This document shows positions 1-64,000 of a stretch of 64,000 bases of DNA, in pieces. The notes beneath the pieces were generated by a model, which had not been told where the DNA came from, ran no database searches, and saw nothing but the letters and a program-made list of their open reading frames with translations. How positions within the stretch are numbered: position 1 is the stretch's first letter; each line of letters starts with the position of its first letter. The stretch is from a virus: the IMG/VR virus record IMGVR_UViG_3300021598_001001, positions 98,061 through 162,060 of that record; one strand, written 5' to 3'. Position numbers and translations under genes: made by a program.

Positions 1-60
1 CAAATAGAGAATGAGATGCGCTCTAAAGACACTCAAACTCACCAACACCAACACACTCAA

Positions 61-186
61 ATGATCGCAACTCGTAAAGACTTCTTCATCGCTGTGCTTG
101 ATCAGTTTGCTACTAATGGTAACGAACTTCTGCAACTTCTGGATGACATTGTGAACGGCGAATGTGAATGCTATCTTGAAGACTGA
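61..186 (+). CDS. Small hypothetical protein, 41 aa
   Basis: Short ATG-started frame that I do not recognise. The protein starts MIATRKDFFIAVLDQ, looks amphipathic-helical and ends acidic (ECECYLED). There is no Shine-Dalgarno; the ATG follows an A/C-rich leader of CACCAAC/ACACA runs, like the leaders of the genes at 903 and 2105. The frame is open back to the window edge and has another ATG at 16, so the true start could lie upstream or the gene could be partial. It is the first of a run of tiny co-directional genes. Its function is unknown. Confidence 0.5.
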   Translation: MIATRKDFFIAVLDQFATNGNELLQLLDDIVNGECECYLED

Positions 187-225
187 TTAACTGTTCATTT
201 CTTACACTTTTTCTTCTTTTCTCTC

Positions 226-393
226 ATGACTCTTCAATCTGCAATCGCTCAACTTCGCGCTGCTCGCAACGGCGCTGAAATGCTCCAAGTTCTCGACATG
301 CTCGCACAAGACTCTGTAGGTTACACCTATGCCGAGTCCCCACAAATCGCCAAGGTTCTCGGAGTGCCCACACTTGAAGCTGTAGAGCTCTGA
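226..393 (+). CDS. Small hypothetical protein, 55 aa
   Basis: The frame starts MTLQSAIAQLRAARNGAEML and is followed at once by a terminator-like hairpin. The N-terminal half looks like an amphipathic helix; the C-terminal part (QIAKVLGVPTLEAVEL) could be a short helix-turn-helix-like pair of helices, but that is only a suggestion. Codon use is GC-richer than in the structural genes downstream. The leader is a pyrimidine tract (CTTTTTCTTCTTTTCTCTC) with no Shine-Dalgarno. A 261-base minus-strand frame overlaps it and is rejected because the plus frame matches the neighbours. Not assignable to a known family. Confidence 0.55.
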   Translation: MTLQSAIAQLRAARNGAEMLQVLDMLAQDSVGYTYAESPQIAKVLGVPTLEAVEL

Positions 394-402
394 TGGTATA
401 AT
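374..402 (+). promoter_or_regulatory. Possible sigma70 promoter (TTGAAG-17-TATAAT)
   Basis: TTGAAG at 374-379 and a perfect TATAAT at 397-402, 17 bases apart. The boxes overlap the end of the 55-aa gene, and the start point would fall inside the hairpin at 403-427, so this may be a coincidence. If active it would drive the genes from 432 onward. Confidence 0.3.
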
Positions 403-429
403 AAAGGGGGCTCACATCCCCCCCTTTTT
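403..429 (+). terminator. Rho-independent terminator-like hairpin
   Basis: AAAGGGGG (403-410) pairs with CCCCCTTT (420-427) across a 9-base loop, and the T run continues to 429. It lies between the genes ending at 393 and starting at 432, so it would end or attenuate the upstream transcript. Confidence 0.65.
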
Positions 430-431
430 GT

Positions 432-596
432 ATGACTGATACGGAGAAACTTCTCGAACTTTCAGAGTTAATCAGACAGATCATCTTTGCTCTAGAGATG
501 ACACAATACGAAATCTCCGATTCACAACAAAAGAATAATGTTCTAGAACTCTCTGAGATCTATCACCAGAAGATGATTGCTATTCTAACCACATGA
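432..596 (+). CDS. Small hypothetical protein, 54 aa
   Basis: The protein starts MTDTEKLLELSELIRQIIFA and is predicted by eye to be almost wholly helical with leucine/isoleucine heptad spacing, so a helical hairpin or short coiled coil is likely. Its stop overlaps the start of the next gene (ATGA at 593-596), which argues that both are real and translationally coupled. The start codon sits right after a terminator-like hairpin. No family recognised. Confidence 0.6.
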   Translation: MTDTEKLLELSELIRQIIFALEMTQYEISDSQQKNNVLELSEIYHQKMIAILTT

Positions 597-721
597 AGAA
601 ACACCATCTGATTGTTGCTTCAATCATCCCAGCTATCCTACTCACATTCGCAACGATTCGTGATAGCTGCGCAAACCCCGATTATGCCAATTACTTCACA
701 GAATCATGCAAAACAAAGTAG
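593..721 (+). CDS. Small membrane or secreted protein, 42 aa
   Basis: ATGA overlap with the preceding gene. The protein starts MKKHHLIVASIIPAILLTFA: two lysines and two histidines, then a hydrophobic stretch of about 18 residues (7-24), then a polar tail with two cysteines (residues 26 and 39). This has the form of a signal peptide or single-pass inner-membrane anchor with a short periplasmic tail. The next gene starts inside it at 706 in another frame. A 61-codon frame at 612-797 overlaps both and is rejected. Function unknown; a small membrane protein active early in infection is a guess. Confidence 0.55.
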   Translation: MKKHHLIVASIIPAILLTFATIRDSCANPDYANYFTESCKTK

Positions 722-861
722 AAAACTGGGTGGACAATCTAACACTCACACAACAACAAAAAGTTTACAACGAGATCGTGGATTATTTCACAAGTGAGGT
801 GATTAAAGAGGTGTTATCAAAGTATGACAATTCTCTTGACATTGAACATCTAAACGTATAA
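706..861 (+). CDS. Small hypothetical protein, 51 aa
   Basis: The protein starts MQNKVENWVDNLTLTQQQKV. It is polar, acidic and mainly helical, with no recognisable domain. It overlaps the last 16 bases of the small membrane protein gene, the tight packing typical of phage early genes. The promoter for the next gene (836-864) lies within its last codons. Function unknown. Confidence 0.55.
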   Translation: MQNKVENWVDNLTLTQQQKVYNEIVDYFTSEVIKEVLSKYDNSLDIEHLNV

Positions 862-864
862 AAT
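836..864 (+). promoter_or_regulatory. Sigma70-type promoter (TTGACA-17-TAAAAT)
   Basis: A perfect -35 box TTGACA (836-841), a 17-base spacer and TAAAAT (859-864) lie just upstream of the gene at 903. The start would be near 871, giving a leader of about 30 bases that contains AAGGA at 889-893. Box quality and placement make this a convincing host-sigma early promoter. Confidence 0.7.
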
Positions 865-902
865 AGTAACGTACTTTCATTCACACTTAAGGACACACAC
901 TT

Positions 903-1088
903 ATGCAAACCATCAACAACAAAGTTACACGTTACAGAGTTACCTTGGACTTTACAGTTGATACATCTAACTGTGTAAGTCCTAAAGAATGGAATTGGGC
1001 TTCACTTCTCGAACTCGGTAACAACGAATCAGTCAATGAGGTTTATGTAGAGAACCTCGGAGAATATACCACTCGTAGGAGTAAGTAA
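903..1088 (+). CDS. Small hypothetical protein, 61 aa
   Basis: The protein starts MQTINNKVTRYRVTLDFTVD. Alternating polar/hydrophobic residues (YRVTLDFTV, VNEVYVENL) and a central WNWASLLEL suggest a small beta-alpha-beta fold. That pattern resembles short phage early proteins built on 'V.l.f.v.......p..w.w..ll', but no family can be named. It has its own promoter at 836-864. The leader is A/C-rich (GGACACACACTT) with AAGGA 9 bases before the ATG. Its stop overlaps the next start in TAATG (1086-1090), so the two are probably translated together. Confidence 0.7.
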   Translation: MQTINNKVTRYRVTLDFTVDTSNCVSPKEWNWASLLELGNNESVNEVYVENLGEYTTRRSK

Positions 1089-1237
1089 TGGACCTCACTA
1101 CCGCTCACCCTTACGGGGAAGAAAGTTTGTTCGATTTTGAACAAGAGATCAATGATCAGTATGCTGCTCAGTATGATGAAGATATGATCTTCGATGATTA
1201 CTCTAGTGGCATAGATGCTGAGAGTTATGATCCTTGA
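1088..1237 (+). CDS. Small very acidic hypothetical protein, 49 aa
   Basis: Coupled to the gene before it by a TAATG overlap. The sequence is strikingly acidic (FDFEQEIND, QYDEDMIFDDY) with almost no basic residues and is probably disordered. Small acidic phage early proteins often mimic nucleic acid or bind a basic host protein; that is inference only. It is the last gene before the 590-base non-coding region with the DnaA-type boxes. Confidence 0.6.
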   Translation: MDLTTAHPYGEESLFDFEQEINDQYAAQYDEDMIFDDYSSGIDAESYDP

Positions 1238-1258
1238 TTGATCTCTGATTGTTTATAC

Positions 1259-1307
1259 TGTTTTCCACAGCTTTATGATACCTTTGTGGAAAAAGCTGTG
1301 GAAAACA
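1259..1307. repeat. 16-bp perfect inverted repeat containing DnaA-type boxes
   Basis: Bases 1259-1274 (TGTTTTCCACAGCTTT) are the exact reverse complement of 1292-1307, separated by 17 bases. Each arm contains one TTTTCCACA box and the spacer overlaps a third (1285-1293). Confidence 0.85.
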
Positions 1308-1517
1308 AGCCATTAAAAAAAGGCTAAAAAAATCAAGCTTGTGTGAAAGCTTTCTCGTTTATGTTCTCTCTGTGGCCCCTCTGATGGCTTATAAAAAAGC
1401 CTCTGAGACCTTGTAATCTTAGCGGGCAGGCTATCACACGACCGCATAAATGTCAAGAGACCCCCCACATAAGTCTCCGGGACCACACAGTTTGAGCAAC
1501 ATAAGGTCTCACAGTTT

Positions 1518-1557
1518 CTTATAGTTTTCCACAGCACTTGTGGAAAAAGTCTATAAG
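1518..1557. repeat. Second inverted repeat containing DnaA-type boxes
   Basis: CTTATAG plus TTTTCCACA (1518-1533) faces TGTGGAAAA (1539-1547) and CTATAAG (1551-1557). The arms are perfect apart from a 3-base insert (AGT) in the right arm, and the loop is only 5 bases. A third box follows at 1558-1566. Confidence 0.8.
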
Positions 1558-1603
1558 TTTTCCACAGTCTTATGAGCACTCTAAGTCCCCCACATCTCGG
1601 AGC

Positions 1604-1632
1604 TTGACATAAGCTCTCTGAGGCCTTATAAT
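1604..1632 (+). promoter_or_regulatory. Perfect-consensus sigma70 promoter
   Basis: TTGACA (1604-1609), a 17-base spacer and TATAAT (1627-1632) match the consensus at all 12 box positions. The start would be near 1639. The first possible coding target is the frameshifted gene at 1831, so the leader would be about 190 bases, or the product could be an untranslated RNA. It lies about 40 bases after the last DnaA-type box. Confidence 0.75.
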
Positions 1633-1830
1633 AACTCTGTGGGAGTGCATAAAGGGGCTGAGTGCTTAAGCTCTTTGAGCCGGCTTAAGTAAAGCTCAAG
1701 CCACAAAGACTCATGAGCCTACCATAGAACCTTGACAACTGAGATACACAATGGACACTTATCTAACTGGCCACAGAATGTGCCAGAGGGAGCCAGATCC
1801 CGTATATTAGCCATGTTGAGAGGAACACAC

Positions 1831-2066
1831 ATGAGCCCACTCAAGCTACCTACAACGGTTATGCTAACTATGAGACCTGGAATGCTGCTCTGTGGATTGG
1901 CAATGAGTACAGTCTGTATAAGATTGCTCTTCGTTGTGAAGATTATGCCGAGTTCCAAGAGCTTATGATTGATCACTACGGTATGAGCTGCACCCCTGAT
2001 GGTGTACTCTGGAACGACTCTGAGCTTAACCACGATGAGCTCGACGAAGTGATCAAAGAACTCTGA
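1831..2066 (+). pseudogene. Frameshifted small phage protein (NGYANYETWN family)
   Basis: From 1833 to the TGA at 2064-2066 one frame reads EPTQATYNGYANYETW...ALWIGNEYSLYKIA and is a good match to a small phage family with the signature NGY.NYETWN.ALWI (I recall it listed as DUF7249, from memory). That frame has no ATG, GTG or TTG start: it is open only back to a TAA at 1764-1766. The natural start is ATG 1831, 6 bases after AGAGGA, but it is one frame off (ATG AGC CCA CTC instead of ATG AGC CCN ACT CAA). A one-base loss about 8 bases after the ATG explains both facts. Downstream codons are intact, so the loss is recent, a sequencing error or, less likely, a -1 ribosomal shift. Function of the family is unknown. 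Confidence 0.6.
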
Positions 2067-2104
2067 GCTTCGTCTATTCTAACCGTTCACCACACACTAA
2101 CACC

Positions 2105-2350
2105 ATGAGCACCATTAACGTCGCAACCGCTACCAAACTCGACCTGCTGATTGCTGATACTCAAGGGCAGATTAAGTACACCGTGCTCCCCACCCGTAAG
2201 GCTCGGAAATCTGAACTGCTCATGAGCCGCACGAATGGCGTCCGCACCAACACTAACCGTAAGGGTCAGGCATACAGCGGACATGCCACACATGCACAGA
2301 ATGCTGTGATGGAGGGCAATGCTGCTGCGTATTTCAAGACCAGCGGCTGA
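2105..2350 (+). CDS. Small basic hypothetical protein, 81 aa
   Basis: The protein starts MSTINVATATKLDLLIADTQ. It is basic in the middle (PTRKARKSELLMSR, NTNRKGQAYSG) and ends NAAAYFKTSG. A short beta-rich start followed by a basic, Ser/Thr-rich segment could bind nucleic acid, but there is no recognised domain. The leader is A/C-rich (ACCACACACTAACACC) without a Shine-Dalgarno, like those at 61 and 903. A 100-codon minus-strand frame covers the same DNA and is judged a shadow. It lies between two non-coding repeat regions. Confidence 0.55.
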   Translation: MSTINVATATKLDLLIADTQGQIKYTVLPTRKARKSELLMSRTNGVRTNTNRKGQAYSGHATHAQNAVMEGNAAAYFKTSG

Positions 2351-2643
2351 TGGGGTAGAGTGTGCGTCCCCTCTGAGGCTTATGAGCACTTGGAGGGGAC
2401 ACGAATACAGGGTAGACGAGCAGCGGTGTTCGTGATCTTATGAGCACTTTGAGCAGTTGTTTATGCGCCCGTTTGTTATAGCGCGGGGCGCGGTGGCCCC
2501 CTATTTCAAAAAACGCTCACTACCCTAATCTATAACGACCCCAAAAAGCGCTCATAAAGCTTCACACGACTCAAAATTTTTTTCGCCAGCCAAAAACACT
2601 CAAAACCCCCTTTCATAAATTCTTAGAGATACTTTGAGTAATC
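2351..2643 (+). other. Structured non-coding region
   Basis: About 290 bases with no credible gene. GTCCCCTC (2366-2373) pairs with GAGGGGAC (2393-2400) around a 19-base loop that holds one CTTATGAGCACT repeat. A GC-rich hairpin GGGGC/GCCCC lies at 2485-2500. The last 100 bases are AT-rich with a T7 run and no hairpin before it. It resembles the 1238-1830 region in its repeats but has no DnaA-type box. Confidence 0.5.
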
Positions 2644-2775
2644 ATGAAAAGTCCCCTTCGATATCTTTATGAGAATGTGTATGGTACAGATATTACAATT
2701 GTTGATGAATGTACATATATCTTGATCTGTATTCAAGAGTGTGTTAGAATCTTATGGTCTAAAAAGACGAAATGA
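2644..2775 (+). CDS. Small hypothetical protein, 43 aa
   Basis: The protein starts MKSPLRYLYENVYGTDITIV and ends with a basic tail (WSKKTK). A central hydrophobic stretch (YILICIQECVRILW) could be a membrane-associated helix. Codons are AT-rich, like the structural genes and unlike the genes before 2400, so a change of composition falls near here. It has no strong ribosome-binding site. Function unknown. Confidence 0.5.
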   Translation: MKSPLRYLYENVYGTDITIVDECTYILICIQECVRILWSKKTK

Positions 2776-2808
2776 ATATATAATGTTTGAGATGAACATT
2801 CAGAATAC

Positions 2809-2958
2809 ATGGAATTACAAATAGATCACTACGAAAAGGATTTACTTATTGATTGTATTCAACATCGTTTGGATACTGATAAGATTTTAATTATCAATGA
2901 TTCTCTAAAGTCTGAGATTGAGGACCTGCTTGCAAAAGTAGAAGAGGAGTGTGTATAA
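2809..2958 (+). CDS. Small hypothetical protein, 49 aa
   Basis: The protein starts MELQIDHYEKDLLIDCIQHR and looks like two amphipathic helices ending very acidic (LAKVEEECV). This layout (short helix, LDTDKILIINDSLKSEI, helix) resembles small helical proteins often seen in phage early regions, but it cannot be named. It overlaps the next gene by 8 bases. Confidence 0.55.
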   Translation: MELQIDHYEKDLLIDCIQHRLDTDKILIINDSLKSEIEDLLAKVEEECV

Positions 2959-3112
2959 TATACTTGTAGATGGTTATGTAATTGCACAGAATGTTTCGAA
3001 GTGTGATTTGAAACATAAGGTGGAGATCATCAGAGCATACTGTAATCTTGAAGAAGATCTCAGATTTGCTAAGGTTACATACGTTCTAAATAATCCAGAA
3101 ACCATTGCATGA
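2951..3112 (+). CDS. Small hypothetical protein, 53 aa (GTG start)
   Basis: Frame from GTG 2951, in an 8-base overlap with the preceding gene, to TGA 3110-3112. The start reads (M)YNILVDGYVIAQNVSKCDLK and the middle EIIRAYCNLEEDL, a compact beta-alpha pattern with reasonable codons. No ATG lies in the frame near this point. AGAGGAG at 2943-2949 is directly upstream, but only one base away, which is too close for ideal spacing. It could therefore be a chance frame, though the overlap and the otherwise empty 150 bases favour a gene. Confidence 0.45.
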   Translation: MYNILVDGYVIAQNVSKCDLKHKVEIIRAYCNLEEDLRFAKVTYVLNNPETIA

Positions 3113-3156
3113 ATTGATTTGTAGTGGTAGAATAATTACGTCGCAATTCTAGTTTT

Positions 3157-3909
3157 ATGTCAAAAGGATTTACAATTAAAGCAAACGCTCCGACTCCAAA
3201 GAAAAACGAGGATGATTTTGATATTGAAGCCGCGAAGGAAATGATTCGTGGTAAATCGATTATCTTCTGTCTTCCTGGACGTGGATGTTCATATATTTTT
3301 CTGAAGAATTTCGTACAGTTGTGTTTTGATCTTGTGCAGTCTGGTGCAAGTATTCAAATTTCACAGGACTATTCTTCCATGGTTAACTTTGCACGTTGCA
3401 AAGTACTAGGTGCAAATGTTCTTCGTGGACCAAAGCAGATTCCTTGGGATGGAAGACTGCAGTATGATTATCAACTGTGGATTGATAATGACATTGTATT
3501 CAACACTGAGGCATTCTATCGTCTTGTAGCAATGGATCGTGACATTGCGGCTGGTTGGTACATGACTGAAGATGGTCAGACTACTTCAGTTGCTCATTGG
3601 CTTGAGGAAGATGACTTCAAGAAGAATGGTGGAGTCATGAATCATGAGACTGGTGATACGATGAGTAAGCGTCGTAAGCCATTCACAGTAGACTACACTG
3701 GTTTTGGTTGGGTATTGATTAAGAAGGGTGTATTTGAGTCTCTAGAGTATCCTTGGTTCGCTCCGAAGATGCAAGTGTTTGACTCTGGAGAAGTTCAGGA
3801 TATGTGTGGAGAAGACGTATCCTTCTGTCTTGATGCAAAGGCAGCGGGCTTTGAGATCTGGTGCGATCCTAAGATTCGCGTTGGACACGAGAAGACTCGT
3901 ATTATCTGA
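3157..3909 (+). CDS. Glycosyltransferase-like protein (GT-A fold)
   Basis: A 250-aa protein with the layout of a nucleotide-sugar glycosyltransferase. It begins with a beta-alpha start (SIIFCLPGRGCSYIF, residues 34-48), has an acidic metal-site-like motif WIDNDIVF near 108-115 in the place of the DxD of GT-A enzymes, and an acceptor-side GEDVSFCLDAKAAGF near 218-232. It ends with DPKIRVGHEK, the H-bearing end typical of the family-2 superfamily. The substrate is unknown; it may modify phage DNA, a virion protein or host surface sugar. An extended -10 (TGGTAGAAT, 3125-3133) precedes it. It is the first long gene before the structural block. A GT-like fold is likely; activity is inferred. Confidence 0.65.
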   Translation: MSKGFTIKANAPTPKKNEDDFDIEAAKEMIRGKSIIFCLPGRGCSYIFLKNFVQLCFDLVQSGASIQISQDYSSMVNFARCKVLGANVLRGPKQIPWDGRLQYDYQLWIDNDIVFNTEAFYRLVAMDRDIAAGWYMTEDGQTTSVAHWLEEDDFKKNGGVMNHETGDTMSKRRKPFTVDYTGFGWVLIKKGVFESLEYPWFAPKMQVFDSGEVQDMCGEDVSFCLDAKAAGFEIWCDPKIRVGHEKTRII

Positions 3910-3971
3910 TCTTCGGCGCGTTAAAAAATCAATTTTTGGCGCGTATGTAAAACAATTGTGAGGTATTCAAA

Positions 3972-4118
3972 ATGGCAACAAAAAAATCATCGTCTAACAA
4001 GGTAGTCATTGAATCGACACCTAAGAAAAGTCGTCAAGGAACTGGAAAGCATACTAAATATGCTGCCACCAGTCGAAATGGGGCACGTAAACGTTACCGT
4101 GGTCAAGGGAAAGGTTGA
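3972..4118 (+). CDS. Small very basic protein, 48 aa
   Basis: The protein starts MATKKSSSNKVVIESTPKKS and ends ARKRYRGQGKG; about a quarter of residues are Lys or Arg. I recall very similar short proteins in other T4-like cyanophages at this position, but have no function for them. The charge suggests nucleic-acid or ribosome binding, or packaging into the head with DNA. A run of AATTTTT and GGCGCG repeats separates it from the gene before. A late-promoter-like box follows its stop. Confidence 0.65.
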   Translation: MATKKSSSNKVVIESTPKKSRQGTGKHTKYAATSRNGARKRYRGQGKG

Positions 4119-4136
4119 TATCAACCAAAGGAAAAG

Positions 4137-4144
4137 TCTAAATA
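4137..4144 (+). promoter_or_regulatory. Late-promoter-like box TCTAAATA
   Basis: Close to the T4 late consensus TATAAATA and lies 24 bases before the ATG at 4169. One of a series of such boxes in this window. Confidence 0.45.
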
Positions 4145-4168
4145 ATTCAAATTAATCTAATTATACAG

Positions 4169-4315
4169 ATGGCTGATTCAGATCCAAAAACATCACCTAA
4201 TGCGGAACCAGAAGCACCTTCTGAAGCCAATGTTTTTTCTTATGATGTTGCTTCACAAGTTAAAGCCGCTCCAGAAGTAAAGCCAAATCCAAACTCTCCC
4301 CTAGCTGCAGGTTGA
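4169..4315 (+). CDS. Small acidic Pro/Ala-rich protein, 48 aa
   Basis: The protein starts MADSDPKTSPNAEPEAPSEA and ends NPNSPLAAG. It is low-complexity, acidic and proline-rich, so probably disordered, with a short NVFSYDVASQ segment that might bind a partner. It lies 1 base before the next gene, so the two are probably co-translated. A late-promoter-like box precedes it. Unknown function. Confidence 0.55.
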   Translation: MADSDPKTSPNAEPEAPSEANVFSYDVASQVKAAPEVKPNPNSPLAAG

Positions 4316-4316
4316 T

Positions 4317-4784
4317 ATGACCGAAAAAGAAGCGTATATTCATGAGTGGATCGCTGAAGTATCTAAACAACGTTTAGAATTAGGTGGTTTCGCCGTTTGT
4401 CCATACGCTTCTAATTCAAAAACTAGCATTGTAGAGACTCCTATCGATGACATCGTACCTGAGCCAGGTCATGATGTCATCGTTTTTATTGTAGAAAGTT
4501 TTTGGAGACCTGATCAAATTCAAAAATGGGTAGAATTTTACAACGAAAAGTTTACCTATTACAAATTCTTTGAAGATTTGTCAACAAAAGATACTTATAT
4601 CAATGGCGTAAAGACTAATAATTCAAAATATAATTTAATTTTGTGTCAATCGAAGATTAAATTAAGTAAGATTCGTAAACAATTATCAAAATCAGAGTAC
4701 TATAATTACTGGAATGAGGAATATTTGAAGGAAATCCTTGGTGATGACTACGAACTAGTAAAAGAAGACGACATTTCGGGATAG
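4317..4784 (+). CDS. Conserved-looking cyanophage hypothetical protein, 155 aa
   Basis: A soluble mixed alpha/beta protein starting MTEKEAYIHEWIAEVSKQRL. Notable segments are GGFAVCPYASNSK (residues 23-35), a run ending in PGHDVIVFIVE (52-62), and a lysine-rich C-terminal helix (IKLSKIRKQLSKSEYY). The opening 'W...V...R..LGGF.VCPYA' resembles a small family of uncharacterised phage and bacterial proteins (I recall DUF1415-like sequences, uncertain). Its place just before the baseplate genes suggests a late gene, possibly linked to tail assembly, but nothing in the sequence proves this. Confidence 0.6.
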   Translation: MTEKEAYIHEWIAEVSKQRLELGGFAVCPYASNSKTSIVETPIDDIVPEPGHDVIVFIVESFWRPDQIQKWVEFYNEKFTYYKFFEDLSTKDTYINGVKTNNSKYNLILCQSKIKLSKIRKQLSKSEYYNYWNEEYLKEILGDDYELVKEDDISG

Positions 4785-4827
4785 CAACCCCGTAAAAAGT
4801 TCTGATTTTTACAATCAGGAGCTAAAA

Positions 4828-5067
4828 ATGTCCAATTTTCCAGTAGATAGAGACAAAAATTACATGTTTCAAACGTGGGGAACTACTAAACTCGTCACAG
4901 ATTATAGTCCTCTTACAGAAAAAAAGGTTCTACAAGAGATCGTTCATGATACTGCACCCAATCACGATCTAAAGAAACAAACTGAACTGCATGAGAAGAT
5001 CCGTAATGACCAAGATTACGATGATTGGGAGTATGGAACAGAACCAACTTACGGTAAAAAGTGGTAA
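4828..5067 (+). CDS. Small acidic hypothetical protein, 79 aa
   Basis: The protein starts MSNFPVDRDKNYMFQTWGTT and carries a charged middle (HDLKKQTELHEKIRNDQDYD) ending DWEYGTEPTYGKKW. The ribosome-binding site is good: AGGAG at 4817-4821, 6 bases before the ATG. The AGGAG lies next to two mutually exclusive short inverted repeats (GTAAAAA/TTTTTAC and CTGAT/ATCAG, 4792-4818), so its translation could be structure-controlled. It directly precedes gp25 and may belong to the baseplate group. Not recognised. Confidence 0.6.
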   Translation: MSNFPVDRDKNYMFQTWGTTKLVTDYSPLTEKKVLQEIVHDTAPNHDLKKQTELHEKIRNDQDYDDWEYGTEPTYGKKW

Positions 5068-5084
5068 AAAAGTCTTATAGATAT

Positions 5085-5092
5085 AATAAATA
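5085..5092 (+). promoter_or_regulatory. Late-promoter-like box AATAAATA before gp25
   Basis: An AATAAATA box 16 bases before the gp25 ATG and after the preceding stop. Matches the T4/cyanophage late motif at 7 of 8 bases. Confidence 0.55.
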
Positions 5093-5107
5093 CCCTTAGT
5101 TTAAGTA

Positions 5108-5506
5108 ATGGTAAGGATTTCTCGCAAATTCAAAGATATTAGTCTGTCATTTGTGAGAAATCCTGTGACAAATGATATTCTTGCAATTACTGATTCTGAT
5201 GCGATTAAAAAATCTATCATTAATTTAGTTAGAACTAGAGTTGGTGAGAGATTTTTTAATGATTTGTTGGGTACTAATGTTGATAGTTCTATTTTTGAAC
5301 TCCAAAGTCCTGAAGTTGCATACCAACTTGAACTTGAAATTTCGACTCTATTAAAAAATTATGAGCCAAGAATAAATCAATCTACAGTTTTAGTTACATA
5401 TACAGAAGAGTCGAATGATTTGAATATTAGAATTTCATATGATATAGTTGGGTTACCAATACCAACACAAAGTATAGAATTTATTTTACAACCCACTAGA
5501 GTCTAA
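5108..5506 (+). CDS. 25: Baseplate wedge subunit gp25
   Basis: 132 aa, the same length as T4 gp25. It is a GPW/gp25-type protein (lysozyme-like fold without lysozyme activity) that starts tail sheath assembly at the baseplate, together with gp6 and gp53. Diagnostic features are the start RKFKDISLSFVRNPVTND, the helix IKKSIINLVRTRVGERFFN and the ENxxR-type core of the family seen here as LLKNYEPRI (residues about 81-89). Its stop overlaps the gp6 start in TAATG (5504-5508), so the two are translationally coupled as in other T4-like phages. A late-promoter-like box lies 16 bases upstream. Confidence 0.93.
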   Translation: MVRISRKFKDISLSFVRNPVTNDILAITDSDAIKKSIINLVRTRVGERFFNDLLGTNVDSSIFELQSPEVAYQLELEISTLLKNYEPRINQSTVLVTYTEESNDLNIRISYDIVGLPIPTQSIEFILQPTRV

Positions 5507-7377
5507 TGTCATTCAATCAGTTTACCAACTTAGATTTTAATGATCTAAGAACACAAATTAAAGATTACCTTAGATCCAACAGTGATTTTACTGATTTTGA
5601 TTTTGAAGGGTCTAATTTTTCTACGCTGATTGATTTACTCGCATATAATAGCTACGTTACCGCCTTTAATACAAACATGGCGGTTAATGAAGTATTTTTG
5701 GACAGTGCAACACTAAGAGAAAATATTGTTTCTCTTGCACGTAACATTGGATATACACCAAGATCGAGAAGATCTGCAAAAGCTAGAATAAGTTTTAATG
5801 TTGACTTAACTACATCAAGTGCGGCTAGAACTTTAAAGATTCAAGCAGGTCAAGTAGCACTTGGAGCTGTAAGAGATGGTAATTATATTTTTTCTATTCC
5901 AGAGGATGTAACAACTCCAGTTGATAATAACGGTATTGCTACATTTGAGAACCTAGAAATCTATGAAGGGGTTTATTTAACAAGTACTTTTACAGTAGAT
6001 TCATCCCAGAAAAATCAAAGATTTATTTTACCTAATGTAAATATTGATACTACAACAATTAGGGTATCAGTAAGAAACTCAGTAACAGAACAATATACTC
6101 TTTATACTGATATTCTGAATGTTGGTCCAGATACAAGAATGTTTCTTATTGAAGAAGTAGCTGACCAAAAATATGAAATTCGTTTTGGTGACGGTATCTT
6201 AGGAAAAAAACCTGCATCCGGTAGTGACATTATAGTGACCTACATTGTGACTAATGGTAGTTTAGGTAACAGTGCTTCTAATTTTACTTTTGCAGGGGTT
6301 CTAAGGGATAATAACCAGGCTGCAGTATCAACTGGCATCTCCCTACTCAGAACACTTTCTGCGTCCCAAAACGGCGATGAAATAGAAAGTGTAGACTCTA
6401 TCAAGTACCTAGCGCCAAGAGTTTATGCATCCCAGTTCCGTGCAGTTACTGCAAATGATTTCAAAGGATTAGTTCCTTATGTATACAGTAATGTGGAATC
6501 TGTTACTGCATATGGTGGTGAAGAATTAGATCCTCCAGAATATGGAAAAGTTTTTATTTCTATTAAACCTAGAAATGGTACTTTTCTATCGCAAATTACA
6601 AAAGAAGATATTTTAAGAAATTTAAAACAATATTCTATTGCAGGAATCAGACCAGAAATAATAGACCTTTCATATCTGTATATTGAACTTGATACTACAG
6701 TTTATTACAATGTAAACCAAGTATCAAGTGCAGATGGATTACGCACTAAAGTATTAAATACTCTTACATCATATGCTAGATCTAGTGATGTAAATAGTTT
6801 TGGTGGAAGATTTAAATTCAGTAAAATCAATACTTTGATTGATGGAACTGATCAAGCAATCACTTCCAACATTACTAAAGTTAGAATGAGGAGAGATTTT
6901 ACTCCTGCTTATAATACTTTTGCAACGTATGAAGTTTGTTTTGGTAATAGAGTTCACATCAAACGAGGCGGTTATTCAGTAAAATCTACTGGATTTACTA
7001 TAAGTGGAGTTGATGAAACTCTATATATGGGGGATACCCAGATTGATGATATTAGTGGAAGAATTTTCTTCTTTAAAGTGGAAAATAATGTTCCTGTAAT
7101 AATTAAAGCCAATGCTGGAACAATAAATTATAAGAGTGGAGAAATATTATTGGACGTTGTAAATATAACTGGATCTTCTCTTCAAAATGGATTTATTGAG
7201 GTTCAGGCAGTTCCAGAATCAAATGATATTATTGGATTAAAAGATCTTTACTTACAAATTGATGTTCAAAATTCTGTGGTAAATACTATAGAAGATATTA
7301 TTACATCAGGTGAAAATACAGCAGCTACATTGTTTACACCGACTTCAAGTTATTTAAACGGAAAGTACACTAGATAA
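5506..7377 (+). CDS. 6: Baseplate wedge subunit gp6
   Basis: 623 aa (T4 gp6 is 660). gp6 forms the inner ring of the baseplate and joins the wedges; gp25 and gp53 attach to it. The conserved N-terminal region is clear: FNQFTNLDFNDLRTQIKDYL, then GSNFSTLIDLLAYNSYVTAF (residues 34-53) and MAVNEVFLDSATLRENIVSL (58-77). The middle has the baseplate-J-like segment with RFGDGILGKKP (near 239), RAVTANDFKGLVPYVY (near 312) and GKVFISIKP. The C-terminal part is beta-rich. It is coupled to gp25 by TAATG and its stop is 1 base before the next ATG. A 62-codon minus-strand frame inside is a shadow. Confidence 0.93.
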   Translation: MSFNQFTNLDFNDLRTQIKDYLRSNSDFTDFDFEGSNFSTLIDLLAYNSYVTAFNTNMAVNEVFLDSATLRENIVSLARNIGYTPRSRRSAKARISFNVDLTTSSAARTLKIQAGQVALGAVRDGNYIFSIPEDVTTPVDNNGIATFENLEIYEGVYLTSTFTVDSSQKNQRFILPNVNIDTTTIRVSVRNSVTEQYTLYTDILNVGPDTRMFLIEEVADQKYEIRFGDGILGKKPASGSDIIVTYIVTNGSLGNSASNFTFAGVLRDNNQAAVSTGISLLRTLSASQNGDEIESVDSIKYLAPRVYASQFRAVTANDFKGLVPYVYSNVESVTAYGGEELDPPEYGKVFISIKPRNGTFLSQITKEDILRNLKQYSIAGIRPEIIDLSYLYIELDTTVYYNVNQVSSADGLRTKVLNTLTSYARSSDVNSFGGRFKFSKINTLIDGTDQAITSNITKVRMRRDFTPAYNTFATYEVCFGNRVHIKRGGYSVKSTGFTISGVDETLYMGDTQIDDISGRIFFFKVENNVPVIIKANAGTINYKSGEILLDVVNITGSSLQNGFIEVQAVPESNDIIGLKDLYLQIDVQNSVVNTIEDIITSGENTAATLFTPTSSYLNGKYTR

Positions 7378-7378
7378 A

Positions 7379-10300
7379 ATGACAGATATCAAGAGAGTTA
7401 GAATCAACGACATCGTGGAATCTCAGATTCCAGAGTTTTTAAATGAGGAATCTCCTTTATTTAAAGTTTTTTTGAAGTCTTACTATAATTCTTTAGATCA
7501 TAAGTCTGGTGCTATAGATTTAGTTGATAACATAAAGTTTTATAAAAGTGTAGAGGCTTTTAATAATAATGATTTAGTTCAGTCAACGACTTTAAATGGG
7601 TACATTTATGCGTCAGATAGTACCATTAATGTCGATAGTACTGATTCTTGGCCAGAAAAATATGGACTATTAAAGATAGATGATGAAATTATAACTTATA
7701 CTGAAAAAACTGCCACATCTTTTATCGGATGTATAAGAGGATTTAGTGGAATAGATCAAATAAAATCCACACAAAATTCAGAGTTTTTACAATTTCAGAA
7801 AACAGAAGCAGAAGAACACGAAGATAACTCTATTGTATATAATTTAAGTAATTTATTTTTAGTAGAATTCTTTGAAAAGTTTAAATATGAATTTGTACCT
7901 GGATTTGAATCAAGATCTTTTTCTGAAGGAATTTCCTCAGAAAATATTTTAACAAGAATTAAAGATTTTTATAGATCCAAAGGAACAAATTCATCATATG
8001 AAATTTTATTCAAAATTTTATATGGTAAAGATATTCAAATAATTAAACCACAAGATTATACACTAGTACCTTCATCTAATAGCTATTTTGTAACAAAAAA
8101 TATTTTAGTAGAAAAAATTTCTGGAGGAGATCCAACAGAAACAAAAGGAAATTTTTTATACCAAAATCTTCCTGGTATAGGTACAGTTAGTGCTTCGATT
8201 TATAACGTAGAATATAGACCTATAGGAAATAAACTATTTTATGAAATATCTTTAGACTCTACTTCTTTTAGTGGAGTATTTCAAGTTTCTGGTAAAACTA
8301 AAGTATTAGAATATACTCCTGCAGGTTCAAATAGTATTCTTGTAGACTCTACTATTGGATTTTCTAAATCTGGAAAACTTTTAGTAAAACCAAAAGATTC
8401 TAATTATATAGAAATTACTTACTCTGATAAGAGTAGCAATCAATTTTTAGGAGTTAGTGGAGTTACTAAGCCTCTTGACTTTTCTTTGGATATTGTAGAA
8501 GAGAAATTTGCTTACAGTTACATTGGTGTTGGTAATACATCTAAAGTAGATTTTAGAGTTATCAATGTAATTGATTCTATAGATTTCTCAGAAACTTCCA
8601 ATTTAAAAGTAGGTGATAAGATAAGACTATCAGGTTTTGGTAAGGATATGTCTTCTAGCTATCAATTTAGTAGCTGGATATACAATGTTCCAACAAATCA
8701 CAATATAAAAAATGTATCTCAGGTAGATTCCGATAAGTATAGGATAATATTATATGATGAGGTTTCTTTTTATAAAGAACAGACTATAAAACTGGAAGAT
8801 ATCTTAGGAAATATTTCTGATGCTACCATTCTAGATGTAGAGTATCCAGCTGGAGATACAATTAAAAAGTATACTAATAGAATTCTAGTTCAAGTTACTG
8901 GGTCTACTTTTAATGTTTTGGATTCTAAAATATTAAAAACTTTAATCATAAAATCTAGTCATTTTTCCAATGATTATTCATATATTAATATTATCCCATC
9001 CGGAGTACAAAATACCTATATTGATTTTAAAGAACAAAATTTTTATGTAACTTCTACTGGTTTACCAAATTATACTATTGAGGCTTCTGATACTAAAAAA
9101 ACAATCTCGGTAGTAGGAGCTTCTTCCACAAGTTTAATTTATTGTCCAAGACATAATATACAAACTGGAGAATCTGTTTATTATGATCCAGGTACTAATT
9201 CCACTTCAGGGTTATCTACTGGATTTTATTTTGTAACTAGAGTAGATTTAGATAACATAAAATTATCTTTCAGTAAAAATGATATTTTCTCCAAGAAGTA
9301 TATTACACTGAATCCATTAACTGGTAATTTAGATTTTATCTATAAATCTGGATATCAAAATAAAATCATAAAAAATCAAAAGATATTTAAAAAGTTTGAT
9401 CTTACTGGTAGAAAGAAAATTTTTGATGATAAGAATAAAAGATCTACCAATAATAAACAAATAGGACTTTTATCAAATGGAGTTGAGATACTATCTCCAA
9501 CATTATTTGACGAAAATATTTACTATGGAAAGTTGAGTTCAATTGAGGTAACTAATTCTGGAAAAGATTATGATGTTGTAAATGTTCCACAAATAATAAT
9601 TCAAGATGAACAAGGATCTAATGCAAAAGCTCACTTAAATTTAAGTGGTGAAGTAAAATCTATTAAAGTTATTAATCCAGGAATTGGATATCAAACAAAA
9701 CCAAAAATTACTATAACTGGCGGAAATGGTAGTGGATGCGTATTAGAATCAAATTTAGTAAAGTCAAGGATTACTGTTGGTTTTAGACCAAGTATATCTG
9801 TAGATGTTGGATCAAACTCTATTACCTTTATTAATAATCATAATCTCGTAGACGGCGAAGAAATAATTTACAATTCAAATGGAAACGCTAACATAATTGG
9901 ATTAGTAGATAAATCTCATTATTTTGTTGGGGTTTCTTCTGAAAAAATTATTAAGCTATATAATACCTTCACAGATGCAGTTGATAAAACAAATGAAATA
10001 AACATAACTGGTATTAGTTCTGGTTCTCATTCTTTAGAAACACTAAAAAATAAAAATACTATTACTAGGGTTTATGTAAAGGATCCCGGTAAAGGTTATT
10101 CTAACAGAGCAGTAAGAATTCCATCGCAATTTACAACAGGAGAAACTGTAGGTATCAACACTTTTGATTCTTACATTTTTGCGACTAAACATGGATTTAA
10201 TGATGGTGAATTAGTAACATATAATCATACTGGAACTCCAATTTCAGGATTATCGACATCAATTAATTATTATGTAAAAGTTTTAGATGCAAATAGATTT

Positions 10301-13300
10301 AAGTTATCTGTAGCTGGTATTGGAACTACTCTTTCCAAAGAAGATTTTTCAAATAAAAAATATGTTAAGTTTTCTAGTGTAGGCCTTGGTACACATATAA
10401 TTGCATATCCGCCAATTACAATTAATGTAGAAACTATTTCCGAAATTGGTGAAAGTAGTATAGTGACTCCCATTCTACAACCTGTGGTTTTGGGATCAAT
10501 ATCTGATGTTTATCTTGAAGATGGTGGCATTGGATATGGTTGCACAGATATTTTAAATTTCCATAGAAGACCTTTGGTTACAGTTCAGACCGTAACTTCT
10601 GAGTGTGTATTAAAACCTATTATTCTTGGTGGTTCTATTATAGATGTAAAGATAATAAACAGTGGAAATGGATATAGAGCTGACTCAGATATTGTAATAA
10701 GTGGAGATGGATCTTTTGCTGAAATTGACCCAATAGTTACGAATGGTAGAGTAACTGGTGTCAATGTATTACGTGGAGGTGTTGGATATGCATCTTCTAA
10801 TACCGTATTAACTGTTGTTAATAGAGGTAAAGATGCTAAGTTCCTAGCAAATGTTAATGAATGGAAAATTAATCAGGTAATTAAACTTTCTGGACAAATT
10901 TCCAATGAAGATGATGGAGTATTGTTCCCCAGTAAAAATGAAGATCTTGGATTACAATTTATAAATTTCTATGCACCTAAAAAGTTAAGATATCAATTAG
11001 ATGATAACTTTACCGAAACAAATAAAGAAAGTCCAAATAATAAAGTACACTCTCCAATACTAGGATTTTCTTATGATGGATATCCTATTTACGGACCATA
11101 TGGCTATGATCCATTAGTTGGTGGTACTATAAGACTATTAAAAACAAGTTATGAACTTCAACCTGATTTAACGCCAGGAATTAGACCTCCAGGGTTTATT
11201 GCAGGGTATTTCATTGATGACTATATTTTTACCGGATCCGGAGATTTAGATCAATATAATGGAAGATGGTGTAAAACTCCACAGTATCCTAATGGAACTT
11301 ATGCTTACTTTAGTTCAATAACTGTTGATCCTACTGGCAAATCCTCTCCAACATATCCATATATTATTGGAAAATATTTTAGAGGTACTCCAATAGAGGA
11401 CAATTTCTTACAAAAAATAAATCAAGATACGGATCTATCTTCATATAGAATAACAAGAAATATTGGCCCATATTATATTAATAGTAATAATTCTGGATAT
11501 GATTTGATTGATAAAATTTCTGATACTTATAAACAAGAATTTAGAGTTAAGGAAGTTCAGGATTCCGGTATTGAGAGTGCAGTTATATTTTCTCCTGGGG
11601 ACAATTATAGAATAAATGATAGACTTTTAATTAATAATAAGAATACATCTGGAACTGGAGCAAATATTGTAGTAGATTCTTTAAAAGGAAAAGAAATAGA
11701 ATCTTTTATGATCGAGGATGTAAAAATAGAAAATGTTACATTCTTATTTAAAAATGATGTAGTAGTCGTCCAAACAACAGAACCACATGAACTTTCTAAT
11801 GGTGAAGTGATAACGATAACTGGTGTTTCTACCATAACTGCTTCTGAATTGGAAGGTAACTGGAAAGTATCAGTAGAAAATAAAACAGTTCAATTATCTG
11901 AAAATATTACAGTTGCTGCTTCTGGTGTTACCACTTTTATTGGTGTTAAGGACATAAACGGATTTAATGTTAATGATGTTATTGGCATAGGAACAGAAAT
12001 TTTAAGGATAGTTGACATATCTGCTCCTAGATCTGGATTTTATGTTAATAGGTTAGCAAATCCAGGAATTCATACAGCAGGAATAGATAATGTTAGGTTA
12101 TTGCCAACAAGTTTTGAGTTTGTACCAAAGAGTCCTGTAACTCAAGCTACCTTTGAAAATAGTGTAACATTTTTCAATCCAAAAGAAACTGTAGGTACAG
12201 GAACAGATAAAACTATAAGATATATTGTCGGTATTGGAACCAGCACTGTTGAAGCCAGGGTTATCCCATCCAGATCCATTTATATACCAAATCATAGATT
12301 TTACACTGGTGAACCTCTTTTATATGGTCCAGGTTTAGGTGGAACTAGTTTATATTTTAATAATGTGGGTAGTGGAGTAAGTATTCCACTTTTAGATGGT
12401 CAAATAGTTTATGCCGTTAATTTGGGTAAAGATCATATTGGATTATCGACACTTGGATTTACCACAACTAGTGGTATAGGAACTAATTTAAATTCAGTAG
12501 AATTTGTTAATTTTGATTACTCATTTAGTATAATTGGTTCAGCACACTCACTGACAACATTATATCCAGAAATAAAAGGATCTATTTCCAAACATAATGG
12601 TATAGTAACTACTACTAGTAGTCATGGATTAAGTAATAATGATATAGTTAATCTCAGTATTAATAATAGAGAACTAGATGAAGTAAAGATTCTTTATAAT
12701 CCTGAAATAAGAAAATTAACAACTGCAAAAATACCTTTCGCTAATACTGATGTTTCTATTGCTGATAATACAATAGGTATTGGGTCAGCTATTTTAAAAA
12801 CTGGAGATAAAGTAGTTTATCATACTGAGGGAAGTACTGTTGGTGGATTGCAAAATAATAGTACTTATTATATTTTAAGACTAAATCTGAATAGAATTCA
12901 ACTTTGTGAATATGAATCTGATATTAAGAACTCCAATGTAATAGATCTTACATCAACTGGACATGTATCGCATGGTTTTTATCTAATAAACCCTCCATTG
13001 AATTTTGTCGAAGGTAGTATTATAAAATTTGATTTGTCTGATCCAAGTCTTCTTGAAATGGATCTACAATTCTATGAAGATCCCGATTTCCAAAATACTG
13101 TAGAGGTTATTGGAAATGATATTGATAACTTTGTTATTTCTAGAACTTTGGAATCACCAGGAACTTTTGGATCTTACGTTACTTTAGATTCATCTAATAA
13201 ACAATACCCTAAATTACTGTATTATAATTTAATCGCTAAAAATCCACTAGATCTTAGAAAAAAAGAAATAACATCCGATAGAGAAGTAAAAGGAAATAAT

Positions 13301-16300
13301 AAATTAACGGTAACTAAACACTCTTTAGATAAGAGTTATATAGTTTCAGTGCCAAATGATACTACATTTACTTTCAATCTAAGTCAAAAATTAACTAAGC
13401 TTGAAGAACAGGCATATATTTCTTCTAATGAAAATGTTACTTATACTACAAAATCTAAAACGGCTTTAGGTCCAATAAATTCTCTTAAAATTAATTTCCC
13501 AGGAAGAGGTTATAAAAAATTACCTTTTGTTGAAGGAATTGACACGCAATTTGGTGAAAATGCTATTATTAAACTCAAATCTTCCAAAATAGGTAGAGTC
13601 GAAGATTATGAGAGAATCAAAGATGGATTTGATTATCCAACAGATCCAACTTTAACTCCTTCTTTAAGTGTACCAACAGTTATTGGAATAAGAGATATTT
13701 TAACTATAGATTCTGTTGGTATTTTAACTGGAGGTAGAGGATATAATACTGCTCCGACTTTATTTGTAAAGGATAACCCATCAATAAAATTAAAAGCTGA
13801 TATAACTGGAGGTTCAGTAACAAAAGTCACTATAGTTAACAACTCAACTTCTTTGAGTTCACCACTACAAATTTCCTCAATTTATAATTCTAATGGATAT
13901 GATATTGATAATGTTTCTGTTTCTGGAAATGATGTAACTTTAGAATTATTAGATACTAATTTTATTAATGTTGGTTTTGGGAATACACAAATTGATTTTC
14001 CTTTCGCAGTTGGAGATGAAATTTTTATTGAAGGTTGCCGACTGACTAATTCCACTTCATCCAAGGCAAACTTTAATTCTAAATCATATGGATATAGATT
14101 CTTTAAAATTACTTCCACTAGCGTAGAAAATAAAACCATTACTTATAGTATGTCTGGTATTTCTACGGGAGATTTTGGTACTTATGATGATACCATTACT
14201 TTGGGATATGTAGTTAATAAAAAATCTATGCCATCATTTGAGATGATCTTAAATGATAATGTTAACTATCTGTCTGGAGAAAGAGTAACTTCTAGAGTCT
14301 TCTCTGGAAATGTAATGGAGGGTGGATGGGATAATGAACTAAACCAGTTGAGAATAAATGATTCTGCTGGAAGTTTGATAGTTGGAGACAGAATATTTGG
14401 AGAAAATTCCAAAATAAATGGAGTAGTTGAATATTTTGATACTTTTAATCTAAACTCTACTTTAGGAGTTTCCAGAGATAAAGTTGGAGTGATAGACAAT
14501 GCTGTTGGAATATTAAATGATTTCCAACAAAGAATTTCAGATAATTTCTATTATCAAAAGTTTTCTTATGCTATTAAGAGCGAAATACCTTATGATTCTT
14601 GGAGAGAATCTGTAAGATCCTTGGTGCATCCATCCGGATTTAAAGAATTTTCAGACTTAGAAATCGTTACCGAGGCTACTCAACCCGAAGTTCAAATTGG
14701 TATATCAAAATCTACAGATCTAAGACCAACAGTTTTAGAATCAGCATCATCATTCCTAGTTAATGTTGATAATAAAATTTCTATTGGTGAAAGAAGTAAT
14801 TTTAATTTAGTTTATGAGGAAGATTTTCTTGATGATGGTTCTGTAGAGAAGGTATTCTTTAATGAAGGTATTGCTTTAAGAAATTATATTTTAAATAAAA
14901 CAAATAAAGTTGTAACAATAGATGACATTAGTAGTCAATTTGATGGATCATCAATTCAAACTCTTGATGGAACTTATGCTGATGCTTCTGATCTATTAGA
15001 TGGAAACAAAGCTTTTATTCAGCAAGAAGTAGTTGGATTTATCACTGCAACTTATCCTGGAATAGTTACCAGTGTTGGATGGAGTAAAACCAGTTTTACT
15101 GAAGAAATAGGAAATGTTGTAGATGCTATATCTCATGACATTAAGTACAATTCTAACAATAAATCAGTAGGCCAGGGACTGGATTATTGGTCTGGTATTG
15201 GAACAAGTTATATTTCTGGCATCACCACTGAAAGATTATCTGCTTATAATTACATAACAGATATATCAAAATACATTATTAATAATGTTGGAGTTAAAAC
15301 TTCATATCAACTTGGAACTCCATTTGCAATAACAACTTCATCTTATAATAATGTTACTGGAATTCAGACTATTAGATTAACTCCCGCAAATATAGTTAAT
15401 TTAAATGCCTCTGTTGGTGATTACGTTGTAGTTAAAAATCTAGTTTTTTCTTGCAACTCTGGTGGAGGAATAAGTACTGCAATATTCCCAAATCTTGGTG
15501 CAGGTTTGGATGGAAACGGCCCATTATCACCAAAAGGATTTGTATATGAAATTATTGGAATAGGTTTGAGTACGATAGAAATAAATCCAGGAATATCTAC
15601 TATTGATCACACATATGTTGGTGGCGGCACGGTAGAAAAAGCATTTATATCTACCAGTCAGTACTATAATTTTTCAATTTTAGCAGATTCGGATTGTAGT
15701 GTATCTTATAGTTCTAGTTGTTGTGCTAATGTTCAATCTTCAATTGTGAATTATGTTGGAATTATTACTACAATAATAGGATTAGGAACAGCCTCTAGTC
15801 CAGAAATAACCTATCCATCCATAACAAGAGGTGGAGTTATAGTAGGTTTAACCACATTTAAATTAACATCAAATGGAAATCCACTATTTAAGAGAGAGTT
15901 TAGTGGATCTGATTCAAATGTAATTAAGATTGACACTGATACTTTTATTTTCAATAATCACAATTTCCAAAGTGGTCAAGAACTGATTTATACCTATTCT
16001 GGAACTCCAATTGGAATAGCAACTACTTCATATACCACTGAAATTAAAGATATTTTAATGCAGGTTGGTAATTATAATGGAACATCAATTTATGAAAATG
16101 GGTATGGTGCTGCTATTACAACATCAATAACTGGAATTTCTACGGTATTAGTTCCAGCAGGTCCAACAACGCAATTATTTAATGATGTAGTAGGAACCAG
16201 TACTTCTGGTGGAATTAATGCTGTGTTCGATGTAGTAGTTTCGTATTCTGCAACAACAGGACAACCATTATCAACATCAATTTCTCTGGTTTCAGGTGGA

Positions 16301-19300
16301 AAAGGATTTGCCGTTGGACAAACAGTATCTATAGCTGGTACTTATTTTAAAGGATCTAATCCAACAAATAATCTCTCATTTGTAGTAAGTTCAACTGGAC
16401 CAACAGTAATTCAAGCGGCAGCAAATCAAACCTATTCAAATGTTCCCTCTTTGGATGTAAATGGAGCTACATTTAGTGTTTCTAGAAACAATGATGGAGA
16501 AATAAGTTCAATACAAGTTACCAATGGCGGATCTGGATATGCATCTACCTCCGTAATTTCTATTGCAGGCACTTACATAGGTGGTTCTAATTCTAACGAT
16601 AATGTTTCATTTACACCTATTGTTCTTGGATCGAATAAACTTCCAAAATCTGTATTTGTCACTAAATTGGATGATAGTAAGTTTAAATTATCAGGATTAT
16701 CTACTGCAACTATACTCAATATAGTTGGTTTTGGTACTGGAATCCATTCATTTGAGTACAAAGAACCCAATACAAGTTCTATTATCACCATAGATGGAGT
16801 TATTCAGACTCCAATTAGAAGTAAATCATTATCCATAACTTTAGGTTCCCCTGTTTCTTCAGCTTCTACAACTTTAATACAAGTTTTAACTGGAATATCT
16901 TCTCTTTATACTGGTGACATCATTAATATGAATTCCGAATATGTTGTTGTTAAGAATATCGGTGTCGCAGGAACTGATATTATTAAAGTAGAAAGGGGAT
17001 ATTTGGGAACTTCTGCAGGAGTCCATACTGTTGGAGTAGCTTGTACCGTATTAACTGGTGATTATAATATTGTAGGAGATGTAATTTACTTCACTACAGC
17101 ACCATATGGAAAAATTGGTCCAGTAGGATTAAAAACTGGATCTATATTTGGTGGAAGAGTTTTCTCTAGACAATTTGATCCTGGTGAACCTGAAGATAAG
17201 AATATTATTTTGGATGATATATCTTTATCATTTACTGGAATAGCCGCTACAGAGTTTACTGCAAAAACTAAAGGATCTACAACAACTGCTCTATTCAATA
17301 ATACTAATTCATCAACAAATATCAATAATAATCCTATAATTTTAATTAATAATGTTTTCCAACGTCCTAGAACGGATTATGATATAGACGGTACTTCCGA
17401 AAATGTAATTAAGTTTTTAACTGGAACTCCTAGTGCGGGTAAAATAGTTAAAGTCGGTGTGACTACTGGATATGGATATTATCCTTTATTGGGCGCGAGT
17501 GCAGTGGCTAATGTTTCTGCAGCTGGAACTATTTCTTCTTTAACTCTTACTGGAAGTGGATCTGGATATAGATTACCTCCAACTGTAGGCATTTATTCTA
17601 CTGTTGGTTCTGGAGCAAGTATAACTGCATCAGTTAGTGCAGCCGGTACAATAACCGGGTTCACAATTGTTAACGCTGGATCTGGTTACACTACAACCTC
17701 CATCCCAGAAGTTGTAATAGGAATACCTACTGCCTATAGTAATTTGGGAGTAGCATATACTGGCGGTTCTTCTGGAGTAGGCCAGGGTGCAAAAATTTCA
17801 GTTACTGTTGGTCAAGGATCTAGTATTATTGATTATAAAATAGATAACCCTGGAATTGGATATAAAGTAGGTGATATATTAAAAGTACCAAATTTACTGA
17901 TAAATTCTGGATTATCTACTGTTTTCCAAGAATTTAGACTAACTGTTAGAGAAGTTCAAACCGATAAGTTTTCTGGTTTTTATCCTGGACAGTTTATATT
18001 ATTCGATGATTTTTCTGATAGATTCAATGGATTCCGTAAAAAGTTTACACTATCCGTTACTAATAACAATGTTAGAGAAATTCTGAGTTTAAAAACTCTC
18101 GCTGGAACTGATTTAAACTTAGAAAATAATCTTTTCATCTATATTAATGATATTTTACAAATTCCTGGAGTTTCTTATACGTTCTCTGGATCTAGAGTTT
18201 TATTTACTGAAGCTCCAAAACAAAATTCCACCTGCACAGTTTTATATTACAGAGGATCTTCTATAGATGTAGAGGAGGTAACTCCACCACCTACCCTTAA
18301 AGAAGGTGACACTATTATTATTAAAGAAAATGAGTTTGATCTTTTTGATACTGATCAATTGGAAAGAATTGTCAAAAAAATATCTGCTTCAGATCAAATA
18401 GACACTTTTACTTATAATAGTGTTGGAATAATTACTGATCCAAATAAAAATAGACCTCTAACTTGGATTAAACAGGAATATGATAGAATCATTAGCGGAC
18501 AACTTTATTCTAAGTCAAGATTAAGTTTAAAGAGTAGTATTAGACCTGTTGCTAAACTAATTAAGTCTGTAACTGAAACCGATTCTGTAATTTACGTTGA
18601 TAATGCGTTCCCAATTTTTAGTGATGTTGACTTATTAAGTGAAGATAAGAGAAATGTTGTTATAAGTGAAGTTAAAAATATATCAGCAGCAATCTGTACA
18701 TCTATAGTTTCAAGTTCTTCAACAATTTCTTCTATTAGTGTTGTTGATGGTGGAGTTGGTTATGCCTATACTCAAAACCCTGTCATCAGTATTTCTAAGT
18801 CATTGATTTCTAGAAAAGATCCAATTAAAGACTGGAAACCTTCTACAGGAATTACCACAGGATATGAATTAAACTCATTAATTTATGGAAATACTTTGGT
18901 TGCTGTTGGATCCTCTTCTCTATATGCCACAAGTATTGATGCTGAAAGTTGGTCTACAGGATCTATCGGATTTGGTGGAACAATAAACTTTACTTCCGTA
19001 TCTTGTGGTGGAACAAATGTTTATATGGCTGTTGGTGAATATGGTATAGTTTCTAAATCACTTGGATATGGAAGTACAGTTGGTCCATGGACTTTAATAA
19101 ACCTTCTGGAGGAAAGTGTAGTTCCTGGTTTAGGACTTATAACTAGATTCCCAACAACTTACACGGGAACTCTAAATGACATAGTTTATTCTCCAAATTT
19201 AGATTCATGGACTGCTGTTGGAGCTGCAGGATCAATATTTGGTGGAGTTGGTATAGGATCTACAATGTTAATTAGTAGATTCTCAGGAACACTTCAAAAT

Positions 19301-20497
19301 ATTAATAGTATAACTTATTCTCCAAGTGGACTTGTTGCAGTAGGTGACAATGGCGTAATATTATCTTCCGCTAATAATGTAATTTGGGATTCAAATAGTA
19401 GTCCAACATCCTTTAATTTAAATAAAGTCATTTATGTAAATGGTAATTATGTAGTCGTAGGAGACTTTGGAGTAGTATTAAAGGGTATGAATCCTAGTTC
19501 TCTGCAATTAATGCCTGTTAATATTTCTGAAAATCTAGTAGATGTTTATTATAATGATTTTTACGTTGCTATCACTTCTAATGGCGACTTGTATTACTCT
19601 TTTGATCTATCTACATGGATTTATAGAGATACCAATCAACCTAATAATTTAAAGGACATTTTACAGGTTCCAACATTAGGTTTAGAGGGAAGATATATTT
19701 CTGTAGGATCTGCAGGAACCGCAATTTATAGTGATCCTATTTTCAATAGAGCCACTGCTATTGGTTATGTTTCTTCAGGAATATTAACTTCCGTCGAAGT
19801 TACAAATGGTGGATTTGGTTATCAACAAGATAATGAGCCTCCAGTTTTAGTTGAACCAGACATTGTTAAGATAGAAACTATTAAATCATTTAAAGTTATC
19901 GGTGATTTCGGAACTATTATCGGAATTAATACTTTTGTTGCAGGTACTCCAGGAATAGGAACAACTTCTCCAAAAATAGAATTTATACTGAAGTCTGAGA
20001 CTTATGATAATAGTACATTAGGTATTGGGTATTCATCTCTTAATAATTTTGGAGTCGATTCCAGTCAACTTTCTAAGGGAGATTATTTCATTATTACTGA
20101 TAGTAATGTAACTGTTGGACATGCATTAACGGGCATTACTACAAGTTTGGGTGGTATGTCTAACTATCCAAACTCCAGAGTTGGTACTGCATATACCTAC
20201 TTGGATGGAGTTTACAGGGTAGAGTCCGTAACTACCGCTAGTGTTGGAATTGTAACTGTAAGTTGCAATTTTGCTCCATTAGAATCTCCTGCAGGAAATT
20301 ACATAGAAGTTTATAAGAGAGGTGAAGATGTAAGTGGTGTTAATACAAATGGATTCTACGGAAGATATAGTTGGAGTAAAATATATGATTATCAAAATAG
20401 GGCATTAGGAACTCCAGAAGCTTTTGATATTAATACAAATAATGGTTTGACCGGACTTTCCACAGCACCACAAGTTACTAGAACGATATCAGTCTAA
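7379..20497 (+). CDS. 7: Giant gp7-like baseplate wedge protein, 4372 aa
   Basis: It takes the gp7 position (between gp6 and gp8) but is four times the length of T4 gp7 (1032 aa). The N-terminal 300 residues (RINDIVESQIPEFLNEESPL, FLVEFFEKFKYEFVPGF, IKDFYRSKGTNSSYEILFKI) are the conserved cyanophage gp7-like head. The rest is a mosaic: G.GY beta repeats (first near 720-790 and 1040-1150); H..G...Y/F.L modules; a YHYH-like domain near 1224-1312 (GFSYDGYPIYGPYG, DQYNGRW, YPNGTYAYF); and a helical block near 2520-2810 that also occurs in the tail fibre. Two 'INNVFQRP..DY' modules lie near 3280 and 3560. A propeller-like region near 3815-4120 has VAVG..G.i...D repeats. No frameshift was seen. It may form the long outer arm of the wedge and carry host-binding domains. 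The gp7 name rests on position and N-terminus. Confidence 0.8.
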   Translation: MTDIKRVRINDIVESQIPEFLNEESPLFKVFLKSYYNSLDHKSGAIDLVDNIKFYKSVEAFNNNDLVQSTTLNGYIYASDSTINVDSTDSWPEKYGLLKIDDEIITYTEKTATSFIGCIRGFSGIDQIKSTQNSEFLQFQKTEAEEHEDNSIVYNLSNLFLVEFFEKFKYEFVPGFESRSFSEGISSENILTRIKDFYRSKGTNSSYEILFKILYGKDIQIIKPQDYTLVPSSNSYFVTKNILVEKISGGDPTETKGNFLYQNLPGIGTVSASIYNVEYRPIGNKLFYEISLDSTSFSGVFQVSGKTKVLEYTPAGSNSILVDSTIGFSKSGKLLVKPKDSNYIEITYSDKSSNQFLGVSGVTKPLDFSLDIVEEKFAYSYIGVGNTSKVDFRVINVIDSIDFSETSNLKVGDKIRLSGFGKDMSSSYQFSSWIYNVPTNHNIKNVSQVDSDKYRIILYDEVSFYKEQTIKLEDILGNISDATILDVEYPAGDTIKKYTNRILVQVTGSTFNVLDSKILKTLIIKSSHFSNDYSYINIIPSGVQNTYIDFKEQNFYVTSTGLPNYTIEASDTKKTISVVGASSTSLIYCPRHNIQTGESVYYDPGTNSTSGLSTGFYFVTRVDLDNIKLSFSKNDIFSKKYITLNPLTGNLDFIYKSGYQNKIIKNQKIFKKFDLTGRKKIFDDKNKRSTNNKQIGLLSNGVEILSPTLFDENIYYGKLSSIEVTNSGKDYDVVNVPQIIIQDEQGSNAKAHLNLSGEVKSIKVINPGIGYQTKPKITITGGNGSGCVLESNLVKSRITVGFRPSISVDVGSNSITFINNHNLVDGEEIIYNSNGNANIIGLVDKSHYFVGVSSEKIIKLYNTFTDAVDKTNEINITGISSGSHSLETLKNKNTITRVYVKDPGKGYSNRAVRIPSQFTTGETVGINTFDSYIFATKHGFNDGELVTYNHTGTPISGLSTSINYYVKVLDANRFKLSVAGIGTTLSKEDFSNKKYVKFSSVGLGTHIIAYPPITINVETISEIGESSIVTPILQPVVLGSISDVYLEDGGIGYGCTDILNFHRRPLVTVQTVTSECVLKPIILGGSIIDVKIINSGNGYRADSDIVISGDGSFAEIDPIVTNGRVTGVNVLRGGVGYASSNTVLTVVNRGKDAKFLANVNEWKINQVIKLSGQISNEDDGVLFPSKNEDLGLQFINFYAPKKLRYQLDDNFTETNKESPNNKVHSPILGFSYDGYPIYGPYGYDPLVGGTIRLLKTSYELQPDLTPGIRPPGFIAGYFIDDYIFTGSGDLDQYNGRWCKTPQYPNGTYAYFSSITVDPTGKSSPTYPYIIGKYFRGTPIEDNFLQKINQDTDLSSYRITRNIGPYYINSNNSGYDLIDKISDTYKQEFRVKEVQDSGIESAVIFSPGDNYRINDRLLINNKNTSGTGANIVVDSLKGKEIESFMIEDVKIENVTFLFKNDVVVVQTTEPHELSNGEVITITGVSTITASELEGNWKVSVENKTVQLSENITVAASGVTTFIGVKDINGFNVNDVIGIGTEILRIVDISAPRSGFYVNRLANPGIHTAGIDNVRLLPTSFEFVPKSPVTQATFENSVTFFNPKETVGTGTDKTIRYIVGIGTSTVEARVIPSRSIYIPNHRFYTGEPLLYGPGLGGTSLYFNNVGSGVSIPLLDGQIVYAVNLGKDHIGLSTLGFTTTSGIGTNLNSVEFVNFDYSFSIIGSAHSLTTLYPEIKGSISKHNGIVTTTSSHGLSNNDIVNLSINNRELDEVKILYNPEIRKLTTAKIPFANTDVSIADNTIGIGSAILKTGDKVVYHTEGSTVGGLQNNSTYYILRLNLNRIQLCEYESDIKNSNVIDLTSTGHVSHGFYLINPPLNFVEGSIIKFDLSDPSLLEMDLQFYEDPDFQNTVEVIGNDIDNFVISRTLESPGTFGSYVTLDSSNKQYPKLLYYNLIAKNPLDLRKKEITSDREVKGNNKLTVTKHSLDKSYIVSVPNDTTFTFNLSQKLTKLEEQAYISSNENVTYTTKSKTALGPINSLKINFPGRGYKKLPFVEGIDTQFGENAIIKLKSSKIGRVEDYERIKDGFDYPTDPTLTPSLSVPTVIGIRDILTIDSVGILTGGRGYNTAPTLFVKDNPSIKLKADITGGSVTKVTIVNNSTSLSSPLQISSIYNSNGYDIDNVSVSGNDVTLELLDTNFINVGFGNTQIDFPFAVGDEIFIEGCRLTNSTSSKANFNSKSYGYRFFKITSTSVENKTITYSMSGISTGDFGTYDDTITLGYVVNKKSMPSFEMILNDNVNYLSGERVTSRVFSGNVMEGGWDNELNQLRINDSAGSLIVGDRIFGENSKINGVVEYFDTFNLNSTLGVSRDKVGVIDNAVGILNDFQQRISDNFYYQKFSYAIKSEIPYDSWRESVRSLVHPSGFKEFSDLEIVTEATQPEVQIGISKSTDLRPTVLESASSFLVNVDNKISIGERSNFNLVYEEDFLDDGSVEKVFFNEGIALRNYILNKTNKVVTIDDISSQFDGSSIQTLDGTYADASDLLDGNKAFIQQEVVGFITATYPGIVTSVGWSKTSFTEEIGNVVDAISHDIKYNSNNKSVGQGLDYWSGIGTSYISGITTERLSAYNYITDISKYIINNVGVKTSYQLGTPFAITTSSYNNVTGIQTIRLTPANIVNLNASVGDYVVVKNLVFSCNSGGGISTAIFPNLGAGLDGNGPLSPKGFVYEIIGIGLSTIEINPGISTIDHTYVGGGTVEKAFISTSQYYNFSILADSDCSVSYSSSCCANVQSSIVNYVGIITTIIGLGTASSPEITYPSITRGGVIVGLTTFKLTSNGNPLFKREFSGSDSNVIKIDTDTFIFNNHNFQSGQELIYTYSGTPIGIATTSYTTEIKDILMQVGNYNGTSIYENGYGAAITTSITGISTVLVPAGPTTQLFNDVVGTSTSGGINAVFDVVVSYSATTGQPLSTSISLVSGGKGFAVGQTVSIAGTYFKGSNPTNNLSFVVSSTGPTVIQAAANQTYSNVPSLDVNGATFSVSRNNDGEISSIQVTNGGSGYASTSVISIAGTYIGGSNSNDNVSFTPIVLGSNKLPKSVFVTKLDDSKFKLSGLSTATILNIVGFGTGIHSFEYKEPNTSSIITIDGVIQTPIRSKSLSITLGSPVSSASTTLIQVLTGISSLYTGDIINMNSEYVVVKNIGVAGTDIIKVERGYLGTSAGVHTVGVACTVLTGDYNIVGDVIYFTTAPYGKIGPVGLKTGSIFGGRVFSRQFDPGEPEDKNIILDDISLSFTGIAATEFTAKTKGSTTTALFNNTNSSTNINNNPIILINNVFQRPRTDYDIDGTSENVIKFLTGTPSAGKIVKVGVTTGYGYYPLLGASAVANVSAAGTISSLTLTGSGSGYRLPPTVGIYSTVGSGASITASVSAAGTITGFTIVNAGSGYTTTSIPEVVIGIPTAYSNLGVAYTGGSSGVGQGAKISVTVGQGSSIIDYKIDNPGIGYKVGDILKVPNLLINSGLSTVFQEFRLTVREVQTDKFSGFYPGQFILFDDFSDRFNGFRKKFTLSVTNNNVREILSLKTLAGTDLNLENNLFIYINDILQIPGVSYTFSGSRVLFTEAPKQNSTCTVLYYRGSSIDVEEVTPPPTLKEGDTIIIKENEFDLFDTDQLERIVKKISASDQIDTFTYNSVGIITDPNKNRPLTWIKQEYDRIISGQLYSKSRLSLKSSIRPVAKLIKSVTETDSVIYVDNAFPIFSDVDLLSEDKRNVVISEVKNISAAICTSIVSSSSTISSISVVDGGVGYAYTQNPVISISKSLISRKDPIKDWKPSTGITTGYELNSLIYGNTLVAVGSSSLYATSIDAESWSTGSIGFGGTINFTSVSCGGTNVYMAVGEYGIVSKSLGYGSTVGPWTLINLLEESVVPGLGLITRFPTTYTGTLNDIVYSPNLDSWTAVGAAGSIFGGVGIGSTMLISRFSGTLQNINSITYSPSGLVAVGDNGVILSSANNVIWDSNSSPTSFNLNKVIYVNGNYVVVGDFGVVLKGMNPSSLQLMPVNISENLVDVYYNDFYVAITSNGDLYYSFDLSTWIYRDTNQPNNLKDILQVPTLGLEGRYISVGSAGTAIYSDPIFNRATAIGYVSSGILTSVEVTNGGFGYQQDNEPPVLVEPDIVKIETIKSFKVIGDFGTIIGINTFVAGTPGIGTTSPKIEFILKSETYDNSTLGIGYSSLNNFGVDSSQLSKGDYFIITDSNVTVGHALTGITTSLGGMSNYPNSRVGTAYTYLDGVYRVESVTTASVGIVTVSCNFAPLESPAGNYIEVYKRGEDVSGVNTNGFYGRYSWSKIYDYQNRALGTPEAFDINTNNGLTGLSTAPQVTRTISV

Positions 20498-20503
20498 TTT
20501 ACA

Positions 20504-20515
20504 AATAAATAAATA
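20504..20515 (+). promoter_or_regulatory. Overlapping late-promoter-like boxes before gp8
   Basis: AATAAATAAATA gives two overlapping AATAAATA boxes (20504-20511 and 20508-20515), 18-29 bases before the gp8 ATG. Confidence 0.5.
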
Positions 20516-20532
20516 AAAACCAGTTATTTAAA

Positions 20533-22128
20533 ATGCCTGCTATTATATCAGATCAATTTAGAATATTGAATGCTGAAAATTTTGTAAAGAATCTTACTGG
20601 TGCAGCTAGTACTACTGATAAGTATTATACATTTATCGGTATGCCTAATGCACTCAATCCTCTTGCAGGAGGTAGTCCAACTTGGAATACCAATGTTCCA
20701 TCTCCTTTGGATGGATTTAAAGAAGAGGCTCAAATAAAAGAATCTATTATAGCAATGAAACAAATTACATCTCAGGATGTAAGAAGATTGGTTAGAAAAA
20801 TAGAATGGGTTGCAGGAAATAGTTATGAAATGTATAGACATGATTATAATGTTTATAATTTAACTCCTGTAACTAATTCATCTTCTCTTTACCAATCAAA
20901 TTATTATGTCGTAAATGAAGATCTGAGAGTTTATATCTGTTTACAGAATGGAACTGATCCTGAGAACCCTAAAGGAAGACCTTCTTACGATCAACCATCC
21001 TTTATTGACTTAGAACCAAGAGCTGCAGGAACTTCTGGAGATGGATATATTTGGAAATATCTTTATACAATTAAACCATCCGAAATAGTTAAATTTGATT
21101 CTGTTGAATATATTCCAGTTCCAGAAGAATGGGGTCAGTCTGGAGAAAGCATAGCGACAAAAAATAATGCTATTGACGGAAAAATTGAAGTAATATTAAT
21201 CAATAATAGAGGTTCTAATTATCAACCAATTTCCACATCTTTCTCTAATGTCCCTATTTTAGGAGATGGTAGTGGAGGAAAAGCTACGATAACTATAGAC
21301 TCTTTTGGTAAAGTTTCTGAAGTTTTTGTTACTGATGGTGGAAAAGATTATACTTATGGTACTATTCAATTTTATCCAGGAGCTCCTGGTTCTCAAGTTG
21401 GAGGACCAATTAATAATTTAAGTAATACCGGTATAGGTACGACATCTGTAGCTTCATTTAATGTTATTATTCCACCAAAAGGTGGTCATGGATATGATGT
21501 TTATCGTGAACTTGGTGCTTATCGAGTTTTATTGTATTCTAGATTTGAAACTTTAGAAACAAATCCAGACGTAATTCTTGGTAATGATTTTGCTAGAGTT
21601 GGAATATTAAAAAATCCAACTATTCCAAATAGTAATGTGGAAGTTCTTAATACTTCAATGGTTAGTGGTTTACAATCATTAAAATTATCTGGAGTTACTA
21701 CAAATACGACCTATGCTGTCGATTCTATAATTAAACAAACAGTAGGTCTTGGATCTACTGCTATTGGTTTTGTTGCTTCTTGGGACAATGTAACTGGTGT
21801 TTTAAAATATTATCAACCAACTGGATTGGCATCCAGTGAAACTGGATTTAAGATTTTGAAATTTACTTCAAATCCTGACGCTGGATATGGTACAACAATT
21901 AATTGTTCTTCTATTGTAGGTCCTGCTTTATCTATAGATACAAATTTCAACGGTATTACTACTACAATAAATAATAAAATATACCAATTAGGGATAGATT
22001 TTGTTTCTGGTATAGGTTCTGCCGAATTCAATAAAAAGTCTGGTGAAGTTATCTACATAGATAATAGGCAACCAATTCCTAGATCTGCTAGCCAAAAAGA
22101 AGATATCAAAGTTGTACTGGAGTTCTAA
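20533..22128 (+). CDS. 8: Baseplate wedge subunit gp8
   Basis: 531 aa (T4 gp8 is 334). gp8 is a wedge component that binds gp7 and gp10. The start MPAIISDQFRILNAENFVKN and the segments YYTFIGMPNALN, ITSQDVRRLVRKIEW and MYRHDYNVYNLTPVTNSSSL are typical of cyanophage gp8. YVVNEDLRVYICLQNG and GYIWKYLYTIKPSEIVKF (residues about 173-190) are the family core. The extra length is an inserted beta region near 215-320 with GxGY-type repeats (NNRGSNYQP, DGGKDYTYG) like those in the gp7-like protein and gp14. The last part (GEVIYIDNRQPIPRSASQKE) is a conserved C-terminal strand set. It lies between the two giant baseplate genes. Confidence 0.9.
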   Translation: MPAIISDQFRILNAENFVKNLTGAASTTDKYYTFIGMPNALNPLAGGSPTWNTNVPSPLDGFKEEAQIKESIIAMKQITSQDVRRLVRKIEWVAGNSYEMYRHDYNVYNLTPVTNSSSLYQSNYYVVNEDLRVYICLQNGTDPENPKGRPSYDQPSFIDLEPRAAGTSGDGYIWKYLYTIKPSEIVKFDSVEYIPVPEEWGQSGESIATKNNAIDGKIEVILINNRGSNYQPISTSFSNVPILGDGSGGKATITIDSFGKVSEVFVTDGGKDYTYGTIQFYPGAPGSQVGGPINNLSNTGIGTTSVASFNVIIPPKGGHGYDVYRELGAYRVLLYSRFETLETNPDVILGNDFARVGILKNPTIPNSNVEVLNTSMVSGLQSLKLSGVTTNTTYAVDSIIKQTVGLGSTAIGFVASWDNVTGVLKYYQPTGLASSETGFKILKFTSNPDAGYGTTINCSSIVGPALSIDTNFNGITTTINNKIYQLGIDFVSGIGSAEFNKKSGEVIYIDNRQPIPRSASQKEDIKVVLEF

Positions 22129-22134
22129 GTTAAC

Positions 22135-25100
22135 ATGGCACAAAATACCAACCTAAATGCATCTCCATATTTTGATGATTTTGATGCTACTAAAAATTAT
22201 CAAAGGGTACTGTTTAAACCAGGAACTCCAATACAGGCTAGAGAACTAACAACTCTACAATCTATTCTACAGAGCCAAATAGAAAAGTTTGGTAAGCACT
22301 TTTTTAAAGAAGGATCTGTAGTTATTCCTGGACAAATTGCTTACGACCCCGATTATTTTTACGTTCAAATTGACCCCAGCCACTTAGGTATACCAGTATC
22401 TCTTTATATTTCCGAATTAGTAGGAAAATATATAAAAGGCGAGACTAGTGGAGTTAGAGCTTTAGTACAAGGATATATTACTGATCAAGAGTCTACTAAC
22501 GGTAACTATACTCTTTATGTAAAATATCAAAGTAGTAGTGAAATAGATTTTTCGACCAACTCCTTTGTTAATGGTGAAAATTTAATCTTATTGCAAGATC
22601 TAGAATACTCTCTTTCTACAATTAGATCGGATTCCACTTTTGCTACAACTATCGTAACAGATGCTGTTGGATCTGCTTCTGCTGCTAAAATTGAAAATGG
22701 TGTTTATTTTATAAGAGGATTTTTTGTAGATGTTAGTGCTCAATCAATAATTTTAGATCAATATTCTAGTTTTCCATCATATAGAGTTGGATTATTAATA
22801 AATGAGTCTATTGTTGTAGCTTCTCAACAAAATCCTGATCTATTTGATAATGCTAGGGGATTCTCTAATTTTGCGGCTCCTGGAGCTGATAGATTTAAGA
22901 TAACAGCAACTCTAATTAAAAAATCTTTGAATGATTTAAATGATGAAGATTTTATTGAGTTAATGCGACTTGAAGATGGAATCATTCAAAAGTTCGTTAA
23001 AGAAACTAACTCAACATTGATTAGGGATGAATTAGCTAGAAGAACTTATGATGAATCTGGGGATTATTATATAAATCCGTTTACAGTAAACATAAAAGAA
23101 TCCCTAAACGACAATATGGGGAATGGTGGAGTATTCGGTGAAGGTCAAATTACGAAATCGGGGAATCTTCCATCTGAAGATTTGATGTCTATTCAAATAT
23201 CCCCAGGTAAAGCTTATGTAAGGGGATATGAAATAGAAACCATCAATACAATTTCGGTTGATTTAGAAAAAACTAGAACAACTGAAAAAGTACAAAACTC
23301 TTCAGTACCCTTTACTTTAGGTAGACAATTAGAACTTAACAATGTTCATGGGTCTGTGCCAATAGGATTTGATTCTACTTCTACTGTCAAATTTTATTCA
23401 AATAGAACAGTTTCGGGTGGAAGTGCATCTGGACTAGAAATTGGTGTTGGTAGAGTATATGATTTTAAATTAAAAAGTTCAGAATATGTCAATAATTCAA
23501 CTGTATATGAAACTTCACTATATGATATTCAGACATATGTTTATTTAAATTTAAATGCAACTATCACACTTCAAGCACCTGCATTTATTGAAGGCAAAAA
23601 CAGCAATGCATCTGGATACTTAGTACAAAATGCCACAGAAACGAATCAGTTAATACTTTATCAAGTTTCTGGTACATTTGCTCAAAATGAAGAAATAAAA
23701 ATTAATGGTATAGATGCATCTAGAACTATTAAATCCGTAAGAGATTATAGTATTTCCGATATCAAACAAGTAGTTGGTAACGGTGTTACTTTTAGTGCAG
23801 ATACTGTTCTTTCCAGGGGAATAGATCTTTCTCCACAAGGTTCTACTTTTACAATTACCGGCAGTTCTGGAGGAGTTAGTACAGTAACTACATCAAGTTC
23901 AACATTTTATGTTGGTGTTAGTACTGGTGATATAATCTCATACAGTTCTTCAGGAAACACTGTACCTACTTATAATAGAGTAAAAGAAGTTGTAGCAACT
24001 TCAAATTCTATTATTATTGAGCCTACCACCGATGTTGTGGGAGTTTCTTCTGGATCTTTACCAGGAAGTACAATAAACACCACTAATCTGATAAAAGTTA
24101 CTCCTCAGATTTTAAATACAAATCAGGCATACTTATATACAGAATTGGAGTATGACAACGTTGCTGAAACTGATCTTACTGGATCTTCTATTGTAATTAG
24201 AAAGTCATATTCAGTCACAGTTTCTTCTGGTGGACTAAATCAAGTATTAGAAACTGATACTTCTTTAACTTTAGAACCATACGATGAAGAATATTACAAC
24301 CTTTCTTTTGCGAATGGGGATGTTGAACAACTTAACAATCAAAAACTAACTGTATCGGGAAGAACTGTAAGTCTGCAAAATATAAGTCAAGACGGACCTG
24401 CAAGATTGACCGTCACATTTTTAAAAGAAGATTTAAAACCAAAAAATAAAGTTTATAATAGATGTAGTGAACTTATAGTAAGTGGATCATCAAACACTTC
24501 TTCTGGTGTAGCCGGAACATCACTAGCTGATGGTTTGACATATAATTCCTTATATGGAACTAGAGTTCAAGATAAAAATATATGTTTAAATGTACCTGAT
24601 GTAGAAGAGCTACTGGCTGTTTATGAATCTTCGGATTCTAATGATCCAGATCTGCCAAGACTTGTTCTAACAAATTTAAATGCAAATATACTTAATTCAA
24701 TAAAAGGTGAATTAGTTTTTGGACAAGCAAGTAGAGCAGCAGCTAGATTAGTATCCAATAATAGTACAAATGAGGTTGAGGTTGTCTTTTTAAATGAAAA
24801 AACTTTTGTAACCGGAGAAAGAGTTACATTTAAAGAATCTCAAATAACAGCTATTGTCTCTTCCTTTGTTCAAGGTGATAGAGATATAACTTCTAGTTTT
24901 GTTTTAAATCCAAATCAAAAGCCGGAGTATTCTGATTATTCGTATGTAACAAGAAGATCTGATGATTCTCCTCCAACTAAAAAGTTAAAAATAATTTTCA
25001 ATAATTATACCATTGATTCTAATGATAATGGTCACTTCGTTACTGTAGATTCATACGCTAAGGATAGATATACTTCAGATTTACCAATTATTTCAAATAT

Positions 25101-28100
25101 TGCCGCTAGTGATATTATTGATGTAAGACCAAGAGTAGTTCCATTTAACGTTTCTACTGCAACTAAATCTCCATTTGAATTTGGATCAAGAGTCTTCACC
25201 ACCGGTTCAAATTCCAGTCCCTATAATTTTGCAAAAGGTAGATCGATAAATCTAGGTTATTCATATTATTTGGGAAGAATTGACAAATTGTATTTGAGTA
25301 AAGATGGAAAGTTCTTTGTAAATGCTGGAGTACCTTCATTAGAACCAAAAGAACCAAATCCTGTAGATAATTGTCTTGAAATATCAACTATAGTCATACC
25401 TCCATATGTCTATGATGTTTCAGATGTTAAAAATATTTTATCATCTCATAAGAGATATAGAATGAAAGATATTTCCAATTTGGAAGATAGATTGAAAAAT
25501 GTAGAGTATTATACTTCACTCTCTCTATTGGAAACGGATACCAAAAATTTAACTCTACGAGATGAACAAACTCAGTTAGATAGATTTAAATGTGGATTTT
25601 TTGTAGACAACTTTAAATCTATTTTTGGTGGTGGGTTAGGAAACCCTGCCTATAAATGTAGTATAGACACAGCGAATGGATATTTAAGACCACAACATTA
25701 TACTACTTCATTAGATCTTCTTTTAGGTTCTGAAGCAGTAATTGGTGTAGGAAATACATCTAATCCTGACGCAGATCTTAGATTTGTAACTGATCTTGGA
25801 TCCCCAAATACAAAAAAAGTAGGTGATGTAGTTTGTCTGAACTATACAGATGTTGTTTATTTTAGAAATAATTTTGCAACTAGATCTGAAAATGTAAATC
25901 CTTTTGCTGTTGTTAACTGGATTGGATCAATTGATTTGAGTCCAGCTTCCGATACTTGGGTAGAAACAAGAGTCACCGAAAAAGTTGAAGATCGTGACGG
26001 CAACTATCAATCAACTATTGATCAGTTAGGTATAGACAGTAATACTGGACTTTCTCCAGTCAATTGGGGTGCATGGGAAACAAACTGGACGGGTTCTCGT
26101 GAAGCCGGTAGACAAACAGTAGAAACCATAAAAACTGGTAGTACAGTTCTGTCTACAGATGTTTCTAAAATTCCAAAAAAGAAAAAAAATAACAATAAAA
26201 ATAAAAACAATAAAGCTAAGAAAAAAGGTAAAGGTAAGTCACTAGTTACCACTACTATTGAAGAAGAATTTACAACGTTTGAGAATGTCTCTACAATAAC
26301 AACTACTAATCAATCTAGAAGTGGTATACAGTATAAAGTTAATGAAAGATGGGACAGTGTTAATGTAGGAGACAGAGTAGTTTCTACTGACATAATTCAT
26401 ACGATGAGAAGTAGAAACATTGAATTTGTTGCAAGAAGAATGAAACCAAATGGATTAGTATATCCATTTTTTGATAACGTTGACATGTCATCGTATATAA
26501 TTCCAAAACTTCTTGAAGTTACCATGGCTTCTGGAACATTCTCTGTAGGAGAAACTGTAACTGGAGTTTCTGGATCTGTAAGTGTTAGATTTAGATTAGC
26601 AAGTCCTAATCACAAATATGGTCCATATAACAGTCCAACACAAACTTATTCGCAAAACCCTTATAATACAACTGAAGTAGTACCAACTTCATATTCTACT
26701 ACATCTACTATTTTGAATGTAGATACCGCTAGTTTAGAGTTACAGTCAAATTCTGCTTTCTATGGCAATATTATTGTTGGAATGACTCTTACTGGAGCTT
26801 CTAGTGGAGCTGTAGCTAATATTACAAATATTAGACTTATTGCTGATAATACTGGCGCAATAATAGGATCTCTCTTTATTCCAGATCCAACATTACCATC
26901 AACTCCTAAGTTCGAAACTGGAACTAAAACCTTTACACTTACATCAAGTAAGACTAACGCCACAATAATTGGAACAACAGATAGCACTGCAGAAACAAAC
27001 TTCTCTTCTTCTGGAACATTAGCTAATGTAGAAAATCTTACAATAAGAACAAGAAATGCAGATGTAGAAAGACTTACTCAATCTGATGAAAGAGAAGAAT
27101 CTGAAACTACTACTGAATTGCAAGCCGCAACTTCTACAGAAGTAGTGACTTCAGAAGAAGTAGTTAGAACCAGATCAATACAAACTCCTGCAAATCAAAA
27201 ACCACAAAAGAAACAACCAAAAGCAAATCAAAAACCAGAAAAGAAACAAAAACAACAACAAGCTAAGTGTAAAGAGTTAAAAAATAGAGGAAAAAATCAA
27301 AAGAGATTTGTTGATCCTTTAGCACAATCTTTTGAAGTAGTAGAAACTAACGGTGTTTATATCACAAAAGTTGAAGTTTTCTTTAGATCTAAAGATACTA
27401 CTGGACTCCCTGTTACGATGCAAATTCGTACAATGCAAACTGGTTTACCAACACAAACCATAGTACCTTTTGGTGAAATTGTTTTAGATCCGGAACAGGT
27501 TAATGTTTCCGATGATGCAAGTGTACCAACAGCTTTTACTTTCCCATCCCCAGTTTATTTAGCTCCAGATAGTCAATATTCCGTTGTCTTACTATCAGCA
27601 TCTAATTCCTACAATGTTTGGATTTCTAGAATGGGTGAAAAAGACATTTCAACCATTAATAGATCTGAGTCTGAACAGATTATTGTTTCTCAACAACCAT
27701 TATTAGGATCCCTATTTAAGTCCCAAAACGGAGCAACGTGGGATCCAAGTCAATTGGAAGATTTAAAACTGGTTGTATATAGAGCGGAATTTTTCAATGG
27801 AACTTCTACAGTACGATTCTATAATCCAGATTTGAATATTGGTAATAATCAAATTGCATCATTACAAGTCAATCCAATTGAAACAATATCTAAGACTGTT
27901 TTAGTTGGTATTGGTAGAAGTCTAACCAATTCTGAAGTTACTACACTGACTCCTGGATTAACAATTTTACAGTATGGTAACTCCGGATTTAGTGGAAAAC
28001 TACGGAATGTTATTGGAGCAATAGGAATTTCTAGTACGTTAACTTTAACTTCTCCTGGAACTGGTTTTACATCAAATTATACAGTATATTCAAATGTTAA

Positions 28101-29817
28101 TTTACTACCTATTACTGGTAGAGGTAGTGGAGGAAAAGTTAATATTGCTGTTTCTGGTGGAGTAGCTATAGCCGCAACTGTTTCTGTTGGTGGAACTGGA
28201 TATTCTTATGGAGATACTCTGACAGTAGATTACTCTCAGACGGGTGGATTTGGAAAAAATCTTCTACTATCAATACCAAATAATGTTGGAATCATATCAT
28301 CATTCAACACCTTATTATTGGATAATGTTCAAGGTAATGTAGTCGTAGATAGCTCATCGAATTTAATTTTTGTTGGTTCTGGTGGAACAAGTTTACTGGC
28401 CGGTGCTAATGTCAGTTATTCTGAAGTTGTCACTGATGGATTACATTTTAAAGTAAAACATTCCAATCATGGAATGTATGCCACAAATAATTTTGTAACT
28501 CTTTCTTCTATACAATCTGACCAAAGACCACAAACCATAAATTCTAGTTATACTTCAACTTCTACATCGGACATTGTTCTGAGTTCTGTAGGAATATTCA
28601 CTAGTTTTGAAAACGTTCCAGTTTCTAACACCAATCCTGGATATATTCTTATTGGAGATGAGATTATAAGATATACTGGAGTGACTACATCTACAAATGT
28701 ACTTAGTGGCATTACTAGAGGTATAGATTCAACAGTACCTTCAAATTATGCTGCATTAGAACAAGTATTTAAATATGAACTTAATGGAGTTTCTTTAAGA
28801 AGAATAAACAAAACACATGGTTTTGCTGATACTAATTTTTCCAAGTATCCAATAGATTTAGATCATTATTACTTAAAAGTAGGTGTAAGTACCAATGGTC
28901 CAGATAGATCTGAAGGTAATGGTAATGGATTCCCAGCTTTAGCATTTAATGAAACAAAATCTTGCGGTTCTTATGATGCTTTACAACTAATAAATTCTTA
29001 TAAGACTCCAAAAGCTACGCAAAATATACCATTTAGCGTAATTACTCCAAACATTGCTATAGCTACTCCACAAGGTACAACTGTATCTGCAAGAATAAGA
29101 ACATTTTCTGGAGGTTCACCAAATAATAATAGTATTACCCCATTCGTTGACCAGGGATTTGAGGACATAGCACTAGACACAACAAATTATCTTTCCAGTC
29201 CAAGGATAATATGTTCAGAGGTAAATGAAAATAATTATTTGCAAGATTATCCAGGTAAAAAATCTTTCACAATGGAAGTTAGTTTAATTACCAGCGATTC
29301 TAGAGTTTCTCCTCTTATTGATTTGGATAGAGTTAATATAATTACTACTGGAAATAGAATGAATTCTACAGTTTCAAATTATGCTACAAATCCATTAGTA
29401 AATTCTCTCTTAAATGACCCTTCTGCAGCTAGTTACGTTACTAAAGTTGTTAGATTGGAAAGGGGATCTGATAATTTGAAAGTCTTCTTTGATGCATATA
29501 GACATAGTACTAATGATATACGAGTAATGTATAGACTCTTCAGATCAGATTCAGATCCTACTACTCAGTTATATGAATTATTCCCAGGATATGATAACTT
29601 AGATGAAAATAAAAATGTTATAAATCCATATGATAATAATGGAAAACCAGATATTGAAGTAGTACCATCATCCACATTGGCTGATTTTAGATCACATGAA
29701 TTTACTGCAAAGAATCTACCATTGTTTAATGGATTCCAAATTAAAATTATTATGACAGGAACAAATCTTGCATATGTTCCTCTGATTAGAGATTTACGAG
29801 TAATTGCTTCAGTATAA
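22135..29817 (+). CDS. Giant DUF4815-like baseplate/tail structural protein, 2560 aa
   Basis: The N-terminal 330 residues match the DUF4815 type found in tailed-phage structural proteins: NASPYFDDFDATKNYQRVLF, PIQARELTTLQSILQSQIEK, HFFKEGSVVIPG, and VYFIRGFFVDV near 200. DUF4815 proteins sit on the baseplate; here the gene takes the place of T4 gp9-gp12, so it may be the cyanophage gp10-like arm. Two unusual Lys/Asn/Gln-rich linkers occur near 1345-1370 (KKKKNNNKNKNNKAKKK) and 1683-1722 (QKPQKKQPKANQKP). Later parts hold GxGY repeats (near 1975-2035), an 'IGDEIIRYTG..RG' module (near 2170-2205) and a conserved C-terminal beta domain ending LAYVPLIRDLRVIASV. It starts 6 bases after the gp8 stop. 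The C-terminus is intact. Confidence 0.8.
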   Translation: MAQNTNLNASPYFDDFDATKNYQRVLFKPGTPIQARELTTLQSILQSQIEKFGKHFFKEGSVVIPGQIAYDPDYFYVQIDPSHLGIPVSLYISELVGKYIKGETSGVRALVQGYITDQESTNGNYTLYVKYQSSSEIDFSTNSFVNGENLILLQDLEYSLSTIRSDSTFATTIVTDAVGSASAAKIENGVYFIRGFFVDVSAQSIILDQYSSFPSYRVGLLINESIVVASQQNPDLFDNARGFSNFAAPGADRFKITATLIKKSLNDLNDEDFIELMRLEDGIIQKFVKETNSTLIRDELARRTYDESGDYYINPFTVNIKESLNDNMGNGGVFGEGQITKSGNLPSEDLMSIQISPGKAYVRGYEIETINTISVDLEKTRTTEKVQNSSVPFTLGRQLELNNVHGSVPIGFDSTSTVKFYSNRTVSGGSASGLEIGVGRVYDFKLKSSEYVNNSTVYETSLYDIQTYVYLNLNATITLQAPAFIEGKNSNASGYLVQNATETNQLILYQVSGTFAQNEEIKINGIDASRTIKSVRDYSISDIKQVVGNGVTFSADTVLSRGIDLSPQGSTFTITGSSGGVSTVTTSSSTFYVGVSTGDIISYSSSGNTVPTYNRVKEVVATSNSIIIEPTTDVVGVSSGSLPGSTINTTNLIKVTPQILNTNQAYLYTELEYDNVAETDLTGSSIVIRKSYSVTVSSGGLNQVLETDTSLTLEPYDEEYYNLSFANGDVEQLNNQKLTVSGRTVSLQNISQDGPARLTVTFLKEDLKPKNKVYNRCSELIVSGSSNTSSGVAGTSLADGLTYNSLYGTRVQDKNICLNVPDVEELLAVYESSDSNDPDLPRLVLTNLNANILNSIKGELVFGQASRAAARLVSNNSTNEVEVVFLNEKTFVTGERVTFKESQITAIVSSFVQGDRDITSSFVLNPNQKPEYSDYSYVTRRSDDSPPTKKLKIIFNNYTIDSNDNGHFVTVDSYAKDRYTSDLPIISNIAASDIIDVRPRVVPFNVSTATKSPFEFGSRVFTTGSNSSPYNFAKGRSINLGYSYYLGRIDKLYLSKDGKFFVNAGVPSLEPKEPNPVDNCLEISTIVIPPYVYDVSDVKNILSSHKRYRMKDISNLEDRLKNVEYYTSLSLLETDTKNLTLRDEQTQLDRFKCGFFVDNFKSIFGGGLGNPAYKCSIDTANGYLRPQHYTTSLDLLLGSEAVIGVGNTSNPDADLRFVTDLGSPNTKKVGDVVCLNYTDVVYFRNNFATRSENVNPFAVVNWIGSIDLSPASDTWVETRVTEKVEDRDGNYQSTIDQLGIDSNTGLSPVNWGAWETNWTGSREAGRQTVETIKTGSTVLSTDVSKIPKKKKNNNKNKNNKAKKKGKGKSLVTTTIEEEFTTFENVSTITTTNQSRSGIQYKVNERWDSVNVGDRVVSTDIIHTMRSRNIEFVARRMKPNGLVYPFFDNVDMSSYIIPKLLEVTMASGTFSVGETVTGVSGSVSVRFRLASPNHKYGPYNSPTQTYSQNPYNTTEVVPTSYSTTSTILNVDTASLELQSNSAFYGNIIVGMTLTGASSGAVANITNIRLIADNTGAIIGSLFIPDPTLPSTPKFETGTKTFTLTSSKTNATIIGTTDSTAETNFSSSGTLANVENLTIRTRNADVERLTQSDEREESETTTELQAATSTEVVTSEEVVRTRSIQTPANQKPQKKQPKANQKPEKKQKQQQAKCKELKNRGKNQKRFVDPLAQSFEVVETNGVYITKVEVFFRSKDTTGLPVTMQIRTMQTGLPTQTIVPFGEIVLDPEQVNVSDDASVPTAFTFPSPVYLAPDSQYSVVLLSASNSYNVWISRMGEKDISTINRSESEQIIVSQQPLLGSLFKSQNGATWDPSQLEDLKLVVYRAEFFNGTSTVRFYNPDLNIGNNQIASLQVNPIETISKTVLVGIGRSLTNSEVTTLTPGLTILQYGNSGFSGKLRNVIGAIGISSTLTLTSPGTGFTSNYTVYSNVNLLPITGRGSGGKVNIAVSGGVAIAATVSVGGTGYSYGDTLTVDYSQTGGFGKNLLLSIPNNVGIISSFNTLLLDNVQGNVVVDSSSNLIFVGSGGTSLLAGANVSYSEVVTDGLHFKVKHSNHGMYATNNFVTLSSIQSDQRPQTINSSYTSTSTSDIVLSSVGIFTSFENVPVSNTNPGYILIGDEIIRYTGVTTSTNVLSGITRGIDSTVPSNYAALEQVFKYELNGVSLRRINKTHGFADTNFSKYPIDLDHYYLKVGVSTNGPDRSEGNGNGFPALAFNETKSCGSYDALQLINSYKTPKATQNIPFSVITPNIAIATPQGTTVSARIRTFSGGSPNNNSITPFVDQGFEDIALDTTNYLSSPRIICSEVNENNYLQDYPGKKSFTMEVSLITSDSRVSPLIDLDRVNIITTGNRMNSTVSNYATNPLVNSLLNDPSAASYVTKVVRLERGSDNLKVFFDAYRHSTNDIRVMYRLFRSDSDPTTQLYELFPGYDNLDENKNVINPYDNNGKPDIEVVPSSTLADFRSHEFTAKNLPLFNGFQIKIIMTGTNLAYVPLIRDLRVIASV

Positions 29818-29819
29818 CT

Positions 29820-30059
29820 ATGAGAATTCCAGTAGAAGGTAATCCAGGGTTTTATCGTGATCAATCTAGTGGAGCAATTCTAAATTGCTCCGATTCTGAA
29901 TACAATTCTTATGTTCAATTGAAACAACTTAAGTTAAAGGAAAAAGAAGAAATCAATCAACTAAAGGAAAATGTTAGTAAGGTTGATTTACTTCAAAAAG
30001 AAATAGATGAAATTAAGGACATGATGAAAATGATTTTGAAAAAAATGGATTCTAACTGA
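29820..30059 (+). CDS. Small coiled-coil protein, 79 aa
   Basis: The start MRIPVEGNPGFYRDQSSGAI is followed by ILNCSDSEYNSYVQLKQ and then a charged helix with heptad spacing (residues 34-78: LKLKEKEEINQLKENVSKVD, IDEIKDMMKMILKKM), a coiled coil. Its ATG is 2 bases after the preceding stop. I recall small proteins with this FYRD..SGAI...D..EY pattern beside cyanophage tail genes, and it may be an adaptor or a trimeric stalk, but no function is known. A late-promoter-like box overlaps its stop codon. Confidence 0.65.
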   Translation: MRIPVEGNPGFYRDQSSGAILNCSDSEYNSYVQLKQLKLKEKEEINQLKENVSKVDLLQKEIDEIKDMMKMILKKMDSN

Positions 30060-30065
30060 TAAATA
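30058..30065 (+). promoter_or_regulatory. Late-promoter-like box GATAAATA
   Basis: Overlaps the TGA stop of the coiled-coil gene and lies 20 bases before the ATG at 30086. Confidence 0.5.
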
Positions 30066-30085
30066 ATTAAAAATACAGTAGAATA

Positions 30086-30418
30086 ATGGCGGCAAGAAAT
30101 GTAAATCTAGTTCTTGAACAGGGGGTTGACTTTCAAGCCACCTTTACAATCAGGAATACTAATAATGCACCATTAAACCTAACTGGATACACTGGTATTT
30201 CTTCAATCAGGAAACATCCATCATCTTCAACTTCTTATCCTTTAACTCTTAGTTTTGTAGATAGACTAAACGGTAAAATTGCAGTATCTATGGGATATAC
30301 TGCAACCGATTCTATAGAAGGTGGTCGATATGTTTATGATGTAGTTCTTATTTCTCCAAATTCATATAGAACAAGAGCTATTCAAGGAAATGTTCTAGTA
30401 ACTCCAGGAGTTTCATAA
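30086..30418 (+). CDS. Virion-associated beta-sandwich protein, 110 aa
   Basis: A small all-beta protein: NVNLVLEQGVDFQATFTIRN, PLNLTGYTGISSIRKHP, NGKIAVSMGYTATDSIEGG, RYVYDVVLISP. The order 'rGvdf...f.irn..g.PlnLtGyt....ir' followed by 'G.y.YDv.l' resembles the N-terminal domain of baseplate upper/fibre-attachment proteins (BppU type) and small structural proteins of cyanophages. It probably docks an appendage to the baseplate. Its stop overlaps the next start in TAATG (30416-30420), so the two products are likely partners. A late-promoter-like box precedes it. Confidence 0.6.
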   Translation: MAARNVNLVLEQGVDFQATFTIRNTNNAPLNLTGYTGISSIRKHPSSSTSYPLTLSFVDRLNGKIAVSMGYTATDSIEGGRYVYDVVLISPNSYRTRAIQGNVLVTPGVS

Positions 30419-31095
30419 TGACCGATTATATAGTAACTTTAAATGAACCAGGTCCGTATAGGATTGGAGTTGATTATGAAATTCCAACAAAATCAATACA
30501 GTATGGGAATATTATTTTAGATAATATAAATTCCCAATTTACTGGCGTTGCCCATACTTTTGGACTTTATTCATCATCTACATCATATGTTCCAATTAAT
30601 GATCAACAGTTAATTGTTGTCAAAAATAATTTGGTGATGGAACCAAATGAAGATTATACCACTTCAAGTAATAATATAATTTTCACTTCTGCTCCAAATC
30701 CTGGTGATGATGTTTTTATTATAGCTTTAGCAACAACTGCAGATTTGACAAGAACCATTAATTATGTGGTTGATAGTGGATCAATATCAATGGTATCTGG
30801 TAATAAGGGATCTGTAACTTTAGATGTTAGTGGTGTATTGGAATCTTTAACTATTTTATCTGATCAACAGGGAGATTTAACACTAGACATTAAAAAATCG
30901 AACTATTCTACATTTCCAACATTTACTTCTATTGTTGGTGGAACTTATCCACAAATGACAAACTCTAGAAAAGTTCGTGATGATGTTCTTACAGGTTGGA
31001 CGAAAACTATAATTGCTGGAGACATTTTGACTTTCGATGTGATATCAGTCAATAACATTAATAGGTTTCTAATCTCTCTGAAATTAAAATTATAA
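30418..31095 (+). CDS. Tail-fibre-associated beta protein, 225 aa
   Basis: Two modules. Residues about 30-105 (FTGVAHTFGL, LIVVKNNLVMEPNEDYTTSS, IIFTSAPNPGDDVFII) are a small beta module that also occurs twice in the gp7-like protein. Residues about 120-225 (SGVLESLTILSDQQGDLTLD, LTGWTKTIIAGDILTFDV, RFLISLKLKL) match a beta-jellyroll-like domain widely found at the ends of phage tail fibres ('ITGWTLLADQSGSIVVDIWK' type). A role in fibre tip or sugar binding is likely but inferred. Coupled by TAATG to the gene before it. Confidence 0.65.
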   Translation: MTDYIVTLNEPGPYRIGVDYEIPTKSIQYGNIILDNINSQFTGVAHTFGLYSSSTSYVPINDQQLIVVKNNLVMEPNEDYTTSSNNIIFTSAPNPGDDVFIIALATTADLTRTINYVVDSGSISMVSGNKGSVTLDVSGVLESLTILSDQQGDLTLDIKKSNYSTFPTFTSIVGGTYPQMTNSRKVRDDVLTGWTKTIIAGDILTFDVISVNNINRFLISLKLKL

Positions 31096-31098
31096 ATA
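31091..31098 (+). promoter_or_regulatory. Late-promoter box TATAAATA
   Basis: Exact match to the T4 late consensus, overlapping the stop of the 225-aa gene (31093-31095) and 45 bases before the ATG at 31144. Confidence 0.65.
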
Positions 31099-31143
31099 AA
31101 GATAGTTATTACAAAATCGTAGCCTGTAGGGGAGTTATTTCGA

Positions 31144-32151
31144 ATGGCACTATTAGTCCCAAATATAGGAGAACTTGAGTCGCTTAGGTATCTAGTTGCA
31201 CAAAACAATCACACTGCAAGTCTTGCTGACCAGTCTCCCAGAAACTTAGTTTTAAAACTTTTTACCAGTAATACTACTCCAGCAGAGAGTGATGTTCCTT
31301 CAGCTTCTGCGTATTTTGAGCCATATGGTATAGGTAACACGAATGCTTATGGGTTTGCTCCTACTACAGGCTATCCATATTGTGTAAATAATAGATCTGA
31401 TCAGACATATACTTCACAGACAGGTATTCTTTTGAATGGTTCTCGTTGGAGAATCAATCAGGTTGGTTCTGGAACAACTGCAACATATCCAGAACAAACA
31501 TTTACCTTCACTGGAGCAGCCGGGGATGTTTATGGTTATTATGTAACCAGAGCAAACAACATGCCTGTTTCCGTACAAGGTGTAGTCCATTATGCATCTG
31601 TAGGTATTGGAACAACTATAACCAAAGGTGATAATACCGACCCAGTTATTGGAGTTGTTGGTAACTCTTATATCACTGTTGATCCAGATCAAAACGTTGA
31701 TGATTTAACTCTTGGAATGAGAGTTGCAGGAAACGCTGGTATTCAAACTGGTACAATTGTTATTGGAATCGACAGAGCATTAAAAGTTGTTTATTTGGAT
31801 AAACCACTTATTGACAACATTCAGCTTGCAACAGATCCAAGTGTAACTTTCAGTTTTGGAAAAATTGTTGCAACTGGACACCAATTGGTTGCTGGAGATA
31901 TCCTATATGTTGCAGCAGGAACTGGTAATACTACTTTGACATCTGGAACATATACCGTATTCTCTGTTCCTAATGCAAATGAGTTTACTACTACACCAGC
32001 ACTCACAGCTACTCCAAACGCATCTGCTGGATTGAGTACCGCAACTCTTTATAGTTCAATTATGTATGCAGAAAGATTTACTAACGGACCATACACAATT
32101 GCTAACAACGGAGACCAAATCAAAATTACTCTAAACGTTGCTCTAGATTGA
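31144..32151 (+). CDS. Virion structural (fibre-associated) protein, 335 aa
   Basis: The protein starts MALLVPNIGELESLRYLVAQ and carries a long beta-rich body. The segment PRNLVLKLFTSNTTPAESD near 30-48 and the C-terminus FTNGPYTIANNGDQIKITLN are features of cyanophage virion proteins of unknown role. The middle has VVHYASVGIGTT, and GHQLVAGDILYVAAG near 240, the latter like the H..G...Y modules of the gp7-like protein and fibre. It has its own late-promoter box and is followed by a strong terminator (32185-32220), so it may be one of the more highly expressed proteins here. No enzyme motifs. Confidence 0.7.
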   Translation: MALLVPNIGELESLRYLVAQNNHTASLADQSPRNLVLKLFTSNTTPAESDVPSASAYFEPYGIGNTNAYGFAPTTGYPYCVNNRSDQTYTSQTGILLNGSRWRINQVGSGTTATYPEQTFTFTGAAGDVYGYYVTRANNMPVSVQGVVHYASVGIGTTITKGDNTDPVIGVVGNSYITVDPDQNVDDLTLGMRVAGNAGIQTGTIVIGIDRALKVVYLDKPLIDNIQLATDPSVTFSFGKIVATGHQLVAGDILYVAAGTGNTTLTSGTYTVFSVPNANEFTTTPALTATPNASAGLSTATLYSSIMYAERFTNGPYTIANNGDQIKITLNVALD

Positions 32152-32184
32152 TTTTATATTAAAAATTTAATATTTTTTGATGGT

Positions 32185-32220
32185 GAGAGGATTGCATTTT
32201 TATGGCGATCCTCTCTTTTT
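32185..32220 (+). terminator. Strong rho-independent terminator
   Basis: GAGAGGATTGC (32185-32195) pairs with GCGATCCTCTC (32205-32215), 11 pairs with one T-G wobble, across a 9-base loop, followed by TTTTTC. It ends the transcript of the 335-aa gene. Confidence 0.88.
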
Positions 32221-32247
32221 CTTTAAAAATTCTGTTGGGCTATCTCT

Positions 32248-34515
32248 ATGACAGTCTATGTTTACAATGAATCCACTGGAATTAACTCATTTTCTACTGA
32301 GGATTATGGGTTAATTTCAGCTGCGACGACAGTATCAGTAGACAATGGACTAATAACAGAACCAAATCCAGTATACACTCCAGCTCCAAGTCCTGAAGAT
32401 GATTGGTATCTCATATCAGTTGGAGAAACTCTCTATCCATATGGATCGTTATTTACCTTATCTTCAGGTAGAGAGTCTATTACATATGCTACATATGTTG
32501 CTTCTGGAAATATATCCTTTATAGCTAAGACCGCGACAGAGAAAGTAACCTTTACTTGGGTTGGTAATGGTACTTTATTCGAAATAGGTAGCGGATTAGA
32601 AAGAACACTAAGACCTTACGTATCTTCCGGAACCTTACGACTTGGTGAAAATAATTCTGCGGAATCCTCACTAACTGTACAAACCGCAGATACAACAAAT
32701 ACTCAACTCTTCAGCATTTCTGGATTTGCTGTAGAAAAAGACGTAGACGCATATAACGGCACTGGACTACTAAGTATTGATGGTTCATCTATCATTACGC
32801 AAACCGGATCCATATTTGGTTCCGGTTCATTAATTCTTTCAGATTCTGCAAATACTTCTCGTTTAACACCTTACGTAGGTTTTGGTACATTAAACCTCTC
32901 ATCGAATGTTATTGAGAGTGAAACCGAGACCTATATTGGATTTGGAACGTTACCTAGCCTTTACAATTCTGATACTGTACATCCTTTTGTTGATTATACT
33001 CCACATTATGGTATAGATCAAAACATTGGTGTCGGTACTTTTGGAATTAGATTTGTACCTGGAGCTGGATTTACACCAGACGGAGATGGAAATCCTCGTG
33101 ATGCCAAGACATATTCCAACAGATATGGAAATGTTAATGGCGATACGAACTCCGGTTCTGGTATAGGTACATTTAGATTTGATCAAGTAAGAAACCTTGC
33201 TGTTTATTCTCCACTAACTCCTTACTTCGGAGTAGGTCTTTTTGTAATTAATGGAAGTGTTTCCGAATCATTTACAAGATCAAGTTATTTTGGATTAGGT
33301 GAGATCGGTATTTCCAGTGGAGCTACTGGATTTGGTAAGTTTGGAACATATACTTATGCTGGTCTTGGAACAGTTGTATATGACCAGGAAAATGCCGAAG
33401 AAAGAATTTCTAATTCATATGTTGGTGAAGGACTGGTAGTTATTGATGCATTTGCATCAGATATTAAGAAAACAAAATCTTATGTAGGAATTGGTGTATT
33501 AGGTTATTTCTCCGGTGCTTCCGAATCTTCAACAATATCTCAAGTTGGAGATTCGGTCTTATTTAATATTTCCGGAACTTCTGTACAAAGTCTCACTATC
33601 AATCCGACAGAAGATACTATTCTATATCAGATTTCTGGGGAGTCTAATGCAAGTCGCACTTATGTATATGAAGGTGATGGAAATCTAAGTATAGTTGGAT
33701 ATTCCGATATTAGTATCACTCGAAATGACGGATCAACTGTCTTGTTCCACTTCGAGACTCATATTTCGGATAGTGAATATGACACTTGCGATTCCACAGA
33801 AGTTACTTGTGATTATCAAGATGCAGCACTTGTAAGTTTCGTAAGTAATCCACCTGAAAATACAGTTCTATTTAATTTAAGTGGATTAGCTGATACTAGA
33901 GAAATTGATCTATTTGTTTATAGTGGAATAGGTTCAGTTCAGTTTGTTGGAGGATTTACTGATCTTAAGCTAACGAATTCTTATTCTGGAATAGGAACTC
34001 TATCTATAAGTTCTAACCTAATTGAAAAAGAATCTGAGATTTATATTGGAATTGGTACAATACTTAAGTTGTCCGGAGGTTCGGAATCTAGGGTAACTAA
34101 TGTTCCACAGAACACAATTCTTTTTGAAATTACTGGATCTGCTCAAACAAGAATTGAACTTGAATATTCTAATGTTGGAGTTGGAAACATCACAATTTCT
34201 GGTGATGCGTCTACAAGACAAACCGATCTGTTTGAAAAATCTGGTACTGGTTTAGTAACGATATATGGTGATACTTCATATCGATTCGTACCATCACCGG
34301 AAGGTTCTGGAATAGTCTCAATTGGTGGATTTGCGGACAACTCACTATCGAAGACCTACAATGCGTTAGGAAGTCTATTTGCAGTCTCTTCCGGAAGAGA
34401 GTCTTATATAAGGTCAACGTACACAGGACTAGGAACAATTTATATTCTACAGAATGTTGGAATAACTACAATAAATCCTTTCCAAATACCAAGAACTTAT
34501 GTATGTATTATTTAA
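32248..34515 (+). CDS. Gly-rich repeat structural protein, 755 aa
   Basis: After a unique start (MTVYVYNESTGINSFSTEDY, residues 1-70) the protein is a solenoid of repeats of roughly 22-30 residues built on 'Y.G.GTL.is....e....': examples are YVSSGTLRLGE, YVGFGTLNLSS, YIGFGTLPSLY, YVGIGVLGYFS, YSGIGTLSISS and YTGLGTIYILQ. Alternate repeats read 'nTiLF.iSG.a'. This is typical of an elongated all-beta shaft or adhesin. It starts 28 bases after a strong terminator. AATAAATA-type boxes are absent just upstream, so it may depend on read-through or a weaker promoter. It is probably a second fibre or collar appendage; the name 'structural protein' rests on location and repeat type. Confidence 0.7.
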   Translation: MTVYVYNESTGINSFSTEDYGLISAATTVSVDNGLITEPNPVYTPAPSPEDDWYLISVGETLYPYGSLFTLSSGRESITYATYVASGNISFIAKTATEKVTFTWVGNGTLFEIGSGLERTLRPYVSSGTLRLGENNSAESSLTVQTADTTNTQLFSISGFAVEKDVDAYNGTGLLSIDGSSIITQTGSIFGSGSLILSDSANTSRLTPYVGFGTLNLSSNVIESETETYIGFGTLPSLYNSDTVHPFVDYTPHYGIDQNIGVGTFGIRFVPGAGFTPDGDGNPRDAKTYSNRYGNVNGDTNSGSGIGTFRFDQVRNLAVYSPLTPYFGVGLFVINGSVSESFTRSSYFGLGEIGISSGATGFGKFGTYTYAGLGTVVYDQENAEERISNSYVGEGLVVIDAFASDIKKTKSYVGIGVLGYFSGASESSTISQVGDSVLFNISGTSVQSLTINPTEDTILYQISGESNASRTYVYEGDGNLSIVGYSDISITRNDGSTVLFHFETHISDSEYDTCDSTEVTCDYQDAALVSFVSNPPENTVLFNLSGLADTREIDLFVYSGIGSVQFVGGFTDLKLTNSYSGIGTLSISSNLIEKESEIYIGIGTILKLSGGSESRVTNVPQNTILFEITGSAQTRIELEYSNVGVGNITISGDASTRQTDLFEKSGTGLVTIYGDTSYRFVPSPEGSGIVSIGGFADNSLSKTYNALGSLFAVSSGRESYIRSTYTGLGTIYILQNVGITTINPFQIPRTYVCII

Positions 34516-34521
34516 AATTGC

Positions 34522-34529
34522 TCTAAATA
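34522..34529 (+). promoter_or_regulatory. Late-promoter-like box TCTAAATA before the fibre gene
   Basis: Six bases after the 755-aa gene ends and 36 bases before the fibre ATG at 34566. CTAAATA is the same variant as at 4137 and 50762. Confidence 0.45.
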
Positions 34530-34565
34530 TATCAGAGAAAGTAGTAGTTTGAAAGTAGTCGTACT

Positions 34566-36302
34566 ATGACTAAGCAGGTACAGCTAAGAAGAGGGACAAG
34601 TGCAGAACACGCATCATTTACTGGTGCTGTCGGAGAATTAACAATTGATACCACTCTTGATGTGGGTGTTGTTCATGATGGTAGTACTGTAGGTGGCCAC
34701 CCTCTAGTTGGAACCAGAGCACCACAAACTATTGTTAATAAAACATCAATAGGAATCGGAACTACAGTTGCAAATTCTGAATTAGTCGTAGTTGGTAATG
34801 CTGATATTAGTGGTTCTGTAAACTCAGAATATTTAAATATAAATGAAAGATTTCTTTTAACAAAAACTGGAATAATATCCGCTGTTTCCAGTAATAGAAT
34901 ATTAGGAATTGCTACTTTAGGACTCAGAAAAGGCGATACTGTAACAATTGGAGCTGGTGTAACTTTAGGGACAGGAAGTACATCAATTATTACAGGATTT
35001 GGATCTGATATTATATTATTAGCTGATAATTTCGCAAGTCGTCTTGTTAATAAGACTGGTCGATTTGAATTCCCAAGTTCTTTTAGTATTATTGGAATAA
35101 ACACTGCAAGTATTAGCGTAGGATATGGAATTACTGGGCAATACTTACGTTCGGATGAACAAGTATTTTCTGTAGGAATAGATCAAATCCAATTAACCTA
35201 CGGGGCAACAAATCCTTTCTCTGGCGAAGTAGATATTCTTGGAAATACTACAGCAGGAAGTAATGTAATTGCTGGTGTAAGCGCTCTCGATACTGCTCAA
35301 GTTGAAATTGGAGCGTTTGTTGAAGATTTAGATAGTCCTTCTAATATTTCCGCAGGTACTACTGTAGTCTCAAAGACTACAACTACAATAACTATATCCA
35401 CAAATGCTACACAGACACTCGCTGGAACAACCATAGGACTTACTCGTGATTACAACTTTGTTCTTACACCTCCTCCTATCACTGATAATAATATTGTAAT
35501 TGGTAATCCAAAAGCCGGAAGAGCAGATATTCCAAGAGTATACTCCGATTTTATTGATACAAGCGATATCAATAGTACTGCGGCAATTGTCAATACACTA
35601 TTCAGTGATACATCATATACAAATCAAGCTAATATTAATTCGGGTATTATTACTACAGCCTCAATTAATTCAGCAGTTGTTAGTAATTTAAATGCAACTA
35701 CCGTATATTCAAATGATGTTAATATCAATACCGGTATTATTACAAGTGTTATAATTTTAGGTTCCAATATTACTAATTCCAATACTAATACTGCTAGGAT
35801 TAATATTGGTATCATTACTTCTGCAACCATAACTGGTGCTGGAATTACTAACCTTAATGTACAGACATCTACAACTAATCAGGCAAACATCAATATTGGT
35901 ATCCTCACAACTGCTACAATTGGTGGAGCTACTGTTACTAATATAAACGCTACGAATTCTTATACAAATACGGCTAATATTAATAGTGGTATCATTACTA
36001 CTGCTACAATTACTGGTGCTACCGTAACTAATGCTAATATTAGCACGTCTTACACTAATCAAGCTAATATTAACACAGGTATTATTACTAATGCTACCAT
36101 AGGTAATGTTGGTATAACAACATCATATACAAATCAAGCTAATATTAACATCGGTATTGTTACTACAGCTACGATTACTGGTGCCACTATTACCAACGCC
36201 AATATTACCACTTCCTACACAAATCAAGCCAATATTAATAGTGGAATTATTACTACAGCTACTATTTCTAGTGCGACTATTTCTAATGCTGGAATTTCTT
36301 AA
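34566..36302 (+). CDS. Tail fibre, N-terminal fragment (578 aa), cut by frameshift
   Basis: The first 45 residues (VQLRRGTSAEHASFTGAVGE, VVHDGSTVGGHPLVG) match the N-terminal domain of the major tropism determinant (Mtd_N), a virion-attachment domain on many tail fibres. A beta-rich shaft follows, and from about residue 345 an array of 'SYTN.ANI..GIIT.A.I' repeats. The frame stops at TAA 36300-36302 in mid-repeat (NAGIS then stop), where the next repeat would read TSYTNQANINSGII. The NSGII continues in the +1 frame from 36301. The two frames together make one fibre of about 4600 aa. The break looks like loss of 26 bases in the repeat array (or a collapsed-repeat assembly error), not a designed stop. 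Confidence 0.85.
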   Translation: MTKQVQLRRGTSAEHASFTGAVGELTIDTTLDVGVVHDGSTVGGHPLVGTRAPQTIVNKTSIGIGTTVANSELVVVGNADISGSVNSEYLNINERFLLTKTGIISAVSSNRILGIATLGLRKGDTVTIGAGVTLGTGSTSIITGFGSDIILLADNFASRLVNKTGRFEFPSSFSIIGINTASISVGYGITGQYLRSDEQVFSVGIDQIQLTYGATNPFSGEVDILGNTTAGSNVIAGVSALDTAQVEIGAFVEDLDSPSNISAGTTVVSKTTTTITISTNATQTLAGTTIGLTRDYNFVLTPPPITDNNIVIGNPKAGRADIPRVYSDFIDTSDINSTAAIVNTLFSDTSYTNQANINSGIITTASINSAVVSNLNATTVYSNDVNINTGIITSVIILGSNITNSNTNTARINIGIITSATITGAGITNLNVQTSTTNQANINIGILTTATIGGATVTNINATNSYTNTANINSGIITTATITGATVTNANISTSYTNQANINTGIITNATIGNVGITTSYTNQANINIGIVTTATITGATITNANITTSYTNQANINSGIITTATISSATISNAGIS

Positions 36303-37845
36303 TAGTGGAATTATTACTTCGGCTACTATTGCTGGCGCAACTATTACTAATGCCAATATTACCACATCATACACTAATGTAGCTAATATTAATCTTGGCG
36401 TTGTAACTTCGTTAACTGGCCAGACTAGTATTATTGACAACTCCTTTACTACCACCTCTTATACAAACCAGGCCAATATTAATACTGGTATCATCACTGA
36501 AGCCATAATAACTAATGCAGGAATCACTACATCATATACTAATGTAGCTAACATTAATAGTGGAATTATTACTTCAGCCACTATTGATTCCGCTACTATT
36601 ACTAATGCAGGAATCTCTACTTCTTATACAAATAGAGCTAATATCAATGTAGGTGTAATTACTGAGGCAGTAGTAACTAATGCAGATATTATAACCTCTT
36701 ACACAAATACAGCTAATATCAATACTGGTATTATCACTGCAGCAACAATAACTAATGGATCAGTTTCAAATCTATATGTCAATTCTGGCAACATTAATAC
36801 AGGAATTATTACTGGTGCTATAATCACTAATGCCAATATTACTACGTCCTATACTAATGTAGCTAACATTAATAGTGGTATTATTACTGCTGCAACTATT
36901 GAATATGCAACTATTCTTAATGCAGGAATCACCACATCATACACTAATGTAGCTAACATTAATAGTGGAATTATCACTAATGCAACTATAACAAATGAAG
37001 TAACGACTAATGCCAATATTACTACGTCCTATACTAATGTAGCTAATATTAATGTAGGATTTATAACTGCGGCTACAGTAACTAATGCAAATATCACTAC
37101 TTCATATACAAATCAAGCTAATATCAATAGTGGTATCATCACTGAAGCCATAATAACTAATGCAGGAATCACTACATCATATACTAATGTAGCTAACATT
37201 AATAGTGGTATTATTACTAATGCAACTATAACAAATGCAATAGTAACTAATGCGAATATTAGCACTTCATACACAAATCAAGCTAATATTAACGTAGGTT
37301 TAATTACCGCCGCGACGATAACTAATGGATCTGTTTCAACACTATATGTAAACTCTGGCAATATTAACACGGGAATTATTACTGGTGCTATAATCACTAA
37401 TGCAAATATCACTACTTCATATACAAATCAAGCTAATATCAATAGTGGTATTTTAACATCTGCAGTAATAACTAATGCAGGCATCACAAGTTCATACACT
37501 AATGTAGCTAATATTAACGTAGGATTCATAACTGCGGCTACGGTTACTAATATAAATGCCACGAATTCTTATACTAATACTGCTAATATTAATAGTGGCA
37601 TCATTACTAATGCATCTATCGAATATGCAACAATTCAAAATGCAGGAATTTCAACATCTTATACAAATCAAGCCAATATTAATGTTGGTGTGATTACTGC
37701 GGCAATAATAACTAATGCCAACATCACCACATCATATAGTAATGTGGCTAATATTAATACTGGAATTATTACTTCGGCTATAATAGATTCAGAAGTAGTA
37801 ACAAATTCTAGTATTTCTACATCTTATACAAATCGTGTTGCAACT
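35605..37845 (+). repeat. Coding repeat array (about 25-codon units) in the fibre
   Basis: Roughly 25-30 imperfect units encoding 'ITTSYTN.ANINSGIITSA.ITNA.', with DNA very similar from unit to unit (ACATCATATACTAATGTAGC recurs with few changes). Some units carry a variant SVS.LYVNSGNINTGII (36765 and 37338). Such arrays form beta-helical shafts. High identity makes it prone to recombination and assembly collapse; the frameshift at 36300 lies inside it. Confidence 0.9.
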
Positions 37846-40800
37846 TATTTGGATGTAAGAGTTTCTTATTCAGGAACCTCTTATGTTAATACAGGTATTA
37901 TTACAAATGTAGGAATTACTTCTGGTTCTGCTAACCTGCTTTATCTTAACGCCGGTATTGCAACTTATCTTGGAATTACTAGTAGTGTAACTAATGAAGC
38001 AAAAATCAATGCAGGTATTATAACAAATGCAAATATAACAACTGCTACTGTCAATACTTTAAATGTAAATAGTGGAATTGCGACTTATCTTGGAATTACA
38101 ACAGCGGTAGCGACTGCATTTAATATTAATACTGCATATATTAATTCTGGTATTATAACCAGTGCAAACGCAAGTTCACTAATAGGACAAAATGTTAATA
38201 TTGTTAATGGTAACGTAGATAATTTAAATGCAACTCTTGGATTCGTTACTCACTTAAGTGCAACAAACATCAATGTAAGTGGTATTTCTACACTTGGTAA
38301 TGTTAGAATTGGTACTGGTAATACAAGTTTAGTTGTAACTGGTAATGCAAGAATTACTGGAATTTTAACAATTGGATCGTCTTCAGTAACAATAAATGGA
38401 AACAATAATAATGTAAGCGGTGTTAACAGTATTACCGGTAACGTCGGTGTATTTACGAATGTTCAAGTTTCTGGAATTAATACATTTACTTCTCTTAGAA
38501 ATAACGTTACATTTAAGACATCACAACTTGGAATTGCAACCAATTATGATTTGGTTTTACCACCAACATTAGGTCAGAATGGACAATTACTTGGTTTAAA
38601 TGCAGATGGAACTCTGGGATTTGCAACTGGTACTGGATTGTATGAAAACAGATATTATGTTTCTTCAGTTAATGGTGATGACGCAAATGATGGTAAAACT
38701 CTTCCAGTTAAAACCATTAAGAGGGCATCACAATTAGCATCTTTTGATAGCTTTATCATTCCTGGTCAAAGATACCTTGATGCTGGTAATTTAATTGAAT
38801 CCAACAAAGAATTCATTAAAGAAGAAGTAGTAGCTTATCTTGAATTCAACTATGAGGATATTTCAACTCGTTTGATGGATTATGATCCAGTAATTTGTAA
38901 AAGAGATATTGGATATCTTGTAGATGCATTAGCTTATGATATTAGATTTGGTGGAAATTCCAAGTCTAGAGAAGCTGGATTAGCGTATTGGTCTGGTGCT
39001 ACTTCATATGTTGCAGGTGAAGAAGAAGAGGCTATTTTTGCATATGAGTATATTAAATTCCTTGGTCAATATATTATTAATAACCAGTCGCCACCAACCC
39101 TTTATCAGACTGCAGTATCTCAAACTTTTGATTTTACAATTATTGATGATCCAGAGAATACAAATACAAACTACTTCCATAGATCTAAAGATGCTAGAAA
39201 TCTGATCATTGGCAACCGTCAAGAAATTATTGATAAGTCTCTTGCATCTGTAGCTCTTGCTGCTACAACTGGATTCTACTTCCCAGGTGAACAAGAAACT
39301 AATGAAAGATCCAGATATTATGATTCTTATAAGTTAATCCAGATTAACAAACAAGAAATCGTAGATAAATCAATCGCATCTATTGCTATTGGATTCCCAA
39401 CAGGATTCTATGTTCCAGGCCCTGGAGTCACATCAACTACAGAAGATTCCAGATATTATGATGCTTATAGATTAATCCAAATTAATAAGAGTGAGATTGT
39501 TGCTACCGCTTTAACTGCAATATCCGTTCAATACCCAACACTTTGGTCTTCTGGAGTTTCTTCAGCTAAGTGTCAGAGAGACTTGGGATACTTTGTTGAT
39601 GCAGTCTCTACTGATGTCTTTACTGGTGGTAATAATTATGCAAGAGCTTTCACAGGATTCTATTTTGTTGGTGTAGGAACTACCAGTTTAGCTGGAGAAG
39701 AACAACAAACAATTTACGGATTCCAACAAGCTGGAACTCAGATGAGAAGAGCTATTACAAATCTTCTCACAAATAAGAATTTGAATGTTTCTAGTGGACC
39801 AGAAACATATAACGGAGGTGGAGGTAACGTAGGTGTTTCCAGTACAACTGCATGTACAGATGTACAAAATACCATTGTTTCTCTCGTTGGAATCGTAACT
39901 GCAGCAATAGGAGTTGGAAATACTAGTGGACTCCCTGCAGTAAATTACGGTGATTTTGATCTCAACGTCATTGGATATGGAATGACAGAGGGTATCTGGA
40001 AGTGTGCTAGAGATACCGGATTCTTTATTGATGCCGTTTCTACTGATGTGTTTACAGGTGGTAATAATTATGCTCGTGCATTTACTGGATTCTATTTCAG
40101 TAATGTAGGTAATCTTCTTGCGGATGGTTTAGCCGGAGAAACCGCAGAATCTAATTATGTGTTTGAGAGTGCTAGAGATTACATGAAGAAAGCTGTTACC
40201 AATCAGCTTAATTCTAGAGATCTTACTATTACTGCAGATCCAGTAACTGGATTTAACACTGATCCTAATTCTTGTTCTAATGTAAGATCAACTATTGATA
40301 CGTTGACTGGAATTGTTACAACAGCTGTTGGTTCTGGTAGTACTGCTGGAATTGGTGCAACAACAAATTATGGATATTTCTTGGTCAACTCTACCTATAA
40401 TGTAAGTGATTTTGTAGGAATTGGAACCACTAATGTTGTTGGTGGACGTAAATGTGCAAGAGATCTTGGATACATTGTCGATGCTGTTGCTCAAGATATC
40501 TCTTACGGAACTAACCAACATATTCTTTATGCAACTAAAAAGTACTTCGATGGTGCTGGTGCAGCAAGAACAGATGGATTGTTGGGTGAAGAAGTAATCT
40601 CAGCTTACGCATTCCAGAGTTTAGGTACTTATGCAAAGAGAGCTGTAACAAATTGGTTAAATTACCAGGATTTAAGTATCCAAAATGATGTTAGTGTTGG
40701 ATCCACAAACAAAGATGTAAATGTTTGTGCGAACATAAGATCTAATATTGATAACCTTGTTGGAATTCTTACAACTGCAGTCATTAGTGGAAGTATTGTT

Positions 40801-43800
40801 GGAATTGCAACTACAAACTTAGGTTTAACCGATTGTGCGGATGTCAGATCTGCATTAGTTAACTATGTTGGCATCATTACAACTATTGTTGGTCTTGGCA
40901 CAACTGCAGCCCCAGCATTGGTTGCACCAGGAACACAGTCACAACCTGTTTGTATTATCGTTGAGGCTGGAAACTATGTAGAAGATAACCCAATCATTCT
41001 TTATGATGATGTTGCAATCGTTGGCGATAACCTAAGAAATACTATAATTAGACCTGCAAATGCTGGTAAAGATTTATTCCGTGTAAGAAATGGAATCTAT
41101 CTCACTGGTTTTGCTATGAAGGATGCGATTGATCTCGCAGGTGTTCCCCAAAATACATTTGATTACGCTGTAGCTTTTGATGATCCTTCGGATAATCTAA
41201 CTTCCAGAGCCGGTTATGCTACTAAATTAGACAAACCAACTATTACTAGATCTCCATATATTCAGAACTGTTCCATTCTATCATTCTTAGGTGGTAATGG
41301 AATGTTGGTTGATGGAAATAAAGTACTAACACCAAACGTACCTCTTATTTCTGAAGAGGTAGAAGTTGGTCCAGATGCTATTCAACCAGAACAAGGTAAG
41401 TCCATGGTTGCCGCAGCATTTACGATGGTTTCCTTCGGTGGTATCGGTTGGCGTGTTATTAACGATGGATATTCACAGGTTGTTTCTTGTTTCCAAATTT
41501 TCTGTAGATATGGATCCCTAGCGCAGTCTGGTGGATACCTATCCATTACAAACTCTGCAACTAACTTCGGTTTATATGCTTTAAGATCTACTGGATATAG
41601 TAGAAATTCGTTCATTTTTGATCGTGGTAGAGTTGCCGCGACTGGCACTTCTGGTGGATTACAAACACTCAAGGCAGTTGGATATGGTAGATCTGATGTT
41701 GAAAACTATATTCTCAGATTCTTCGATGGAAATGGAGTTGATAGAACTTCACAGTTCAAACCAGCAGTAACAGTAAAAGAATTTAATGGAGCTACTGGAG
41801 TTGGTCTAACTGAGAATACTATTACAATTACAACTCACGGATTTAATAATGCTGATCCAGTTATTTACAATGGAGACGAACAAGTAATTCCAAATAGAAT
41901 TGTTGGTGGACTGGTTAACGACAACCAATACTATGTTGTTTATATTGATGCTGATAATTTCAAGTTAGCTGAAGATGAGTCATTGAATACCATCGTTGAC
42001 TTGACTTCACTAAGTACTGGTATTCATACTATTACAAAGTCAACTCAAGACTTCTTCGTAAAAGAAATTATTGATTCACATAATTCATATCAAAAACTAA
42101 CCCTTGCTGGAGTGGGTTCTACAGCATCGTTTGTTTCTGGTAGATTAATCAGTCAAACTGTAGTTGGAGGAACTGCAACTGGATTTGCGGTAACGTATAA
42201 CAACACTACTAGAGAACTTATTGTCGCATTAGAACTTTCTTCTGGAGTTAGAAGGAATTTCTCAGTTACTAATGGAACAACAGTATTAAACATTAATGAT
42301 CACAGTCCATCTCCGATTTCTATCGGGGTAAGTGCTGTTGTCGGATTAACTACTTATTGGACTGTTGAATTTAAGACAGATTCTACAATAGCTGGAACAC
42401 TCGTTCAGAATATTGGAACTTTACCTGAAGTGTATAAACTACACTTCCACAGACCATCTATTGTAAACTCTTCATCACACACTTGGGAATTCTCTGGTTC
42501 TGGTATAGATTATAATGCTCTCCCACAAAATGGAGGTCAAACCGATCCAAGATCTGAACAAGTTTCTGAACTTGGTGGTAGAGTTTATTCATCCGGTACC
42601 AATGAACTTGGAGACTTTAAGATTGGTGATTCGATTGTTGCCTATAACAGAACTGGTAACATTATCTTCAATAATACTGTTACTATTGGTACTCTTGATT
42701 CTATTAGATTATCAGATACTGTAGTTGAGCCAACAGATTCATTCGTTCTAATTACTGATACTGTAGGTCAATATTTGGTTCTAAACAATTCAACTGTCTA
42801 CAATTTCCTGAATGGGGATGAAGTAGTTAGTGTAACTTCTGGTGGTGGTGCAATTGGTGTTGTAACTGCTCCACCAAGAATTGGAGTTGGTTTAGGTACA
42901 ACTACATTATCTTTCCCAAATGTAGGTTATGGAACTACTGGTCTTGTCAGAGGCGTACCTTTAACATTGAATTCTTTAGTTGGTGGTTCTGGATACAATA
43001 ATCCAGGAATCTATACGGGTGTTCGTCTTGATACTTCTACTGGTATTGGAACCGGAATTACTGCTACGATTACAGTTGGTGTTAGTGGAACAGTTACTAA
43101 TGTTGCAATTAATACTGGTGGATACAAATTTGCTGTAGGTGACGTATTAACTCTTAATAATCCCACTCCAATTGGTGGAAGAACTGGTGGATCTAACTTT
43201 ACTGTTAACATAGCTACTGTAGAAACAAGGCTCTATCTTGCCCTTTCTAATGGACAGAAATTCCCAGGAAGTTCTGCACTTTCAGACTTCGTTTCTGATA
43301 GAAATGCAGTTGCTATTTCAACTAATATTGGAATAGGATATACTGTAACCTTCACCCCTACGGATATTAGCGTTGGCGGTAGTGTTGACTTTGCAAATGA
43401 TAGAATTGTTGTTGGATCTGGTCATAGTTTTGTTGATGGAGATCCAGTAATTTACCGTAGTGGTGGTGGAACTCCAATAGGTCCACTACTGGACACTACA
43501 ACATATTATATTAAGACTGTAGGTTTAACATCTGTTCAACTTTATTCAACCTATGCACTTGTAACTATTAAAGATCTGACAAGTAGTGGTACTTTAACTC
43601 ATTCATTGAGTCGTGTTGGGGTCAATACTTTAACTGATCAGATAACATTTAAAAACCATGGATTGAGTCAGGGTGAAGCAGTAAAAGTCACTGGTAATAC
43701 TCCAACCGGAATTACTACTGGTAGTTTCTACTTTGCTGGATCAGTAACTACAAACTCATTTACATTCCATGAAACTAGAGCTGCGGCTTTAGCTTCTATT

Positions 43801-46800
43801 AATGGTCTACTTCTAAACACTGTAAGTTTGGCAGGAGGCACCATTAATAGTGCTGTAGGAATTATGACTCTTACAGAGCAAAATGTTGAGTATTCTAGAA
43901 CTGTTAACACTTCATCTTCAGATACCAATAATTGGTCACTACTTTCTGTAGGAAGTTTAGATGCGTCCAACATTATTACTGGTACATTATCACCATCTAG
44001 ACTTGGAAGTGGAACTGCTAATGACCAGACATTCTTGAGAGGTGATTCTTCATATCAGAAAGTAATTACTTCAGTTGGAATTGGAACAACTCAACCAATT
44101 GGTGTAACTGCTACTAGTTCCGAACTAGCCCCAGGTGGAGTTGGAGTTAATACTTACTATGGAAATATCAACATAACTCTGAATAGAGCTCAAACTTCTT
44201 CAGATGAATATTCAACTCTTGGTGTATCTAGATTCAAGTCTTCTACATTTACAGTTGGTACAGATGGTGCTATAAGTATTAAGAATTCTGTGACTGGAGA
44301 TGTGGATGCTGCCACTCTAGGTGGTCAGAACAGTGCATATTATCTTGATATTCTCAATAGTACTGGAACTCTACCAGTAACAAGAGGTGGAACTAATCTT
44401 ACTGCAGCTCCTTCACTTGGATTTACTTTACTTGGAAATGGAAGTTCTTATACTTTAACTGGAAGTCCAGAATTTGCAGGAGTAGTGGGTGCTGGATTCA
44501 CTGTTCTAATTGATAAAGATATTTCTTTTGCAAATAGTTCAAATTGGACGGGCAATAAAGCTGCGAAGATTCAATACTTCAACGGTTCTCTTTATAATCA
44601 GTATACAACGAATTGGATTCTTAGAAATTCTGGAGGAACAGATGTTGTAACAGTTAGTGTTGCTGGAACAGGTACATTTACTGGAGCAATACAAGCAACA
44701 AGATTCACATCAACTCAGGCTACAGGAACTGCACCATTCACAGTTTCTTCTACTACATTAGTAACTAATTTGAATGCAGATTTACTTGATGGGAAGAACA
44801 CTGGAACATCTGGAAATACAATTCCACTTTTAGACGGATCAAATACTTGGTCAGGAACACAATTATTCTCAAGTTCATTTGAAGCTGAAGCTAAAACCAA
44901 GGACGATATTACTACAAGAACTAAGAGTGGTTTCTGGCAGACTGACACTGCTACAACTGCAGAAGGTTGGCCACAAACAACAAATACTTGGTATCACCTT
45001 CTCAGTTCTACACATAGTAATACAGCGAATTACTATGCAATGCAGTTTGCTGGAAGTTTTTATAATAGTAATGATATTTACTATCGTTCAACAAATGGTA
45101 GTGGAACAACAGCTTGGAACAAGTTATGGCATCAAGGTAATGATGGTTCTGGATCTGGACTAGATGCAGATTTACTTGATGGACTCAACTCTTCAACAAC
45201 TAATACGGTAAGTACTATTGTTTCTAGAGATGCTTGGGGTGGATTTAGTGCAGGTATTGTTACGGCTACTTCTTTCGTTGGACCTCTAACCGGTAATGTA
45301 ACTGGCAATTTAACTGGTAATGTTACAGGCAACCTAACAGGTAATATCAGTAATACTGTTACAGGAACTGCTACCACAGAACTAGTTCGTGGTAACATGG
45401 CTGATAATGATTTCTTCCGCATCCTTATTGGTGGAACAACTTCTAACGCTGGTTATGTTGAAATTGCAACTGCAGACGATGGAACAGAACCAATTTATGT
45501 AAGACAGTACAGTGGTACTTTTACATCCTTACAGAGAACTGCAACTCTTCTTGATGGTTCCGGTAATACTACGTTCCCAGGTATTGTTACCGCTACAAGA
45601 TTTATTTCCAATGTATCAACAGGTACAGCTCCATTTACTGTCACTTCTACCACACAGGTAACTAATCTTAATGCATCACTATTGGAAGGTTACTCTACTG
45701 ATAGTGCAAATACTGCAAGTAGAATTGTACTTCGTAACGTTCTTGGTGGATTTGCTGCAGGAATTGTAACTGCAACTTCATTTGTAGGTCCATTAACTGG
45801 TAATGTTACTGGCAATGTAACAGGTAATGTGAGTGGTACAGCAGGAGGTCTCTCAGGAACTCCGAGTATCACCATCAATGCTCTAACTGCTACTTCAGCT
45901 GTAGTAGGCACAAACGTAGTTCTTAATTCCACTGGTATCAATGTAACTGGTATAATAACTGCAACTTCTTTTGTAGGTCCATTGACAGGAAATGTTACTG
46001 GAAATGCAACAGGCTTAAGTGGAACACCAAGTATCACTATCAATGCTTTAACTGCAACTTCAGGTGTAGTGGGTACAAATGTAGTTCTCAATTCTACAGG
46101 TATTAACGTAACTGGCGTAGTAACTGCAACTTCATTCGTAGGACCACTAACTGGCAACGTCACTGGAAATGCAACAGGCTTAAGTGGAACACCAAGTATC
46201 ACTGTTAATACAATAACAGCTACATCGGGAATTATTACTTCGATTGAACTTGGAAATCTAACTGACACTACAATTACTAGAGCTTCTGCAGGTAGAATTG
46301 CCGTTGAAGGCGTTAATGTTGTAACTGTATCTTCAACTGATACATTAACTAACAAAACAATCGCTGCAGGATCTAATACTATTTCTGGTCTGACTAATGC
46401 AAACTTAAGTGGTTCTGCTGGAATTACAAATGCAAATCTAGCAAACTCAACCATTTCTGGTGTTTCACTTGGATCAAATTTAAATACATTAACCTTGAAT
46501 ACATCTGGAACTGGTCTTTCCGGTTCTACAACTTATAATGGTTCTGGTGCTGTTACATTCACAGTTACATCTAATGCAACTTCTGCAAATACTGCAGGTG
46601 CGATAGTTTCTCGTGATGCTTCTGGTAACTTTAGCGCTGGTACAATTAGTGCAACAACATTTAGTGGCGGCGCTGGAACATTCAGTAACAATGTTACCAT
46701 CAATGATGGTGGTGCTTCTTCTAATACCACTGCATTTGGAACTTATAAGAGATTAGTATTTGATAATTCCTTTAATGATGCTGCTCGTGGTCCAAATAAA

Positions 46801-48459
46801 ATTACCCTTTATAATGATGGCAGTACTTGGGCTGGTGGATTTGGAATTCATAGTGATACGGTTTCTTATTATTCTGGAGGAACTCATAGATGGTATAAAG
46901 TAAATAGCCAAACATCATTCTCAGAAATATTAACTCTAACTGCTGCAGGAGCTTTAACTGCCGCTTCAACAATTTCTGCTACAAGATTAATTTCAACAGT
47001 TGCAACAGGAACTGCTCCATTTACAGTTTCTTCAACTACAGAGGTAACTAACTTAAATGCTGCTTTACTCAATGGATTTAGTTCTGCAACCACAAATACA
47101 GGAAATACTATTGTAAGACGTGATGCTTCTGGTAATATTAATGGAAATACTATTACGGGTACAACAATTGTTGGTGGTACTGGAACAGCGATTGGTGGTG
47201 GTGGACTAGTTGTTAACGGAACAACTGGTGATAATGACTCTCAATTGATCATCAAGAAACCTTCCCAGTCATCATTTGGTGTTCTTACTTGGGATGGAAT
47301 AGTCTTCTTAAGTTCTAATATTTACTATACTGATGGATCTTGGGTACATAGTGCTCCAGCTGGTAACAATAATAACCAATTGTTCTTACTCCAACCTGGA
47401 AGTGGCGCAAGATGGTATGCATCTAATAATGCAACTGGTTCTTGGAACGTTGCAAGTAATCTAGAATTGTGGAATGACTCTGGTACATGGCAGAGACCTC
47501 TTGCGAATACATTAACTATGAATACATCTGGAACTGGTATTTCTGGTTCCACCACTTATAATAACTCTGGAGCAGCTACATTTACTGTTACATCAAACGC
47601 AACTGCAGCAAATACAGCAAGCACCATTGTAGCTCGTGATGCTTTTGGTAACTTTAACGCAGGAATAATTACCGCAACATTCTCTGGAACATTTAACGGT
47701 AGTATCAATGGTAATGCTACTGGATTAACTGGAACCCCAAGTGTTACGGTTAACGCATTAACTGCTACTTCTGCTACTATTGGTACTAATGTAATTGTTA
47801 ATTCCACTGGCATTAGAGTTACTGGAGTAACAACTTCAACTGGAGGATTTGTTGGTGCATTGACTGGTAATGTAAGTGGTAATGTGACTGGAAACGTTAC
47901 TGGTAATGTAACTGGTAATTTAACCAATACTGTAACTGGAACAAATACCACTGAACTTGTTCGTGGTAACATGGCGGACAACGACCAGTTCCGCATTTTA
48001 ATCGGAGGCACTGCTTCTAACGCTGGTTATGTTGAAATTGCAACTGCAGATGATGGAACCGAACCAATTTACGTTAGACAATATACTGGCGTATTTTCAA
48101 CTCTAACCAGAACTGCAACTCTCCTTGATGGTTCCGGTAATACTACTTTCCCAGGCACAGTAACTGCACAATCTGATATTAAATTAAAGACAAACATCAA
48201 TACAATTGAAAAGGCTCTAGAAAAAGTATTGAAGTTGCGTGGAGTTGAATATGATCGTATTGATATGAATGGCGAACATCAAATTGGTGTTGTCGCTCAA
48301 GAAGTTGAAGAAGTAATCCCTGAATTAGTATTTGAAACTGAAGATGGAACTAAGTCTGTTGCTTATGGAAACATGGTAGCAGTTCTAATCGAGGCAATTA
48401 AAGAACAACAATCACAAATAGAAGACCTGAAAAATCAAATTAATGAACTTAAAAAATAA
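36157..48459 (+). CDS. Tail fibre, C-terminal part, with S74 chaperone
   Basis: True coding in this frame starts at 36301 (NSGIITSATI); the 48 codons from the ATG at 36157 (MLLQLRLLVPLL) are out-of-frame repeat DNA. In order it holds the SYTN repeat array to about 37845 and an ISTLGNVRIG shaft. Next is a beta-helix start (YYVSSVNGDDANDGKTLP, 38652) interrupted by four Cys-containing helical repeats (38770-40915). The beta-helix then resumes (VEAGNYVEDNPIILYDDVAI) to about 41750. H..G..Y modules follow (41800, 43400, 43650), then a pyocin-knob-like region (44900-45130) and SFVGPLTGNVTGN repeats. The last 95 residues (SDIKLKTNI to the end, from 48172) are an S74 intramolecular chaperone, which drives trimer folding and cuts itself off at Ser (4006 in this frame). 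Adsorption to the host is the inferred role. Confidence 0.88.
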   Translation: MLLQLRLLVPLLPTPILPLPTQIKPILIVELLLQLLFLVRLFLMLEFLNSGIITSATIAGATITNANITTSYTNVANINLGVVTSLTGQTSIIDNSFTTTSYTNQANINTGIITEAIITNAGITTSYTNVANINSGIITSATIDSATITNAGISTSYTNRANINVGVITEAVVTNADIITSYTNTANINTGIITAATITNGSVSNLYVNSGNINTGIITGAIITNANITTSYTNVANINSGIITAATIEYATILNAGITTSYTNVANINSGIITNATITNEVTTNANITTSYTNVANINVGFITAATVTNANITTSYTNQANINSGIITEAIITNAGITTSYTNVANINSGIITNATITNAIVTNANISTSYTNQANINVGLITAATITNGSVSTLYVNSGNINTGIITGAIITNANITTSYTNQANINSGILTSAVITNAGITSSYTNVANINVGFITAATVTNINATNSYTNTANINSGIITNASIEYATIQNAGISTSYTNQANINVGVITAAIITNANITTSYSNVANINTGIITSAIIDSEVVTNSSISTSYTNRVATYLDVRVSYSGTSYVNTGIITNVGITSGSANLLYLNAGIATYLGITSSVTNEAKINAGIITNANITTATVNTLNVNSGIATYLGITTAVATAFNINTAYINSGIITSANASSLIGQNVNIVNGNVDNLNATLGFVTHLSATNINVSGISTLGNVRIGTGNTSLVVTGNARITGILTIGSSSVTINGNNNNVSGVNSITGNVGVFTNVQVSGINTFTSLRNNVTFKTSQLGIATNYDLVLPPTLGQNGQLLGLNADGTLGFATGTGLYENRYYVSSVNGDDANDGKTLPVKTIKRASQLASFDSFIIPGQRYLDAGNLIESNKEFIKEEVVAYLEFNYEDISTRLMDYDPVICKRDIGYLVDALAYDIRFGGNSKSREAGLAYWSGATSYVAGEEEEAIFAYEYIKFLGQYIINNQSPPTLYQTAVSQTFDFTIIDDPENTNTNYFHRSKDARNLIIGNRQEIIDKSLASVALAATTGFYFPGEQETNERSRYYDSYKLIQINKQEIVDKSIASIAIGFPTGFYVPGPGVTSTTEDSRYYDAYRLIQINKSEIVATALTAISVQYPTLWSSGVSSAKCQRDLGYFVDAVSTDVFTGGNNYARAFTGFYFVGVGTTSLAGEEQQTIYGFQQAGTQMRRAITNLLTNKNLNVSSGPETYNGGGGNVGVSSTTACTDVQNTIVSLVGIVTAAIGVGNTSGLPAVNYGDFDLNVIGYGMTEGIWKCARDTGFFIDAVSTDVFTGGNNYARAFTGFYFSNVGNLLADGLAGETAESNYVFESARDYMKKAVTNQLNSRDLTITADPVTGFNTDPNSCSNVRSTIDTLTGIVTTAVGSGSTAGIGATTNYGYFLVNSTYNVSDFVGIGTTNVVGGRKCARDLGYIVDAVAQDISYGTNQHILYATKKYFDGAGAARTDGLLGEEVISAYAFQSLGTYAKRAVTNWLNYQDLSIQNDVSVGSTNKDVNVCANIRSNIDNLVGILTTAVISGSIVGIATTNLGLTDCADVRSALVNYVGIITTIVGLGTTAAPALVAPGTQSQPVCIIVEAGNYVEDNPIILYDDVAIVGDNLRNTIIRPANAGKDLFRVRNGIYLTGFAMKDAIDLAGVPQNTFDYAVAFDDPSDNLTSRAGYATKLDKPTITRSPYIQNCSILSFLGGNGMLVDGNKVLTPNVPLISEEVEVGPDAIQPEQGKSMVAAAFTMVSFGGIGWRVINDGYSQVVSCFQIFCRYGSLAQSGGYLSITNSATNFGLYALRSTGYSRNSFIFDRGRVAATGTSGGLQTLKAVGYGRSDVENYILRFFDGNGVDRTSQFKPAVTVKEFNGATGVGLTENTITITTHGFNNADPVIYNGDEQVIPNRIVGGLVNDNQYYVVYIDADNFKLAEDESLNTIVDLTSLSTGIHTITKSTQDFFVKEIIDSHNSYQKLTLAGVGSTASFVSGRLISQTVVGGTATGFAVTYNNTTRELIVALELSSGVRRNFSVTNGTTVLNINDHSPSPISIGVSAVVGLTTYWTVEFKTDSTIAGTLVQNIGTLPEVYKLHFHRPSIVNSSSHTWEFSGSGIDYNALPQNGGQTDPRSEQVSELGGRVYSSGTNELGDFKIGDSIVAYNRTGNIIFNNTVTIGTLDSIRLSDTVVEPTDSFVLITDTVGQYLVLNNSTVYNFLNGDEVVSVTSGGGAIGVVTAPPRIGVGLGTTTLSFPNVGYGTTGLVRGVPLTLNSLVGGSGYNNPGIYTGVRLDTSTGIGTGITATITVGVSGTVTNVAINTGGYKFAVGDVLTLNNPTPIGGRTGGSNFTVNIATVETRLYLALSNGQKFPGSSALSDFVSDRNAVAISTNIGIGYTVTFTPTDISVGGSVDFANDRIVVGSGHSFVDGDPVIYRSGGGTPIGPLLDTTTYYIKTVGLTSVQLYSTYALVTIKDLTSSGTLTHSLSRVGVNTLTDQITFKNHGLSQGEAVKVTGNTPTGITTGSFYFAGSVTTNSFTFHETRAAALASINGLLLNTVSLAGGTINSAVGIMTLTEQNVEYSRTVNTSSSDTNNWSLLSVGSLDASNIITGTLSPSRLGSGTANDQTFLRGDSSYQKVITSVGIGTTQPIGVTATSSELAPGGVGVNTYYGNINITLNRAQTSSDEYSTLGVSRFKSSTFTVGTDGAISIKNSVTGDVDAATLGGQNSAYYLDILNSTGTLPVTRGGTNLTAAPSLGFTLLGNGSSYTLTGSPEFAGVVGAGFTVLIDKDISFANSSNWTGNKAAKIQYFNGSLYNQYTTNWILRNSGGTDVVTVSVAGTGTFTGAIQATRFTSTQATGTAPFTVSSTTLVTNLNADLLDGKNTGTSGNTIPLLDGSNTWSGTQLFSSSFEAEAKTKDDITTRTKSGFWQTDTATTAEGWPQTTNTWYHLLSSTHSNTANYYAMQFAGSFYNSNDIYYRSTNGSGTTAWNKLWHQGNDGSGSGLDADLLDGLNSSTTNTVSTIVSRDAWGGFSAGIVTATSFVGPLTGNVTGNLTGNVTGNLTGNISNTVTGTATTELVRGNMADNDFFRILIGGTTSNAGYVEIATADDGTEPIYVRQYSGTFTSLQRTATLLDGSGNTTFPGIVTATRFISNVSTGTAPFTVTSTTQVTNLNASLLEGYSTDSANTASRIVLRNVLGGFAAGIVTATSFVGPLTGNVTGNVTGNVSGTAGGLSGTPSITINALTATSAVVGTNVVLNSTGINVTGIITATSFVGPLTGNVTGNATGLSGTPSITINALTATSGVVGTNVVLNSTGINVTGVVTATSFVGPLTGNVTGNATGLSGTPSITVNTITATSGIITSIELGNLTDTTITRASAGRIAVEGVNVVTVSSTDTLTNKTIAAGSNTISGLTNANLSGSAGITNANLANSTISGVSLGSNLNTLTLNTSGTGLSGSTTYNGSGAVTFTVTSNATSANTAGAIVSRDASGNFSAGTISATTFSGGAGTFSNNVTINDGGASSNTTAFGTYKRLVFDNSFNDAARGPNKITLYNDGSTWAGGFGIHSDTVSYYSGGTHRWYKVNSQTSFSEILTLTAAGALTAASTISATRLISTVATGTAPFTVSSTTEVTNLNAALLNGFSSATTNTGNTIVRRDASGNINGNTITGTTIVGGTGTAIGGGGLVVNGTTGDNDSQLIIKKPSQSSFGVLTWDGIVFLSSNIYYTDGSWVHSAPAGNNNNQLFLLQPGSGARWYASNNATGSWNVASNLELWNDSGTWQRPLANTLTMNTSGTGISGSTTYNNSGAATFTVTSNATAANTASTIVARDAFGNFNAGIITATFSGTFNGSINGNATGLTGTPSVTVNALTATSATIGTNVIVNSTGIRVTGVTTSTGGFVGALTGNVSGNVTGNVTGNVTGNLTNTVTGTNTTELVRGNMADNDQFRILIGGTASNAGYVEIATADDGTEPIYVRQYTGVFSTLTRTATLLDGSGNTTFPGTVTAQSDIKLKTNINTIEKALEKVLKLRGVEYDRIDMNGEHQIGVVAQEVEEVIPELVFETEDGTKSVAYGNMVAVLIEAIKEQQSQIEDLKNQINELKK
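45352..45594 (+). repeat. 81-codon fibre duplication, copy 1
   Basis: Encodes NTVTGTATTELVRGN through TFPGIVTA. It is 72/81 identical in protein to copy 2 at 47926-48168, which directly precedes the S74 domain. No stop or frame change in either copy. Confidence 0.9.
47926..48168 (+). repeat. 81-codon fibre duplication, copy 2
   Basis: Encodes NTVTGTNTTELVRGN through TFPGTVTA. It is one codon upstream of the S74 cleavage serine, so this copy would be the mature fibre tip. The nine amino-acid differences from copy 1 include two clusters (NDFF/NDQF and SGTFTSLQ/TGVFSTLT). Confidence 0.9.
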
Positions 48460-48468
48460 ATAAAAAAA

Positions 48469-48476
48469 CATAAATA
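48469..48476 (+). promoter_or_regulatory. Late-promoter-like box CATAAATA before gp13
   Basis: Lies 28 bases before the gp13 ATG and overlaps the base of the terminator at 48473-48503. Confidence 0.5.
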
Positions 48477-48503
48477 CCTCTAGGAAACTAGGGGTATTTT
48501 TTT
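48473..48503 (+). terminator. Terminator between fibre and neck genes, touching gp13 start
   Basis: AATACCTCTAG (48473-48483) pairs with CTAGGGGTATT (48488-48498), 11 pairs with one T-G wobble, closed by a GAAA tetraloop, and TTTTT follows to 48503. The gp13 ATG is the next base. The only Shine-Dalgarno-like sequence for gp13 (AGGGG, 48490-48494) lies inside the right arm. Confidence 0.88.
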
Positions 48504-49334
48504 ATGGCGCAACCATCTAGTAGAGCGGAGTTGAAAGATTATTGCCTCAAACAACTAGGAAAGCCAGTTTTAGAGATAAATGTAGATGATGATCAAATTG
48601 ATAATCTAATTGATGATGCAATTCAATATTATCATGAACGTCATTATGATGGTATTGATCGTGTGTTTTTAAAACACAAACTCACTCCTGCAACCAAATC
48701 AACATTGGCTCAACCTGGACCTATAGGTTCTGCTACTACATCTCCAACTGTTGTTGGAGCTGGTTTGACATCTCTTTCTTATGTTGAAGGAGTAAACTAT
48801 CTACCCCTTCCAGATTCAATTATTGGTGTTAATAGTATTCTTAAGATAAACTCTAGTACAGTTTCGGACGGTCTTTTTAATATTAAATATCAGTTATTTT
48901 TAAATGATGTTTATTATTATGGTGCATTAGATCTACTTAACTATGCTATGGTTAAAAGATATCTTGAAGATCTAGATTACTTATTAAATCCTCATGCTCA
49001 AATTCGTTTTAACAAAAAGAATCATAAGTTATACTTAGACATAGATTGGCAACAAGTTGGTGAGAATGAGTATGTAATTATTGATTGTTATAGAATCGTT
49101 GATCCTTCAGATGCTCCAAAACTTTACAATGATTGGTGGTTAAAGAAATACCTTACTGCTTTAATTAAAAAACAGTGGGGACAAAACATGATCAAATTTA
49201 ATGGAGTTTTACTTCCCGGTGGAGTTCAACTAAATGGAAGACAAATTTATGATGATGGTGTAGCCGAGGTTGAAAAACTAGAACAACAATTAAAAGACGA
49301 GTACGAACTACCACCACTCGATCTCATAGGATAA
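48504..49334 (+). CDS. 13: Neck protein gp13
   Basis: 276 aa (T4 gp13 is 309). gp13 with gp14 forms the neck that closes the filled head and docks the tail. The start PSSRAELKDYCLKQLGKPVL and DDDQIDNLIDDAIQYYHERH (residues 28-47) are the conserved N-terminal signature, followed by YDGIDRVFLKHKLT. The C-terminal part DIDWQQVGENEYVIIDCYRI and KKYLTALIKKQWGQNMIKF, ending with LEQQLKDEYELPPLDLIG, is also typical. The gene starts directly after a terminator T-run. gp14 follows after 1 base. First gene of the neck/packaging/head module. Confidence 0.93.
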   Translation: MAQPSSRAELKDYCLKQLGKPVLEINVDDDQIDNLIDDAIQYYHERHYDGIDRVFLKHKLTPATKSTLAQPGPIGSATTSPTVVGAGLTSLSYVEGVNYLPLPDSIIGVNSILKINSSTVSDGLFNIKYQLFLNDVYYYGALDLLNYAMVKRYLEDLDYLLNPHAQIRFNKKNHKLYLDIDWQQVGENEYVIIDCYRIVDPSDAPKLYNDWWLKKYLTALIKKQWGQNMIKFNGVLLPGGVQLNGRQIYDDGVAEVEKLEQQLKDEYELPPLDLIG

Positions 49335-49335
49335 T

Positions 49336-50766
49336 ATGTCACCATTAAATTCTTATTTCCTCCAAGGATCTCCGAGTGAGCAAAGACTCATTCAAGATTT
49401 AATTAATGAACAACTTAAAATGTATGGACAAGATGTTCTATACATGCCCAGAAAAATAGTTGGTGAAAATACTGTCATCAAAGAAGTTACTGCATCCAAG
49501 TTTGATGATAGTTTTCGTATAGAAGCTTATTTAATGAATTATGAGGGATTTAGTGGGAATGGAGATATTCTCAGTAAATTTGGTGTTAGAAGTAGCGATG
49601 AAATAAATTTAATAATTTCAAAAGAAAGATATGACGATTTTATATCCCCTTTACTTAAATTATGGCCAGAAACTGAAAGAAAGATAGCATATAGACCACA
49701 AGAAGGTGATTTAATCTGGTTTCCTTTAGATGAGTCTCTATTTGAAATCAAATATGTAGAACATAAAAAACCTTTCTATCAATTAAACAACCTTTATGTA
49801 TATGAATTAAGATGTGAGAGATTTGAATATGAGGATGAAATTATTGATGTACCAGAGGTCGATCCAACTGGAATCGAAGTCAATGAATCTATCAAAGATC
49901 TTGGAAACATTTATACTATTCAAATGGTTGGTACTGGAGCAACTGTTGCAACAGCTACTGTAGGATTTGCAACTACAAATCCAAATTCCAAGTCTGTACA
50001 GTATATTGATTTAATCAATGATGGATATGGATATAATTCTGCTCCAATTGTTTCAATATCTACAGCACCTACTGGAGGATTGACTGCTACTGCTGTTGCT
50101 ATAATGACAAGTAGATCTTCTAATCAGAGATTAGCCATTGACAGAATTTTAATCACAAATCCCGGATTTGGATATACTGAACCACCAACAGTAAGTATTT
50201 CTGGTGGTGGAGGTTCTGGTGGAATCGCAACAGCTGTCATCAATAGTGGAGTTCTAGGAATTATTGGTATTTCTTCTGGTGGTGTTGGTTATACAACTAC
50301 TCCACAAGTTACGATACAGAAAATCTTTATTCCATCTGGTTCGGGAATATCATCAAACATTAATAATGCACAGGCTGAAGCAGTTGTTAACTCTAATGGA
50401 GTCGTTGTATCAGTAAGATATTCGAATGCTGGTGCTGGTTATACATTTACTCCAACAATATCTTTTACAGATCCAACTGCAACTACATTTGGTGATTATG
50501 ATTATAATGAGGTTGTAACTGGAACGAGAACAGGAACGACCGGATATGTTAAGAGTTGGGATTCTACAAATAGAATACTCAAAGTAGCGATCGTTGACGG
50601 TACTTTTGCAAGAGGAGAAGCTATTGTTGGAGTTGCCGCGAGTTACAAAATATCCACTGTACAAACTAATGAGTTTTTGGATGCTTATGCAGAAAACATT
50701 CAGATTGAAAATGCCGCTGATGCAATTGTAGATTTCAGTCAAAGAAATCCTTTTGGTGAATACTAA
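49336..50766 (+). CDS. 14: Neck protein gp14
   Basis: 476 aa, much longer than T4 gp14 (256). The start LNSYFLQGSPSEQRLIQDLI, QLKMYGQDVLYMPRKIVGEN and the region KWVE-like core (YRPQEGDLIWFPLDESLFEI, KPFYQLNNLYVYELRCERFE) are the conserved gp14 body (residues 1-175). The insertion near 215-385 is a G.GY-repeat stretch (NDGYGYNSAPIV, NPGFGYTEPPTV, SGGVGYTTTPQV, NAGAGYTFTPTI) like those in the gp7-like protein and gp8. A conserved C-terminal tail (TNEFLDAYAENIQIENAADA, FSQRNPFGEY) closes it. gp13 ends 1 base upstream. Works with gp13 as head completion. Confidence 0.92.
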   Translation: MSPLNSYFLQGSPSEQRLIQDLINEQLKMYGQDVLYMPRKIVGENTVIKEVTASKFDDSFRIEAYLMNYEGFSGNGDILSKFGVRSSDEINLIISKERYDDFISPLLKLWPETERKIAYRPQEGDLIWFPLDESLFEIKYVEHKKPFYQLNNLYVYELRCERFEYEDEIIDVPEVDPTGIEVNESIKDLGNIYTIQMVGTGATVATATVGFATTNPNSKSVQYIDLINDGYGYNSAPIVSISTAPTGGLTATAVAIMTSRSSNQRLAIDRILITNPGFGYTEPPTVSISGGGGSGGIATAVINSGVLGIIGISSGGVGYTTTPQVTIQKIFIPSGSGISSNINNAQAEAVVNSNGVVVSVRYSNAGAGYTFTPTISFTDPTATTFGDYDYNEVVTGTRTGTTGYVKSWDSTNRILKVAIVDGTFARGEAIVGVAASYKISTVQTNEFLDAYAENIQIENAADAIVDFSQRNPFGEY

Positions 50767-50769
50767 ATA
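50762..50769 (+). promoter_or_regulatory. Late-promoter-like box ACTAAATA
   Basis: Overlaps the gp14 stop codon (50764-50766) and lies 23 bases before the gp15 ATG. Confidence 0.45.
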
Positions 50770-50792
50770 ATTATTACTCCCAATAAATTATA

Positions 50793-51845
50793 ATGATATC
50801 AAATTATTTTTATCACGAAATATTGAGAAAGACCATAGTAGCTTTTGGTACGTTATTTAATGATATAAAAATTAAACATAAAGATAGTGCTGGAGATGAT
50901 TTTAGTATCATTACGGTCCCTATAGCTTATGGACCCATACAGAAATTTTTAGCTAGAATTGAACAAGTACCAGATTTAAAAAGAAGAGTTGCTATAACTC
51001 TACCGAGAATGTCATTTGAGATGACTGGTATCTCTTATGATCCATCCAGAAAGTCATCTACAATGCAGACATTTAAAGCATTGGATTCTGATAATAATAA
51101 TGAAATAACAAAATCTTTTTTGCCAGTTCCATATAATGTAAACATTAGACTTTCAATAATGGCTAAATTGAATGAAGATGCTTTACAAATAGTAGAACAA
51201 ATATTGCCCTATTTCCAACCACACTTAAATCTAACAGTAGATTTAGCCTCAAGTATTGGTGAAAAAAGAGATATTCCAATGATTTTGGAAAGAATTGGAA
51301 TAGATGATCAATATGAAGGAGATTTTACAACAAGAAGAATTTTAATTTATACTCTTGACTTCACAGCTAAAACATATCTATTTGGCCCTACTGGAAATGG
51401 TAATGATGCTCTAATTAAACAAGTTCAAGTAGATTACTATTCCAATACCAATAGAAACAATTCATCAAGACAATTAAGATATGTAGTAGAACCTAGGGCT
51501 CTTAGAGATTATAACAATGATGAAATAACGGTAATTTCAGAGGATGTTTCTACAGATATTACAGAATTTACAGTTTCTGATGCTACGTCTTTAGTTGAAA
51601 AATCATATATTCAAATTGATGACGAATCTATGTACATTCGTAAGATAAGTGGAAATACATTAACGGTTAATAGAAGTCAAGATGGTACGATAGCTTCTTC
51701 ACATGCTTCTGGAACTGCAGTCAATGTTATTAATAGTGTAGATGATGATTTAATTGATCTTGACGATGATTTTGGATTTAGTGAATATCGTTATGATTAT
51801 GGTGATGGTAAAGTTTATAGTACTACTAAAGGAACTGATGTATGA
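50793..51845 (+). CDS. 15: Tail sheath stabiliser and completion protein gp15
   Basis: 350 aa (T4 gp15 is 272). gp15 caps the finished tail and connects it to the neck. The start MISNYFYHEILRKTIVAFGT, KFLARIEQVPDLKRRVAITL and LPRMSFEMTGISYDPSRKSS (residues about 67-86) are the diagnostic conserved regions. The core ends near QVDYYSNTNRNNSSRQLRYV. The extra C-terminal 90 residues form a separate module (YIQIDDESMYIRKISG, QDGTIASSHASG) that recurs in the gp7-like and DUF4815-like proteins and ends in an acidic tail (DDDLIDLDDDFGFSEYRYDY). It overlaps gp16 by 4 bases (ATGA). Confidence 0.92.
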   Translation: MISNYFYHEILRKTIVAFGTLFNDIKIKHKDSAGDDFSIITVPIAYGPIQKFLARIEQVPDLKRRVAITLPRMSFEMTGISYDPSRKSSTMQTFKALDSDNNNEITKSFLPVPYNVNIRLSIMAKLNEDALQIVEQILPYFQPHLNLTVDLASSIGEKRDIPMILERIGIDDQYEGDFTTRRILIYTLDFTAKTYLFGPTGNGNDALIKQVQVDYYSNTNRNNSSRQLRYVVEPRALRDYNNDEITVISEDVSTDITEFTVSDATSLVEKSYIQIDDESMYIRKISGNTLTVNRSQDGTIASSHASGTAVNVINSVDDDLIDLDDDFGFSEYRYDYGDGKVYSTTKGTDV

Positions 51846-52273
51846 ACTTTGATGATATTGACAAAGCTTTAGATATAGAACCAACAACGATTAAATCCGA
51901 AATAGTTAAAACAGAAGTAACTGATATTCAAAAACCTACAGAAAATCTTGATCAATTACAAAAGGATTATGAATATTCTAGGGGTCAACTTTACTCAATT
52001 ATCGAGAAGGGTCAAGAAGCGATTAATGGAATTCTAGAACTAGCCCAAGAATCAGATTCACCTAGAGCATATGAAGTTGCTGGACAATTAATCAAGAATG
52101 TTGGAGATGTTACAGATAAACTTTTAGATCTTCAAAAGAAAATGAAAGATATTAATAAGGAAGAAAAAGGAGCAACACCGACAAGTGTTACTAACAATGC
52201 AGTATTCTTTGGTTCTACTGCAGAACTTCAAAAGTTCTTGAAGAGTTCCATGAATCAAGATACATCTAAATAA
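51842..52273 (+). CDS. 16: Terminase small subunit gp16
   Basis: 143 aa (T4 gp16 is 164). The small terminase is a ring-forming protein that recognises phage DNA and regulates gp17. The conserved central coiled region is present: LQKDYEYSRGQLYSIIEKGQ (residues about 39-58), EAINGILELAQESDSPRAYE and VAGQLIKNVGDVTDKLLDLQ. The end has NNAVFFGSTAELQKFLK, typical of cyanophage gp16. It is coupled to gp15 by a 4-base overlap. Unlike T4, where gp16 overlaps gp17, three genes lie between the two terminase subunits here. Confidence 0.92.
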   Translation: MNFDDIDKALDIEPTTIKSEIVKTEVTDIQKPTENLDQLQKDYEYSRGQLYSIIEKGQEAINGILELAQESDSPRAYEVAGQLIKNVGDVTDKLLDLQKKMKDINKEEKGATPTSVTNNAVFFGSTAELQKFLKSSMNQDTSK

Positions 52274-52296
52274 TAGATAGACCACTAAGTAAAGAA

Positions 52297-52719
52297 ATGA
52301 AGACATTCCGAAATTTTTGTGCCGAGGCTTATTCTATTAGTGAAATGGCAATGAATCCAAATAGTCGTTTCACTACAAGTGCTCAAAGAAATGCCTATGC
52401 TTCAAATCAGATTGGATCAAAGCAATTTTCTGACAGAGGTGGATATGCAGCCCTTAAAGCAGGTGGTGGACAAGCAGCACTAAAAAAAGGAAGTAGTGTG
52501 AGTGATGTTCTTTATGCGGGACAAAAGGCAAAAGCAGCAAAGGCACAACAAGATTTTTCTAACAAAATAAACAGACCTTCTCAACAGCAGTCTACACCAG
52601 TCAAAAAACCAATGGATGATTTTGCTGCTGGTGGTGGTGCAGCAAAGATGAAAGCAACTGGTATGACAAAAGATCAAGTGATTTCACTTGGAAAGAAAAA
52701 CTTATCTAATCAAAAGTAA
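52297..52719 (+). CDS. Small basic low-complexity protein, 140 aa
   Basis: The start MKTFRNFCAEAYSISEMAM is followed by an Ala/Gly/Lys-rich, basic and probably disordered body (GGYAALKAGGGQAALKKGSS, AGGGAAKMKATGMTKDQVI). The N-terminal 'MKTF..F..EA' motif occurs on many T4-like cyanophage proteins; I do not know its meaning, though a virion-packaging or processing tag is a thought. It sits between gp16 and a larger protein, 1 base before that ATG. It might bind DNA in the head. Function unknown. Confidence 0.6.
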   Translation: MKTFRNFCAEAYSISEMAMNPNSRFTTSAQRNAYASNQIGSKQFSDRGGYAALKAGGGQAALKKGSSVSDVLYAGQKAKAAKAQQDFSNKINRPSQQQSTPVKKPMDDFAAGGGAAKMKATGMTKDQVISLGKKNLSNQK

Positions 52720-52720
52720 T

Positions 52721-54505
52721 ATGGAAAAACTTACCTTTAAAGAGTGGTCTATTCTCTCGGACCTCCAAACAATTGCACCTCTTGGAGAAGACTTTGAGTT
52801 CTCAATGGCTCGTGGAGAACTTAAGACTGCACAGGCAGCAATTACAAGATTGATGACCAAACTCAAAGGTGAAGGAGATCTAGAAGCGTGGGTACAATCC
52901 AAAATCACTAAAGCTGCAGAGTATCTTGATACAGTAGCTGATCATCTTACTCATGGAGAAGATGATACAGAAAGAAAATCTGATGTTAAAGAAGGGTTCA
53001 AAGGACACAAATCCATAGAAGAAATCGCAAAAAAGCATAAAGTATCTCCATCAGTTATCGAAAAACAACTTGAGATGGGGATGAAAGTTGAAAAGGAACA
53101 TACTACAGATAATGATCAAGCAATGGATATTGCATTGCAACATTTAGACGAAATTCCAAATTACTACTCCAAACTTAGAAAAATGGAGAAGGTAAAGGAA
53201 GATTGGTCGGAAAAATATAAAAAGTCAATTGATTGTGATAATCCAAAAGGATTTTCCCAGAAAGCTCACTGCCAAGGTCGTAAAAAAAGAATGAATGAAC
53301 ATCTAGAGATTCTAGATGCAGACGGAAATCTTTTTGCAACTATTATTGATATTGTTAAAGGGTCTGATTATAAATTCAAAAGTTTTACTGAGCCTGTGAA
53401 CGAAAAATGTTGGGATGGTTACAAACAACTCGGAATGAAAAAGAAAGGAAAGAAGATAGTTCCTAATTGTGTGAAGGAGAATTCCATTGATGAAGCCAAC
53501 AAGAGTGGTGATAGTTCTTTGCGTGACTGGTTTACTAAGAGTCGCGCTTCTGATGGCACCCCTGGTTGGGTTCAACTGGGTGGTAAATACGCAGGGAAAC
53601 CCTGTGCAAAACAACCAGGACAAACCACAAAACCAAAGTGTGGTTCCAGCAAAATGAAAGCAGAACTCTCCGATAAAGAAGAGGAGAGAGCATTCCGTCG
53701 TAAGAACCAGGAAGATCCAAACCCAGATAGAAAGGGTAAGGCTAAGATGGTTGCCACTGAGGAATTGGATAAAAGATTTGATTCTATGAGAAGTCGTGGT
53801 GGAAGAAGTGCCCCTCCAGAAGAAAGATCTGTTGGTGGTGAAATGAATAGAAAGAATAAAGATTATTGGGCAGACACTTTAGGTAAAAACAGAGATAGAG
53901 GAAAAGGAAGTAAAGCAAAAAGAAGGGCTGCAAAATTAGGTGAAGAAAAGGACGCATGTTATTCAAAGGTAAAATCTCGTTATAAGGTTTGGCCTTCTGC
54001 ATATGCATCTGGTGCGTTAGTTAAGTGTCGTAAAGTTGGTGCTGCAAACTGGGGCAATAAAACCAAAAAAGAAGAATTTATTCCAGAAGAAATGAATGGA
54101 GTAAGATATTGCCCAAAGTGCCAAAAAAATGAAACATCTTCCGAATGCAAATACGGCGAAGGTTATTGGAAAATGTTCTCACTACCTTCTTCATTAGCTC
54201 CAGAAAAACCATATAGTATTGCAAAAGTTCACCCAGCAAATGAAAATGTGAGTTTTGAAATCGGTTCTGGACACAGACATGCACAAAGACAAGCAAAAAT
54301 TCGCAATCTTGCAACTGGAACTACTAACAAAGGAGAGAAAGAAGCCGCACTTAGAAAACTAAGTGGCCCCTCTCTTCCTCTTGCAGACTCTGTTATTCAA
54401 CCAGGACAATTGACAAACGAAGATTATCAACGGATACAATCTAGTGGTAATGTTTATAAATGCAGTGGTATCCAAGTCCTACCGACCCAACAAAACCAAT
54501 TGTAG
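52721..54505 (+). CDS. Multidomain DUF5661/DUF5872-like protein, 594 aa
   Basis: Start chosen at ATG 52721 (MEKLTFKEWSILSDLQTI), one base after the preceding stop, rather than an upstream in-frame TTG at 52688. Modules: a helical N-terminus; a DUF5661-like unit near 92-156 (HKSIEEIAKKHKV, KVEKEHTTDNDQAMDIALQH, YYSKLRKMEK); and a CDNPKGFSQKAHCQGRKK motif near 168-185. A DUF5872-like unit lies near 254-346 (SSLRDWFTKSRASDGTPGWV, CAKQPGQTTKPKCGSS). Then come DACYSKVKSRYKVWPSAYAS near 411 and a CPKCQKN..C cluster near 463. Many paired cysteines suggest zinc sites. DUF5872 units appear in cyanophage and bacterial small proteins of unknown function. The position between terminase genes suggests a head or packaging link; this is inference. 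Confidence 0.7.
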   Translation: MEKLTFKEWSILSDLQTIAPLGEDFEFSMARGELKTAQAAITRLMTKLKGEGDLEAWVQSKITKAAEYLDTVADHLTHGEDDTERKSDVKEGFKGHKSIEEIAKKHKVSPSVIEKQLEMGMKVEKEHTTDNDQAMDIALQHLDEIPNYYSKLRKMEKVKEDWSEKYKKSIDCDNPKGFSQKAHCQGRKKRMNEHLEILDADGNLFATIIDIVKGSDYKFKSFTEPVNEKCWDGYKQLGMKKKGKKIVPNCVKENSIDEANKSGDSSLRDWFTKSRASDGTPGWVQLGGKYAGKPCAKQPGQTTKPKCGSSKMKAELSDKEEERAFRRKNQEDPNPDRKGKAKMVATEELDKRFDSMRSRGGRSAPPEERSVGGEMNRKNKDYWADTLGKNRDRGKGSKAKRRAAKLGEEKDACYSKVKSRYKVWPSAYASGALVKCRKVGAANWGNKTKKEEFIPEEMNGVRYCPKCQKNETSSECKYGEGYWKMFSLPSSLAPEKPYSIAKVHPANENVSFEIGSGHRHAQRQAKIRNLATGTTNKGEKEAALRKLSGPSLPLADSVIQPGQLTNEDYQRIQSSGNVYKCSGIQVLPTQQNQL

Positions 54506-54523
54506 TTATTCAAGGTAATTGAA

Positions 54524-54700
54524 ATGAACGTAAATCCCTCTGAAATAGTACTTGAAGATATTAATAAGATGTTAATTTATGAACAACAATCGAGGGTTAT
54601 AGATAAGTTAGATAGAGATGAAGCAATAGAATTTGCCAAAGCTTATTTTAAACTATATCTCAAACAACAAGAAGTCGTAGCAAGTTTAGCGAAATTGTAA
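54524..54700 (+). CDS. Small hypothetical helical protein, 58 aa
   Basis: A short frame starting MNVNPSEIVLEDINKMLIYE and ending LYLKQQEVVASLAKL, mostly helical (residues 9-57) with heptad-like hydrophobic spacing. It lies 18 bases after the multidomain gene and ends 9 bases before gp17, filling the gap exactly. Small helical genes before gp17 occur in cyanophages; a dimeric partner of the terminase is possible but unproven. Confidence 0.65.
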   Translation: MNVNPSEIVLEDINKMLIYEQQSRVIDKLDRDEAIEFAKAYFKLYLKQQEVVASLAKL

Positions 54701-54709
54701 TTTTGTCTT

Positions 54710-56359
54710 ATGAGTGATCAGGTATATCTTGGTAATCCCAACCTTAAAAAGGCTAATGTAGCCGTAGAATTTACACAGGAACAAGTTCTTGAGTTTGTAA
54801 AGTGCAAGAACGATCCTGTGTATTTTGCTAAAAATTATATCAAGATTGTTTCACTAGACTATGGTGAAATACCTTTTAGGATGTATCCATTCCAAGAGAA
54901 GTTAATTACAAACTTTCACGAAAATAGATTTAACATTTGTAGAATGCCTCGTCAGACAGGTAAATCTACAACTTGTGTTTCATATTTGTTACATTATGCA
55001 GTGTTTAATGATAATGTTAACATAGCTATTCTAGCCAACAAGGCATCCACAGCACAAGATCTACTTAGTAGATTACAATTTGCATATGAAAAACTGCCAA
55101 AATGGATGCAACAAGGTATCGTATCATGGAACAAACGATCTCTAGAACTGGAGAATGGCTCAAAAATTATCGCCGCATCTACTTCTGCATCTGCTGTCCG
55201 AGGCGGATCGTATAATATCATCTTTTTGGACGAATTCGCTTTCATCCCGAATCACATTGCTGATGAATTCTTTGCCTCTGTTTATCCTACTATATCGTCT
55301 GGACAAAGCACAAAAGTCCTAATTGTTTCTACCCCAAAAGGTATGAATCATTTTTACCGTATGTGGCATGATGCCGAACGCGGTAAAAATGAATACGTTC
55401 CCACAGATGTTCATTGGTCCGAAGTTCCAGGAAGAGACGATAAGTGGAAAGCACAAACTATTGCAAACACGTCAGAACAACAATTTAAAGTTGAGTTTGA
55501 GTGCGAATTTTTAGGATCTGTCGATACTCTCATATCTGCAGCAAAACTCAGATCTTTAGTTTACGATGATCCCATAAAAAGAAATGCAGGCCTTGACATT
55601 TATGAAGAACCTCAAAAGGATCATAATTATGTTTTAACGGTTGATGTTGCTAGGGGCGTAGAGAAAGATTATTCAGCATTTACAATTTGTGATACAACAA
55701 GTTTTCCATATAGACTTGTAGCAAAATACAGAAATAACCAGATTAAACCAATGTTATTTCCGAGTATTATCAAAGATCTTGCAGTCGCTTACAATAAAGC
55801 ATATGTTTTAGTTGAAGTTAATGACGTTGGTGAACAAGTTGGACAGATTCTTCATATGGATTTGGAATATGATAACGTCCTTATGTGTACGATGAGGGGT
55901 CGTGCTGGTCAATTAGTGGGTCAAGGGTTTTCTGGTAAGAAATCTCAAATGGGCGTGAAGATGTCCAAAAATGTCAAAAAGATTGGATGCATGAATCTTA
56001 AGACTTTAATAGAAGAAGATAAATTAGTCATTAAAGACTATGAAGTGATCAGTGAACTCACAACTTTCATTCAGAAAGCTAATTCTTTTGAGGCTGAAGA
56101 TGGTTGTAATGATGATCTTGCAATGTGTCTAGTTATTTTTGCATGGTTAATCATGCAACCATACTTCAAAGAAATGACGGACAATGATGTTCGTAAAAGG
56201 ATTTATGAAGAACAAAAAAATCAAATTGAACAAGATATGGCCCCTTTCGGATTCATTTCTGATGGGTTAGATAGTGGAGAAAGCTTTGTTGATGAAGATG
56301 GCGATCGTTGGCATGTTGATGAATATGGAGACATGCAATATATGTGGGATTATAGATAA
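54710..56359 (+). CDS. 17: Terminase large subunit gp17
   Basis: 549 aa (T4 gp17 is 610). The ATP-driven motor that pumps DNA into the prohead and cuts it. ATPase domain: Walker A RQTGKST at residues 81-87, Walker B IIFLDE at 170-175 with the catalytic Glu at 175, coupling motif STPKG at 207-211. Nuclease domain: acidic residues in VDVARGVEKDYSAF (D312), in VLVEVNDVG (E369) and in CNDDLAMCLVIF (D468/D469), matching the RNase H-type triad. All key residues are present. The C-terminus is acidic (FVDEDGDRWHVDEYGD). Its stop overlaps the next start in TAATG. Confidence 0.96.
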   Translation: MSDQVYLGNPNLKKANVAVEFTQEQVLEFVKCKNDPVYFAKNYIKIVSLDYGEIPFRMYPFQEKLITNFHENRFNICRMPRQTGKSTTCVSYLLHYAVFNDNVNIAILANKASTAQDLLSRLQFAYEKLPKWMQQGIVSWNKRSLELENGSKIIAASTSASAVRGGSYNIIFLDEFAFIPNHIADEFFASVYPTISSGQSTKVLIVSTPKGMNHFYRMWHDAERGKNEYVPTDVHWSEVPGRDDKWKAQTIANTSEQQFKVEFECEFLGSVDTLISAAKLRSLVYDDPIKRNAGLDIYEEPQKDHNYVLTVDVARGVEKDYSAFTICDTTSFPYRLVAKYRNNQIKPMLFPSIIKDLAVAYNKAYVLVEVNDVGEQVGQILHMDLEYDNVLMCTMRGRAGQLVGQGFSGKKSQMGVKMSKNVKKIGCMNLKTLIEEDKLVIKDYEVISELTTFIQKANSFEAEDGCNDDLAMCLVIFAWLIMQPYFKEMTDNDVRKRIYEEQKNQIEQDMAPFGFISDGLDSGESFVDEDGDRWHVDEYGDMQYMWDYR

Positions 56360-56589
56360 TGGATTTTGATGATCAATTTGAATTAGAACATTTATTTCTT
56401 ACTGAGAGAAAATGTAGAAAGTGTGGAAAAGTAAAAGATCTTATTGATGGTTTTTATCTTACGAGAAAAGGTAGAGGTGGCATAGCATCAGCATATTCAT
56501 ATGAGTGTAAAAATTGCACTATTCAAAGAATAGTCTCCAGTAGAATGACTAATAGAGTTTTTGATAAATGGGAATATCCTGACTGGTAA
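56359..56589 (+). CDS. Small zinc-ribbon protein, 76 aa
   Basis: TAATG-coupled to gp17. Two CxxC pairs, CRKCGK (near residues 14-19) and CKNCT (near 48-52), frame a short basic loop with the aromatic FYLTRKGRGGIASAYSYE. This is the zinc-ribbon layout seen at the start of HNH endonucleases ('C..CG..K....F....'), but the His-Asn-His part is missing, so it is either a zinc-binding adaptor or the remnant of a homing endonuclease. Genes like this between gp17 and gp18 are common in cyanophages. Probably binds DNA or a partner through zinc. Confidence 0.7.
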   Translation: MDFDDQFELEHLFLTERKCRKCGKVKDLIDGFYLTRKGRGGIASAYSYECKNCTIQRIVSSRMTNRVFDKWEYPDW

Positions 56590-56631
56590 TTTTTGTTCAT
56601 GTACTGTTTCCCCAATATAAAGTTAGCAAAT

Positions 56632-56639
56632 AATAAATA
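56632..56639 (+). promoter_or_regulatory. Late-promoter-like box AATAAATA before gp18
   Basis: Lies 37 bases before the gp18 ATG, with an intervening leader ending in AGAGGGAAAGAC. Confidence 0.55.
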
Positions 56640-56676
56640 TTTGTAGTCAAGTTGAAACTTCTTTAGAGGGAAAGAC

Positions 56677-59085
56677 ATGTCGCTAAACTTAGTATCACCA
56701 GGCGTAAAGGTCAGAGAAGTTGATCTTACTGTAGGCAGAATCGATGCAGTAAATGATCAAGTTGCAGCAATCGCCGGCCCATTTCTTAGAGGACCTATTG
56801 GACAACCAGTTCTAGTAGAGACCGAACAGGATCTTTTAAACACATTCGGCAAACCATCTAATACTGATGGTCAGTATGAATATTGGTTAACTGCATCCTC
56901 ATATCTCTCTTATGGAGGAACATTAAGAGTTATTAGATCAGATGATGATGAATTAATCAACGCACATGCAGGTGTTGGTGGAAGTGCCGTAACTCTAAAA
57001 ATAAAATCACAAGAAGATTATCAAAATAATTATACAAGTTCAACCGGATGGTTTTTTGCTTCTAAAGAAGCAGGATCTTGGGCTAATGGATTGAAAGTTT
57101 GTGTAATTGATAGTGCTGCAGACCAAAGAGTTTCTATTGGTACTTTTGGTTTAGCTGTAGGTTATGCTATGACTTGCGGAGTCAGCACTTCATATGTAAC
57201 TTCTTCAGGAACTGTAGAAACTTTCAATGGATACATCAAGGGAATTATTACAAAAGTTAATGTTGGTAGTGTGGATGTAAAAATTGTAAGTAGACATGAT
57301 TCAACTACCGGATTAAGTACTTCCGTTTCATATCAAACAAATGGACTCAATAAAATATTTCAACAACCAGAAGGTGAGGGAAGTATTTACTATCAAGTCT
57401 TTAATAATGTAGGAACTGCTACTTCCCTAGAGAAGTTTAGAATTTCTAATGCAGCTACAATCGGAATCGGATCTACTGTAGTAGCAACTACCGCTTCAAT
57501 ATCAAATAATGTTGAAGTTGGTGATTTAATTCAATCACTGAATAGTACATTTAAAGCAAGAGTGGTTGGACTAGCAACTGGTCAAATCATCGTAGATACA
57601 GTTTCTCCTGTTGCGCTTGCAGCTACAACTTTAGTTGTAACCTATGTCAGAAATTCTATAGATGGAACTTTAAGTAGAGGTGAGGGGTTACTTCCTAATA
57701 GTGATCTTAATTCAGTAGTCGATTGGTATGATCAACAGACTTTAGGATTAACTAATTCTACTGTATTTTGGAAAAACATTGCTCCTAGACCAGGAACATC
57801 TCAGTATACCGACTCAAGAAATGGAAAAAATGATGAGGTACACGTAGTTGTAGTCGATGATAGTGGATCCGTTTCTGGAATATCTGGTAACATTCTAGAG
57901 AAATTTACCAATCTGTCAAAAGCTACAGACGCCAAAATTACTCCAAGTGAAAATATTTACTATAAGACATATATTCAAAATAATTCAGAATATATTTACG
58001 CTGGCGAAGTAGATGCTTTACTTTCTCCTTCATTCACATCCCTGGATGGTTATGTATTATCCAGTGGAGGGTCAATCGCTTGGGGTCAGGAAGCAAATTC
58101 AACTACTTTTGGACTTTCTGGTGCAAAAACTTATTCATTACAAAATGGCCACAACTATGGAGCTGGTAATGGATATTCTGTGAGTCTGGCAAATATCCTA
58201 AGTTCTTATGATATACTATCAAACCCAGCAGAATATAATATAAACTTTATTCTCGGTGGTCCAAGTGGTGGAGAAACAATCTTTGATTCTCAAGCAAAAG
58301 CAAATAAACTTATTTCCATTGCAGAATCAAGAAAAGATTGTGTAGTAACCATATCCCCACACAGAAGTGGTGTTGTAAATGTAACCAATAGTGATACCCA
58401 AACATCGAACATAATTAATTTCTACGATTCAGTATCTTCAAGTTCTTATGCAGTATTTGATTCTGGATTCAAATACATGTTCGATAGATTTAATAATCAG
58501 TTTAGATATATCCCATTGAATGGAGATATTGCTGGACTCATGGCAAGAACATCTATTAATAATTATCCATGGTTCTCCCCAGCAGGAGCTGCAAGAGGAA
58601 CTATCAACAATGCGGTTAAACTTGCATACAATCCAAGTCAAGGTCAAAGGGATCTTCTTTATCCTAAGAGAATTAATCCAGTTATTTTCTCTCCTGGATC
58701 CGGAATTATTCTTTTTGGTGATAAAACAGGACTTTCTTATTCATCAGCTTTTGATAGAATAAATGTTCGTCGTCTATTCCTAACCATCGAAGAGACCATT
58801 GAAAGAGCTGCAAGAGCCCAACTATTCGAATTCAATGATGCTGTAACAAGATCAAACTTCTTGAATATTGTTGAACCATATCTCCGTGATGTAAGGGCAA
58901 AGAGAGGTATAACAGACTTCTTAGTTATTTGTGATGAATCCAATAATACTCCAGATATTATTGATTCAAATCAATTTAGGGCTGATATTTTTGTAAAACC
59001 AGCACGATCAATTAACTTTGTTGGTCTAACTTTTGTTGCTAACAGAACTGGAGTTAGCTTCGAAGAGATTGTCGGAACCGTTTAA
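56677..59085 (+). CDS. 18: Tail sheath protein gp18
   Basis: 802 aa (T4 gp18 is 659). The contractile outer tail cylinder. The conserved start SLNLVSPGVKVREVDLTVGR with FLRGPIGQPVLVETEQDLLN (residues about 36-55) and the C-terminal core INVRRLFLTIEETIERAARA, NDAVTRSNFLNIVEPYLRDV and ARSINFVGLTFVANRTGVSF are diagnostic. The middle (residues about 90-420) is an extended beta-rich insertion that makes it longer than T4's protein and probably decorates the outer surface. It has a late-promoter-like box and a strong ribosome-binding site, fitting high expression. gp19 follows in the same direction. Confidence 0.95.
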   Translation: MSLNLVSPGVKVREVDLTVGRIDAVNDQVAAIAGPFLRGPIGQPVLVETEQDLLNTFGKPSNTDGQYEYWLTASSYLSYGGTLRVIRSDDDELINAHAGVGGSAVTLKIKSQEDYQNNYTSSTGWFFASKEAGSWANGLKVCVIDSAADQRVSIGTFGLAVGYAMTCGVSTSYVTSSGTVETFNGYIKGIITKVNVGSVDVKIVSRHDSTTGLSTSVSYQTNGLNKIFQQPEGEGSIYYQVFNNVGTATSLEKFRISNAATIGIGSTVVATTASISNNVEVGDLIQSLNSTFKARVVGLATGQIIVDTVSPVALAATTLVVTYVRNSIDGTLSRGEGLLPNSDLNSVVDWYDQQTLGLTNSTVFWKNIAPRPGTSQYTDSRNGKNDEVHVVVVDDSGSVSGISGNILEKFTNLSKATDAKITPSENIYYKTYIQNNSEYIYAGEVDALLSPSFTSLDGYVLSSGGSIAWGQEANSTTFGLSGAKTYSLQNGHNYGAGNGYSVSLANILSSYDILSNPAEYNINFILGGPSGGETIFDSQAKANKLISIAESRKDCVVTISPHRSGVVNVTNSDTQTSNIINFYDSVSSSSYAVFDSGFKYMFDRFNNQFRYIPLNGDIAGLMARTSINNYPWFSPAGAARGTINNAVKLAYNPSQGQRDLLYPKRINPVIFSPGSGIILFGDKTGLSYSSAFDRINVRRLFLTIEETIERAARAQLFEFNDAVTRSNFLNIVEPYLRDVRAKRGITDFLVICDESNNTPDIIDSNQFRADIFVKPARSINFVGLTFVANRTGVSFEEIVGTV

Positions 59086-59126
59086 TTCTTTAAGATAAAA
59101 CATCAATCCCTACCGAGGTAAAAACA

Positions 59127-59798
59127 ATGGCTGCACAATTTTCAAATACATCAACCTTTCAACAAAGAACTCTAGAAGATTTTAAATCAAAACTAATTGG
59201 TGGTGGTGCTAGACCAAATCTATTTGAAGTAGAACTTGGTTTTCCCACATTCGCTACTGGTAATGACACTACTATCTCAGAGTTATCTAGATTTATGATC
59301 AAGGCAGCTAACTTGCCAGCTTCAAATGTTGGAGTAATTGAAGTTCCTTTTAGAGGAAGAAATTTAAAGATAGCTGGAGATAGAACCTTTGATGTGTGGA
59401 CTATTACAATAATTAACGATGTTGATTTTAAATTAAGAACAACATTTGAAAAGTGGATGAATGCAATCAACAAACATGATGATAACTCTGGTTTAATTAA
59501 TCCAGCACAGTATCAAAGAGATGCTATAGTAAAGCAGTTTGGAAGAGCTTCTATCCAAAATGCTACTGGAAACGTTGCTGATCCTGCAATTACAATTGGA
59601 ACGACATTACCTGTTCTAAAGGCTTATAAGTTCTACGGAATATTCCCAACTTCAGTAAGTGCGATTGACCTTTCCTATGATTCTGCTGATACAATCGAAG
59701 AATTTACTGTAGATTTACAAGTTCAGTGGTGGGATGCTCTCGATAATGGTGGAGCTTCACAATTATCTACTACTGAGACCCCAACTGCGGAACTCTAA
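59127..59798 (+). CDS. 19: Tail tube protein gp19
   Basis: 223 aa (T4 gp19 is 163). The inner tail tube subunit, which polymerises inside the gp18 sheath. Conserved features include FKSKLIGGGARPNLFEVELG (residues about 18-37), PASNVGVIEVPFRGRNLKIA (near 64-83), DRTFDVWTITIINDVDFKLR (near 85-104) and the C-terminal YKFYGIFPTSVSAIDLSYDS. The extra C-terminal stretch after DLQVQWWDAL is small. The ribosome-binding site is GAGGT before ATG, close to the sequence that precedes gp23 at the window end. The stop codon overlaps a late-promoter-like box. Confidence 0.95.
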   Translation: MAAQFSNTSTFQQRTLEDFKSKLIGGGARPNLFEVELGFPTFATGNDTTISELSRFMIKAANLPASNVGVIEVPFRGRNLKIAGDRTFDVWTITIINDVDFKLRTTFEKWMNAINKHDDNSGLINPAQYQRDAIVKQFGRASIQNATGNVADPAITIGTTLPVLKAYKFYGIFPTSVSAIDLSYDSADTIEEFTVDLQVQWWDALDNGGASQLSTTETPTAEL

Positions 59799-59804
59799 TA
59801 AATA
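59797..59804 (+). promoter_or_regulatory. Late-promoter-like box AATAAATA before gp20
   Basis: Overlaps the gp19 stop (59796-59798) and lies 25 bases before the gp20 ATG. Confidence 0.55.
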
Positions 59805-59829
59805 GTAGAAACTAGTTCACCCTTGAATA

Positions 59830-61533
59830 ATGCCTAAATTATTTGGTTTTAAAATCCAAGATTCGGAGGACGATAGATCTAAAAAGTCTATCGTCTCTCC
59901 TGTTCCGGAGAATCAAGAAGATTCTTCGGACTTTTATGTGTCTAGTGGATTTTATGGACAATATGTTGACATTGAAGGAGTTTATAAATCAGAATATGAT
60001 TTAATTAAAAGATATCGTGAAATGGCTTTACATCCAGAGGTGGATGGAGCTATAGAAGACGTTATAAATGAAGCAATAGTATCTGATCAAAATGATTCTC
60101 CAGTACAAATAGACTTATCGAATGTACCCGCTTCAGATAAACTCAAAAAAATTATTAGAGATGAGTTTATCTATATTAAAGAAATTTTAGATTTTGATAA
60201 AAGATGTCATGAGATTCTAAGAAATTGGTACGTAGACGGTAGAATTTATTATCATAAAGTTATAGATTTAGAAAAACCACAAGAAGGAATTAAAGAAGTA
60301 AGATATATTGATCCTACAAAAATTAAACTTGTAAGAAAAATTAAAAGAGATGGAAAACATGTTTTGAATCCATCTTTTATGGTTACTGATGGTAAATCAG
60401 GGAACGTTAGTATGAGCACTCCCGAAGTGGAAGAATTTTATGAATATGATCCAAATACTAGGGGTGGTCAAAGAACAAGTACTTTTAAGAGTGGTGTAGG
60501 TGGCGCTGCAAGAATTTCTAAAGATTCAATCACATATGTACATTCCGGTCTTGTAGATAGGAATAAACAAGTTGTTCTTTCATACCTACACAAAGCAATC
60601 AAAGCTCTCAATCAATTAAGAATGATTGAAGACTCTCTTGTTATATACAGATTGTCTCGTGCTCCAGAACGTCGTATCTTTTATATTGATGTTGGCAATC
60701 TACCAAAAATTAAAGCGGAACAATATCTCCGTGATGTCATGACTCGCTATCGCAATAAGTTAGTTTATGACGCCAATACTGGAGAAATTCGTGATGATAA
60801 AAGAATGATGGCAATGCTAGAAGATTTCTGGCTCCCTCGCCGTGAAGGTGGTAGAGGAACTGAAATCTCTACTCTTCCAGGTGGGCAAAACCTTGGAGAA
60901 CTTGCTGATATTGAATATTTCCAGAAGAAACTTTATAGAGCTCTTGGTGTTCCAGAGTCTCGTTTGGGTGGAACAGGTGGATTCAACCTAGGCAGATCTT
61001 CAGAGATTTTAAGAGACGAAATTAAATTTACTAAGTTCGTCGGAAGAATGAGAAAGAGATTTTCTCAACTATTCATGGATATGTTAAAGACTCAACTTAT
61101 CCTCAAAAATATTGTAACTCCAGAAGACTGGAAAATTCTTTCCGATCACATTCAATTCGATTATGTTTATGACAATCACTTTGCAGAACTAAAAGAAGCA
61201 GAATTGATTCAAAACAGACTCAATGTTCTTGCAGTTGCTGAACCATACGTTGGGAAATATTTTTCTGTAGATTATGTCAGAAGAGTTATTCTCAAACAAA
61301 CTGATTCTGAAATTGTAGAAATTGATGAACAAATAGTAAAAGAGAAAGAAAAAGGAATTATTCCACCCGATGTAGATCCTACAACTGGACTTCCTGTTGG
61401 GGAACAACCACCTATTGATCAAGGATCTATGGGCGAAGTTCCAGTTTCACCAGAAGCTTCAACTGCTTCTGTTGAGATGCAACCAACAGAAGAAGCTCCT
61501 AAAGCCACTATGCCTAAGGGTGGTAGGATCTAA
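59830..61533 (+). CDS. 20: Portal protein gp20
   Basis: 567 aa (T4 gp20 is 524). The dodecameric portal at one head vertex: it starts prohead assembly and is the channel for DNA packaging by gp16/gp17. Conserved segments are YKSEYDLIKRYREMALHPEV (residues 52-71), DGAIEDVINEAIVSDQ, DKRCHEILRNWYVDGRIYYH, ALNQLRMIEDSLVIYRLSRA and PERRIFYIDVGNLPK (near 278-292), then GGRGTEISTLPGGQNLGELA and YRALGVPESRLGGTGGF. This is the family used widely as a cyanophage diversity marker. The C-terminal 45 residues are Pro/Glu-rich and probably flexible. Its stop overlaps an AATAAATA box. Confidence 0.96.
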   Translation: MPKLFGFKIQDSEDDRSKKSIVSPVPENQEDSSDFYVSSGFYGQYVDIEGVYKSEYDLIKRYREMALHPEVDGAIEDVINEAIVSDQNDSPVQIDLSNVPASDKLKKIIRDEFIYIKEILDFDKRCHEILRNWYVDGRIYYHKVIDLEKPQEGIKEVRYIDPTKIKLVRKIKRDGKHVLNPSFMVTDGKSGNVSMSTPEVEEFYEYDPNTRGGQRTSTFKSGVGGAARISKDSITYVHSGLVDRNKQVVLSYLHKAIKALNQLRMIEDSLVIYRLSRAPERRIFYIDVGNLPKIKAEQYLRDVMTRYRNKLVYDANTGEIRDDKRMMAMLEDFWLPRREGGRGTEISTLPGGQNLGELADIEYFQKKLYRALGVPESRLGGTGGFNLGRSSEILRDEIKFTKFVGRMRKRFSQLFMDMLKTQLILKNIVTPEDWKILSDHIQFDYVYDNHFAELKEAELIQNRLNVLAVAEPYVGKYFSVDYVRRVILKQTDSEIVEIDEQIVKEKEKGIIPPDVDPTTGLPVGEQPPIDQGSMGEVPVSPEASTASVEMQPTEEAPKATMPKGGRI

Positions 61534-61539
61534 TAAATA
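61532..61539 (+). promoter_or_regulatory. Late-promoter-like box AATAAATA
   Basis: Overlaps the gp20 stop (61531-61533) and lies 27 bases before the ATG at 61567. Confidence 0.55.
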
Positions 61540-61566
61540 CCTTAAATAAACATTGAATTAAAACAA

Positions 61567-61761
61567 ATGGATGATTTAATTGACATGATTGTTGCTGACC
61601 AATCCCCATCAGATATCAGCGACAGAATTAAAGAGATTTTAATGCAAAAATCAGCAGAAAATATTGATATTATTAGACCTGCGGTTGCTGCATCAGTTTT
61701 CGGAAATGAAGAAAATGTGGAAGAAAGTGATGATGAAGTTGCAGAGGAAGATGCAGAATAA
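61567..61761 (+). CDS. 67: Prohead core protein, gp67-like, 64 aa
   Basis: Short protein starting MDDLIDMIVADQSPSDISDR with a helical core (IKEILMQKSAENIDIIRPAV) and a very acidic tail (EENVEESDDEVAEEDAE). T4 gp67 has the same location (between gp20 and gp21), small size, helical first half and acidic end, and is a prohead core component cleaved by gp21. The assignment rests on place and layout; sequence identity to T4 would be low. An AATAAATA box overlaps each end, so it may be transcribed as its own unit. Confidence 0.7.
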   Translation: MDDLIDMIVADQSPSDISDRIKEILMQKSAENIDIIRPAVAASVFGNEENVEESDDEVAEEDAE

Positions 61762-61767
61762 TAAATA
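61760..61767 (+). promoter_or_regulatory. Late-promoter-like box AATAAATA
   Basis: Overlaps the end of the gp67-like gene and lies 25 bases before the ATG at 61793. Confidence 0.55.
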
Positions 61768-61792
61768 ACTATTATAGGACTTTATTATAACG

Positions 61793-62062
61793 ATGCAAAG
61801 AACAAAAATAATTGCAACAGAAGTTGCAATGCCAACAACTGCAGGCGCTGCTTCCAGTATTAGTGAAGCAACTTGCGTAAGATTATACAATGGTTCTGGT
61901 GCTGCAGCTACGGTAAGTATTTCAACTGCTGTTGGAGCTGCAACAACCAATTCATTCACAATGGCTACAGGTGATGTTGAATTTCTTCAAAAAGCTGCAA
62001 CGGATGTAATTTTTGCATCTTCTGCGTCTGTGAAAGCTGCCAAAGTAGGACTTACCAACTAA
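61793..62062 (+). CDS. Small Ala/Thr/Ser-rich virion-type protein, 89 aa
   Basis: The protein starts MQRTKIIATEVAMPTTAGAA and continues as an all-beta pattern (TCVRLYNGSGAAATVSIST, SFTMATGDVEFLQKAATDVI, FASSASVKAAKVGLTN). The pattern 'vrLyN.sga..tvt.....g....s.t...g..v.l.k...d.i.a......k...v..' resembles short virion-decoration or head-fibre proteins in tailed phages. It is placed between core protein and protease genes, where T4 has gp68. It does not resemble gp68, so a capsid decoration protein is a reasonable guess. Its promoter-like box suggests separate strong expression. Confidence 0.65.
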   Translation: MQRTKIIATEVAMPTTAGAASSISEATCVRLYNGSGAAATVSISTAVGAATTNSFTMATGDVEFLQKAATDVIFASSASVKAAKVGLTN

Positions 62063-62067
62063 GAACC

Positions 62068-62718
62068 ATGAAACTAATTACCGAAGAAGTAACGAATGTA
62101 AAAATTATCACTGAAGGAAAAGGTGATAATAAAAAACTTTATATTGAAGGAGTATTTCTCCAAGGAGAAATTAAAAACCGTAATGGGAGAATGTATCCCA
62201 TCACTGTTCTCTCTCGTGAGGTTGATCGTTATAATGAACAGTTTGTATCTAAAGGTCGCGCTTTAGGAGAACTCGGACACCCCGATGGTCCTACTGTAAA
62301 CCTTGATCGTGTTTCACATAAAATCACTTCTCTCACTCAAGAGGGAAATAATTTTATCGGTAAAGCACAAATTTTGAATACTCCAATGGGAAAAATTGCA
62401 TCCTCACTTCTTGATGAAGGTGTAATGCTTGGCGTTTCTTCTCGTGGTGTTGGTTCACTCCAAACAACTAGTGAAGGTCACAAAGTAGTTGGTGAAGATT
62501 TTATGCTTGCTACTGCAGCTGATATCGTCGCTGATCCTTCTGCTCCAGATGCTTTTGTTTCTGGAATCATGGAAGGAAAAGAGTGGGTTTGGGAAGGTGG
62601 AATCCTTCGTGAACAACTCGTTTCAAAAACTCAAAAGAGAATTAATACTCTTGTTGATCAAAGAAGACTTGATGAACAGAAGTTAAATCTGTTTAATGAG
62701 TTTTTATCAAATCTATAA
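62068..62718 (+). CDS. 21: Prohead core protease gp21
   Basis: 216 aa (T4 gp21 is 212). A serine protease of the phage prohead-protease fold that cuts scaffold and shell proteins during head maturation. The conserved features are NGRMYPITVLSREVDRY (residues 39-55), LGELGHPDG with the likely catalytic His at 71, and GVMLGVSSRGVGSL with the likely nucleophilic Ser at 124 or 125. The spacing of about 54 residues matches the His85/Ser140 pair of T4. VADPSAPDAFVSGIMEGKEW follows. The C-terminal helix (RINTLVDQRRLDEQKLNLFN) is removed on self-processing in T4. Starts 5 bases after the gene before it. Confidence 0.94.
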   Translation: MKLITEEVTNVKIITEGKGDNKKLYIEGVFLQGEIKNRNGRMYPITVLSREVDRYNEQFVSKGRALGELGHPDGPTVNLDRVSHKITSLTQEGNNFIGKAQILNTPMGKIASSLLDEGVMLGVSSRGVGSLQTTSEGHKVVGEDFMLATAADIVADPSAPDAFVSGIMEGKEWVWEGGILREQLVSKTQKRINTLVDQRRLDEQKLNLFNEFLSNL

Positions 62719-62720
62719 AT

Positions 62721-62732
62721 TATAAATAAATA
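62721..62732 (+). promoter_or_regulatory. Late-promoter boxes TATAAATA/AATAAATA before gp22
   Basis: TATAAATAAATA gives an exact TATAAATA (62721-62728) and an overlapping AATAAATA (62725-62732), 31-42 bases before the gp22 ATG. Confidence 0.65.
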
Positions 62733-62763
62733 CAGATTATACAAAGGTAATCGGAGAGTACAA

Positions 62764-63939
62764 ATGTCCCGTGGTAAGAATTTACAAGAAATGGAAACCG
62801 GCACTTCACAATCCAAAACTGCTGTAAACGCTAATGCAGCTGCAGCAGAAGCACCACACAAGAGTGCAACCCCTGTTGCAACTCCTGGACAAACTGGTGC
62901 TTGGGAAGATCTTGGCGGTCCAACCCCAGAAAACAGTCGTCCAGATGACAACTCAAATACTTTAAAAACTCCAGGTGCAACCCTGAAGCAAGTTAAAGAT
63001 GTTGTCAATGCTAAAGCTGCTGCAGCTGAAGCTCCTCAAACTTCTGCAACTCCTGTTTCAACACCAGGTCAAGGTGGTGGAATGAAGGAAGAAGTAGAAG
63101 AAGATGAGGATCTAGTTGAAGAAGAAGAAACTGAAGCGACTGAAGAAGAAACAGAAGCAACAGAAGAATCTGAAGAGGGTGCTGAAGAAGTGGTAGAAGA
63201 AGATGTAGATTCTATCATTGAAGAGGATGTAAATGCTCTCCTATCTGGCGAAGAAGAACTCTCCGAAGAGTTTAAAGAAAAGGCAAAGCTTGTATTTGAA
63301 GCTGCCCTTCACGCCAAAACAAAAGAAATTCAATCAGTAATGGAAGAGCACTATGCTACTGCTCTTGCAGAAGAGGTTGAAGAAATTAAACTAGAACTAA
63401 CCGAGCGTGTTGATTCATACCTAGAGTATGTTGCATCCGAATGGTTAGAAGAAAATGCTCTCGCAGTTGAAAGTGGTCTCAAAACTGAGATCACCGAGTC
63501 CTTCATCAATGGTATGAAGGGACTTTTTGAAGCACATTATGTATCAATGCCTGAAGAGAAATATGATGTTCTAGAGAGCATGGTAGAAAAACTTGATGAA
63601 ATGGAGACAAAACTCAACGAGCAAATTCAAAGAAATATTGCTCTTAACAAGAAACTTGCAGAATCTGCTGCTGACAGCATTTTCAATCAGGTTTCCGAGG
63701 GTCTCGCTCTTTCCCAAAAGGATAAGCTTGCAAGCCTCGTAGAAAGTGTTGAGTTTGAGAGTGAAGATGACTATTACCAGAAACTGGTAACTCTTAGGGA
63801 GTCTTATTTCCCAAGAAATGCTGGTATTCCAGCAAACGAGACGGAAAATCTATCAGAAGAAGCGAATTTCCAAGAGGTGACTCATTCACCTTCTATGGAC
63901 GCTTATTTGCGTGCGCTTTCCAACGTTGCTAAAAAGTGA
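62764..63939 (+). CDS. 22: Prohead scaffold protein gp22
   Basis: 391 aa (T4 gp22 is 269). The major internal core around which gp23 assembles, later cut up by gp21. The N-terminus carries two copies of an Ala-rich unit (NANAAAAEAPHKSATPVATP near 21 and NAKAAAAEAPQTSATPVSTP near 82), then a very acidic stretch (EEETEATEEETEATEESEE, residues about 118-140). From about 150 on it is helical and coiled-coil-like (EEFKEKAKLVFEAALHAKTK, FINGMKGLFEAHYVSMPEEK, DEMETKLNEQIQRNIALNKK), as expected of a scaffold. The C-terminal VTHSPSMDAYLRALSN is a conserved end. gp23 should begin right at the window end. Confidence 0.93.
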   Translation: MSRGKNLQEMETGTSQSKTAVNANAAAAEAPHKSATPVATPGQTGAWEDLGGPTPENSRPDDNSNTLKTPGATLKQVKDVVNAKAAAAEAPQTSATPVSTPGQGGGMKEEVEEDEDLVEEEETEATEEETEATEESEEGAEEVVEEDVDSIIEEDVNALLSGEEELSEEFKEKAKLVFEAALHAKTKEIQSVMEEHYATALAEEVEEIKLELTERVDSYLEYVASEWLEENALAVESGLKTEITESFINGMKGLFEAHYVSMPEEKYDVLESMVEKLDEMETKLNEQIQRNIALNKKLAESAADSIFNQVSEGLALSQKDKLASLVESVEFESEDDYYQKLVTLRESYFPRNAGIPANETENLSEEANFQEVTHSPSMDAYLRALSNVAKK

Positions 63940-63982
63940 TTTTTAGATAATACTCAAACCGCAGTTCAACAACACTTTTAAC

Positions 63983-64000
63983 AGAGGTATTAAAAACAAA
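63983..64000 (+). promoter_or_regulatory. Probable ribosome-binding site of gp23 (gene lies outside)
   Basis: AGAGG (63983-63987) in the leader ACAGAGGTATTAAAAACAAA resembles the gp19 leader (CCGAGGTAAAAACA then ATG). The last base could be the A of the gp23 ATG, so only the leader of the major capsid gene would be in the window. This is an inference from T4-like gene order. Confidence 0.5.

Follow-up and report, generated by a model that had tools for sequence, protein, structure and literature searches.

An array of cyanobacterial-type DnaA boxes within a conserved promoter region upstream of gene 25 in T4-like cyanophages

Described origins and DnaA-binding loci

The datA locus of Escherichia coli is a cluster of strong DnaA boxes that lies outside oriC and titrates DnaA, and the oriR of P1 serves a mobile replicon in which boxes next to an AT-rich region recruit DnaA from the host, alongside its own RepA and iterons. 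We know of no use of host DnaA by phage T4. The T4 origins oriF and oriG consist of a promoter and a downstream AT-rich DUE, with leading-strand synthesis primed by an R-loop that the transcript forms (PMC3016281). Among the major causes of death of marine and freshwater picocyanobacteria are the T4-like cyanophages, for which the site and mode of replication start are unsettled, as is evident from the contrast between the single theta origin predicted for Syn9 (PMC2984593) and the several R-loop origins of T4. On the bacterial side, TTTTCCACA is the DnaA box of Synechococcus elongatus, Anabaena and Cyanothece (PMC4674748), and the function of the Bacillus basal unwinding unit is orientation-dependent, with reversal of the box inactivating it (PMC6669920). 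DnaA titration is treated in PMC5835720 and PMC12371093.

We describe here a locus in a T4-like cyanophage that shares features with each of these systems. As at oriF and oriG, a predicted promoter reads into an AT-rich element, and the phage has gp59 and other T4-like genes. The locus departs from the T4 origins in carrying DnaA boxes, a term absent from the T4 review (PMC3016281), and T4 DNA has no cluster of TTTTCCACA, the sequence with which it was searched (the E. coli form is TTATCCACA). The predicted promoter also matches the host sigma-70 type with an extended -10, where an oriF/oriG-type origin would have a MotA-dependent middle promoter. The resemblance to cyanobacterial oriC and its basal unwinding system (PMC8287927) lies in the same box, present in tandem 3 bp apart and adjoining AT-rich DNA; unlike the cyanobacterial oriC, which occupies the thrC-dnaN gap, the phage locus lacks a DnaA-trio, has the opposite box orientation, more exact boxes and flanking promoters, and has no dnaN. 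It is like datA in being a box cluster outside oriC, but its boxes are set into an arrangement of conserved promoters and an AT-rich element, some between these and some beside them, and it differs from P1 oriR in belonging to a lytic phage of the T4 type. A search of literature available without subscription found no paper that describes DnaA boxes in a cyanophage.

Anatomy and distribution of the array

The window is a 64-kb stretch of a 162,060-bp virus record. An earlier note on this DNA had claimed six exact DnaA boxes in non-coding DNA of a T4-like phage, with a promoter at 1604, and this description is borne out: six exact copies of TTTTCCACA fall within 306 bp (1261-1566), at 1261(+), 1285(-), 1297(-), 1525(+), 1539(-) and 1558(+), in a non-coding gap that begins after an ORF ending at 1237; the contig carries T4-like cyanophage genes (gp20, gp21, gp22, gp18, gp17 and PsbA) together with the T4 helicase loader gp59; and a sigma-70 match begins at 1604. 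That account is extended here by a predicted leftward promoter, an AT-rich element, relatives without boxes and a distribution across the family. The features are as follows.

1088..1237, plus strand: last small ORF before the gap, pointing towards the locus
1261..1269, plus strand: DnaA box A1, exact; intact or with one mismatch in close relatives
1285..1293, minus strand: DnaA box A2, exact; 93% column identity in 10 relatives
1297..1305, minus strand: DnaA box A3, exact; 100% identical in 10 relatives, 12 bp from A2 and adjoining the AT-rich element
1306..1345, no strand: AT-rich element CAAGCCATTAAAAAAAGGCTAAAAAAATCAAGCTT, a candidate unwinding element; at the same place in relatives
1411..1424, no strand: conserved block TTGTAATCTTAGCG, the predicted initial transcribed region of P_L
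1428..1456, minus strand: predicted leftward promoter P_L, TTGACA-N17-TAGCCT with extended -10 TGTGATA, facing group A across the AT-rich element
1525..1533, plus strand: DnaA box B1, exact; kept by most close relatives
1539..1547, minus strand: DnaA box B2, exact; compared with close relatives
1558..1566, plus strand: DnaA box B3, exact; compared with close relatives
1604..1632, plus strand: predicted rightward promoter P_R, TTGACA-N17-TATAAT, a 12/12 sigma-70 match
2105..2350, plus strand: conserved downstream 81-aa ORF, used to fetch relatives

The order from left to right is thus group A, the AT-rich element, the conserved block TTGTRATCTTAGCG, P_L, group B and P_R. The whole virus record has eight copies of TTTTCCACA, six of them in the array, and the window has a seventh, lone copy at 56422(-), compared with a mean of 1.29 and a maximum of five copies in dinucleotide shuffles of the whole window. 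Across the window the looser TTWTNCACA rule shows no enrichment (10 seen against 10.7 expected), and the signal therefore lies in the exact cyanobacterial word and in how it clusters. Transposon-like repeats were considered and rejected, as there are no other box clusters elsewhere in the genome.

Boxes A2 and A3 are in tandem, 3 bp apart with AGC between them. Group A (1259-1307) forms a perfect 16-bp inverted repeat, and a shorter hairpin can form from the first two boxes of group B. The inverted repeats claimed earlier are therefore present, but they are not essential, since 19 of 56 non-redundant box groups have boxes in one orientation only and a hairpin is impossible there. Among ten close relatives A3 is invariant and A2 is 93% identical, versus 70% for 9-column windows outside the boxes, and there is more variation in the outer boxes A1 and B1. 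The 12-bp tandem pair formed by A2 and A3 recurs in S-PM2, S-CAM3, S-CREM1, S-H38, S-CAM1 and S-RIM32. Tandem steps are 11-12 and 20-22 bp and convergent steps 12-14 and 23-25 bp, or about one and two helical turns, in statistics that leave out the loci from the 12-bp-pitch IMG/VR scan because that scan selects for the spacing. The helically phased spacing, together with the third of groups that have no hairpin potential, indicates protein binding rather than RNA structure.

The first set of relatives, fetched through the neighboring 81-aa ORF, has the array at the same place. A blastn search with the gap alone recovered the named Kyanoviridae S-PM2, S-CAM1, S-CAM3, S-CREM1, S-H38, S-RIM8, S-RIM32 and P-TIM68, as well as the lake phages DSL-LC02 and DSL-LC03. 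As a guard against the bias of box-based searching, an unbiased screen was anchored on gene 25 only, using 25 non-redundant loci in which 5 kb or more of sequence precedes that gene. In this screen TTTTCCACA is the top-clustered 9-mer, with at least three copies within 350 bp in 13 of the 25 loci; the next-ranked 9-mers are shifted versions of it, and shuffled sequences gave none. These counts ignore shared ancestry, and many of the loci are metagenomic contigs. Conservation in relatives, which the earlier note had proposed as its main test, is seen. The clusters contain up to eight exact boxes in about 330 bp and lie 2.3-8.2 kb upstream of gene 25. In whole-genome searches box groups are present in Syn9, S-ShM2, S-RIM2, ACG-2014a, ACG-2014d, S-MbCM6 and Syn33, and absent in ACG-2014f, S-SKS1, P-SSM2, P-SSM4, P-HM2, S-RSM4, the T7-like P-SSP7 and T4; box counts are not raised outside the cluster. 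The array is therefore widespread among phages of Synechococcus-like hosts, as judged from these genomes, but patchy and not universal, several Prochlorococcus phages being without it. Syn9 and S-RIM8 keep only two boxes, and in Syn9 there is one box-pair locus.

We also note several local peculiarities. A second or larger box group lies several hundred bases rightward in ACG-2014d (L413 2170-2200), S-CREM1 (L202 3610-3650) and DSL-LC03 (L208 3372-3450), the last with five boxes in 73 bp. In S-PM2 (L201 2935-3091) the GenBank record places tRNA-Asn and tRNA-Leu right on top of the DnaA boxes; ARAGORN detects no tRNA within the surrounding 6 kb, so the annotation looks misplaced.

The promoters were counted with the upstream gene as anchor, in 25 non-redundant loci. 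The P_L pattern is present in 22 of these and the P_R pattern (TTGMCA-N16-18-TANNAT) likewise in 22, while at least two exact boxes are found in 14. In most loci P_R comes close to a perfect promoter. The box-less relatives S-SCSM2R, L037 and L475 keep P_L, P_R and the AT-rich element, so DnaA is evidently not needed there. The gap between the two -35 motifs has a median of about 66 bp where no boxes lie between them (n=38, including a few odd long pairs), and a median of 236 bp, with a range of 123-290 bp, where boxes do (n=20), although the test of this difference ignores shared ancestry. Because the promoters are kept at a tighter gap when boxes are absent, the boxes look like added cassettes, and the simplest reading is that they were gained by, or lost from, an older core of divergent promoters.

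Small genes, called mechanically as small ORFs, converge on P_L in about 31 of 42 loci, and P_L would therefore mostly have no gene to express; since the ORF at 1088..1237 points towards the locus, P_L would read antisense to it. S-PRM1 is an exception, with three real leftward genes after P_L.

The box on the host side

The earlier note had called the 9-mer a cyanobacterial DnaA box, and it matches both the published form and the box found at oriC of the Cyanobiaceae, where it is strongly enriched (12 exact copies versus 0.16 expected in 21 dnaN-upstream regions). These oriC regions often have the full unwinding unit TTTTCCACt-gtttcctca-CTACTACTACTA, and one Prochlorococcaceae MAG has two tandem box pairs in the thrC-dnaN gap. 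Most host origins have one or two exact boxes, and host genomes have 4-19 each. A DnaA DNA-binding domain is encoded in 10 of the 10 host genomes tested, and a search for a phage-coded DnaA found none in the phage. The ligand of the phage array is very probably host DnaA.

The origins of the marine hosts WH7803 and RCC307 have degenerate boxes only, and these two were rejected as donors of the array for that reason. At an apparently corresponding site outside oriC, WH7803 (L301 769-821; 1,819,368) and G009 (L299 709-762) each have two exact boxes that converge at a distance of about 45 bp; the site may be a DnaA-regulated promoter of the host or may serve titration.

Candidate functions

P_L and the AT-rich element together form a predicted promoter with AT-rich DNA downstream, as in oriF and oriG. 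In 18 of 30 loci the local instability of the element reaches the 95th percentile or more; in the phage under study it is only at about the 60th. Because P_L and the AT-rich element share the T4 plan, and because the phage has gp59, we tentatively prefer the explanation that the locus is an origin and early-promoter module of T4 plan upstream of gene 25, to which host DnaA sites have been added; we give it a little less than even weight. The elements on which this rests are evident in the sequences: the boxes, the predicted promoters, the AT-rich element, their conservation and phasing, and the presence or absence of boxes on the same core. The core of the module would be two back-to-back host-type promoters, with P_R directed into phage genes and P_L directed away through the AT-rich element, and the helically phased groups A and B would be host DnaA sites added to this older phage control module. 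Soon after entry, host RNA polymerase would fire both promoters, host DnaA would bind groups A and B and would bend the AT-rich element and hold it open, balance the two promoters, or do both, and the P_L transcript could provide an R-loop primer. Phage gp59, helicase and polymerase would then take over, leading to recombination-dependent replication. We infer DnaA occupancy, origin activity, R-loop formation and the order and timing of these events from the arrangement of the elements.

An origin role as such we also place somewhat short of an even chance. We count in its favor that A3, the group A box adjoining the AT-rich element, is invariant in ten relatives, that P_L mostly has no gene to express, and that Syn9, with a single predicted theta origin (PMC2984593), has one box-pair locus. 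Counted against it are the modest instability of the AT-rich element in the phage under study, the lack of a DnaA-trio, the orientation of A2 and A3 away from that element, the leftward genes after P_L in S-PRM1, and the retention of P_L, P_R and the AT-rich element by box-less relatives. The GC and AT skews of this phage, Syn9 and S-PM2, a signal confounded by gene content, have no clean switch at the locus and gave little guidance. The position of T4 oriF also weighs against it, being just downstream of gene 25, on the other side from the cyanophage locus. Strict synteny with oriF was rejected for this last reason. A substitution of DnaA for a missing T4 helicase loader was likewise rejected, as the phage under study has gp59. 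We note that among the genomes searched a Pfam gp59 N-terminal match is present in seven, including T4, and that there is none in S-PM2 and S-CAM3, whose gp59 is either diverged or missing.

The arrangement suggests that these T4-like cyanophages couple either early replication or an early switch in gene expression to host DnaA. It would connect a lytic phage of the T4 type with the host initiator in a way that can be tested, at a concrete, isolate-level candidate site in cultured phages for which the box-less relatives are natural controls. A bolder version, which we consider doubtful, is a hybrid origin in which host DnaA would license the first replication round in many T4-like cyanophages, with the virus reading the replication state of the host, and perhaps its light/dark state, ahead of any commitment.

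The strongest rival is a pure promoter switch, in which DnaA would act as a transcription factor only and its amount or ATP state would repress or activate P_L and P_R through groups A and B, with no origin. The position of group B between the two promoters, the longer gap where boxes intervene, and the near-perfect P_R of most loci are all as expected for such a switch, but the most constant part of the locus is group A beside the AT-rich element, and P_L mostly lacks a downstream gene; we regard a switch alone as rather unlikely.

Titration is a weaker rival, and an improbable one. Many phage copies would act as a decoy for host DnaA and halt initiation of the host chromosome, as datA does in E. 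coli, and it is consistent with this that a phage may have up to eight exact boxes in about 330 bp when most host origins have one or two and host genomes have few. However, a decoy would work wherever it stood with respect to the promoters and the AT-rich element, several phages (Syn9 and S-RIM8) keep only two boxes, and whole-genome counts show no excess of boxes outside the cluster. The three options raised in the earlier note therefore fare differently: the anatomy accommodates both an origin that recruits DnaA and a promoter switch, and a pure decoy fits less well because the position and helical spacing of the boxes are conserved relative to the promoters and the AT-rich element.

There is only a slim chance that the sites belong to another phage- or host-coded DNA-binding protein whose site equals the DnaA box by coincidence. 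The degenerate boxes at the WH7803 and RCC307 origins would accord with this, but what is enriched coincides exactly with the 9-mer DnaA box, a word also enriched at the Cyanobiaceae oriC, and the 3-bp tandem spacing matches known DnaA pairs.

Capture of a host oriC unwinding unit, with its DnaA boxes and DnaA-trio, is very improbable. The 3-bp separation of the tandem boxes and the AT-rich DNA next to them, and the one host MAG with the same tandem boxes in the thrC-dnaN gap, are reminiscent of such a unit. However, a CTA/TTA trio following a box is found in none of 38 phage loci, versus 9 of 33 host regions searched with the same pattern, and A2 and A3 point away from the AT-rich element whereas host boxes point towards the trio, a reversal that matters because BUS function is orientation-dependent (PMC6669920). 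The missing trio and the outward-facing boxes make the ordinary oriC route, and with it a canonical oriC unwinding unit at this locus, unlikely.

That the repeats matter as RNA hairpins or terminators is the least probable explanation of all, since although group A folds well in the phage under study (z -6.2), in 19 of 56 non-redundant groups the boxes all point the same way, the 3' arms have A and not U at their ends, an Rfam search of the locus gave no match at the gathering cut-off, and compensatory changes are absent while the 9-mer is invariant. Weak, sub-threshold miRNA-type Rfam matches to the inverted repeat were rejected.

Other repeats and a small gene occur around the promoters. In several lineages (for example L357 and L360) the P_L -10 and start region, corresponding to 1411-1456, lie inside a 7-bp inverted repeat, TTGTGAT-N15-ATCACAA, which is operator-like and a putative regulator site. 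Tandem repeats of AAAGCCTCTGAGACCTTGTG lie directly left of P_L at L025 1-110, and in freshwater relatives an iteron-like theme of the words CTCTGAG and CTTATGAGCAC runs across the whole gap. Downstream of P_R, a conserved small gene at 1830-2066 (containing TYNGYANYETWNAALWIG) has lost 10 bases just after the ATG relative to the four near-identical contigs L015-L018, which puts its start codon out of frame in the window.
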